From: a virus
Length of the DNA stretch: 36,813 nucleotides
Reading direction: 5' to 3' (one strand)
IMG/VR virus record: IMGVR_UViG_3300045256_000825
Coordinates: 1 to 36,813 of that record
Each line of letters begins with the position of its first letter. The stretch's first letter is position 1. The position numbers and the translations under genes are program-made. The notes beneath the pieces were generated by a model. That model was given only the letters and a program-made list of their open reading frames with translations, made no database searches and was not told where the DNA came from. Shown piece after piece: positions 1-36,813 of the stretch.

Positions 1-336
1 ATGCAGGTGAAAAAAACTAAGACAGGGAAACTCAGTATAGTCCTACCGCTGGAAGTGAGGGAGCGTGTTTGGGAGGTGCTCTGTAATATGTGCGAAGATC
101 AAAGCGTAAAGCAGATGATCAATCCTCTTCAAAGTCATGAAGAGATAACTATGAAACTCTATCTGGCCACCTGCCAAGAGATTTTAACCTCGAAGAGTTT
201 TCACCTACAGGCTACTTGGGAAACCAGAATGCTTTTCAAAAGATCGGAAGCAATCGTGATCATGTGGCTGCTTAGAAATTTTAAAGAGCTTCCTCTTCTC
301 GACCTCAAATCCTCACTCCATAAATCACTTTTATAA
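1..336 (+). CDS. Hypothetical protein, possibly cut by the window edge
   Basis: A 111-residue reading frame begins with ATG at the first base and ends with TAA, which overlaps the next ATG (TAATG). That coupling supports it being a real gene in the same operon as the transposase. It is basic and mostly helical, with a Leu/Trp-rich stretch around residues 85-95. I recognise no family or motif. The true start could lie upstream of the window. In Mu-like phages the genes just before the transposase are usually small regulators, but nothing in this sequence shows a helix-turn-helix clearly enough to say so. Confidence 0.55.
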   Translation: MQVKKTKTGKLSIVLPLEVRERVWEVLCNMCEDQSVKQMINPLQSHEEITMKLYLATCQEILTSKSFHLQATWETRMLFKRSEAIVIMWLLRNFKELPLLDLKSSLHKSLL

Positions 337-497
337 TGGCTGAAACACTTCAAGAGTTGCAAAACGAAATCAGGCTAAAGCAAGAGGAACTTGCCTTGGC
401 CTACGAGGAGGCAGATGTAGAGCAGATAGCTGAGCTGGAAGCTGAAATTGACGAGCTGCAAAGAAAACACTTCAACCTTAAACGCACGGACCGATGA
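336..497 (+). CDS. Small coiled-coil protein (53 aa)
   Basis: This short frame starts at the ATG overlapping the previous stop and ends with TGA overlapping the transposase ATG at 494, so it is coupled on both sides. The product is nearly all heptad-like Glu/Leu/Ala helix (for example LQELQNEIRLKQEELALAY) with a basic tail. It looks like a single coiled coil and may dimerise or bind a partner. No known family is recognised. It is a plausible small accessory to the transposition genes, but that rests only on position. Confidence 0.6.
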   Translation: MAETLQELQNEIRLKQEELALAYEEADVEQIAELEAEIDELQRKHFNLKRTDR

Positions 498-2476
498 AAC
501 TGATTGAAGGAAAACCCTACATCGAGTTTAATGAGATGGTGGATTGTGGTTTTAGTGCCAACTACTTGCGCAAAGCAAAAAGTACAGGAACAAAATGTTG
601 GAGCTTCATTGACGACCCGGCAGACAAGCGCAAAGTATTGATTGATTTTGAAGCCCTGAAGGATGAGTATAAGAAAAAGGTAGAAGCTCGCCTTGGCAAC
701 CCATACGAACGAATAGCCAAGCAACCCATCCGAGACCTTATTAAATGGGATGACAAAGCTGAAGAATTTTATCTCGCGCACCGCTATACTGGCACCGATG
801 GCCAACCGAAACCACTACCTGTTGAGCATGTAAAGAAGTACACGATCGCAGCCAATTTTCTGAACATGCTAAAGAAGATGACTGAGGAGAAAAAGACTAT
901 TAAGAAGCTGCTCAACCTGACTATCACAGACTTTTATCTCAACTGCATGGAGATTATTGAAGCTGATAACATTAACCTACCGGCTTCTTACGAAAGATTG
1001 GTGGCCCGTCCCGATTCGGCTCTCAAAAAGTACATAGCAAATGGATACTCCTCACTTATCAGTAAAGAATTTGGCAATAGCAAGGCCGCCAAAGTGAAGG
1101 ATGAACTTAGCCAAAGCACACTGCTCGAACTCATTTCCCACAACTACCAATTTGATGATGTAATCATCGCGCACCGATATAATGAGTGGGCCAAGAAGAA
1201 TAATTACAAGCCGATTGATCCGAGCACGGTTGGCGTGTGGCGCAACAAGCGCAGGTATGAAGTGGTGATGTATCGCGAGGGCAATGCAGAGCTCAAAAAT
1301 ACTTTCCTTAGACAAGTTAAGGGCTTCCGTCCGACTGCTCCGCTGTTCTTGATTGAGAGTGATGACAATCACCCGGATGTAAACTTCATCGACCTGGACA
1401 ACAACACACAGGCGAAATATTTTGGAAGGTACAAAGCGATTCTTGTCATCGACTCTTACAATGATTACCTGCTCGGATATGCTTATGCCACTGAACTGAG
1501 TAAAGACCTTGTTCGCGCTGCTTATCTGAACGCGATGTATCACATACGAGAATTAACAGGCTCCTGGTACCTGCCTCACGAAACAAAAACAGACCGTTGG
1601 GGATTGAAGGAACTGATGCCATTTTACAAAAGCCTTGGAAAATATTTCCCGACTCCCGTAGGCAGTAAGAACCGTGGATATATAGAAAACCTCTTCGGAA
1701 ATCACCACTGGAAAAATTGTTTGAAGCTGGCCGCACTTCAGGGAGGTAACTACACCGGCAACAACATCACTGCAAAGAACCGTGGCGTGAACATGGAGGT
1801 GATGAACCTCAATAAGAAAAACTTCCCCATCCTTGGCCAAGAGAGTGAGCAGCAAATCGAGCTCTTTATTCACAACCTGCGCCACTTACCTCAAAGCAAC
1901 AATATCAGCAAGCAGCAACAATGGCTTGCGGCTTTCAACCGGATGCCAGATACCGATAAGCGTTTGATCAGCGATGAGCAATTCCTGCTCCGCTTTGGTA
2001 TCGAGCATCAGCCAAAGAATGCAGATGGCATACGAATTACAAACCGGGGTATCACTCCTCAGATCAACGGAGTGAGATATAACTACGACCTCGCTCAATA
2101 TAATATAGAGGACATTGGGAAGAGGGTGAGCGTGATTTACGACCCCTACGATATGAGCCGTGTACTTGTTACTGACTTTGGCTCCTTCCGAATGATGGCC
2201 ACCGATGCAAAGCTATCACCCCGCGCTTTGCAGGATCACGGCATTGATAGCCGCACTTATCTCAACAGCATATTGAACGAGCGTAAAAACGATGTAGCGT
2301 ACATAGCTGAAAGATCGGAGCGCAGAAAACAAGTATTGCAGGAAAACGGAATCAGCGCGGAAGCTATTCTTCAATCAGGTGTGATGATAAAGGAAATGAA
2401 GCAAGCAGCAGAACAGAAAGCCATCGCCCAGATGAGCGGTGCCGTTGACGAAGATGATATCTATTCAAACTATTAA
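494..2476 (+). CDS. Mu A-type DDE transposase
   Basis: The 660-residue protein fits phage Mu MuA (663 aa), which catalyses strand transfer for integration and replicative transposition. The N-terminal ~70 residues look like a winged-helix DNA-binding domain. The RNase H-fold core carries a plausible catalytic triad: Asp290 in IESDDNHPD (aligning with MuA Asp269 in NGDGYLHN), Asp367 in KTDRWG, and Glu398 in NRGYIENLFG (MuA KPVERAFG). The C-terminal ~100 residues are charged and helical, as expected for the part that contacts the B ATPase and host ClpX. It overlaps the upstream small gene by 4 bases and is followed by the B-type ATPase, the usual A-B order. Confidence 0.93.
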   Translation: MKLIEGKPYIEFNEMVDCGFSANYLRKAKSTGTKCWSFIDDPADKRKVLIDFEALKDEYKKKVEARLGNPYERIAKQPIRDLIKWDDKAEEFYLAHRYTGTDGQPKPLPVEHVKKYTIAANFLNMLKKMTEEKKTIKKLLNLTITDFYLNCMEIIEADNINLPASYERLVARPDSALKKYIANGYSSLISKEFGNSKAAKVKDELSQSTLLELISHNYQFDDVIIAHRYNEWAKKNNYKPIDPSTVGVWRNKRRYEVVMYREGNAELKNTFLRQVKGFRPTAPLFLIESDDNHPDVNFIDLDNNTQAKYFGRYKAILVIDSYNDYLLGYAYATELSKDLVRAAYLNAMYHIRELTGSWYLPHETKTDRWGLKELMPFYKSLGKYFPTPVGSKNRGYIENLFGNHHWKNCLKLAALQGGNYTGNNITAKNRGVNMEVMNLNKKNFPILGQESEQQIELFIHNLRHLPQSNNISKQQQWLAAFNRMPDTDKRLISDEQFLLRFGIEHQPKNADGIRITNRGITPQINGVRYNYDLAQYNIEDIGKRVSVIYDPYDMSRVLVTDFGSFRMMATDAKLSPRALQDHGIDSRTYLNSILNERKNDVAYIAERSERRKQVLQENGISAEAILQSGVMIKEMKQAAEQKAIAQMSGAVDEDDIYSNY

Positions 2477-2509
2477 AAAACAAAACCCCGATTGCGCGAA
2501 CAATCGGGG
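2475..2509 (-). terminator. Hairpin with a minus-strand T-run, after the transposase
   Basis: A perfect 9-bp stem (2486-2494 with 2501-2509, CCCCGATTG/CAATCGGGG) has a 6-base loop. On the plus strand it is preceded by an A-rich run and is not followed by Ts. It is therefore shaped like an intrinsic terminator for minus-strand transcription, although both flanking genes are plus strand. It could stop antisense transcripts entering the transposase, or act as a plus-strand mRNA stability or attenuation hairpin. Confidence 0.5.
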
Positions 2510-2543
2510 CCAAATAAACAAGTAACAACTAAAACACAAATGT

Positions 2544-3407
2544 ATGACAGACCACGAGAAAAAGGAAATTCAGATGTTGCTAAAAACTTTCGTTGAAGGG
2601 TATCCTTCTCAACGCAAAGCATCAGACGCGCTCCGAAACGTGAGCGAGGCAACTATCATTAACATCAGACGGGGCGACTGGGAAAGTATCAGCGATGATA
2701 TGTGGCGCAACGTAGGCAAGCAAGTTGGCTACAACCACAAGACCAAATGGCAAATGGTGGAGACGGTTGACTTTAAAAGGCTTGTGCATTACTTCGATGA
2801 TGCCCGTGAGTATGGAACTGTTTTTGCCATAACGGCTCCGGCTGGGTCAGGCAAATCATTTACCGCAGAATGGTATGAAAGCAAAAGGCAAAACATCTAC
2901 CTGGTTAGCTGCACGGAGTACATGAACCGGAGAGATTTCCTTGAAGCCCTGCTTAGCAAAATGGGTAAAGCTCACACCGGCCTTCGCGTGAGTGAAATGA
3001 TGGAGACCATCGTTGATACTCTTTTGAAGAAAGAAAACCCGCTCATCATTCTTGATGAGTTTGACAAAGTATCCGATTCGATTCTCTACTTCTTCATCAC
3101 CTTCTATAATCGCCTTGCGGGAAATGCCGGTATCATCATCATGGCCACGGAGTTTCTGGCACTTCGAATTAACAAAGGACGGAAGAAGTGTAAGAAGGGG
3201 TATTCTGAAATCTACAGCCGAATAGGCAGAAGGTTCATGAGCATCCGGGGTACAGATGAAAATGAAGTGAAGGAGATATGCAGGGCAAATGGAATTTCTG
3301 ACGTGGTGGCTCTTAGCTCTATATATAATGAGTGCGAGGGCGATTTGAGGAGGGTAAACCGGGGAGTGCATAAGTACAAGATGAAGGCACTGAAAAAAGC
3401 CGCTTAA
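2544..3407 (+). CDS. Mu B-type AAA ATPase, transposition target-DNA activator
   Basis: The 287-residue protein has a helix-turn-helix-like N-terminus (about residues 18-65), then a Walker A motif APAGSGKS (98-105) and a Walker B motif LIILDE (167-172). This is the layout of MuB (312 aa), the ATP-dependent DNA-binding protein that selects target DNA and stimulates the transposase. The C-terminal part (about 220-287) matches the small helical lid domain. It follows the transposase after a 67-bp gap holding a hairpin. The identification is strong as a pair with the transposase; the motifs alone would fit other AAA ATPases. Confidence 0.88.
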   Translation: MTDHEKKEIQMLLKTFVEGYPSQRKASDALRNVSEATIINIRRGDWESISDDMWRNVGKQVGYNHKTKWQMVETVDFKRLVHYFDDAREYGTVFAITAPAGSGKSFTAEWYESKRQNIYLVSCTEYMNRRDFLEALLSKMGKAHTGLRVSEMMETIVDTLLKKENPLIILDEFDKVSDSILYFFITFYNRLAGNAGIIIMATEFLALRINKGRKKCKKGYSEIYSRIGRRFMSIRGTDENEVKEICRANGISDVVALSSIYNECEGDLRRVNRGVHKYKMKALKKAA

Positions 3408-3429
3408 AAAACGCTTAAAACCGCTCAAA

Positions 3430-3846
3430 ATGAAAAATCTAACCATCAGACGTAAGAACGCCCCAAAAGATAGGGCCCTTCGGTTAAAGGCCAAGGTTTG
3501 CCTCGAGCTGAAATGGACTGATTTGCAGTATTCGGAGTTTCAATTTGAGATGGGCACAGCCTATTTAACTGCCTATCTGAATAGGGACGAGTACAGTATT
3601 CGGGTTATGGAGTCCAGCCGAATCTTCTGGGCATGGTGGCGCAACCATTGGACAAACCGGGATGAAACGTTCTTGGAGCAAGTGGTAAACACCACTTTTG
3701 ATTTGGCTGATGTGCGCGAAATCTATCGCGACATACATGATGCCACTACCCTTGCGCAGCAAATCTATCCGAGCGGGACCATCCTGAATGAAAGCTATGC
3801 GCACATGATTACGGAATTGATCAAAGAAGAAACACAACTACAATGA
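3430..3846 (+). CDS. Hypothetical early protein
   Basis: This 138-residue protein has a basic N-terminus (about 25 residues rich in Lys and Arg) and a mainly helical body with a Trp-rich patch around residue 65 (FWAWWRNHW). No family was recognised. It begins 22 bases after the ATPase gene and its stop overlaps the next ATG (ATGA), so it is in the same operon. A role in DNA binding or transposition would be a guess based on charge and position. Confidence 0.75.
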   Translation: MKNLTIRRKNAPKDRALRLKAKVCLELKWTDLQYSEFQFEMGTAYLTAYLNRDEYSIRVMESSRIFWAWWRNHWTNRDETFLEQVVNTTFDLADVREIYRDIHDATTLAQQIYPSGTILNESYAHMITELIKEETQLQ

Positions 3847-4334
3847 GAAAACACAATCTATTATTTCGTGCAGGCTATTGCACTTTGCTCGTCATCGTGG
3901 CTTGGATAGCCACAGGCTTTATCTGTCAACTCTTCATCCAAGAAAAGATGATGGTTTTTGTAGTCGGAACGATTAGCCAACAAATTGTATTCGGCATGGG
4001 AGTGCTGTTGTTCCTCGATCCAGTGGAATCGCAAAAACCCCTTCTGACAGAAAAGAAAAATAAAATTTGGGCCTATGTGATTAAACACTATGGAACCAAC
4101 CGTGAGGATTTGCTCGGGTTGCAAAGAGTATCTGTATTAGTAGATGCGCGAGGCGTCATTGCCTACACTATGCGCAAGTTTTTAGCAATGACCTATAAAC
4201 AGATAGGAATTGAATTGAATCGGGATCACACCAGCATTATAAGCCTGATTGGAAGAATGCAAGATCGAATCGACACAAAGGACGATCAGATCGAAAAGCA
4301 AATCAAAGAAGTAGAGAAACTTTTAAACCAATAA
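3843..4334 (+). CDS. Membrane protein with DnaA domain IV-like C-terminus
   Basis: The 163-residue product has two N-terminal membrane segments (about 9-32 and 36-58). A soluble region at about 75-163 resembles the DNA-binding domain IV of DnaA: VDARGVIAYTM is followed by TYKQIGIELNRDHTSII (residues 117-133). RDHT-[ST] is the DnaA signature loop that reads the DnaA box. There is no AAA domain, so it is not an initiator itself. Inference: a membrane-anchored DNA-binding protein that may compete with, tether or regulate at DnaA boxes. The similarity is to a short motif seen by eye, so it is firm as a resemblance and tentative as a function. It overlaps the upstream gene by 4 bases. Confidence 0.75.
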   Translation: MRKHNLLFRAGYCTLLVIVAWIATGFICQLFIQEKMMVFVVGTISQQIVFGMGVLLFLDPVESQKPLLTEKKNKIWAYVIKHYGTNREDLLGLQRVSVLVDARGVIAYTMRKFLAMTYKQIGIELNRDHTSIISLIGRMQDRIDTKDDQIEKQIKEVEKLLNQ

Positions 4335-4339
4335 TACAT

Positions 4340-4777
4340 ATGACTAACTCACAGAAGAAAGATGTAGCTCGCGCTAACGAATTGATGCGCCACTACGCAA
4401 ACGCACAGCAAAGCAAAAAGGACTTTGATGAGCGACACGCCAACGAACTTGCTGCTTACAAAAAAACGATGGATGATTCTGAAAAGGAACTCCTCGAGAT
4501 CGCAGAAAGGAACAAGGATTTATTTGAAGATGATAACTGGCTGCTGGAAAATGGCTACGTACACGAAGCCACCAACTCCGTAGTTGAAACAACAAAGAAA
4601 TTCAACTGGCCTGACTTCCTGGAACAGAAGGGTGACCTCGTGAAAATCAATTTTGAAACAGCGAAGGTTAAAAAGGCATGGCTGGATACCGCACAGCATA
4701 ACGAGTTGATAGCTCTTGGTGTCCAGGTGAATACTACCAAGAAACTGGAAGTGAAAGTGAATAAGAAACCTGCTTAG
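4340..4777 (+). CDS. Gam-like host-nuclease inhibitor
   Basis: The 145-residue protein starts with a long helical, coiled-coil-like region (about 1-60), followed by a short strand-rich core with WPDFLEQKG and a C-terminal segment LIALGVQVNTTKKLEVKV. This layout, with a C-terminal strand like the GITVKSG region of Mu Gam, fits the Mu Gam family. Those proteins are Ku-like dimers that bind double-stranded ends and block exonucleases. Its place just after the transposase and ATPase genes also fits Mu, where gam is in the early operon. Sequence resemblance is moderate. Confidence 0.65.
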   Translation: MTNSQKKDVARANELMRHYANAQQSKKDFDERHANELAAYKKTMDDSEKELLEIAERNKDLFEDDNWLLENGYVHEATNSVVETTKKFNWPDFLEQKGDLVKINFETAKVKKAWLDTAQHNELIALGVQVNTTKKLEVKVNKKPA

Positions 4778-4814
4778 CCATAGCGGATCGGGAATGTTTA
4801 GGGTTAGAATAATT

Positions 4815-4897
4815 AGAGAGGCTGACCCCGATAGGCCTCTTTAATACACGGGTAAGCGACCCGAAAAGCGCGAATAAGTGGAGGGGTATTGCCCTCC
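4815..4897 (+). other. Intergenic segment with three consecutive hairpins
   Basis: The 156-bp gap before the next likely start holds three short inverted repeats in a row. They are 4815-4822 with 4835-4842 (AGAGGC/GCCTCT core), 4849-4853 with 4859-4863 (CGGGT/ACCCG), and 4880-4885 with 4892-4897 (GGAGGG/CCCTCC). None is followed by a convincing T-run. It could be a structured leader RNA, a weak attenuator or a protein-binding site. Confidence 0.35.
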
Positions 4898-4933
4898 TTG
4901 ATGACCACAGAAACCATTAAAAACCGCACAAAA

Positions 4934-5575
4934 ATGTCAAAAACAAAAGAAACTGCCCCCAGTGAGCTCGCCTGGGCTTACGGAGCCAAACCAACAACCA
5001 ACGAACAAATCACTTACATCAACGACTGTCTTGAAAGTGCTGAGCAGGATTTGCAGGCATTGAAGCAAGAATCGGATTCGGATTTAACCGAACGGGTTGA
5101 TCAAATGCAGGGATTGGTAAACATGCTCAAATCCATCAAGGAAAATCTTATCGCCTGCCTTCGTATCGAGCAAGCTGATCACAGAGAAGGAAAGGCAGAG
5201 TTAGACGCGCTTCGAATCCGCGCTCAAAGGACTATGCCTGTGGACGATGACTTTAATGAAGTATTCATTGAGATACAGCAATCGGCCCGATGGATTTACA
5301 ACCGGTATCCTGATTTGAAAACGGACGATGATGTAAAGCTTTTCAGACTCACTGAGGAAGAGGATGAAATCGCGGCAGCGCGGAGGCAAAATCAGGCTGA
5401 ACTTCTTTCTCTACGAAACAGAGCGGTTAAAATACTGACCGGTCAAACCGATCCAATGATTGACCCTTCGAAACGCCAGGAGGAATTAGATGAGATACGG
5501 GGAAAGGCAATGATCATCTTCATCAACTTCCCTGATCTGCAAACTGACGAATACATCAAGCTCTTCAAACTTTAA
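4934..5575 (+). CDS. Hypothetical early protein, charged and helical
   Basis: I place the start at ATG 4934, which has an A-rich leader like other genes here and gives 213 residues. An in-frame ATG at 4901 and a TTG at 4889 are also possible, but they would run into the third hairpin of the gap. The protein is acidic and helical. It contains two related segments ending in similar phrases, YPDLKTDDDVKLFRL (about 135) and FPDLQTDEYIKLFKL (C-terminus), so it has an internal duplication. No family was recognised. Confidence 0.75.
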   Translation: MSKTKETAPSELAWAYGAKPTTNEQITYINDCLESAEQDLQALKQESDSDLTERVDQMQGLVNMLKSIKENLIACLRIEQADHREGKAELDALRIRAQRTMPVDDDFNEVFIEIQQSARWIYNRYPDLKTDDDVKLFRLTEEEDEIAAARRQNQAELLSLRNRAVKILTGQTDPMIDPSKRQEELDEIRGKAMIIFINFPDLQTDEYIKLFKL

Positions 5576-5588
5576 AACGTCAGCGTCC

Positions 5589-6008
5589 ATGTCAGATATC
5601 ACCGAAAGCAAAGTCCTTGACTTTGATCAAATGCGCACCAGGTTGGAATTTCTTTTCCGCATGATCGGAAGGCTACAAATATCAAATCGTTTTCCTCCGG
5701 AAGTCATGAGCAGACTTACTGCGATGTTCAACGGAGATGGAATTTACTTAGCCTTTGTCCATCGGTATAAGGATCAAATCAATCTTGAACATGTGGAGAT
5801 GAAGCAAGTGGAGCCGTTCGCAGAGATTGTCACCAGACACATGAATAATATGCGAAAGAGAATGGCAATTGTGGCACATGCTCCTTCTCAGGCTATTCTC
5901 ATTGCGAATATTGAAATCGTGATCCGTGATGGCATGGATGCGATGATGATTGAGCTAAAGAACTTCTTTGACCCACTCAGCAAGCCTAAAATAAAGAACG
6001 ATGCTTGA
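5589..6008 (+). CDS. Hypothetical early protein
   Basis: A 139-residue, mostly helical protein with many methionines, 13 bases after the previous gene. Its 3' end overlaps the next small frame by 8 bases. No known motif, signal peptide or membrane segment is visible. It is about the length of a DGR accessory (Avd) protein and is helical like one, but it lies more than 2.4 kb upstream of the DGR and shows no clear similarity, so I leave it unassigned. Confidence 0.75.
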   Translation: MSDITESKVLDFDQMRTRLEFLFRMIGRLQISNRFPPEVMSRLTAMFNGDGIYLAFVHRYKDQINLEHVEMKQVEPFAEIVTRHMNNMRKRMAIVAHAPSQAILIANIEIVIRDGMDAMMIELKNFFDPLSKPKIKNDA

Positions 6009-6180
6009 TTGGATTTGCACTTACCAGATTGATGGAGGTCAACAGATCACCATTGAAGTGCGTGCTGTCAATGCTGGCATAGCCCAGGCGGCAGCAAAAG
6101 AATATGTGGCCGAGCTCCTGCGCACTGAGCAGATTGTTGGCACACCTGTATTTGTGAAAATAGAAAAGAAAAATGGATAA
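6001..6180 (+). CDS. Small hypothetical protein (59 aa)
   Basis: This short frame starts at ATG 6001, overlapping the previous gene by 8 bases, and ends with TAA overlapping the ASCH gene start. The product begins MLDWICTYQIDGGQQITIEV and looks like a small strand-helix-strand domain, with an Ala-rich helix at about 23-42 and a final strand (TPVFVKIEKK). The tight overlap at both ends, and a composition like its neighbours, support it as real. No function is recognised. Confidence 0.65.
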   Translation: MLDWICTYQIDGGQQITIEVRAVNAGIAQAAAKEYVAELLRTEQIVGTPVFVKIEKKNG

Positions 6181-6751
6181 AGTAATATCACTGAGACAAC
6201 CTTGGGCGCAGCTCTGTGTGCAAGGCGACAAACAATTCGAAACACGCAGCTGGGGATGTACCTATCGCGGTGAACTCTACATTCACGCAAGCCAGAATTT
6301 CCATTTCTCTGATTTGGAGCTTTGCCAAGCGGATGAGGATTTTAAAGCCTGCATTCCTGACCCGACCAAATTGAAAACCGGATGCATACTTGGCAAAGTA
6401 AAGCTTGTAAGTATTCAGCCTGTGGAGACTGTAACAATCAGCGCACGTGAGCGGAAGTTTGGAGACTACCGGAGCGGACTTGGCAGGCTGGCCTGGAAGC
6501 TTGAAAAGCCGGAGATGATTTCTCCCATTCAAGTAAAGGGAAAATTGAGCGTGTGGGAAACTAAAATCTATAAATGCAGTGACATAGTTGACTTTGAGAT
6601 TTTCCACGGCACCAAAACGGAAATCATTGAAGGAATGATCGAAGGCTTCACAGATGATGGCCGATATAAAATCCGCTCATTTCATGGGCATGCCTACGAA
6701 GTAGATCATTGCAACATCAAAGGCCTTGTTCCCGACACTATAAAAATTTAA
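6173..6751 (+). CDS. ASCH-domain protein
   Basis: The N-terminal ~125 residues match the ASCH (PUA-like) fold. SLRQPWAQL (residues 6-14) is followed by GDKQFETRSW and RGELYIHAS, then a GxxLGxVxL-type strand (GCILGKVKLV). ASCH domains bind RNA or modified nucleotides, and some are nucleases or amidohydrolases acting on modified cytidine. A C-terminal ~60-residue extension contains an SH3-like strand pattern. The start overlaps the previous small gene by 8 bases. The domain call is firm; the substrate is not known. Confidence 0.8.
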   Translation: MDKVISLRQPWAQLCVQGDKQFETRSWGCTYRGELYIHASQNFHFSDLELCQADEDFKACIPDPTKLKTGCILGKVKLVSIQPVETVTISARERKFGDYRSGLGRLAWKLEKPEMISPIQVKGKLSVWETKIYKCSDIVDFEIFHGTKTEIIEGMIEGFTDDGRYKIRSFHGHAYEVDHCNIKGLVPDTIKI

Positions 6752-6783
6752 TAAACACCAGCTAAACAAATATCTCCGGCTAA

Positions 6784-7491
6784 ATGGCAAAGGTTCTCGG
6801 TCTCAAGCAGCTCTTACAAAGGACTTATGATTTTCTCGTAGGCTTGCCTCCTGAGATAACTCATAGCTTCGGCAAACTCACGAGCAATTTTCTAATGATC
6901 ATCTGGGGCCAATCCGGAAACGGGAAGAGTAACCTGATCATGCAGCTTGTGAGGGTATTTATGAATTACGGTAACGTGCTTTACGTGGGGCTTGAAGAAG
7001 GCTTTGAAAGCACGATGCAAATGAATGCACTCCGGCATTTGAGTGAGGAGAGCCACAGTGGAAAGATTTTGTTTGCTGATCACGAAATGACCTACGAGGA
7101 GCTGATCAAAAGGCTAAAGAGGAAGAAGAGTCCAAGATTCATCGTCATTGATTCAATTCAGTATTGGAATATTGACTATGAAGATTACAAGAAATTAAAG
7201 GAGATGTTTCCTCGAAAGAGCTTTCTCTTCATCAGCCATGCCGAAGGAAAAGAACCGAAGGGAGCCACCGCAAAATCGATCCGGTATGATGTGCCGATAA
7301 AAGTTCATGTGGCCGGATATGTTGCATTTGTAACGAGTCGATATGGCGGTAACAAACCTTACGTGATATGGGAAGAGGGAGCTAAGAAGTTTTACGGAAA
7401 GACTTTCAATAAAGTAGTTGGCCCTCGCCCTGATCGAACGCCTGAACTAAAACCAGAACCAGGAGAACAACTTCAAATTGTAGAATCATGA
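6784..7491 (+). CDS. RecA/RadA-like ATPase
   Basis: The 235-residue protein has Walker A GQSGNGKS (42-49), a strand LYVGLEEG (about 66-73) that fits the RecA/DnaB-type catalytic Glu position, and Walker B RFIVIDSI (118-125). A switch-like segment FLFISHAEGKEPKG and a C-terminal KPYVIWEEG follow. This is the RecA-like ATPase core of RadA, KaiC or DnaB-type proteins without extra domains. It is likely a phage recombination, helicase-loading or replication ATPase, adjacent to a replication-type protein. Canonical Mu does not carry such a gene in this position. Confidence 0.8.
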   Translation: MAKVLGLKQLLQRTYDFLVGLPPEITHSFGKLTSNFLMIIWGQSGNGKSNLIMQLVRVFMNYGNVLYVGLEEGFESTMQMNALRHLSEESHSGKILFADHEMTYEELIKRLKRKKSPRFIVIDSIQYWNIDYEDYKKLKEMFPRKSFLFISHAEGKEPKGATAKSIRYDVPIKVHVAGYVAFVTSRYGGNKPYVIWEEGAKKFYGKTFNKVVGPRPDRTPELKPEPGEQLQIVES

Positions 7492-7751
7492 CAGTATTAG
7501 AAGCATTCAGAGAATTGGGATTACCAACGAGCCCACAGGTTTTATCTGTATTTGGATTACGTGTGGCGGCTATGTATCGCTATGCGGTGTTGGAAAAAAA
7601 GCAATATGAAAATGGTGAATGGATTACAGTTCGAGACTATTCGAATGCTGTTGAACTTAAAAATATAATCATGCACCTAGCTCAGCACGTAACATTTCAA
7701 AAGGAAAGTCCAGAATATCAATTTTATCAGAGCAGAAAAATAAGACGATGA
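7488..7751 (+). CDS. Small hypothetical protein
   Basis: An 87-residue protein overlapping the ATPase gene by 4 bases (ATGA) and the following gene by 4 bases. It has a helical N-terminus, a central strand (GEWITVRDY) and a basic end (RKIRR). No family is recognised. The tight coupling suggests it works with the RecA-like ATPase or the replication-type protein. Confidence 0.7.
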   Translation: MTVLEAFRELGLPTSPQVLSVFGLRVAAMYRYAVLEKKQYENGEWITVRDYSNAVELKNIIMHLAQHVTFQKESPEYQFYQSRKIRR

Positions 7752-8191
7752 AACGCTTAATTATCACTTCACCGGCATTCAATGGAGAGATCAATGTGCT
7801 CTATGGTCTGGATCACTCGCTTCAATTCATCGACTTTATGAAGTGTGATCTGAACAGTGAGCAGATGGATTATTTTAAACAGCATTGTCCAAGTCGTTTT
7901 GATTTGAAAGTAGATCAGTTCATATCATTCTTTCCCCGCAACCCCCGTTTCAATATAGCTGACGAGAAATACTTTGTTACGTTCGATCATTGGTGGAATA
8001 GATATGGCTTAAAACGCAACCGCGAGAGGAGTGAGAAGCTATGGAGCAAATTGAGCCAAGCTGATCAGGCCGCAGCACTATTCAAACTTGGCCGCTATGA
8101 GAGATACTGCCAAGTTAATACCTGGTACACCAAGGCAGACCCGGATACTTATCTAAGGAATAAATATTGGAACAATGATTGGAGCAAATGA
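7748..8191 (+). CDS. Replication-type protein (primosome-like C-terminus)
   Basis: The 147-residue protein ends in a pattern common to phage replication and DnaD-like primosome proteins. FDHWWNRYGLKRNRERSEKLW is followed by a short helix (QAAALFKLGRYERYC) and then a WYTKADPDTYLRNKYW-type ending. That pattern (F-x-x-W-W-x-x-Y...K...W...DTYL...W) marks the C-terminal segment used to bind partners or DNA in replisome loading. The N-terminal ~60 residues are unrecognised. Pattern match by eye, moderate confidence. It sits next to the RecA-like ATPase. Confidence 0.6.
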   Translation: MKRLIITSPAFNGEINVLYGLDHSLQFIDFMKCDLNSEQMDYFKQHCPSRFDLKVDQFISFFPRNPRFNIADEKYFVTFDHWWNRYGLKRNRERSEKLWSKLSQADQAAALFKLGRYERYCQVNTWYTKADPDTYLRNKYWNNDWSK

Positions 8192-8411
8192 AACAGGTCA
8201 GTTCAAAGTCTATTTGGACGAACCGATTGTAATCAAGGGAATAAAAATCGGCCACACTAAGGAAGGCCTTAAATACCTAATAGAACATAATGAGCACATC
8301 TTGAAAATAGCGACAGCTAAACAGCTTGGAGATACTGAAAGGCAACACATTCAGCTTTTGATTGTCAATTACAAGCAGCACTTGGCACTGTATAATTCAA
8401 TTAACCTTTAA
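8175..8411 (+). CDS. Small hypothetical protein
   Basis: A 78-residue protein that overlaps the previous gene by 17 bases and ends 12 bases before the first DGR target gene. It has a strand-rich N-terminus (KVYLDEPIVIKGIKIGHT) and a helical C-terminus. No family is recognised. It is the last gene before the DGR, so it may be either a replication-cluster gene or a DGR neighbour. Confidence 0.65.
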   Translation: MIGANETGQFKVYLDEPIVIKGIKIGHTKEGLKYLIEHNEHILKIATAKQLGDTERQHIQLLIVNYKQHLALYNSINL

Positions 8412-8423
8412 ATTTTAAACTCT

Positions 8424-8873
8424 ATGGAAACACTTAAAATCGAAATCCCCAAAGGCCATGTGATCGATAGCTTCGATCAGTCAACAGGCATCATCAAATT
8501 CAAAGAGAAGCCGAAGAATGTGATGGAACGCATCAAGACTATTGAAGATGTGTTGGCGGAATATGGCTTTACGCTTGAAGAATTTAGAAACAAATTTGCA
8601 AGCCTGGACGAAGACGAGAAAGCTTACAAGCTTTTGAAGTGGATGGTTTCAGTCCTCAATGAAGGATGGGAGCCAGACTGGAATGATAGTAACCAGGCAA
8701 AATACTATCCTTATTTTAACATGGGCGGTTCCTCCGGCTTTCGGTTGTGCGACTTCGATGACTGGCGCTCGCTTTCGAATGTCGGCTCGCGCCTTTGCTT
8801 TAAAAGCAAAGAATTGGCGCTTTACGCAGGAGAAAGATTCGTGGAGCTCTACAAACAATTCATGACCATTTAA
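8424..8873 (+). CDS. DGR target protein 1 (hypervariable)
   Basis: The 149-residue protein has an N-terminal strand-rich region (about 1-30), a helical linker, then a conserved core with EGWEPDWND, YYPYF, GGSSGFRL (101-108), VGSRLCF (120-126) and ELYKQF near the end. Residues 101-125 are encoded by VR1. Compared with the TR-encoded residues, position 109 is Cys for Asn, 111 Phe for Tyr, 113 Asp for Asn, 115 Arg for Asn and 117 Leu for Asn. No signal peptide or membrane segment is seen, so the product is probably cytoplasmic. It shares the core but not the N-terminus with the next two genes. The function is unknown; the variable surface implies ligand binding. Confidence 0.88.
   Translation: METLKIEIPKGHVIDSFDQSTGIIKFKEKPKNVMERIKTIEDVLAEYGFTLEEFRNKFASLDEDEKAYKLLKWMVSVLNEGWEPDWNDSNQAKYYPYFNMGGSSGFRLCDFDDWRSLSNVGSRLCFKSKELALYAGERFVELYKQFMTI
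8722..8799 (+). repeat. DGR variable repeat VR1
   Basis: This 78-bp segment aligns without gaps to the TR at 9688-9765. It differs at 12 positions, and every one is an adenine in the TR (TR 9709, 9714, 9715, 9721, 9726, 9732, 9733, 9738, 9739, 9750, 9757, 9761). All 61 non-adenine TR positions are unchanged. Similarity stops sharply after GCT at 8799. Confidence 0.95.
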
Positions 8874-8878
8874 TCACT

Positions 8879-9268
8879 ATGGAAATAAAACAACTAAAAA
8901 CGTTCGAAGACGCTTGCAAGGTCTTGGGTCTCGACAATGAAAAAGTGTTACCTGATTTCTCTTTCTTTCCAGAGAAACATCAGAAGGCAATGACAGCACA
9001 CTCAAAACTTGTGCTCATTGCGCAGGCAGCAAACCGCATAGCCAATGGAGGTGTTGATTGGACACCGGATTGGAATAATTACGACCAGTTCAAATACCAT
9101 CCTTGGTTTGCAATGGATGGCGGTTCCTCCGGCTTTCGGTTGAGCGGCTACGATGGCTGGGACTCGCTTTCGCCTGTCGGCTCGCGCCTTTGCTTCATTT
9201 CCAGCGAAGTTGCAGAGTATGTCGGGGAGACTTTCGTTGAGCTTTATAAAGACTATTTCACTTTATAG
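8879..9268 (+). CDS. DGR target protein 2 (hypervariable)
   Basis: A 129-residue paralogue of the following gene. TFEDACKV is at 8-15, followed by a helical region, then WTPDWNN, KYHPWF, GGSSGFRL (81-88), VGSRLCF (100-106) and FVELYKDYF. Residues 81-105 are encoded by VR2. Variable residues include Ser89, Gly90, Tyr91, Gly93, Asp95, Leu97 and Pro99, against Asn, Asp, Tyr, Asn, Asn, Asn and Asn in the TR. It starts 5 bases after target 1. No secretion signal is present. It lacks the ~30-residue N-terminal extension of target 1. Confidence 0.88.
   Translation: MEIKQLKTFEDACKVLGLDNEKVLPDFSFFPEKHQKAMTAHSKLVLIAQAANRIANGGVDWTPDWNNYDQFKYHPWFAMDGGSSGFRLSGYDGWDSLSPVGSRLCFISSEVAEYVGETFVELYKDYFTL
9119..9194 (+). 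repeat. DGR variable repeat VR2
   Basis: A 76-bp match to TR 9690-9765 with 13 mismatches, all at TR adenines (9709, 9715, 9718, 9726, 9727, 9732, 9738, 9739, 9744, 9745, 9750, 9757, 9761). At the 5' side homology ends two bases short of VR1 and VR3, with a non-adenine mismatch at TR 9689. Confidence 0.95.
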
Positions 9269-9271
9269 ACA

Positions 9272-9661
9272 ATGAAAAATTTCACTGAAATAAAAACGTT
9301 TGAAGATGCTTGCAAGGTTGAGCGTCTTGATCCGAAGAAAGTCATTCCTGATTTTAAAGCATATCCTCGGGAGGATCGCAAAGGAATGATTGCCCACGCT
9401 AAACTTGTGATCATAGCAAAGGCACTAAACAAGGTTGCCAATAACGGCAAAAGATGGAAGCCAGATTGGAATAATGGAACATGGGATAAATACTATCCTT
9501 GGTTTGTGATGGGCGGTTCCTCCGGCTTTCGGTTGTACGGCTTCGATGGCTGGCTCTCGGATTCGAGTGTCGGCTCGCGCCTTTGCTTCTGTTCCAGCGA
9601 ACTGGCAAAATATGCGGGGAAGCAGTTTATCAAACTGTATAAAGAATACTTTACGCTGTAA
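9272..9661 (+). CDS. DGR target protein 3 (hypervariable)
   Basis: A 129-residue paralogue of target 2, with TFEDACKV near residues 8-15, WKPDWNN, KYYPWF, GGSSGFRL (81-88), VGSRLCF (100-106) and FIKLYKEYF. Residues 81-105 come from VR3. Variable residues include Tyr89, Gly90, Phe91, Gly93, Leu95, Asp97 and Ser99. It begins 3 bases after target 2 and is directly followed by the noncoding TR region. The tandem targets 2 and 3 look like a gene duplication whose VRs then diverged through the DGR. Confidence 0.88.
   Translation: MKNFTEIKTFEDACKVERLDPKKVIPDFKAYPREDRKGMIAHAKLVIIAKALNKVANNGKRWKPDWNNGTWDKYYPWFVMGGSSGFRLYGFDGWLSDSSVGSRLCFCSSELAKYAGKQFIKLYKEYFTL
9510..9587 (+). repeat. DGR variable repeat VR3
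   Basis: A 78-bp gap-free match to the TR with 13 mismatches, all at TR adenines (9709, 9714, 9718, 9721, 9726, 9727, 9732, 9733, 9738, 9745, 9750, 9757, 9761). A small hairpin (CCAG-CGAA-CTGG, 9593-9604) lies 5 bases past its end. It recalls the stem-loop found after some VRs, but its stem is only 4 bp. Confidence 0.95.
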
Positions 9662-9875
9662 ATAATAAAAACAGGTTGTGCGATGGTTGGGCGGTTCCTC
9701 CGGCTTTCAGTTGAACGACTACGATAACTGGAACTCGAATTCGAATGTCAGCTCGCACCTATGCTAAAGACTTTAATGCTATCGCAGGCCGTGCCTCTCG
9801 GCAAAAAATGACAATCAAAAAAACCTAAGTCGTTGGTAGTTCTTAACGAAGGCGACTTATGAAAAGCAAAGGCAA
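9662..9875 (+). ncRNA. Probable DGR template RNA with structured spacer
   Basis: The 214-bp gap between target 3 and the reverse transcriptase has no credible gene. It holds the TR and a 110-bp spacer. The spacer contains TGCC-TCTC-GGCA (9792-9803) and a 7-bp stem TAAGTCG/CGACTTA (9826-9832 with 9853-9859), the latter just before the RT start. In the Bordetella phage DGR, the RNA downstream of the TR primes and supports cDNA synthesis. By analogy, this spacer is probably the functional part of the template RNA. The transcript ends are not known. Confidence 0.6.
9688..9765 (+). repeat. DGR template repeat (TR)
   Basis: This noncoding donor repeat lies between the last target gene and the reverse transcriptase, on the same strand as both. 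It has 17 adenines, many in AAC and AAT codons when read in the target frame. Those codons are typical of DGR templates because adenine mutagenesis of AAY reaches many amino acids without creating stops. Read in frame it would encode GGSSGFQL, then Asn-rich positions, then SSHLC and a stop just past the repeat. All three VRs match it at every non-adenine position within the aligned span. Confidence 0.95.
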
Positions 9876-10835
9876 ATGAAACGGATTGGAAACCTATACG
9901 AGCAAATTAAAGACCTGAAGAACATTCAGGAGGCAGATGCCAAAGCTCAAAAGGGCAAGGCTAGCCAGTATGGCGTTACTCTTCACAACAAAAATCGTGA
10001 GGCGAATCTCCTGATGCTTCACCAAATGCTATCTGAAAAAACCTACCGAACTTCCGAGTATACAACTTTCACTGTATTTGAACCTAAAGAAAGGCTTGTT
10101 TACAAGCTTCCTTTTTTTCCCGATCGCATTGCTCATCATGCGATTATGAATGTGCTGGAACCTGTTTTTGTTAACACATTCACGGCAGATACTTATAGCT
10201 GCATTAAGAATCGCGGCATACACTGCCTTTTTAATAAACTCAAACGCGACTTAACTGACATTGAGGGCACTCACTACTGCCTGAAATTTGACATAAAGAA
10301 ATTCTATCCCAGCATAGATCACAGCACTCTTAAAGCATTGCTGAGGAGAAAATTTAAGGACAAGGATTTACTCTGGCTGCTCGATGAAATCATAGATAGT
10401 GCTCCTGGCTTGCCGATCGGCAACTATTTGAGCCAATACCTTTCTAACTTTTATCTCAGCTATTTTGACCACTGGATCAAAGAAGAAAAGGCTGTAAAAT
10501 ATTACTATCGATACGCTGATGATATCGTGATTTTGCATCACGACAAGGCGAAGCTGCATGAATTATTAGGCTGCATTAGAATCTACCTTGAAGAGCTGAA
10601 GCTGGAGATCAAAGATAATCACCAAGTTTTTCCGGTTGAATCCAGAGGCATTGACTTTGTAGGTTATGTCTTTCGCCATTCTCATATACGAATCCGCAAA
10701 CAGATCAAGAAAAACTTTGCCCGCAAATTGGCGAAGAATCCAAACCATGCTTCCAAGGCTTCTTACCTGGGATGGTTGGGCCATTGTGATGCTAAGCATT
10801 TAACTAAAAAACTGATCGGCCATGAACAACTTTAA
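9876..10835 (+). CDS. DGR reverse transcriptase
   Basis: The 319-residue protein carries the retroelement RT core: FPDRIAHHAI (81-90), KFDIKKFYPSID (137-148), GLPIGNYLSQ (178-187) and the catalytic YADD (213-216). The IGNxxSQ motif, in place of the xPQG of group II intron and retron RTs, is characteristic of DGR RTs. There is no maturase or endonuclease domain, and the length is normal for the family. It copies the TR RNA with adenine errors, and the cDNA replaces the VRs of the three upstream genes. The start ATG follows the spacer hairpin. Its end overlaps the next gene by 14 bases. Confidence 0.95.
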   Translation: MKRIGNLYEQIKDLKNIQEADAKAQKGKASQYGVTLHNKNREANLLMLHQMLSEKTYRTSEYTTFTVFEPKERLVYKLPFFPDRIAHHAIMNVLEPVFVNTFTADTYSCIKNRGIHCLFNKLKRDLTDIEGTHYCLKFDIKKFYPSIDHSTLKALLRRKFKDKDLLWLLDEIIDSAPGLPIGNYLSQYLSNFYLSYFDHWIKEEKAVKYYYRYADDIVILHHDKAKLHELLGCIRIYLEELKLEIKDNHQVFPVESRGIDFVGYVFRHSHIRIRKQIKKNFARKLAKNPNHASKASYLGWLGHCDAKHLTKKLIGHEQL

Positions 10836-11118
10836 AGACTTCAATATTCAGCCCAGGGTGAATTCATTTGTGGGTGAAAAGATTCAGGTTCAGAAGCTAT
10901 TCAACCTAACCATAAAGGTGCTCGACTATAAAATCGAGCCATCGAAGCAGAAGAAGGATACCGAGTTGCTTACTCTACAAATAGAAAAGAGTGGAGAGAA
11001 GCGTATTGTATTCACCGGCTCCAAGGTGCTGATCGAAATGATCAGACAGGTTCCAAAGAATGGATTCCCGTTCACTACAGTAATTAAAGGCGACAACGAT
11101 TACTACGAATTCACATGA
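10822..11118 (+). CDS. Small hypothetical protein coupled to the DGR RT
   Basis: A 98-residue protein starting inside the RT gene (14-base overlap) and overlapping the GemA-like gene by 4 bases. The middle is strand-rich (FNLTIKVLDYKIEPSK, then KKDTELLTLQIEK, then KRIVFTGSKVLIEMI). This pattern could be an OB-fold-like nucleic-acid-binding domain, but that is inference from secondary structure only. It is not similar to Avd, which is a four-helix bundle. It may belong to the phage core rather than the DGR. Confidence 0.7.
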   Translation: MNNFKDFNIQPRVNSFVGEKIQVQKLFNLTIKVLDYKIEPSKQKKDTELLTLQIEKSGEKRIVFTGSKVLIEMIRQVPKNGFPFTTVIKGDNDYYEFT

Positions 11119-11516
11119 GCACACAACCACAAATCAAAGCTATCTACGCGCTGCTGAGTAAGCTGGGTTTGCGCGATGATAAAGAGAGCATTGTGCGGGC
11201 CTTCAGTGGCGGAAAGCACAGTAGTTTGAGCAAGCTGAAAGATGGAGAGGCGGCTGCACTTATTGGCCACTTAAAAAGCATGGTGAACCCGCACGATGCG
11301 AGTGACACCAAGATGAAAAACAAGATCATCGGCATGGCTCATGAGATGAACTGGACGATAGAAGGCACCGGCAAGGTAGATATGGATCACCTGAACAACT
11401 GGTGTGTAAAAAGTGGATACCTTCATAAGCCGCTCGATGCGTATCGTCACAACGAACTGCCGAAGTTAGTCAGCCAGTTTGAAGAGGTTTATAAGAGCTA
11501 TTTGAAACAAGTATAA
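11115..11516 (+). CDS. GemA-like protein (Mu gp16, DUF1018 type)
   Basis: The 133-residue protein has the pattern of the Mu GemA/gp16 family. An N-terminal helix IKAIYALLSKLGLRDD is followed by a SSLSKL-type turn, then KIIGMAHEMNW and a C-terminal LNNWCVKSGYLHKPLDAY region. In Mu, GemA modulates host gene expression and the host replication start. Resemblance is moderate and based on motif order. The gene ends just before a strong terminator, so it closes the early operon. Confidence 0.6.
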   Translation: MSTQPQIKAIYALLSKLGLRDDKESIVRAFSGGKHSSLSKLKDGEAAALIGHLKSMVNPHDASDTKMKNKIIGMAHEMNWTIEGTGKVDMDHLNNWCVKSGYLHKPLDAYRHNELPKLVSQFEEVYKSYLKQV

Positions 11517-11541
11517 AAGGCTTTTCTTTTTCATTGTTTTC

Positions 11542-11573
11542 GTCCCCTTCTCGTGTAGTCGGGGACTTTTTTT
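11542..11573 (+). terminator. Rho-independent terminator closing the early operon
   Basis: A 6-bp GC-rich stem GTCCCC/GGGGAC (11542-11547 with 11561-11566) with a 13-base loop is followed by seven Ts. It lies 26 bases after the GemA-like stop, so transcripts from the DGR region probably end here. Confidence 0.85.
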
Positions 11574-11601
11574 AAATTACAGTAACAAAAAACGCAAAAC
11601 C

Positions 11602-12021
11602 ATGAAAACAGTAGTATTATTCTTTTTGCTTTTTCCTGTGCTCGTGTCGGCACAGATCAGCAATTTTAACAGCGACATTCAGCGCAATGATGTGAAGAAA
11701 ATGATTTCGAATGTAATGAAGCACAGCGATCAGAAATTCACCGTTGAGGTAGACAGCTCCGGGACTGAAATGAACTACGTTCTGAAAGCTCAAAACCCAG
11801 TAACGTTCTCCTTCACCAAACAGCCGGGCTATAATTCATTTTTATTCAGGCGCATCAGCGGCCAGTTTGATGACCTGTTTGCGATATGGCGGCTATATTT
11901 CAATCCGGAGGCATCCAAGGATCAATTGAAGGCACAGGGTGAATGGAAGCTGATCAATGCGACACGGGCTTATTTCAGGCATACGCGACCAGAGTTTTGG
12001 ACTATTGAGGTAAGAAACTAA
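11602..12021 (+). CDS. Secreted hypothetical protein
   Basis: The 139-residue product begins with a clear Sec signal peptide: basic MK, a hydrophobic stretch TVVLFFLLFPVLV, and an SAQ cleavage site near residue 17. The mature part is mixed strand and helix with no Cys and no known motif; an RAYFRHTRPEFWTIEV segment closes it. It lies between two intrinsic terminators together with the next gene, so it is a separate transcription unit. An exported phage product between early and late regions could be a moron affecting the host surface, but this is inference. Confidence 0.75.
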   Translation: MKTVVLFFLLFPVLVSAQISNFNSDIQRNDVKKMISNVMKHSDQKFTVEVDSSGTEMNYVLKAQNPVTFSFTKQPGYNSFLFRRISGQFDDLFAIWRLYFNPEASKDQLKAQGEWKLINATRAYFRHTRPEFWTIEVRN

Positions 12022-12035
12022 AATCCAAACAGTCA

Positions 12036-12311
12036 ATGAACGACCACGCAATTACACCCAATGCTGAGAAGCTTGTGCAGGAATGCATTAGTTTGTTTCA
12101 AAAGGTAAACAGTACGCGGGTTCCTGAAATAGCGAATCAGCGCAAAGCAAAGTTGAAAGACAAGCTTGCCGATCTGGCGGCTACAAAAAAAAGGATGATT
12201 AAAGAGGAGAAGGATTATGAACAGTTCGTCTACATGATGTTTTTGAAATATGAAATAGACTCCTCCGAACTTCATGACAGGATATCTAATCCTGAAAATT
12301 ATACCGGGTAA
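12036..12311 (+). CDS. Small coiled-coil hypothetical protein
   Basis: A 91-residue, highly helical and charged protein (KAKLKDKLADLAATKKRMIK in the centre) beginning 14 bases after the secreted-protein gene. It is followed by a terminator 53 bases downstream. It has no signal peptide and no recognised family. The two genes likely form one short transcript. Confidence 0.65.
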   Translation: MNDHAITPNAEKLVQECISLFQKVNSTRVPEIANQRKAKLKDKLADLAATKKRMIKEEKDYEQFVYMMFLKYEIDSSELHDRISNPENYTG

Positions 12312-12364
12312 AAAATGGGGGTTCGAGGCGTGAAGGCGGCAAAATAACGCGCCCGGTCAAATCG

Positions 12365-12391
12365 AAGCCCTGAGAAATCAGGGCTTTTTTT
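12365..12391 (+). terminator. Rho-independent terminator with GAAA tetraloop
   Basis: A perfect 9-bp stem AAGCCCTGA/TCAGGGCTT (12365-12373 with 12378-12386) with a stable GAAA loop runs into a T tract. It ends the two-gene unit containing the secreted protein. Confidence 0.88.
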
Positions 12392-12431
12392 GTGGGGATA
12401 ACGTCTGAGAAAATTTTTCGTTATTTGTGAC

Positions 12432-12740
12432 ATGCGCGGAACGCTCACCATTTTTAAGGATGTGTTTGAAACCCCTCCGATAAAGAAGGAGGAAAATGGC
12501 ACTGGCCGCGATCTTCTTAAACAAAGAAACGAGTGCCTTGTAGATCGCTATTACTTCTATGGTAAATTTACCGACAAGCGATATTCCAAAATTTTAGAAC
12601 ATCTCTCACAAGAATTTTTCCTGGCTCAAATCACAATTGCCGATCTGTTGCAAGACAATTTTGAAATGATCGACAAGCTGCGCCATGAGCAACCTCAGAA
12701 GAATTACTTTACCAAAAAGTGGCCGCACCTGGTTTGGTGA
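12432..12740 (+). CDS. Small possible DNA-binding regulator
   Basis: A 102-residue protein in its own unit, after a terminator and just before the point where plus and minus transcripts converge. The centre (RNECLVDRYYFYGKFTDKRY, then ILEHLSQEFFLAQITIADLL) looks like a helix-turn-helix: a short helix, an EFFLAQ turn and a recognition-like helix. In Mu the middle/late regulators (Mor, C) lie at a similar map position, between early and late genes. This placement and the fold guess suggest a late-gene activator, with low certainty. Confidence 0.55.
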   Translation: MRGTLTIFKDVFETPPIKKEENGTGRDLLKQRNECLVDRYYFYGKFTDKRYSKILEHLSQEFFLAQITIADLLQDNFEMIDKLRHEQPQKNYFTKKWPHLVW

Positions 12741-12742
12741 GA

Positions 12743-13282
12743 TCACGGATTCTCATCTATCTGTAAAGTAGCCGGATGTTTGGTGTAAACCGGGTTAGCA
12801 GAATAGTCTTCATAAGCCGTTGAGAAAGTAAGCACTCGAACCCGTAATCCTACCGGATCATTCTCCCGGTGCTCGGTTATTGCACTCACTCTCACCAGCG
12901 ATTGTACATATGGATTAGTTCCATATTCCTCAGACGGTGGATTCGGTGCCCATCCCATCAATGCTTCAAACACCTTCTGTTCTACATCATAAAAGCTTAA
13001 TGCCTTTTCGCGCACATCGGTCGGACTTATAAGAGAGCTTTGACTGAATGGAGTAAATCCTAAGCGGACTTGAATCATCAGTTCTCCGAACTGGCCGTTT
13101 TGTGCTTCGTTGGTATAGTTTGCCTGGATGAAATCAATCAGTGCGCAAGGGAAGCTTACAGATGGTTTATACTCAAACATTTCGAGCTGCCCGAAATCCT
13201 GATCTATCCAACGTAACTCAAGGACTTTTGATTTGAGTCGGTCTGAGATATCAATGAAGAGTTGTCCGAATAGATTTTTCAT
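12743..13282 (-). CDS. Tail terminator/completion-like protein
   Basis: The 179-residue protein is the last gene of the leftward head block. The N-terminal helix (FGQLFIDISDRLKSKV) followed by strand-rich FPCALIDFIQANY, FGELMIQVRLGF and VRVLTFSTAYED is the pattern of small tail-terminator/neck proteins in siphoviruses, myoviruses and Mu (gp37). The call combines fold pattern and position after the gpG-like gene. It is separated from that gene by an 80-residue gene and an intrinsic terminator. The end comes within 3 bases of the convergent plus-strand gene. Confidence 0.55.
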   Translation of the reverse strand: MKNLFGQLFIDISDRLKSKVLELRWIDQDFGQLEMFEYKPSVSFPCALIDFIQANYTNEAQNGQFGELMIQVRLGFTPFSQSSLISPTDVREKALSFYDVEQKVFEALMGWAPNPPSEEYGTNPYVQSLVRVSAITEHRENDPVGLRVRVLTFSTAYEDYSANPVYTKHPATLQIDENP

Positions 13283-13333
13283 TATTGAGGGGGGAGGTTT
13301 GTGTTTTCTTTATTTCTTTTTTGTTGTGGTGAT

Positions 13334-13366
13334 AAAAAAGCATTCCTCCGAGGAATGCTTTTTTTT
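13334..13366. terminator. Bidirectional intrinsic terminator inside the leftward block
   Basis: An 8-bp stem GCATTCCT/AGGAATGC (13340-13347 with 13351-13358) is flanked by six As on one side and eight Ts on the other, so it can stop transcription in both directions. It lies between two minus-strand genes (13374-13616 and 12743-13282). The downstream tail-terminator-like gene therefore needs read-through or its own promoter. Confidence 0.82.
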
Positions 13367-13373
13367 GATCTTC

Positions 13374-13616
13374 CTAAGCTTCGCGATTTGGCCAGCCCCA
13401 ATTTCCCTCTTCAGTTCCGAGGTTAATAGAAGTTTTCCAAAGTTGTCCTTCTCCATCGATATCAACTTTTACGTTGACGCAACTTTCGCTCCAAACAGCT
13501 ACAATAGTTGCGGGCAGTTCGTGTTGAACATTTTGGTTAGACGATTCCCGCATCTTTTTTCTGTCTTCTTCGGTTGTTTTGTAGATCACAACCCTTCCAA
13601 TCGTTGGTTTGTCCAT
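13374..13616 (-). CDS. Small conserved phage protein of unknown function
   Basis: An 80-residue protein with an N-terminal strand (IGRVVIYKTTEEDR), then LPATIVAVW, VNVKVDIDGEG and LWKTSINLG, ending GNWGWPN. I recall this pattern (LPA-x-IVAVW ... VNLKV ... DG ... W) in small uncharacterised proteins near phage head or tail genes. It appears to be a small beta-barrel. It follows the gpG-like gene by 33 bases and is directly followed by a bidirectional terminator. Confidence 0.75.
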   Translation of the reverse strand: MDKPTIGRVVIYKTTEEDRKKMRESSNQNVQHELPATIVAVWSESCVNVKVDIDGEGQLWKTSINLGTEEGNWGWPNREA

Positions 13617-13649
13617 AATTTAATCTGGATGAATTCGCCCATCCCTGCG

Positions 13650-14150
13650 TTAAGGTTTTAGTTCTTTGATTTCCTTCATAAAGAGAAATGAAGCCGAGCG
13701 TTTTATCCGAGCATTCAGATAAGGGCTATTACCTATAAACTGCCTGCGAGGAATCTTTTGGTTTATTCTCCGGGTATGCTCTTTCACGCTCTGCCCATTT
13801 TTTCTGCTGAAGCCTTTCACTGTTTGAATGATGCCAAGTTGTGATCCTTCATTGTGAGCCTTTGCATAAGGCACGTTTGTTCCAATAACAACCTGATCGT
13901 AGTTGGCTCTAATGACACGTATTGATCTCCTCAGCCTTCCTGTGCTTATTAGGATCGCGCCATTCCTTTGCTTTTTACCCCACGCCTTTTTTCTCTTCGC
14001 CCAAGGTTGAAACGTAGCTCCCATAAATCCTTGAAGCCGGAAATTTTGCAGGGAGAAGTTCACTGCCTCATTTCCCACCACAATGGGCAGCCTGAGCATA
14101 GCGTTCTTAAACTGCTTTTGTAGAATATCTATCCCTTGCTCCGGTGTCAT
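13650..14150 (-). CDS. Virion morphogenesis protein, Mu gpG-like
   Basis: The 166-residue protein has the features of the Mu gpG/P2 gpS family (phage virion morphogenesis, also HK97 gp10-like). It has an N-terminal helix, GATFQPWAKRKKAW, ILISTGRLRRSIRVI, VVIGTNVPYAKAHNEG and a basic end RRQFIGNSPYL. These proteins join head and tail. Its start overlaps the gpF-like gene by 4 bases, which is the normal F-G order in Mu, here on the minus strand. Confidence 0.85.
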   Translation of the reverse strand: MTPEQGIDILQKQFKNAMLRLPIVVGNEAVNFSLQNFRLQGFMGATFQPWAKRKKAWGKKQRNGAILISTGRLRRSIRVIRANYDQVVIGTNVPYAKAHNEGSQLGIIQTVKGFSRKNGQSVKEHTRRINQKIPRRQFIGNSPYLNARIKRSASFLFMKEIKELKP

Positions 14151-14968
14151 TTCTTGGGCATTAACTTTTGAGCCTCTTCTAAAACTTCTTTCGGAATGTC
14201 TGTGAAATAAGGATGATCCTCCGGGAAGATCAGGCCGGTTTTTGCCAGGTTGGTTCTGAACATCTTTGGAATATCTGCGGATGGAATTTTATCCTCCGGA
14301 GTAATGTGGCCGGTTTGAAGCTGATCAACTGTGCTTCTGCAATTGAAATGATTGGGCGGATAGTACACATTCCAAAACGGATGATTTATGGGCAGGGTAG
14401 TTCCATCCAGGCTGCGGCATAGCTCTGTGGTTTGCGTGTCAAGTACGGCATTGAATTTCAGTAGCGGCAGCGTGTCTGCATGCTCTGAAATATTCAGCCA
14501 CTTGCTTGCCATCTGTGCGCCAGCGATGGCCAGGTTGTATTCGGTTTGCAGATAAGCACCGACCCACTTCTCACTCATTTGCATGGCAATGGTTTTGAAG
14601 TCATTAAACTCACGCATTGTTCCATCCGGAGCGAGTAATGCTGCGGTAAGCTCACGAAGCTGCTGGTAATTTTTTGCCGCGCTGAACTGCCACACATTCT
14701 TTTGAAGCTGAGCCAGCATGTTGTAATCAGGCGTATTGAAATCAGCGCTTACAATGTCCTCACCGAAACCATTGGTAACACCGCTCCAAAACTTATCTGC
14801 GTATAGTTTGATCATGACATCATCGAGTCCGTTGATGCCGTGATTATTGAACACGCGCAGAATCATGGCCTGCAAAGCCTGCATAAAATCATTGGCTGAA
14901 AGATCATGGACATGATGCTCACAGCATGGTTTGTAAAGAAGATCTATTTCCGAGGATAACTTATCCAA
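14147..14968 (-). CDS. Minor head protein, Mu gpF-like (SPP1 gp7 family)
   Basis: The 273-residue protein ends its conserved region with DTQTTELCRSLDGT, then HPFWNVYYPPNHFNCRSTV. This is the Cys/His-containing head of SPP1 gp7-type minor head proteins, which bind the portal and help DNA release. No ATG is available in frame after the preceding stop. The likely start is TTG at 14968, about 38 bases after the portal stop, though an ATT or CTG a few codons upstream is possible. It lies between portal and gpG-like genes, as in Mu. Confidence 0.85.
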   Translation of the reverse strand: MDKLSSEIDLLYKPCCEHHVHDLSANDFMQALQAMILRVFNNHGINGLDDVMIKLYADKFWSGVTNGFGEDIVSADFNTPDYNMLAQLQKNVWQFSAAKNYQQLRELTAALLAPDGTMREFNDFKTIAMQMSEKWVGAYLQTEYNLAIAGAQMASKWLNISEHADTLPLLKFNAVLDTQTTELCRSLDGTTLPINHPFWNVYYPPNHFNCRSTVDQLQTGHITPEDKIPSADIPKMFRTNLAKTGLIFPEDHPYFTDIPKEVLEEAQKLMPKK

Positions 14969-15006
14969 AGGAAGGCCTGAAAGCCCCGCCAGCTTTCTTT
15001 CAATCG

Positions 15007-16383
15007 CTACGGGGCCGGGTCGAAAAAATCGGCCAGAGCTGTTCTTAAAAAGGTAATGAATGACCGCTTAGCGGCAAGGTTCTTTGCCATTATCGGATTG
15101 TCCTTATTCTTCAAAGCAGGTTTTGGTTTACCTGAAATGTGCTTCTTCAATCCCGGAGTATTATCTTCCTCCATCACATCTTTTTCACTGGCCGTTTTCT
15201 CGGCATCCATTTTGGCTTTCAGCTCATCGTAATTGTCGGGCTTGGTTACGCCATAAGTATCATACCAATAATCATCGCTGAAAGGTACTTTTGTTGATAC
15301 GATCTGATCAACCTCTGCACGCGCTTTAAGTGCCTCCACATCGATCTCCTTTTCATAGCAGAATTTGCCACCGTCAGGATTGTAACCATAGCTGCGAAGG
15401 ATGGTAAAGAATTCAGAGGTGTTCAGCGTATTGAGGATATACTTCATGTCGTCCTTGGTGATATCCAATTTCTGCTTACCATGCTCTTTCGCTTGCGCGT
15501 AGCCACTGCTTCTACTGCTATTTGTGGTTTCAGTCACGGCAAATACAATTACCGCAAGTTCCTCATCACAGGCTTGTTTGAATCGCTCCTGAAGCTGGCC
15601 ATCGCCATTGCTTTGTTTGCCATCCATGATTTCAAATTCCGCCTGCTTTGGCAGTAGCATAGCCAGGGAGCTTCCGGCATTTTCCAATACTTCCTGAAGC
15701 TCCATTTTCGTTTTCATGTCGTAGCCGTCATATTTGGCTATGCGCACAGGCTGGCCGAATATTTCAATGTACTGCGCCCAGTCTGCGAAGTTTCCGCGCT
15801 TCCAAAGCGCATAGGGGGCGCATCTTGCGAGGTATCCCAAATCGCGCGTTTCTCCCAAAATCCAGAGATTGCTCACGCCCTCATAGGATACTCCATCTTC
15901 ACCGTACTGATCGAAAGCAATCATTTTTTTCTCCGGCTTGATGTGCTTGCGAGGGATTTCTTTCCAGTGGAATTTCGGACCCGGTTCAAATTCAAATCCG
16001 GACACGCCCCAGCCGGGAGTTTCCATGATCTTTTTGAGCATGTTTCTAAAAACCATCGTCTCAATCAAATCGGTTATCTGATCATCCTTCTTTCCAGCTT
16101 TGTCCTTGAAATAAAGATTTTTGTTGAGGACGTCAGCTATCCGCTTAGCGATCATTCCGCTCAGTTTTCCATCGAGCAAAACATTGGTGTACAGGTCATA
16201 CAACCGTGCGCGCTGAGGAACATAAACAGCTTCTGCATTTCGCAGAGCAGTAATAAAGTCGGCAATATCTTTTGGCGTTCGGTCGGGCGCAATGATCCGA
16301 AGCTCCTGCACAACGATTTGTGTGCCTTGTGGAGCTGATTCTTTTGTTACCACTCCTTTTTTAACTACGGTTTGGTCTTCCAT
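15007..16383 (-). CDS. Portal protein, Mu gp29-like (DUF935)
   Basis: The 458-residue protein matches the Mu portal family. It has ITALRNAEAVYVPQRARLYDLY near the N-terminus, GKLSGMIAKRI, a GWGVSGFEFEP region, WKEIPRKHI and FGQPVRIAKYDGYDMK. Portal proteins form the dodecameric ring through which DNA is packaged and to which the tail attaches. Size and order (terminase, portal, gpF, gpG) agree. A charged C-terminal tail with many Lys and Asp follows the core. Confidence 0.88.
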   Translation of the reverse strand: MEDQTVVKKGVVTKESAPQGTQIVVQELRIIAPDRTPKDIADFITALRNAEAVYVPQRARLYDLYTNVLLDGKLSGMIAKRIADVLNKNLYFKDKAGKKDDQITDLIETMVFRNMLKKIMETPGWGVSGFEFEPGPKFHWKEIPRKHIKPEKKMIAFDQYGEDGVSYEGVSNLWILGETRDLGYLARCAPYALWKRGNFADWAQYIEIFGQPVRIAKYDGYDMKTKMELQEVLENAGSSLAMLLPKQAEFEIMDGKQSNGDGQLQERFKQACDEELAVIVFAVTETTNSSRSSGYAQAKEHGKQKLDITKDDMKYILNTLNTSEFFTILRSYGYNPDGGKFCYEKEIDVEALKARAEVDQIVSTKVPFSDDYWYDTYGVTKPDNYDELKAKMDAEKTASEKDVMEEDNTPGLKKHISGKPKPALKNKDNPIMAKNLAAKRSFITFLRTALADFFDPAP

Positions 16384-16389
16384 ATATCT

Positions 16390-16953
16390 TTAAAAATGTT
16401 GTCTGCGTTTGGTGTTTGAGCTGGATTGGATGGCATTGCTTTCATTGAAGTCAGGCGTATTGGGATCGTCTGACTTATAAGGCCATCCGTCAGGATCAAC
16501 CTTTCCCTGTTGAACTTTTGTAAGCCATGAGATCGCATCTTCGTAGCTGGTACGCATCAATTTTAAATCGATGTTGGGTTGAGCGATTTTTACCAGCCTC
16601 CAAACAATCACATCAATGGTGATGCTTTTTAGGAACTCTGTGACGGTATCGGAAAGCGTGGTGCCATCGAATAAAACCGTTACATCATATCGGCTCAAAT
16701 AGCCCTTAACCTCTGCTATTCCGGCATTGATGATGCGCGTAATAATCGCATCCGGGTCAGACACGGCAGTGTAGTTGGTGCCCGTCCAGGAGAATAGACT
16801 CCCACTTGAAAGTTCTTTGTAAATGATGTTTGAAATACCGGTGGCTGGAAAATCTGCCTGAGTTGCAAAATCATGGGTGAGCTTTCGGATGATCTCGTCA
16901 ATGATTTCCGGGTAAAGGACTATTTGCAGGTCTGCTTTTACGATGAATGCCAT
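16390..16953 (-). CDS. Head-tail joining protein, Mu gp36-like (DUF1320)
   Basis: A 187-residue protein beginning MAFIVKADLQIVLYPEIIDEI and containing VSDPDAIITRIINAGIAEVKGYLSRYDV. The latter is the helical repeat typical of DUF1320 (gp36 of Mu), a likely connector between portal and tail. It sits between large terminase and portal, whereas in Mu it comes after the capsid gene. The extreme C-terminus is low-complexity (SNAIQSSSNTKRR). Confidence 0.85.
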   Translation of the reverse strand: MAFIVKADLQIVLYPEIIDEIIRKLTHDFATQADFPATGISNIIYKELSSGSLFSWTGTNYTAVSDPDAIITRIINAGIAEVKGYLSRYDVTVLFDGTTLSDTVTEFLKSITIDVIVWRLVKIAQPNIDLKLMRTSYEDAISWLTKVQQGKVDPDGWPYKSDDPNTPDFNESNAIQSSSNTKRRQHF

Positions 16954-16955
16954 GA

Positions 16956-18500
16956 TTAAAATCTTTTAGAGTTGGGTTTACGCCTGATGGTCTTTATTCC
17001 ACCCGGTTGTATGGTCATGTTCTTTGATTGGATGATCCACACGGCACCTTCAATGTCGTCAGGCCCATCCAATGAACGAGAATTTGCACTTGCGTTTTTG
17101 AACTGAGAAATCAATCGCTTCATGTGCTGGTCGTTTGATTCCTCCTGATTGAATATCAATTGTCCGAGCCTGTCAAGAGGCTCCAACGTACCTTCAATAC
17201 GCACCCACTTATCGGGCTTGTCGCGTGTATCCGGAGTAAGTCCGAGCACACCGTTCCAATCTTTGCCCATGCTGAATACAATCGGTAAAACCACCTGTTC
17301 ATAGTGCGGATTTTGAAGTGTGTTGTTTTCAATCAGGTAGAAAGCCTGACACTGCCCGTTGATATATTCTCTTGCCTGATAATACCATTCCACAAATTTT
17401 GAATTGGTAGTATTTTCAAGCCACGTTTTGAGCACGTAGAATTTGCCATCCAAGAAGCCAACAATGCTTACACACTTTGCACTGTTTTGCAATTTGCTTT
17501 TCAATGAAGGCTTATCCCGATTACTTGGGGAAGGGTCACCATAAACCACGACAAAAGGAAACTTCTTCAGCGGAGGGCATTTTCCAAATCGCAATTCTTT
17601 AAAAGTTGTTCCTTCTCGCATAGGATTGTTAAACAACTCTCGTTGACTTGCTTCGTAGCTGGTGTGACTAATTTGGTAGTTAATATCCTCTTCTTTGTTT
17701 TTGCCGGGCCATATTGACTTACCGAATTCATCGCGTATGTTAATTACTTCACAGTAGTCAGCCATTTCACCAGCTCTCACTACACAGCAGTCTTCGGCTA
17801 TCTTATTTCCATTCCATACGATCAGGTAAGGCTCTGAAGTATCAACGGTAAAGAACAAAGCGTTTTCATACCACTCCCACTTTTGCTTTATAATGTCGGG
17901 GTTTCGACATTCTTCATCTGTGTCAAAATCATCCACGATAATGCAGTCCGGACGAATCTCCTCATTGCCATTACCGCGAGGACTTTGCCGCGCACCGATG
18001 GCGAGGAATTTCACACCGTTACGAGTAGTAAAGCTTCCCGACTCCCAACTTCCTGGTAGTTCCTGCTTTCCATAGTCATTGATCAGTCGTTGATTGCTAT
18101 CAAGCTGAACCTGGTACTTAGTCAAAAACTGATCGGCTGCATCATTGGTACTTGACGTGAGAATGATGTTTTTCAGTTTCCCGAGCATGACCAGGTGGAT
18201 CACATCCATCATCAAGGTTGTTGACTTTGCCAAGCCCCTGGCCCAATGCCGCACCTCGTACCAATGCCGCTTTTTCTCAAAGTTGGTCAGCAACCTTTGA
18301 GAAGCTTCTAAGTGGAATTCTGGCGATGGATATTTGAAGTACTTGGGAAAGTAGTATTGCTTCCATTTTTGCGGATCAGCTTCAAGCATAGCAATCCTTC
18401 TCTTCTTTTGATCGGGAGTTTCTGATCGATCAACGGGAGTGCTTTTGTGTATCCCTTTTCTGAATTCCTCCCAATCAAAAATCTGCTTCTGAATACTCAT
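16956..18500 (-). CDS. Terminase large subunit, Mu gp28-like
   Basis: The 514-residue motor protein has an ATPase domain with a variant Walker A (ARGLAKST, 87-94), strand LKNIILTSSTNDAADQF and Walker B (CIIVDDFDTDEE, about 186-197). A nuclease domain begins around VVYGDPSPSN. It drives DNA into the head. It overlaps the small subunit gene by 4 bases and is followed 2 bases later by the gp36-like gene. Length is normal for Mu-type large terminases. Confidence 0.92.
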   Translation of the reverse strand: MSIQKQIFDWEEFRKGIHKSTPVDRSETPDQKKRRIAMLEADPQKWKQYYFPKYFKYPSPEFHLEASQRLLTNFEKKRHWYEVRHWARGLAKSTTLMMDVIHLVMLGKLKNIILTSSTNDAADQFLTKYQVQLDSNQRLINDYGKQELPGSWESGSFTTRNGVKFLAIGARQSPRGNGNEEIRPDCIIVDDFDTDEECRNPDIIKQKWEWYENALFFTVDTSEPYLIVWNGNKIAEDCCVVRAGEMADYCEVINIRDEFGKSIWPGKNKEEDINYQISHTSYEASQRELFNNPMREGTTFKELRFGKCPPLKKFPFVVVYGDPSPSNRDKPSLKSKLQNSAKCVSIVGFLDGKFYVLKTWLENTTNSKFVEWYYQAREYINGQCQAFYLIENNTLQNPHYEQVVLPIVFSMGKDWNGVLGLTPDTRDKPDKWVRIEGTLEPLDRLGQLIFNQEESNDQHMKRLISQFKNASANSRSLDGPDDIEGAVWIIQSKNMTIQPGGIKTIRRKPNSKRF

Positions 18501-18955
18501 GCAGTCGCCATTAAGAATTCATGCCACAACTCAACGGCTGAAATTGCCTTTTCCTTTCCATGCGTTTGCTGCACGTATTGAATGAACAACTTTCCGGCTT
18601 CGGCTTTATGCTGAAAGGATAACTCGGTTTGCATTTTCTTTACGGCATCAGCCATTTTATTGAGCCTGTCGGATTCATTTGAATTTGGAACATTGTCAGG
18701 CGCATTTCGCGCTTCGATTTGTGTGAGAAGAGTATCGAACATTTTGCGTATGCGCTTGCGTTGCGGGGCAAATCCCATGCGCTCTTCTTCGCGATCGGCA
18801 TCCCAGTCTTGACCGTCAGCAGTTTTCCATTTGCTGATACTTCGTTCGCTGATTCCAGTGATCTCAGAAATCACCTTTTGTTCAAATCCATTTTGAACAT
18901 ACAGTGTGTACGCCAGCTTCTTTTTGCGATCGATCTCTTCTTTCGTGTTTGCCAT
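18497..18955 (-). CDS. Terminase small subunit, Mu gp27-like
   Basis: The 152-residue protein has an N-terminal helix-turn-helix (AYTLYVQNGFEQKVISEITG, then ISERSISKWK) expected for DNA recognition, followed by a helical oligomerisation region. It is the first gene of the leftward block and overlaps the large terminase. Small terminases recognise the packaging start and stimulate the large subunit. Family call rests on the HTH plus position. Confidence 0.82.
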   Translation of the reverse strand: MANTKEEIDRKKKLAYTLYVQNGFEQKVISEITGISERSISKWKTADGQDWDADREEERMGFAPQRKRIRKMFDTLLTQIEARNAPDNVPNSNESDRLNKMADAVKKMQTELSFQHKAEAGKLFIQYVQQTHGKEKAISAVELWHEFLMATA

Positions 18956-19141
18956 CGTACAAAAATGCGCACAGACATGGCCTATTTGAAAAAAGTAAAA
19001 TGACTGTAGTTATAATGTCGAAGTAAGTTACCGCACGAATCGAAGTGTGCTAAAAAGCCGATTTGCTAACGCTTAAACACGCTTGCATTTTTGAGCCATC
19101 AAACAACGCGAGAGTAGGCAAAAGAGAAAGCAAACATAGGC
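18956..19141. promoter_or_regulatory. Divergent late control region
   Basis: This 186-bp noncoding stretch lies between the leftward packaging block and the rightward capsid/tail block, so at least two promoters are expected. On the plus strand there is TTGAAA (18986-18991) and a perfect TATAAT (19011-19016), 19 bases apart. That resembles a sigma70-type promoter, but Bacteroidota promoters usually differ. A clear minus-strand promoter was not found. Late activation may depend on a phage regulator binding here. Confidence 0.5.
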
Positions 19142-20158
19142 ATGACAGACAAAACCAAAAAGATCGACAAAGAATATTTACTGACCGACAACTCAGTGAA
19201 CTCTTACGGCTTCCGGTTGCTGACAAGTGGCTATCTGATGGATGAATACAAAAAGAATCCGATCGGATATTTCTTTCATGGCAAAGCTGCTGATCATCCT
19301 CGTGAACAAGGTGTGCTAGTAAGATGGGAAGATTTGAGAATGGATGGAGACAAGGTTTATGGAAAGCCGGTCATCAATCTCAATCACCCGCGCGGACAAA
19401 AAACAGTTGAAGAAATAGAGAGCGGATTTTTAAACGCTGCCTCTGTTGGTCATTTGATTGTTTTGGATATCAGCACGGACGCAAAGGATACTCTTCCAGG
19501 ACAAACCGGCCCCACTGTAACGAAATGGTTTAATCGTGAATGTTCATTAGTTGACATTCCTGGCAACTTCAATGCGCTGGCTCTTTACGATAAGGATGAA
19601 AATCCCATTGAGCTTGCAAACCTCGCTGACCTCTTTTCAAAACCGAAAAATTACAACATGAAAAAAATCGAACTCACGGCAGCTCAATTGGCAGCCATCA
19701 ACCTCTCCGCTGATGCAGACGATGCGAAGTTTGCGCAAGCATTCAACGACCTGGTCGCAAAGGCCAAGCAAGTGGATGCCCTCACCGCTGAAAAAACAAC
19801 TCTTCAAACCGAGCTTTCCAACCTCAAGAAGGAAGGTGTGAAGAAGGAGGTGCAAGACCTGATCGCAAAAGGTGTTGAAGGCAAGAAGCTCACTGTTGAA
19901 ATGGGCAAGAAACTTGAGGTGACGTATGCCGAGAATCCCACAGGCCTGAAAGATTTGATTGATACGATGCCTGCTTATCAGTCGGTGACTGAAAAGATCA
20001 CCAAGGAGGAAGATAAAAACTCCAAGGAGTATCAGGACTTGGCTGCGAAGAGTGGCAATGACTTGCTGGCGAGCGGTGAGATGGTGAAGGTGAAGGAGAA
20101 GTATCCTGATCTGTATAAGGCAAAGATTGAGGAAATCAAGAAAGAAGCGAACGGCTAA
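19142..20158 (+). CDS. Prohead protease fused to scaffold, Mu gpI-like
   Basis: The first ~155 residues look like a caudovirus prohead serine protease: NPIGYFFHGKAADH with a candidate catalytic His46, FLNAASVGH with a candidate Ser101, and the family phrase ECSLVDIPGN. The rest (about 173-338) is helical and Lys/Glu-rich, typical of scaffold. An in-frame ATG at 19658 (residue 173, start MKKIELTAAQ) after an A-rich stretch may give a separate 166-residue scaffold, as with Mu gpI and gpZ. It is directly followed by the major capsid gene. Confidence 0.85.
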   Translation: MTDKTKKIDKEYLLTDNSVNSYGFRLLTSGYLMDEYKKNPIGYFFHGKAADHPREQGVLVRWEDLRMDGDKVYGKPVINLNHPRGQKTVEEIESGFLNAASVGHLIVLDISTDAKDTLPGQTGPTVTKWFNRECSLVDIPGNFNALALYDKDENPIELANLADLFSKPKNYNMKKIELTAAQLAAINLSADADDAKFAQAFNDLVAKAKQVDALTAEKTTLQTELSNLKKEGVKKEVQDLIAKGVEGKKLTVEMGKKLEVTYAENPTGLKDLIDTMPAYQSVTEKITKEEDKNSKEYQDLAAKSGNDLLASGEMVKVKEKYPDLYKAKIEEIKKEANG

Positions 20159-20173
20159 GAGCCGGTTTTCAAT

Positions 20174-20212
20174 AAACATTTTTTAAACACGAAAAGAGCA
20201 AACATTTTTTAA
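20174..20212 (+). repeat. Two 13-bp direct repeats before the capsid gene
   Basis: AAACATTTTTTAA occurs at 20174-20186 and again at 20200-20212, both in the 66-bp leader of the major capsid gene. It may be a duplicated leader or ribosome-recruiting element for a very highly expressed gene. Chance in AT-rich sequence cannot be excluded. Confidence 0.5.
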
Positions 20213-20224
20213 CCAAAAAATCCA

Positions 20225-21136
20225 ATGGCAGTACAAAACGAAATATGGGTGCGGTATATCATGGATCGCCTCTACAAGGATAACGCGTTTCTTACGAAAT
20301 GCTTCAGTGATGATCAGTATGTAATTGGCGGTCGCGTGGTTCACATTCCTCAGCCGGGTGCGGCTCCTACCGTTGTTAAGAACAGAAGTTCTTTCCCTGG
20401 TGTGGCAGTGCAGCGCACAGATACCGACATCCTGTACTCCCTGGATAGCTACACGACCGATCCGACCCATATCACCAACGCGGAGATGCAAGAAATCACT
20501 TACGACAAGATCGGAAGTGTGTTTGGTGACCATGCTGGTTATTTGGTTCAAACCGTGGCCGATGACCTTATCATCAAATGGCTGACTGGTCTGGGATCAG
20601 GCTCCATCATTGCAACAAGCGGGGCAGCCACTGCGGGATCAAACTGGGACCCGACTCTTACCGGAAACCGAAAGGCAATGATATCAGGTGACCTGAAAAA
20701 GGCTGCTCTGAAAATGAACCTGCAAAACATTCCCAAGCAAAATCGCTTTGCGTTGCTTGAGAGTAATATGCTGGATCAATTGACCAGCGACCTTACGCAA
20801 ACTCAGTATCGCGATTTCTCGCAATATTTTGATGGTACCAACAACATCGTTGGTAAGCTGTACGGTTTCAATATCATGGAGCGTAGCGCAGTGGCCTATT
20901 CCGCAGTAACCACGAATGCCATCAATCCACTCGGAGCATCATTGCAAGCCACCGATCAGCCGGTAAGTTTTGTATGGCAGCAGGATGCAGTAGCCAGGGC
21001 ATTAGGAGAACGCAAGTTCTTTGAGCGCAAGGATGACCCGTTGTACTACGGTGATGTGTACTCCGCTCTTTTGAGAATGGGCGGACGCAGGAGACGCGCT
21101 AATGATGCTGGCATTTTTGCCATCATGGCTCAGTAA
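20225..21136 (+). CDS. Major capsid protein
   Basis: The 303-residue protein follows the protease/scaffold and resembles the Mu gpT type of HK97-fold major capsid. It begins MAVQNEIWVRYIMDRLYKDN. There are strand-rich regions around GGRVVHIPQPG and VQRTDTDILYSLDSYTTDP, a long helix with YDKIGSVFGDHAGYLVQTVAD, and a FWQQ-like VSFVWQQDAVARALG end. Its leader carries two repeats, and a strong hairpin lies about 37 bases after the stop. The sequence is not near-identical to any capsid I recall, so family identity is from context plus fold pattern. Confidence 0.85.
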   Translation: MAVQNEIWVRYIMDRLYKDNAFLTKCFSDDQYVIGGRVVHIPQPGAAPTVVKNRSSFPGVAVQRTDTDILYSLDSYTTDPTHITNAEMQEITYDKIGSVFGDHAGYLVQTVADDLIIKWLTGLGSGSIIATSGAATAGSNWDPTLTGNRKAMISGDLKKAALKMNLQNIPKQNRFALLESNMLDQLTSDLTQTQYRDFSQYFDGTNNIVGKLYGFNIMERSAVAYSAVTTNAINPLGASLQATDQPVSFVWQQDAVARALGERKFFERKDDPLYYGDVYSALLRMGGRRRRANDAGIFAIMAQ

Positions 21137-21173
21137 AATAAGGATATTTTTTTTCAACGGTTTAGGTAAACAG

Positions 21174-21195
21174 AGTGCGCCCCGTAAGGCGCACT
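21174..21195 (+). other. GC-rich hairpin after the capsid gene
   Basis: An 8-bp stem AGTGCGCC/GGCGCACT (21174-21181 with 21188-21195) with a 6-base loop lies between capsid and lysis genes. No T-run follows, so it is less likely a terminator and more likely a 3' mRNA-stabilising or processing hairpin. Confidence 0.6.
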
Positions 21196-21207
21196 TGACT
21201 ACACAAA

Positions 21208-21432
21208 ATGCCAAAAGACGAAAACATCGATCTGAATAACCTTAGCCAGCGAGAACTACTGATCCTGGTGCATAGTGAAGTGAAGAGCTTGAAGAGTAAC
21301 ATGGATAAGGTGCAGGAAAATCAGCACAAGACCGACTTAAAAGTGAATGCACTGGAAACTAAAAGCAAGGTTTGGGCAGGAATCATCGGGGCAATTTTTG
21401 GATTTATCGGAGCAATAATCGGAAGCAGATGA
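21208..21432 (+). CDS. Holin-like protein, XhlA-type layout
   Basis: A 74-residue protein with a charged coiled-coil segment (about 12-50, including LVHSEVKSLKSNMDKVQEN) followed by one hydrophobic membrane segment (WAGIIGAIFGFIGAIIGS). This soluble-coiled-coil-then-single-membrane-helix layout is that of hemolysin XhlA-type lysis accessory proteins. It overlaps the next membrane protein by 4 bases and opens the lysis cassette. Confidence 0.75.
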   Translation: MPKDENIDLNNLSQRELLILVHSEVKSLKSNMDKVQENQHKTDLKVNALETKSKVWAGIIGAIFGFIGAIIGSR

Positions 21433-21788
21433 AATTTATAAAATCAGTGATCACCTTTTTTACCAAGCGGCATGAGTTGTTACTCGGCCCCATTGGCATC
21501 TTCATTTGGTGCGCTTCGAATATTGTCATCCACATGATTGATAACACTGCTGCGACATTTGATGTGGCCGTTTTTCAAAAGATCATTTTCGGGCTTATTG
21601 CTTTCTGTGTGTACAGCTTCAGCGGATGGCTGATATGCAGAATTCAATTCCCCAAGGTATTTCGTTTTCTAGACGAAAGTTTTGATTCCAATTTTTCACA
21701 ATTAAACCCAAAAGACCAATGCGTAATTTCATTGTGTGTATTAGCCTATTATTTGTTGGGCTTGGCACTTTGCGGGCTCATCCTGTAG
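21429..21788 (+). CDS. Holin-like membrane protein with three membrane segments
   Basis: I place the start at ATG 21429 (ATGA overlap with the previous stop), which gives 119 residues; the frame continues upstream. It has three hydrophobic segments: LLLGPIGIFIWCASNIVIH, then FGLIAFCVYSFSGWLIC, then ISLCVLAYYLLGLALCGLIL. Three-segment small membrane proteins before an endolysin are usually class I holins, which permeabilise the membrane at lysis. The 3' end overlaps the endolysin gene by about 70 bases. Confidence 0.7.
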   Translation: MKFIKSVITFFTKRHELLLGPIGIFIWCASNIVIHMIDNTAATFDVAVFQKIIFGLIAFCVYSFSGWLICRIQFPKVFRFLDESFDSNFSQLNPKDQCVISLCVLAYYLLGLALCGLIL

Positions 21789-22270
21789 AGAAGAGCCCAG
21801 ACCGAAAGGTTCTCATTCAAAAGATCGTCTCCGTATACACGTCTCAAATCGGTGTGCGTGAAGCCACCGGGCATAATGACGGCAAGGAAGTGGAGATGTA
21901 TTTATCTACTACTGGCTTTGCGAAAGGAAACCCCTGGTGTGCAGCTTTTGTAACCTGGACTTTCCTTGAAGCAAATGTACCCGCTATCAAATCGGCCTGG
22001 GCAGGCTCCTGGTTTCCTCCGGGTAAAATAATTTACCGGAAGGGATTGCCAATGAAAATTCCACCTGGTCAAGCGGACGTTGGAGGACTTTATTCATCCA
22101 GTAAGAATCTAATCACGCATGTCTTCTTTATTGATCAGTGGCCGCCTAATGATGACTATGCCATTACGGTGGAAGGGAATACCAACAATGCGGGAAGTGC
22201 TGAAGGTGACGGTGTATATAGGAAGCGAAGGGTAAAATCAAATATTGATCGCGTAGCCAGATGGGTGTGA
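21719..22270 (+). CDS. Secreted endolysin (CHAP/NlpC-like cysteine peptidase)
   Basis: The 183-residue protein starts with a Sec signal (MRNFIVCISLLFVGLGTLRA) and then QIGVREATGHNDG. The core GNPWCAAFVTW has a candidate catalytic Cys74, with His134 in ITHVFFI and polar Glu152/Asn154 in VEGNT. This Cys-His-polar layout is that of CHAP/NlpC-type peptidoglycan amidases or endopeptidases. A signal peptide means it can be exported without a large-hole holin. It is followed by the spanin-like gene with a 10-base overlap. Confidence 0.8.
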   Translation: MRNFIVCISLLFVGLGTLRAHPVEKSPDRKVLIQKIVSVYTSQIGVREATGHNDGKEVEMYLSTTGFAKGNPWCAAFVTWTFLEANVPAIKSAWAGSWFPPGKIIYRKGLPMKIPPGQADVGGLYSSSKNLITHVFFIDQWPPNDDYAITVEGNTNNAGSAEGDGVYRKRRVKSNIDRVARWV

Positions 22271-22815
22271 TCCAGCGAATATTATCCCTCATTTTCTGTG
22301 TGGTGGTTGTGGCCGGGTGCAGTCGCAAGATTGCACCCACAACAACCATCACTTCAACTACCAATACGGTAACGGAAAAAGAGGATAGCACTTGGAGCGA
22401 CATTCCGAAAGTGAAGGAATTCACCGAGAATGTTGCCGGTACAATCATCCGGGTGCCGATATATATTCATTGCGACAGCTCAAACCACATCACACCGATA
22501 AAAGAGACTATTAAGAAAGGGAACGCCACCATCGATTTGAACATTGACAAGAACGGAAAGGGAACTATCAATGTGACCTGTGACAGCTTGCAGAAAATTA
22601 TCAAGGAACAGACACAACTCATTCACCACTTACAGAAAGAAAAAACTACAACCATAAGGACGGTTGAACGGAGAATTCCGGTGATCACACATGAGCCTTA
22701 TTGGTATGACATGGCCGCCAGATGGATAGCCGGGACGGTACTGTTGATTTTGATCATTTTCATTGGCTACCAAGTTTTAAAACAATACGCGAAGTACAAA
22801 AACCCACTTATATGA
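22261..22815 (+). CDS. Probable unimolecular spanin
   Basis: The 184-residue protein has a lipoprotein signal with lipobox VVAGC (Cys20), so the N-terminus is likely lipidated and placed in the outer membrane. A charged middle follows, with a helical segment SLQKIIKEQTQLIHHLQKEK. The C-terminal transmembrane segment is at about 153-173 (WIAGTVLLILIIFIGYQV). Lipoprotein at one end and membrane helix at the other is the diagnostic layout of u-spanins such as T1 gp11, which fuse inner and outer membranes in lysis. It overlaps the endolysin gene. Confidence 0.8.
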   Translation: MGVIQRILSLIFCVVVVAGCSRKIAPTTTITSTTNTVTEKEDSTWSDIPKVKEFTENVAGTIIRVPIYIHCDSSNHITPIKETIKKGNATIDLNIDKNGKGTINVTCDSLQKIIKEQTQLIHHLQKEKTTTIRTVERRIPVITHEPYWYDMAARWIAGTVLLILIIFIGYQVLKQYAKYKNPLI

Positions 22816-23147
22816 AGAAGCAGATCATTCATTTTTTCAAGAACCATAAACAGGATAAGGTATGGTCAACCAGCGATGGTTATTTGTTTGCCACCAAGCA
22901 CCATGCCGATGCGCATGCAGGGAGCTTGAAAGACCAGCAAGTAAAAGAGCACGACCGAATTGATTTCGAGGATGAAGACGAGGACGAAGAAGTGACTGAA
23001 CCTACAACCTCGGGAGACGGTGGTAAGAAAAAGGTTAAGGCTCCTGCAAAGCCAAAAGATAAACCTGCGCCAAAGGCAAACGACAATGCACAAGACGCAC
23101 CGGCAGAAGGCGAGTCGAAGCCAGCCGGAGACGGGGCTGCACAGTAA
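22812..23147 (+). CDS. Hypothetical protein with acidic and Lys/Pro/Ala-rich tail
   Basis: Start is placed at ATG 22812 (overlapping the spanin stop), which gives 111 residues. The N-terminal ~50 residues form a small domain (IHFFKNHKQDKVWSTSDGYL). It is followed by an acidic run (DFEDEDEDEEV) and a Lys-Pro-Ala-rich tail. Low-complexity tails of this type are found in small phage structural or accessory proteins. No family is recognised. It precedes the tail sheath. Confidence 0.65.
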   Translation: MKKQIIHFFKNHKQDKVWSTSDGYLFATKHHADAHAGSLKDQQVKEHDRIDFEDEDEDEEVTEPTTSGDGGKKKVKAPAKPKDKPAPKANDNAQDAPAEGESKPAGDGAAQ

Positions 23148-23182
23148 TTAGAGTTTTCAATTTTTTATAATTCAAAGCACAC

Positions 23183-24319
23183 ATGGCAAATCTTCCCAAA
23201 GTAACGATCATATATGGAAATGGTAACCTGCTTCAGGACATTCAAAACCTGGATGGAGTAGCGGGATTGGTAGGCACCGGATCAACATCGGGTTTGCTGG
23301 GTGTGCCTTTGACCGTTGTCAGCCTGGACGATGCCGAAAATCAGGGCATCACCGCCTTGGCAGAGCCGGATATGCACCGCCATTTGAGCGAGTTTTACGG
23401 AGAGCTCGGAGGCCAGCAAGAGTTAAATATCATGCTGGTACCGAACACCATGACCCTTGCTCAAATGCTTGACGATACCAATGCAAGCGGTGCTAAAAAG
23501 CTGCTCAATGCCATGCAAGGAAGAATCCGGTTATTGGGAGTATTCCGTCACCCGGTGGGCGGATATAATGGCGGAACAAACTTCATCGACAGCGATGTAC
23601 AAGCGGCCATCACCAATGCAAAAACATTTGGAGACGCAAGATTGGCAGAGCTGAGGCCACTGAGAATGCTGGTAGAAGGCCGGGTTCAAAATTTTAATGC
23701 GGCCAACACACTTACTCCTAACACCCTTTCCAATGGTTACGCTGGCACCGTTTTGGGCGGAAGCCTCAACGATGGAAGTGGCAGCGTAGGCCTTGCACTT
23801 GGAAGAGCTGTAAAATATGGGGCCGAGGTGAAGATCGGAAAGGTGGCCAATGGCCCTCTTAACATCGACCAGGTTTACATCGGAGATAAACTATTGAAAG
23901 ATGTTACAACCTTGGATACTCTTCACGGAGCAGGCTTCATCAGCTTTATGACACATCCCGGAAAGGCTGGATTCTATTTCGGGATTGACCGCATGTGCTC
24001 TACTGATGATTACCGATTGCTGGCTTATGGCCGTGTTGTAGATAAGGCCGCGCTGATTGCCGCTGCTGTCTACACAGATCAAATTGAGGACGAAGTAGAC
24101 CTGGACGATAGCGGAAAGCTGAGCACAGATGAAATCATTTTCCTCGAGGAGAAAATAAAGCAGCAGATCAACGTATCGATGGGCAGCCAAATCAGTGATG
24201 TGCTGGTGTATATTAATCCGAATCAGGATGTGCAATCAACTTCGAAGCTTACTGTAAAGCTACGTGTAAAACCCAAGGGATATACGAGCTTTATTGATGT
24301 GGACTTAGGACTCAACTAA
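23183..24319 (+). CDS. Contractile tail sheath protein (DUF2586-like)
   Basis: A 378-residue protein beginning MANLPKVTIIYGNGNLLQDI, with typical sheath-like strand/helix blocks and a C-terminal VLVYINPNQDV, then KLTVKLRVKPKGYTSFIDVDL. STDDYRLLAYGRVVDKA matches the last-domain pattern of sheath-type proteins. It resembles the DUF2586 family found in Bacteroidota phages (identified from memory). A sheath directly upstream of the tube gene is the norm for myoviruses and Mu. Confidence 0.78.
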   Translation: MANLPKVTIIYGNGNLLQDIQNLDGVAGLVGTGSTSGLLGVPLTVVSLDDAENQGITALAEPDMHRHLSEFYGELGGQQELNIMLVPNTMTLAQMLDDTNASGAKKLLNAMQGRIRLLGVFRHPVGGYNGGTNFIDSDVQAAITNAKTFGDARLAELRPLRMLVEGRVQNFNAANTLTPNTLSNGYAGTVLGGSLNDGSGSVGLALGRAVKYGAEVKIGKVANGPLNIDQVYIGDKLLKDVTTLDTLHGAGFISFMTHPGKAGFYFGIDRMCSTDDYRLLAYGRVVDKAALIAAAVYTDQIEDEVDLDDSGKLSTDEIIFLEEKIKQQINVSMGSQISDVLVYINPNQDVQSTSKLTVKLRVKPKGYTSFIDVDLGLN

Positions 24320-24332
24320 TTAAAATCTTTCT

Positions 24333-24779
24333 ATGAATTTCTCAACACAAGAAGCTGCATGGCAGAATATCAGTTTTAACCTGCTGGGCAGAAAGCTCAC
24401 CGGTGTGAAGGGCTTTGAAGTGAAAAAGTCCATCGAAAAGGAACACGTGTACGGAGCAGGTTCCGAGCCGCTGGATATCCAGGAAGGGAATAAGAAGTAC
24501 GAAGGTTCTTTGAAAATACTGAAGTACGAACTTGACCTTCTGAATGATGCTGCACAGGCTGCCGGTTTTGAAGATATCACCGAGGTGCCTCATACACTGA
24601 TCAACTGCACGGTTCAGTTTAAAAAATTGCTGACTGACAAAACCCGTTTCATCAGCGTGGTAGGAATAGCCTTTACGGAAATGCCTACCGGTATGGATCA
24701 AAATGCCAAGATGATGGAAATCACACTTCCGTTTCTGGCCATGAAATCAACCCTGCTTTTCAAAGCACCAGGGTCGTAA
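24333..24779 (+). CDS. Tail tube protein
   Basis: A 148-residue protein immediately after the sheath gene, with strands around AWQNISFNLLGRKLTGVKGFE and a compact strand-rich end (KMMEITLPFLAMKSTLLFK). Size and position match the tube proteins of contractile tails. Identity rests mostly on gene order (sheath, tube, chaperone, tape measure) and length. Confidence 0.75.
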   Translation: MNFSTQEAAWQNISFNLLGRKLTGVKGFEVKKSIEKEHVYGAGSEPLDIQEGNKKYEGSLKILKYELDLLNDAAQAAGFEDITEVPHTLINCTVQFKKLLTDKTRFISVVGIAFTEMPTGMDQNAKMMEITLPFLAMKSTLLFKAPGS

Positions 24780-24810
24780 GTAGGAACTATTAACTTTTAA
24801 AACCACACAC

Positions 24811-25233
24811 ATGATTAAGACAGAAACGAAAAAGGGAGAAAGCGTAAAAGCCATACGCGAACGCGAGCAGCAAGCTAAAGAGGTTCAGCTCCGCGAAATG
24901 TGTAACAAACTCGCCAACGAGCGATACACTGAGGCTCAGATGAAAAAGTGGAGCAACGAGTTTAAAGGCTTGTGGTTCCTACCTGTTCTGAATCAGGAAG
25001 GTGATAAGATCGAACAACTTGCTATCATGCGCCCAATCACCAGAACGATTCTCAGCTACGCCAGCACGAAAATTCAGGAGGAAGGTCTTTACGATTTTCT
25101 GGAAGCCGCCATGCGTGAATGCTGGGTGGAAGGCGATAAGGTAATCCTGGATGAGGATGAATACTTTATTCCTGCTGCTAATCAGTTTAACAAAATACTG
25201 GAAGGTAAAAAAGCCGCCCTGCTAAAGCGTTAA
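24811..25233 (+). CDS. Tail assembly chaperone, N-terminal frame
   Basis: A 140-residue, charged helical protein with a Lys/Arg/Glu-rich N-terminus and a core RPITRTILSYASTKIQEEGLY, then DFLEAAMRECW. It sits between the tube and tape-measure genes, the universal position of tail chaperones that hold the tape measure during assembly. The end carries a -1 frame extension (next entry). Confidence 0.75.
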   Translation: MIKTETKKGESVKAIREREQQAKEVQLREMCNKLANERYTEAQMKKWSNEFKGLWFLPVLNQEGDKIEQLAIMRPITRTILSYASTKIQEEGLYDFLEAAMRECWVEGDKVILDEDEYFIPAANQFNKILEGKKAALLKR

Positions 25234-25403
25234 GCGGAGCATCAAAGATAGCCGAACATGACCTGTTCGGCTTTTTGGAAACGGTAGTTGAATACTATAC
25301 AGGGCGCGATGCTTCCGCGATGAGTGAGGAAGCCCTGGTGTTGAAGTTGGCACACATCCAACGAATCAGAAAAATGGAATCAGATCAAAAACCAGTACTT
25401 TGA
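25209..25403 (+). CDS. -1 frame extension of the tail chaperone (probable programmed frameshift)
   Basis: The 166-bp gap before the tape measure is open in the -1 frame relative to the chaperone. It encodes a charged, partly helical stretch (HDLFGFLETVVEYYTG, then EEALVLKLAHIQRIRK), and its stop overlaps the TTG of the tape measure. The likely slip is in the run of six As at 25207-25212, where Lys codon AAA at 25210 re-pairs perfectly at 25209, or at TAAAG (25223-25227). This matches the conserved G/GT-style tail-chaperone frameshift. The fusion would be about 197 residues. Confidence 0.7.
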   Translation, partial: KSRPAKALSGASKIAEHDLFGFLETVVEYYTGRDASAMSEEALVLKLAHIQRIRKMESDQKPVL

Positions 25404-27154
25404 ATCTCGAATTTTTCATACGTCTAAAAGAAACGGTTGGTAGTGGTCTCGCCAAGGTAGCTGATGTTGCCCGAAAAACATCAGCGGCTATCCGCAACAC
25501 AAATGATACTGTTGTTGCTTCGTATGATTCCATCAAAAATAAGGTAAAGCAATTGGAGGAAGTGATTAGCAAAAGCACTTCCACCAAACAAATCCGTGAG
25601 GCCAGGATCGAGCTGGAAAAGCTTAATCGATTGGCAAGTAATCATCCGGGAAATATTGGAGGGTCTAAGGGAGGATTTTTTGCAGGTTTAAAATCTGCCC
25701 TCCCTGCCTTCGGTATAGCAGGCGCGATTGCTATGGGCGGAGGCGCCCTGAACCAAGGACTAGCTCAACAAGCCCGCAGCACAAGTTTTGAAGTATTAGC
25801 AGGCAAAGAGCAAGGAGGCCAATTGAATAAAGACCTCACCAAGTATGCGGCTGACAGCATTTATGGAAATGAAGTCTTTAAAGACGCTCAAACCATGCTT
25901 GGTTTTGGTATAGCTGTGAAGGATGTTATGCCGAATATCCGCATGCTCGGAGATATTGCGATGGGTGATGCGGAAAAACTTAATTCGCTCTCACTCGCCT
26001 TCTCCCAGGTGAAAGCTGCCGGTCGATTGATGGGCCAAGAGGTTTTGCAATTTATAAATGCTGGGTTCAACCCACTCCAACAAATCAGCAAGGACACCGG
26101 AATCAGTATGGCTGACCTGAAGCAGAAAATGAGCGATGGTGAGATCAGCTTTGAAATGGTTCAGAAGGCCATTGAACATGCTACGGGAGCCGGAGGGCTT
26201 TTCTATGACATGACCAACAAGATCGCCCAAACCGACTTCGGAAAATGGCAAGCCTTTCAAGGTCAGTTGGAAGGATTAGCTATGCAGTTCGGAGGGTTGA
26301 TTGCCCCGATGTTTGGCTACCTGATCACCAACGTGCTTGCTCCTCTTGTAAATCTTTTGAGCCAAGTAGTGGAATGGGTCAAACAGAACATTGAATGGAT
26401 TCAGCCATTGGCGATTGCGATCGGAGCCGCTACGGCTGCCTATTGGTTATATGTTTCTGCTGTTAGCGCAGGAACAATGGCAACCTTCCTTATGACGGGA
26501 GCGATGAAGGTGCTTAACCTGGTTATGACTTTAAACCCGATTGGGCTGGTGATCGCTGCTATTGCGGCCTTGGTGGCAATGGCTATTTATGCTTGGAATA
26601 ACTTTGAAGGATTCCGCGCCACTGTGCTAGGATTGTGGGAAGTACTGAAGGTATTGTGGGAATACATCCAAGTTGCCATCATGCCTATCATCATTTTGAT
26701 TAAGCTCCAATTCCTCGCGCTCAAGTGGGTTATCACTTCGCTTTGGGATGTGTTTAAGTGGGTATTCACTAAGATCGCAGACTTCTTTGCGTGGGTGTTT
26801 CAGCCCATTATCGATGCAATCAAATGGATGTTTAATGCAGTTGCAAATACCAAATTCGGTAAGAGCATAGCGGCAGCTTGGAACAAGGGGAAAAATTCTG
26901 CTACGTCATCAGCGGCCACTCCGGCCAGTGCGACACTGGGCGAAGCTGCGCCCGGAGCAAAAGCCAACAACGGGAACGAGGCAGTGAAAGAAATTGCCAG
27001 CGGTGGCCCGCGTGTTATCAATATCAACGGTGTGAAGTTTACCGAAAAAGTGGAGATACATGCTGCCACTGTAAGGGAAAGTGCCGAGGAGTTGAAGAAG
27101 ATATTTGACGAGTATTTGTTGCGTGTTTTAAACTCCGGTGCCGCTGTTCAATGA
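25400..27154 (+). CDS. Tape measure protein
   Basis: The 584-residue protein has an N-terminal helical/coiled-coil region and then a TMP-type core (RSTSFEVLAGKEQGG, then NKDLTKYAADSIYG and AEKLNSLSLAFSQVKAAGRLMG). Hydrophobic segments follow at about 335-400 (WIQPLAIAIGAATAAYWLYV, then IGLVIAAIAALVAMAIYAW), and the C-terminal part is variable. The start is TTG at 25400, overlapping the frameshift stop by 4 bases. Its length fits a rather short tail, since tail length scales with this protein. Confidence 0.85.
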   Translation: MNLEFFIRLKETVGSGLAKVADVARKTSAAIRNTNDTVVASYDSIKNKVKQLEEVISKSTSTKQIREARIELEKLNRLASNHPGNIGGSKGGFFAGLKSALPAFGIAGAIAMGGGALNQGLAQQARSTSFEVLAGKEQGGQLNKDLTKYAADSIYGNEVFKDAQTMLGFGIAVKDVMPNIRMLGDIAMGDAEKLNSLSLAFSQVKAAGRLMGQEVLQFINAGFNPLQQISKDTGISMADLKQKMSDGEISFEMVQKAIEHATGAGGLFYDMTNKIAQTDFGKWQAFQGQLEGLAMQFGGLIAPMFGYLITNVLAPLVNLLSQVVEWVKQNIEWIQPLAIAIGAATAAYWLYVSAVSAGTMATFLMTGAMKVLNLVMTLNPIGLVIAAIAALVAMAIYAWNNFEGFRATVLGLWEVLKVLWEYIQVAIMPIIILIKLQFLALKWVITSLWDVFKWVFTKIADFFAWVFQPIIDAIKWMFNAVANTKFGKSIAAAWNKGKNSATSSAATPASATLGEAAPGAKANNGNEAVKEIASGGPRVININGVKFTEKVEIHAATVRESAEELKKIFDEYLLRVLNSGAAVQ

Positions 27155-27780
27155 GTATCGTAGCATTTGATATCGAACAATATTACCGCCAGATATTTGG
27201 AGGTAAGCCCTATAAAATCGGCAAGGAAGGAGCTTCCCCTGCGCTGGATGGGTTCACCATTAGCGGAACTAATGCTATTCCCTCCGGTGATCAATACAGC
27301 GATGCTGGGCATCTGCTTAAAACTTCTTTGTATGGTATTGAGATATGGCTGCCGGTGAAATTCTTCGGATTGAAGAAACTCACTAACCTGAAATTTTCAT
27401 TTGATGAGCTTTTGCTTGCCTATACAACTGTTTCCGTCAGTGTGAAGAAAACGATGATTGAAACACCGCTTGTGGAACGCTCAGGAAGTGTAAAAGAACT
27501 CTTTAATGTTGACGATTACATGATCGAAATAAAAGGGTTTCTGATCGATGAAAACAGGGTATGGCCTGAAAAAGAGCTTAACTATATGAGAGCACTTGCC
27601 GAAAGTGATCAAAGCATCGGGATCGACAATGCTCTCACCAATATCTACCTGGCTGATAAAGGCCAGCAGGTTGTTATAAAGGATTTCAAGCTTCCTGAAG
27701 TATCGGGAGGCCGCAAGCACGTTCGGCCATTTTCTATGCAACTGGCCAGTGATAACATCTTTGAACTAATAATTGAATGA
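27151..27780 (+). CDS. Tail/baseplate protein (DUF6046-like)
   Basis: A 209-residue protein starting inside the tape-measure end (4-base overlap). It is strand-rich: YGIEIWLPVKFFG, VSVSVKKTMIETPLVERSG, YMIEIKGFLIDENRVWP and GQQVVIKDFKLPEVSGG. I believe it resembles DUF6046 proteins in Bacteroidota tail clusters, recalled rather than searched. The pattern and position fit a tail-hub or tube-initiator protein. The precise role is not determined. Confidence 0.65.
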   Translation: MSIVAFDIEQYYRQIFGGKPYKIGKEGASPALDGFTISGTNAIPSGDQYSDAGHLLKTSLYGIEIWLPVKFFGLKKLTNLKFSFDELLLAYTTVSVSVKKTMIETPLVERSGSVKELFNVDDYMIEIKGFLIDENRVWPEKELNYMRALAESDQSIGIDNALTNIYLADKGQQVVIKDFKLPEVSGGRKHVRPFSMQLASDNIFELIIE

Positions 27781-27783
27781 CCT

Positions 27784-28749
27784 ATGTTCAAGATGACTGC
27801 GGATGTAAAGTTTCAAGGATTCAAAGCAGTGAAGCCAAACGCGCTCACCTGGAAACGCTCTGTTGATAATTTCAGTGACTCGGCCACTATCAAACTTCCC
27901 AACCTGGCACGAATTGAATACAAAACAATTCAAACCGGCACACAATTTCAGGAAGGTACGCCAGTTTCGATTTATGCCGGGTACAACGGAGAAAATGATT
28001 TGCAATTCAAAGGCTTCGTTCGAAGAATAAACTTTACGGTACCTGTTGAAATAGAATGCGAAGGCTACAGCTATCAGTTAAGGAAGAAACTCGGAATTAA
28101 TAAAAGCTATCGATCTACTACCATCAAGGCCATACTAACCGATTTGATCGGGGGCACGGACATTAAGTTGCATCCGGCCATCCCTGACATTCCTATTGAT
28201 AAGGTAGTTTTTCAAAACGCTTCCGGCATACAGGTACTTGAATGGATGAAGGAGAAATGTTTGCTGACCGCCTATTTTGTCTATGATGAACTTTATGTGG
28301 GAGGCCTTCAGCTTGCGCCTGGATCGACTGTCAAATTCCGCTTGGGTTGGAACATTGTAAAAGACAATGAGTTGAAATTTAACGAGAAGGAATTTGCCCA
28401 GGTTAAAATAAGTGTCTATACCAAGGGATCGAATGGTGATGTTTCGAAGCAGAGTTCTACACCGAACGGAATGGTAAGTGGTGAAAAGAAATTCAAGACC
28501 CTGATCACCGATGCCAAGACTCAAAAGGATATCGCTGAGCGTGAGCGACAGACGATTTTAAACGCAGGGTACGAAGGTACCATCACCGCATTTTTGAAAC
28601 CTTTTGTTGCTCCCGGAATGGCCGCGCAGATTGATGATCCCAAGTACAAGGCCAGAACCGGAAAATATTTTATTAATGGAGTTGAAGGAAGTTTCTCCGC
28701 TGGAAGTGGAGGCAGGCAAAAAGTTAAAATAGGAAGATCACTTGGATAA
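27784..28749 (+). CDS. Baseplate hub protein (gpD / Mu gp44-like)
   Basis: The 321-residue protein has strand-rich segments typical of the T4 gp27-like hub: VSIYAGYNGENDLQFKGFV, IECEGYSYQLRKKLG, then TIKAILTDLIGGTDI and a C-terminal TAFLKPFVAPGMAAQIDDPK. Hub proteins form the ring at the tail tip that holds the spike. It starts 3 bases after the previous stop and overlaps the spike-like gene by 8 bases, the usual hub-spike arrangement. Confidence 0.8.
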   Translation: MFKMTADVKFQGFKAVKPNALTWKRSVDNFSDSATIKLPNLARIEYKTIQTGTQFQEGTPVSIYAGYNGENDLQFKGFVRRINFTVPVEIECEGYSYQLRKKLGINKSYRSTTIKAILTDLIGGTDIKLHPAIPDIPIDKVVFQNASGIQVLEWMKEKCLLTAYFVYDELYVGGLQLAPGSTVKFRLGWNIVKDNELKFNEKEFAQVKISVYTKGSNGDVSKQSSTPNGMVSGEKKFKTLITDAKTQKDIAERERQTILNAGYEGTITAFLKPFVAPGMAAQIDDPKYKARTGKYFINGVEGSFSAGSGGRQKVKIGRSLG

Positions 28750-29281
28750 GGACGAACAAATAAGAAGAAGACTAAAGCAGATGGCTAGTGAAGTTGGCCC
28801 TTCTGTTTCTTTGTTGGCGCAGGTAAAAACTGTGGACGAAGCAGGAATGGTTTGCGATCTGTACGATGATGAAAATGGATTGGATTTTCATGATGTAAGG
28901 CTCCGCCCCGTGCTTGACAATAAAAAGTCGGTTACGCTTATTCCCAAGATCGGGAGTTGGGCGTTAGCCGTTCGCATCGAGGATTCAGATGATTGGATGA
29001 TCGTTTCCTGTGGAGAAGTTGAAAAGGTTCTTTACACATGTGACAACGTAATATTCAATGAAGGATTGAATGGAGGTTTGGTGAACTGGCCCGAAGTAAA
29101 GGCCGAACTGGATAAAACAAATGAGCTTATCAGCTCCCTGGTGGGGGTAATTAATGGTTCAATCATTCCAGAGCCAGGCAGTGGAAGCGCATCAGCACTT
29201 CAAGCGGCACTTAAATCTGCTTTGATCGGGAAAGTATTGGGTAATTATGATGGTAAGGAGGACACTAAAATTCTGCACTGA
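28742..29281 (+). CDS. Baseplate spike-like protein (gpV / Mu gp45-like)
   Basis: A 179-residue protein starting with TTG at 28742, inside the hub gene. The middle (AQVKTVDEAGMVCDLYDDEN, then DVRLRPVLD, VTLIPKIGSWALAVRI and DWMIVSCGEVEKV) is an OB-fold-like strand pattern of tail spike/gpV proteins. The C-terminus is helical and Ser/Gly-rich and lacks the usual repeated beta-helix tip with an HxH iron motif, so it may need another protein for membrane puncture. Confidence 0.68.
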   Translation: MDKDEQIRRRLKQMASEVGPSVSLLAQVKTVDEAGMVCDLYDDENGLDFHDVRLRPVLDNKKSVTLIPKIGSWALAVRIEDSDDWMIVSCGEVEKVLYTCDNVIFNEGLNGGLVNWPEVKAELDKTNELISSLVGVINGSIIPEPGSGSASALQAALKSALIGKVLGNYDGKEDTKILH

Positions 29282-29565
29282 TGCAAGACGTATTATTCAA
29301 TTTTTCTGATGGAACGATCTTCAAGAATGGTGATCTGAATATCGGTGTTTGCGATGATCAGAATAAAACGATCCTGCTGGTTTGTGAAAAAGGAAGCTTC
29401 AAAGAATTTCCATCTACTTGCGTTGGTGCAGGTTCCTATTTGGAAACAGAAGATACAGACGCTCTGATAAGAGAAGTAAGGGCTCAATTTTCAGCGGATG
29501 GCATGACGGTTAAATCAGTTTCAATTGACAGCGATAATAAGTTAAGGGTAGATGCCTCTTACTAA
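29281..29565 (+). CDS. Baseplate wedge-like protein (Mu gp46-like)
   Basis: A 94-residue protein with one-base overlap to the previous stop. It is strand-rich with an end pattern (GMTVKSVSIDSDNKLRVDASY) like small wedge proteins of contractile tails, such as Mu gp46 or the gpW/gp25 group. Position between spike and LysM-like protein supports the call. Family identity is uncertain. Confidence 0.55.
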   Translation: MQDVLFNFSDGTIFKNGDLNIGVCDDQNKTILLVCEKGSFKEFPSTCVGAGSYLETEDTDALIREVRAQFSADGMTVKSVSIDSDNKLRVDASY

Positions 29566-30031
29566 AGTACTATATGGCCAAGAGCTGAGCGATCTGTGCA
29601 GAGATGAAAATCTTTTTGCCGCTGCTGATCTTAATGGAATTGGGATCACCGATATACTGGCCCCAGGAAACATTTTATCTCTTCCTGAAGAGAATGACTT
29701 TTTTCAAGGGCTACCTGAAGTAAGGAACAGATTAAGCGCGGTTTTAGCGCAAAAGTCAGTAGCAGGTCAAACATGGAGTGACATTGTTATTCAGGAGTTG
29801 GGTGATGAATCCTATTTATTTGATCTGGCTGATTCAAACCAGGTAGGAATAACGGATGATCTGGCACCAAGCACGAAACTTAACATACCAACTGTTTCCA
29901 ACCTCAGCAAACAGAGTATTGTTTCATTGCTTCGCGATCGTAAGCCTTGCAGTCTGTATTATGGAGCTGGTAATCCTGCTCCTCAAGGCATTGAATACTG
30001 GGGGATAGAAATTGATTTTGTGGTTAATTAA
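29552..30031 (+). CDS. LysM-like tail protein
   Basis: The 159-residue protein has two copies of a LysM-like pattern: LYGQELSDLCRDENLFAAAD, then GITDILAPGNILSLP, and later TWSDIVIQELGDESYLFDLA, then GITDDLAPSTKLNIP. LysM-like repeats in contractile tails link the tube to the baseplate hub (gp53 and XkdP types). The start overlaps the previous gene by 14 bases. A short C-terminal strand region follows. Confidence 0.72.
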   Translation: MPLTKVLYGQELSDLCRDENLFAAADLNGIGITDILAPGNILSLPEENDFFQGLPEVRNRLSAVLAQKSVAGQTWSDIVIQELGDESYLFDLADSNQVGITDDLAPSTKLNIPTVSNLSKQSIVSLLRDRKPCSLYYGAGNPAPQGIEYWGIEIDFVVN

Positions 30032-30041
30032 AAAATAATAA

Positions 30042-30884
30042 ATGGCTCGTAGCATTGACGAAATTCAGCAGACACTTCTCGATCAAATTACAAGTGATCC
30101 CGTGTTGAGTACTACCGCTACCAATACAAGTAAGGTCGCTTTTTATCGGCTGTGGACTCGTATCGTGGCCGTTTGCGGATGGACTATTGAAGTATTGATG
30201 GACACATTTCAGGGAGAGGTGAATGAAAAGATAGCTCAGCTAAAGCCCCACGGATTGAAGTGGTATGCTACCATTGCTAAAAAGTTTCAATATGGTTACA
30301 CGCTCCCTTCCGACAGCGATGTTTATGACAACACAGGTTTAACAGATGATCAGATCGCGGCCAGCCAGATTGTAAAATATTCAGCAGTGACCGAAGGAAC
30401 GGATAAGCAGCTTCGTATTAAAGTAGCCAAAGCTAATACTGATTTGACTCCTTTGACGGTCGGTGAGCTTTCTGCCTTCAGTGAATACATGGCGAGGGTA
30501 AAGGATGCCGGAGTAGGATTGAACATTGAAAGCAACACTCCGGATAATCTGAGGCTATCCTTAAAAATATATTATGACCCGCTGATTCTTGACTCAACAG
30601 GCGCAAGAATTGATGGTTCTGATGACACGCCAGTGCAAACCGCAGTGGATACCTTTCTTAAGAATTTACCTTTTAACGGAACTTTTGTGATCGCATACCT
30701 TGTGCAAGCTCTGCAAAAGGTAAGTGGTGTGGTGATCCCCAGCGTAGTAAGCTGTGAAACAAAATATGGCAGCTTTCCTTTTACCGCTGTGGATGTAAAG
30801 TATGTGCCTGACGCAGGTTATTTGAGGATCAATCCTCCAACCGATTTAACAATCACCTTCATCCCTCAATCGCAGATATCGTGA
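30042..30884 (+). CDS. Baseplate J-like wedge protein (Mu gp47-like)
   Basis: The 280-residue protein has an N-terminal MARSIDEIQQTLLDQI helix, RLWTRIVAVCGWTIEVLMD, and later a strand block LRIKVAKANTD and LRLSLKIYYDPLI, then VQTAVDTFLKNLPFNG. This is the helical-then-strand pattern of baseplate J/gp47 wedge proteins. It sits between LysM-like and gpI-like genes and overlaps the latter by 4 bases. Confidence 0.78.
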   Translation: MARSIDEIQQTLLDQITSDPVLSTTATNTSKVAFYRLWTRIVAVCGWTIEVLMDTFQGEVNEKIAQLKPHGLKWYATIAKKFQYGYTLPSDSDVYDNTGLTDDQIAASQIVKYSAVTEGTDKQLRIKVAKANTDLTPLTVGELSAFSEYMARVKDAGVGLNIESNTPDNLRLSLKIYYDPLILDSTGARIDGSDDTPVQTAVDTFLKNLPFNGTFVIAYLVQALQKVSGVVIPSVVSCETKYGSFPFTAVDVKYVPDAGYLRINPPTDLTITFIPQSQIS

Positions 30885-31384
30885 CGAACACCAATCGATA
30901 CAATATCGACTACAACAAACTCATACTAGCTCGCATTCCGGTAGAGTTAAGAAGCCCGGAAGTGATTGCCTGGGTGACTTTGCTTTGTATGCCTTTTGCG
31001 TATTTGTATACGGTGTTAATATCATTCCGTCAAGCGAAACTTTACCAACTGAGCATTACTCCCCAAGTGTGCTACCTGGAAAAAATGCTCAATGACCGCT
31101 ACGATTTTTTGCTACGCAGGATTTATATCATAGACGGGGCTTTGTTCGATCCAACATATGAGTTTTTGAAAGTGGAGAACAAACCTAATTTCATTTACAC
31201 CAAAGCTGAAATAAGTGCAGGTCAGCCCGCTTCATATGATTACCTCAAGGGTGAGATTGGAGCCTTCACTTTTGATTTTATCGTTAAGGTTCCGACCTCT
31301 CTGACATTCAACCAGGATGAAATGAAAGGACTGATTAACACTTACAAACTGGCAAGCAAGATTTACACCATTCAAACTTTTTAA
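30881..31384 (+). CDS. Baseplate wedge protein (gpI / Mu gp48-like)
   Basis: A 167-residue protein starting GTG at 30881, overlapping the J-like stop by 4 bases. YNKLILARIPVELRSPEVI is followed by a hydrophobic stretch ITLLCMP-like, then KLYQLSITPQVCYLEKMLND and RYDFLLRRIYIID. Position immediately downstream of J and before fibre genes is the slot of P2 gpI / Mu gp48. The call is from order and length more than from motif. Confidence 0.65.
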   Translation: MTNTNRYNIDYNKLILARIPVELRSPEVIAWVTLLCMPFAYLYTVLISFRQAKLYQLSITPQVCYLEKMLNDRYDFLLRRIYIIDGALFDPTYEFLKVENKPNFIYTKAEISAGQPASYDYLKGEIGAFTFDFIVKVPTSLTFNQDEMKGLINTYKLASKIYTIQTF

Positions 31385-31386
31385 TA

Positions 31387-32160
31387 ATGAACAGGATTGA
31401 TTTCACCAAGACCGGAGGCATTCTAAGATCGCAAGAGCTGTGGGCATATATGCAAAGTACCTACTCTTCGCTCTTTTCAGCTATAGCAAGTGCTGTTGGC
31501 GATAATGTAATCTTATCTGGCGTTGACGATTTGGGGGCCAACTATGGCAACGGATGGGTTGTGATTTCAGGAGAGATTCTTCCTTTTCAGGGAGGTTTGA
31601 AAGCCACTCAGATTATCATAGAAGAAACGATTACTCAGGAACAATACAATGATGGCAATAGTAAAGACGCATACTATACGAGAGTAGCGAAATGCGCCAA
31701 CACGGGAGGGATTCCTGTTACGTCTTTTAAGAGGATGGTAAACATCAGCACTTTGATTTCACCTGCTGATCTGACCGCTGCGCTAAACTCGTTTAGAGAC
31801 TCATTGGATGATTCCACTATTCCCTATGATAACGCAGGTTTTGCCTATTCCAATGGTGCTAGTGCAGGTTCAAACATTGGAGCTAAAGTTACTTTGAGGG
31901 GAACCGTAAAAATCCAAGGGTTTATTAATGGGCCATCTGGGGGATTTGCTAATAATTCCATATATCTCACTCTTCCAGCGCAATTCAGGCCAAGTAAAAA
32001 TATTATCAAAGTAGTGGGAGTTAAAAAAGCTGGCGGCACAGGCTTTCAGGCAAATGCCTATATCGGAACGGATGGAACTATTCGATTTGAATCAGATACA
32101 ACGTTGTCAGTTTCATTTCCGACTGAGATTCACTTTGATGGCTTAGAATACGACTTATAA
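31387..32160 (+). CDS. Tail fibre or baseplate-fibre linker protein
   Basis: The 257-residue protein begins MNRIDFTKTGGILRSQELW and ends with a strand-rich domain (FANNSIYLTLPAQFRPSKN, then AYIGTDGTIRFES). It lies between the baseplate wedge and a large fibre gene, so it probably attaches or forms part of the fibre. It starts 2 bases after the previous stop. I recognise no named family. Confidence 0.65.
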   Translation: MNRIDFTKTGGILRSQELWAYMQSTYSSLFSAIASAVGDNVILSGVDDLGANYGNGWVVISGEILPFQGGLKATQIIIEETITQEQYNDGNSKDAYYTRVAKCANTGGIPVTSFKRMVNISTLISPADLTAALNSFRDSLDDSTIPYDNAGFAYSNGASAGSNIGAKVTLRGTVKIQGFINGPSGGFANNSIYLTLPAQFRPSKNIIKVVGVKKAGGTGFQANAYIGTDGTIRFESDTTLSVSFPTEIHFDGLEYDL

Positions 32161-32163
32161 TTT

Positions 32164-33720
32164 ATGTCAGTACAATCGAGAGATACTATAAAAGCATGGT
32201 TTCAGCGCGGTTTGAAACCACTGGCCACGCAGTTTGCTAGCTGGATGGATTCGTATTGGCATAAGTCAGAAGATCAAATTCCAATCTCAAGCATTGATAA
32301 TTTGCAAACTACACTCAATGATCTTGCCCCAGCTTCAGCTATAACGAATTTGCTGGGTGGAGTGCCTGTAGAAGGCAATACTTTGAATAAGTTATACCAG
32401 CTCTATTTAATCATAGTTCACTTTAGAGGAAAGTATACTACCCTTTCGGCATTGCAGACTGCTTACCCAACTGCCAACGATGGTGACTATGCTATTATTG
32501 ATGCAGGAGCTGGCTCCAACGCAAAAGAATATATCTGGGATGCTCAGGAGGGATGGATTCAAGGAAGCGGAGCTAGTACAGCCGGTGCTGTATCTTTTAC
32601 TCCTTTCGGTGGAATTTCGGCAACAAATGTTCAGGCTGCACTTCAGGAGCTTGATACTGAAAAGGCTAATCTGTTAAGTCCTATTTTCACGGGCAGCCCC
32701 GCAGCTCCAACACCAACAGGAGGAGATAATTCTACCAAGATTGCTACTACGGCATTTGTATCGTCTGCTATATCTGCTATTAGCCTCGCTTTGAATGTTG
32801 TTTTAACAGCCAATAATAGTGCCGGAGGACTTCAAATAAAGAATCTTGCTGATCCCACAAGTCCGCAGGATGCAGACACAAAAGCTGCCCGGGATGCGGC
32901 TATTACAGCAGCCATTAATGCTGTGCTAAACTCTGCGCCAGGAGCTCTCGATACATTGAAAGAACTTGCCGATGCGTTAGGAGATGACCCTAATTTTGCC
33001 ACCACTGTTACTAATTCACTGGCAACAAAAACAGATAAGCTCACGCCAGTAGCTGTTAAAACAGGTGCGTATACAGCCGGTGCGAATGAACTTATACCGG
33101 TGGATGCCAGCTCCGGGAATGTTCCGATCGCGCTGCCTTCAGCTCCTGCGGATAAGACTCGCGTGGTGATAAAGCTGATTGCTGTTTCGGGTTCATTTAC
33201 TTGTACGATTACTCGGGGTGGGACTGATGTCTTTAATAAAGCCGGTGGTGGAACATCGATCTCATTAAGCTTGCTAAACCAAGCCGTATCGCTACAATAC
33301 AACTCCGCATCGGGCATTTGGTATGTAGTGAGTGATGACATTCCGCTGACTCAGCTTGACCAGCGTTTTGCTGCGGCTGCAACGGCCACTGGCACTAACA
33401 CCTATGCATGTTCTCTTGCCACGCCTCTGCTGGCATACAGAACTAATCAGGCGTTTTTCATCAAGTTCACCAATGGCAATAACGGCACACCGGTGACTTT
33501 AAACATCGATAGCATGGGAGCCAAGACGATCAAAAAGAACAGTGTGGACGATCTGGCCGTGGGGGATATCATTGCTGGCCAGCTTGTAGAGATCGTTTAC
33601 GATGGCACAAACTTTCAGGCGATCGGACTCACCAAGGTACTTGAAACCACTGTGAACAATATCGCCCAGGATCAAACCACCCTGGCCATTTACAAATCAT
33701 CAAACTTCGGATCACCTTAA
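32164..33720 (+). CDS. Tail fibre protein
   Basis: The 518-residue protein has a fibre-type layout. An N-terminal attachment domain (QSRDTIKAWFQRGLKPLATQ) is followed by a stem with Ala/Thr/Asp-rich repeats, including NLADPTSPQDADTKAARDAA and GALDTLKELADALGDDPN, which is a phrase common in phage fibres. A strand-rich C-terminal region follows. It probably binds the host surface. It has no VR-like segment, so it is not a DGR target. Confidence 0.8.
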   Translation: MSVQSRDTIKAWFQRGLKPLATQFASWMDSYWHKSEDQIPISSIDNLQTTLNDLAPASAITNLLGGVPVEGNTLNKLYQLYLIIVHFRGKYTTLSALQTAYPTANDGDYAIIDAGAGSNAKEYIWDAQEGWIQGSGASTAGAVSFTPFGGISATNVQAALQELDTEKANLLSPIFTGSPAAPTPTGGDNSTKIATTAFVSSAISAISLALNVVLTANNSAGGLQIKNLADPTSPQDADTKAARDAAITAAINAVLNSAPGALDTLKELADALGDDPNFATTVTNSLATKTDKLTPVAVKTGAYTAGANELIPVDASSGNVPIALPSAPADKTRVVIKLIAVSGSFTCTITRGGTDVFNKAGGGTSISLSLLNQAVSLQYNSASGIWYVVSDDIPLTQLDQRFAAAATATGTNTYACSLATPLLAYRTNQAFFIKFTNGNNGTPVTLNIDSMGAKTIKKNSVDDLAVGDIIAGQLVEIVYDGTNFQAIGLTKVLETTVNNIAQDQTTLAIYKSSNFGSP

Positions 33721-33730
33721 TTTTTTAATC

Positions 33731-34156
33731 ATGGCAAAGAACACACTTACCTATTTCACGAAAGACCTTCGAGCAAAACCGACTTCTTTTCAGAACTCTG
33801 ACGGCACGACAGCAAAACAAATTTTCGATCCTTCAATTGAAGGCAGCCGGGTTGATGCCATAATTATTACTTCAACGGATACCGTGGCGCGAACTTGCAT
33901 TCTTCAAATCAACAATGGAGGCACGATATCTGCCCTGGGGCATATTGCTGTTCCTGCTGGAGCAGGAACAGATGGGAGTACTTCTGCGGTGAGTGGATTG
34001 AATACTGGTAATCTTCCTTGGTTAAAAAAAGATGCTAATGGTAATCCATACATCAACCTGAACTACGGAATGAATTTGGAGATTTATATGCAAGTAGCTG
34101 TAACAGCAACTAAGCAAGTCAGTATTACAGTTCTTGGTGCAAACTATGACGCATAA
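33731..34156 (+). CDS. Tail-associated hypothetical protein
   Basis: A 141-residue strand-rich protein (VDAIIITSTDTVARTCILQI, and later NLEIYMQVAVTATKQVSITV). The pattern recalls small beta-sandwich proteins found with tail fibres, where they may decorate or chaperone a fibre. It starts 10 bases after the fibre gene and is followed 3 bases later by the LamG-like gene. No family is recognised. Confidence 0.68.
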   Translation: MAKNTLTYFTKDLRAKPTSFQNSDGTTAKQIFDPSIEGSRVDAIIITSTDTVARTCILQINNGGTISALGHIAVPAGAGTDGSTSAVSGLNTGNLPWLKKDANGNPYINLNYGMNLEIYMQVAVTATKQVSITVLGANYDA

Positions 34157-34159
34157 AAT

Positions 34160-34939
34160 ATGCACTTAAACACTGAAGGGAATTCGCCCTCATTAGCTTC
34201 TCAGAAAGGGCTTGGATGGAACAGAGCGTTACCTGCTCCTTTTAAGTTTGGTAATGCCTGGCAGCCGGATGGAACCAATGATGCATTTTCTATCACCGGA
34301 TATGCCAATAGAACCTTCTTTCCTGTATTCACCATTGAGTTTTGGACGAGAGCTAATTTTTTGACAGGCTGTGTACTTTCTTTAAGCGTTGATGATGCCA
34401 CTACTACTACCATCTCCGCGGTTCTATTTTCCGGTCAGTTAAGGCTTTATTACAATAGTGCTTCTCTTGCTGCTTGGTCTCTTACTACTGGCGTAGATGC
34501 GTTTATCAGTTTAGTAGTCGATACCGGTGCAAAAACAGCAACACTTTATAAGAATGGTAATAAAGTATCAACTCTCACAGGACTTACCACGGTGTCAATA
34601 ACAAAGTTTAATTCTGCTTCTATAGGATCAGGAGCCATTACGATTTTGAAGGACAAAATCGATGAGCTTCGTTTTTACAAACGCGCTATATCCCTTCAGG
34701 AGCACGTATCATCTTACAATTTTGGATATGGTAACAACCCGGCACAAACGGAGGGGCTTGAATTTTGGTACACTTTCGAGACTGGTGAATCAGATACGGC
34801 TTTATATCCGGGTGGCTTGCCGGTTGGTTGGGCAAGTGGAACGTGGGGTGTAAGAGATCAAAGCCCTAATGGTTTTCATGCCAAGCAGGTAAATCAGGCA
34901 AACAACGCAACACTCGGAGGATCAATCACAACCTGGTAA
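34160..34939 (+). CDS. LamG/concanavalin-like protein
   Basis: The 259-residue protein contains a lectin-like jelly-roll: FTIEFWTRANF, then SAVLFSGQLRLYYNSAS, ISLVVDTGAKTATLYKNGNK, and KIDELRFYKRAISLQEHVS, which is the typical LamG ending. Such domains bind sugars or proteins. In phage tails they act as receptor-binding or adhesion modules. It has no signal peptide, consistent with a virion part. It follows fibre genes, so a host-binding role is likely but inferred. Confidence 0.78.
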   Translation: MHLNTEGNSPSLASQKGLGWNRALPAPFKFGNAWQPDGTNDAFSITGYANRTFFPVFTIEFWTRANFLTGCVLSLSVDDATTTTISAVLFSGQLRLYYNSASLAAWSLTTGVDAFISLVVDTGAKTATLYKNGNKVSTLTGLTTVSITKFNSASIGSGAITILKDKIDELRFYKRAISLQEHVSSYNFGYGNNPAQTEGLEFWYTFETGESDTALYPGGLPVGWASGTWGVRDQSPNGFHAKQVNQANNATLGGSITTW

Positions 34940-34949
34940 AAGTAAAATT

Positions 34950-35441
34950 ATGTCACAGTACGCATACATTCCGATCAACATGATCAACCAGGTGCAGCAA
35001 TTTTACTCCATTGCTTCACCATCCACTTGGACGTTTGAAAAAGATGGTCAGTCCTACGGTGGATTCGAGGAGTTTATTTTTTCACCAGCGCAAAAAAATG
35101 AAATCATTTCTCTTGGAGGCCAGTGGTTTGAAAGTGCGCAGGCTTTCCAGGACTGGATGAGTGGAGCTACAGCGATCGCCAAGCAGCAAAAGGATATCGC
35201 GTTTGGCAACTCGCTCATTGCTGAGTTCAATGCTGCCGAGCAGCAAACGGCAGTGGACGCCAGCACCTACCAGGCGATCATCGAGGTATTTAAGTACGCC
35301 TTATTTGCGCTTCAGATGGGAAACATTGTGCAGGCCAGGGCGCAGATCATGGCCATCAGTATAACCAACTACGCACCGGTGTGGGATCAGAGCAAGAGGG
35401 ATTACTTCATCAGTAAAATCGATAACTATTTAGCGCAATGA
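34950..35441 (+). CDS. Hypothetical protein of the tail-fibre region
   Basis: A 163-residue protein with a mixed N-terminus (INMINQVQQFYSIASPSTWT) and a long helical C-terminal half (about 80-160). It may be a fibre chaperone or adaptor, based on position only. It ends overlapping the next gene by 4 bases. No known motif, signal peptide or membrane segment is visible. Confidence 0.7.
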   Translation: MSQYAYIPINMINQVQQFYSIASPSTWTFEKDGQSYGGFEEFIFSPAQKNEIISLGGQWFESAQAFQDWMSGATAIAKQQKDIAFGNSLIAEFNAAEQQTAVDASTYQAIIEVFKYALFALQMGNIVQARAQIMAISITNYAPVWDQSKRDYFISKIDNYLAQ

Positions 35442-35965
35442 AATTCAACGACTACAGAGATGGCGACTTGGTGCTAGTGCGAGTAAAGAAGTTTAGTACC
35501 TGGTACCGTTGGCTTTTTGCCCAACTCATCCGCCTGGTGGATGGATGCCACTATCACCATGCTCAGCGCGTATTCAGTGGGTGTCTGATTGAAGCAGATA
35601 CGAAGCTCCGGATTTCACCGATCGATAAAAATGCCGGTGATCAGATTCTCGTGCTTCGGTTGAAATCCACGCTGAGTTACAAAGAGCTGATTGAAGCGAA
35701 CGTGCTGATAGATAAATGGAAGGGTGAGGATTATGATTATTGGGGGGCCATGTTCTTTCAACTTCTCTACATTCTTTCGGGCCGCAGGATATGGCTGGGC
35801 AGCACCGGCAGCAAGGCTGATCGCAAATTTTACTGCACGGAGTTTTGCGCTTCCCTGGATTATCATCTCCGAGGCTATTTCCCGGATCACTATAAAATCA
35901 GTCCTTCCATACTGCATCAGAAAGCAAGTCTTTACTATGAGGTAGTGTATGAGGGAGAAGCTTAA
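35438..35965 (+). CDS. YiiX-like permuted papain-fold cysteine peptidase
   Basis: The 175-residue protein starts with a strand (DYRDGDLVLVRVK), then a candidate catalytic His in CHYHHAQ (about 38-41), IEADTKLR, and KFYCTEFCASL with a candidate Cys133. His-before-Cys with an F-Y-C-[ST]-E motif is the hallmark of circularly permuted NlpC/P60 (YiiX/YebB-like) enzymes, which act on lipids or peptides. A second wall- or membrane-active enzyme beside the tail could aid genome entry. It overlaps the preceding gene by 4 bases, which ties it to the tail operon. Confidence 0.72.
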   Translation: MKFNDYRDGDLVLVRVKKFSTWYRWLFAQLIRLVDGCHYHHAQRVFSGCLIEADTKLRISPIDKNAGDQILVLRLKSTLSYKELIEANVLIDKWKGEDYDYWGAMFFQLLYILSGRRIWLGSTGSKADRKFYCTEFCASLDYHLRGYFPDHYKISPSILHQKASLYYEVVYEGEA

Positions 35966-36021
35966 CTAAAGTAAGAATGCTATTTGGGGAAGGATGAGCA
36001 GATCAAACTCAAATAGTAAAA

Positions 36022-36813
36022 ATGAACGTAAAAACACCAATCAGTTATTATGGTGGAAAGCAAAAGTTGCTTTCCACTATTCTCAGTAAAATTCCTCAGC
36101 ACAATTTGTATTGTGAACCATTCTTAGGAGGTGCAGCCGTGTTCTTTGGAAAAGAGCCCAGTGCCGTAGAAGTAATCAACGACACCAACAAAGAGTTAAT
36201 CAACTTTTACAGGGTCTGTAAAGAGAAGTTCCTCGACCTTCAGTGTCTTATCAGGATTACCCTGCATAGCCGTAAGGCCCACCAGGATGCCAACATTATC
36301 TACTCAAATCCTCATCTGTTTACCGATGTGCAGCGGGCTTGGGCCGTGTGGGTACTCAGCTCACAGTCATTCAGTGCTATGCTGGATGGGAGCTGGGGCT
36401 ATGATATTTCCAAAAGAACGACCACAACGCGTATTTCCAATAAGCGCGAGCAGTTCACCGAGGAGCTGGCGATCCGCTTACAGGAAGCTCAAATAGAATG
36501 TGCGGATGCCTTATATATCATTCAAAGCAGGGACGGAGCCGACAGTTTCTTTTACTGCGACCCGCCTTACTATAACTCGGATTGCGGCCATTATGACGGT
36601 TATACTATCGAGGATTTCGAACGCTTATTGCAGACTTTGAGCGGCATTAAAGGGAAGTTCTTGCTGAGTTCCTACCCCTCTGACTTGCTGCGCAAATATG
36701 CTAAAGCAAACGGATGGCATCAGTGGAGCTTGGAGACGGGAGTCACCGTCAACAATAAATCAGGGTATTTAAAGCGAAAGATTGAGGTATTGACGGCCAG
36801 CTATGAAATATAG
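36022..36813 (+). CDS. D12-class DNA adenine N6-methyltransferase
   Basis: A 263-residue protein with the Dam/D12-family motifs in order: YYGGKQKL (9-16), CEPFLGGAAVFFG (31-43, AdoMet binding), INDTNKEL (about 52-59) and the catalytic CDPPYY (179-184). It methylates adenine N6 in a specific DNA site. Length is usual for the family. It lies at the right end of the phage map, where Mu carries its mom DNA-modification gene, so it may protect phage DNA from host restriction. A possible inverted repeat (CTATTTG/CAAATAG, 35980-35986 with 36010-36016) lies just upstream and could be an operator. Confidence 0.92.
   Translation: MNVKTPISYYGGKQKLLSTILSKIPQHNLYCEPFLGGAAVFFGKEPSAVEVINDTNKELINFYRVCKEKFLDLQCLIRITLHSRKAHQDANIIYSNPHLFTDVQRAWAVWVLSSQSFSAMLDGSWGYDISKRTTTTRISNKREQFTEELAIRLQEAQIECADALYIIQSRDGADSFFYCDPPYYNSDCGHYDGYTIEDFERLLQTLSGIKGKFLLSSYPSDLLRKYAKANGWHQWSLETGVTVNNKSGYLKRKIEVLTASYEI

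Follow-up and report, generated by a model that had tools for sequence, protein, structure and literature searches.

A Mu-like phage probably carries an early-operon diversity-generating retroelement with A/B targets and a conserved non-Avd partner

Repeats, reverse transcriptase, and spacer RNA

The window analyzed here is the whole 36,813-nt stretch of the IMG/VR virus record IMGVR_UViG_3300045256_000825, in which an earlier note, made from the letters alone, had described a complete diversity-generating retroelement (DGR). A direct-repeat search over the window yielded four 78-nt copies, all on the plus strand: a template repeat (TR; 9688-9765), with 17 adenines in its 78 nt and spanned by no open reading frame (ORF) of at least 60 aa, and three variable repeats (VR1, 8722-8799; VR2, 9119-9194, aligned over 76 nt; VR3, 9510-9587). 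The VRs lie in three consecutive plus-strand genes, target gene 1 (8424-8873; 149 aa), target gene 2 (8879-9268; 129 aa), and target gene 3 (9272-9661; 129 aa), and end about 25 codons ahead of the stop in all three. Downstream of the TR and on the same strand are a structured spacer RNA (9787-9870), a 319-aa reverse transcriptase (RT; 9876-10835), and a 98-aa ORF (10822-11118). The repeat search reproduced the coordinates already reported for the TR and the three VRs. The extent previously assigned to the element, 8424-10835, does contain the elements then described, but the cassette reaches 11118 with the 98-aa ORF, which overlaps the RT stop. No further VR was found in a scan of both strands of the window, the next-best candidate having 28 non-adenine mismatches, and no stem-loop common to the 3' flanks of the three VRs was noticed on inspection by eye.

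Computational alignment of the four repeats gave 12, 13, and 13 mismatches to the TR for VR1, VR2, and VR3, respectively, matching the counts earlier obtained by hand, and the three VRs also differ among themselves. All mismatches (38/38) fell on TR adenines over the shared 76-78 nt, a span in which careful alignment revealed no non-adenine mismatch; the probability of this placement arising by chance was ~2e-10 for VR1, 2e-11 for VR2, and 2e-11 for VR3. The proviso that this applies within the aligned spans is required because VR2 starts two bases later than the others, positions 9117-9118 differing from the TR at T and G. An IMG/VR search found 318 relatives, 80 of which were kept and examined; when the transposase served as the query instead, no relatives were recovered from IMG/VR. 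An adenine-masked scan for repeats upstream of the RT in these 80 relatives identified a TR and VRs in 73; in the remaining seven, the RT is preceded by less than 0.8 kb of sequence.

Family-wide comparison also revealed a fixed zone at the 3' ends of the repeats, located in the window at 9749-9765 of the TR (CAGCTCGCACCTATGCT) and at 8783-8799, 9178-9194, and 9571-9587 of the VRs (CGGCTCGCGCCTTTGCT), all on the plus strand. In the relatives, GTCAGCTCnCACCTATGC in the TR stands opposite GTCGGCTCnCGCCTTTGC in the VR in nearly all of about 88-90 TR/VR pairs, and the VR T is retained even in pairs whose TR carries G or C in place of A. Opposite the TR adenines of this zone, VR cells were non-A in 347 of 348 cases (G, 231; T, 112; C, 4), and those opposite core TR adenines were A in 621, G in 503, T in 319, and C in 215. 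TR positions 9750, 9757, and 9761 are mismatched in each VR of the window, and since they are fixed in nearly every relative, these 9 of the 38 mismatches are no evidence of individual mutagenic events. The adenine-only pattern thus stands as the signature of mutagenic retrohoming that it had been taken for, but not every mismatch can be counted toward it. In the window, the last change of the zone still encodes Leu, and selection on the protein is therefore not by itself a sufficient explanation of the fixed zone. By analogy, the zone is best read as the IMH*/IMH discriminator known from the TR/VR 3' ends of BPP-1 (PMC3240598, PMC4372165), presumably with the same function.

The RT matched PF00078 (E 6e-19) and phrog_1423 (E 7e-118) and has the motifs IGNYLSQ and YADD, both intact, which agrees with its original designation as DGR-type. 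Its best PDB match was 8ub7 (E 1e-42), which we take to be the BPP-1 RT (bRT) and hence its best solved relative; retron-type and group II chains matched at 4e-14 or weaker. In a maximum-likelihood tree of DGR and group II RTs, the placement proposed as a check at the outset, the RT grouped among DGR RTs and was split from group II RTs at 100/100, ruling out a group II intron type. Within the DGR RTs, it belonged to a Bacteroidota phage clade adjoining crAss-like RTs. By every available sequence test the cassette is a genuine DGR, an assignment made because of adenine-only mismatches, a DGR-type RT, a TR in an intergenic RNA beside the RT, and a Mu-like host phage.

The spacer between the TR and the RT scored 34.8 bits (E 4e-4) against Rfam RT-17 (RF03020), below the gathering cutoff of 40.4 in the window, and this cutoff was passed by 2 of 18 sampled relatives (L026, L032). 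Alignment of the spacer from 54 relatives indicated compensatory changes in 9 of 13 predicted pairs, with 96.6% of cells able to pair, and shifted or shuffled controls gave far lower values than the real alignment. The structure is visible in the alignment only, as minimum free energy folding of the single TR-spacer was no better than that of shuffles (z 0.58). On this evidence from covariation, the spacer at 9787-9870 is a covarying RNA related to RT-17. In relatives with a small ORF between TR and RT, the spacer RNA remains with the TR, which fits the expectation of one TR-spacer transcript. The small ORFs located between the TR-spacer RNA and the RT in L002, L009, L012, L013, and L025 are different ones.

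Target genes and their genome position

At least two tandem targets were present in 69 of the 72 loci with recognizable target ORFs (window included), and three were present in 7. The feeding of adjacent VRs by one template, which had been regarded as unusual, is therefore the rule in the family of this RT. A target tree built with the VR columns removed separated upstream targets of about 150 aa (type A) from downstream targets of about 125-138 aa (type B), with a single split (support, 0.98) dividing the two types correctly in 91 of 92 cases. Target gene 1 (phrog_11581, E 1e-18) belonged to the A clade, and target genes 2 (E 8e-22) and 3 (E 6e-25 to the same family) belonged to the B clade, giving the order A-B-B in the window; the order is A-A-B in others. 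Because of this VR-masked split, the three targets of the window are considered the conserved pair plus one extra B. An origin of target 3 as a recent copy of target 2 was ruled out by their 62% identity and different nearest relatives. Judged from gene order and the tree, two tandem targets forming an ancient A/B pair are the norm in this family. In one relative, which resides in a bacterial genome, a third VR-bearing target (L125:4114-4563) lies remote from the cassette, ~10 kb upstream of it and ahead of a transposase-sized ORF.

The targets matched only phrog_11581, a family of unknown function; Pfam and PDB sequence searches provided no family, PADLOC gave no defense-system match, and no hydrophobic N-terminus or signal and no membrane segment were detected. 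The AlphaFold2 model of the target was of low confidence in its VR part, and a Foldseek comparison of this partly low-confidence model with the PDB returned no match.

The Mu-like nature of the phage, inferred from the sequence in the earlier note, was confirmed by a Mu-type transposase A gene at the start of the early operon (494-2476, plus strand; phrog_310, E 2e-21) and a MuB-like ATPase (AAA_22, E 5e-17), both at the left end of the window. The targets share a strand with the MuA gene and follow it at a distance of 6 kb; in all relatives with a transposase match (13/13), the RT, again on the strand of the transposase, begins 4-7.6 kb downstream of that match. An early ORF at 3843-4334 has a DnaA C-terminal helix-turn-helix domain (PF08299, E 2e-12). 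At the other end of the window, a DNA methyltransferase gene (36022-36813) ends exactly at the window end, and the record looks cut at gene boundaries.

Because the targets are located among takeover genes and not among tail genes, a role as variable binding proteins inside the cell, directed for example against host defense or host factors, is more likely for them than one as tail-tip receptor binders. The alternative that survives best is an ordinary tropism-switching DGR, in which the three small targets would be virion receptor-binding tips that are encoded early, like BPP-1 Mtd or the hankyphage target. This alternative gains from the predominance of adhesion proteins among the phage DGR targets studied (PMC8144416, PMC10743442), and the window VRs end in GSRLCF, which recalls the GFR ending of C-type-lectin VRs. 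Bacteroides phage Versailles also speaks for it: there, a single TR has VRs in two places, a tail protein adjacent to the RT and, 44 kb off among recombination genes, a protein of the target family. The two Versailles loci are L082:7881-8462 and L085:5832-5939, and the remote early-region protein is itself annotated as a tail protein, which makes a virion role possible. Versailles thus resembles the window in having an early-region protein of the target family as a DGR target, but differs in the 44-kb distance of that target from the RT and in the tail protein as the adjacent target. Against a tropism-switching role, the cassette of the window belongs to the early operon, with the tail fiber gene 22 kb away, and has equal geometry in the 13 relatives noted above; the whole-window scan found no VR in the tail genes; and target homologues in LoVEphage, Versailles, and a Bacteroidota genome (L126) are situated among recombination or DNA-metabolism genes. 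We regard tropism switching as a serious possibility, although a somewhat unlikely one, and the comparison with BPP-1 tropism switching does not extend to function, since these are early-operon genes at a distance from the tail fiber. The L126 homologue (L126:9836-10576) consists of a target-family domain fused to an unknown C-terminal domain beside an SbcC-like ORF, with no related RT within the 20 kb read around it.

The 98-aa ORF downstream of the RT

The 98-aa ORF overlaps the RT end by 14 nt, as its homologues in relatives usually do, and tblastn identified a homologue next to the RT in 79 of 80 relatives. In an annotated phage collection, the only tblastn matches were the archaeal viruses vir525 and ANMV-1, in each directly after a DGR RT. 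Homologues were also present in 5 of 396 Bacteroidota genomes (the center genome included), all directly after a DGR RT, and three of these five genomes had no recognizable window-type target nearby. The C-terminus of the hankyphage p00 RT is the same domain as the 98-aa ORF (E 1e-13), and no homologue was found away from an RT in the collections searched. Pfam and PDB sequence searches identified no family for the ORF. Its AlphaFold2 model (pLDDT, 90.5) has the strand order b1-b2-b3-helix-b4-b5, which is the OB order, and the matches of the model in the PDB were weak and mostly OB domains (best E 0.014), so the predicted fold is OB-like. Among viral structures, RTs ranked first, and the only significant matches of the model were two other viral RTs, with that of crAss cr7_1 at E 4e-3. 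The proposal that crAss RT C-termini represent the same domain was unsupported by sequence and weakly favored by structure.

No bAvd (PF22296) was found in the window or in 20 of 21 relatives, and the six-frame ORFs included no relative of BPP-1 Avd. A bAvd-family gene is present ~12 kb from the RT at the end of one contig (L132, the contig of L047), possibly as part of a second DGR or as a host gene. To our knowledge, Avd is present in the DGR prototype and is not universal among DGRs, and its absence is therefore no bar to DGR membership. The element had been called complete, which is correct for the TR, VRs, and RT but not for Avd, although a different conserved partner is present. Avd is needed in the model DGR yet is absent from this cassette and its relatives. 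A partner that adjoins the RT or is fused to it in distant viruses thus offers a concrete, testable candidate for an Avd substitute, and we infer that the 98-aa partner may take the place of Avd. Reconstitution of the BPP-1 DGR in E. coli has been described (PMC12875486). No description of the partner was found in the open-access papers searched, a scope outside which the accessory-gene survey of Wu et al. (2018) falls. It is improbable that the 98-aa ORF is a mere neighboring early phage gene, such as one for a single-stranded DNA (ssDNA)-binding protein, carried along outside the DGR: OB-fold-like proteins are common in phage early regions and one viral structural match of the ORF is an ssDNA-binding protein, but the ORF tracks the RT across very different phages, archaeal viruses, and unrelated targets, and is fused to the RT in p00.

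Comparison with known systems places this combination in context. The BPP-1 DGR shares with the window the RT family, the adenine-only pattern, a TR upstream of the RT, a spacer RNA, and distinct 3' TR/VR ends; however, in BPP-1 the TR is preceded by Avd and the single target is a tail fiber, whereas the window lacks Avd, has another partner downstream, and diversifies three small early genes. Hankyphage p00, likewise a Mu-like Bacteroidota phage, has an RT with an OB-like domain fused C-terminally and an RT-associated RNA (RT-3, RF03068) in the same place as the spacer of the window. Its RT is only 37% identical to that of the window and is adjoined by one very large target near the right end, whereas in the window the partner has an ORF of its own and the targets are small proteins encoded early. 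The Crassvirales DGRs (cr55_1, LMMB, and others) contain the closest annotated RTs, with up to 56% identity, and the RT of cr7_1 is a structural match of the partner, as mentioned above (E 4e-3); their targets differ in being tail proteins beside the RT, and a fusion of the partner domain lacks sequence support in them. In the archaeal-virus DGRs of ANMV-1 and vir525, the RT is followed immediately by a homologue of the 98-aa ORF, but the targets are of the tail type or AdtA and the RTs are distant from that of the window.

Activity and proposed working of the retroelement

Two near-identical loci from two metagenomes (L013 and L014) differed at 6 of 1962 aligned bases, all in a VR opposite a TR adenine, and L024, L026, and L027 have identical TRs with VR differences that are all opposite TR adenines. 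The comparison of L013 with L014 shows, indirectly and at the level of sequence, recent DGR activity in the family of the window's RT. Decay of the window phage's own cassette into an inactive DGR is very unlikely, given that all ORFs and the RT motifs are intact, that no non-adenine mismatch occurs in 76 nt, and that the VRs are mutually different.

Our preferred reading, to which we assign a probability of about 0.78, is that the locus is an early-operon DGR of a Mu-like prophage in a Bacteroidota host, with a non-Avd partner and A/B targets. In the proposed mechanism, an RNA spanning the TR and the structured spacer would be bound by the RT and the 98-aa OB-fold-like partner, the latter in place of Avd. 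The RT would copy the TR RNA into cDNA with random bases opposite template adenines, and this cDNA could replace the VR in any of the three adjacent genes. Guidance of the cDNA by the shared 5' sequence and the fixed 3' discriminator would allow the VRs to be overwritten while the TR is spared. The proteins so diversified would be small and free of signal and membrane segments, comprising an ancestral A/B pair and an extra B copy.

The cassette is of a type already known, of which it is a notable variant by virtue of the conserved non-Avd partner and the early-operon A/B targets. A broader proposal, which we advance tentatively and hold at a little under even odds, is that Bacteroidota phages and archaeal viruses share a DGR lineage in which an OB-fold protein, either free or fused to the RT, serves as RT partner in place of Avd, and that this branch of it diversifies a conserved pair of intracellular early proteins. 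If this is true, a temperate phage would hypermutate a takeover or anti-defense function rather than its tail. The presence of diversified proteins in the early operon prompts the question whether intracellular functions are subject to hypermutation by phages.
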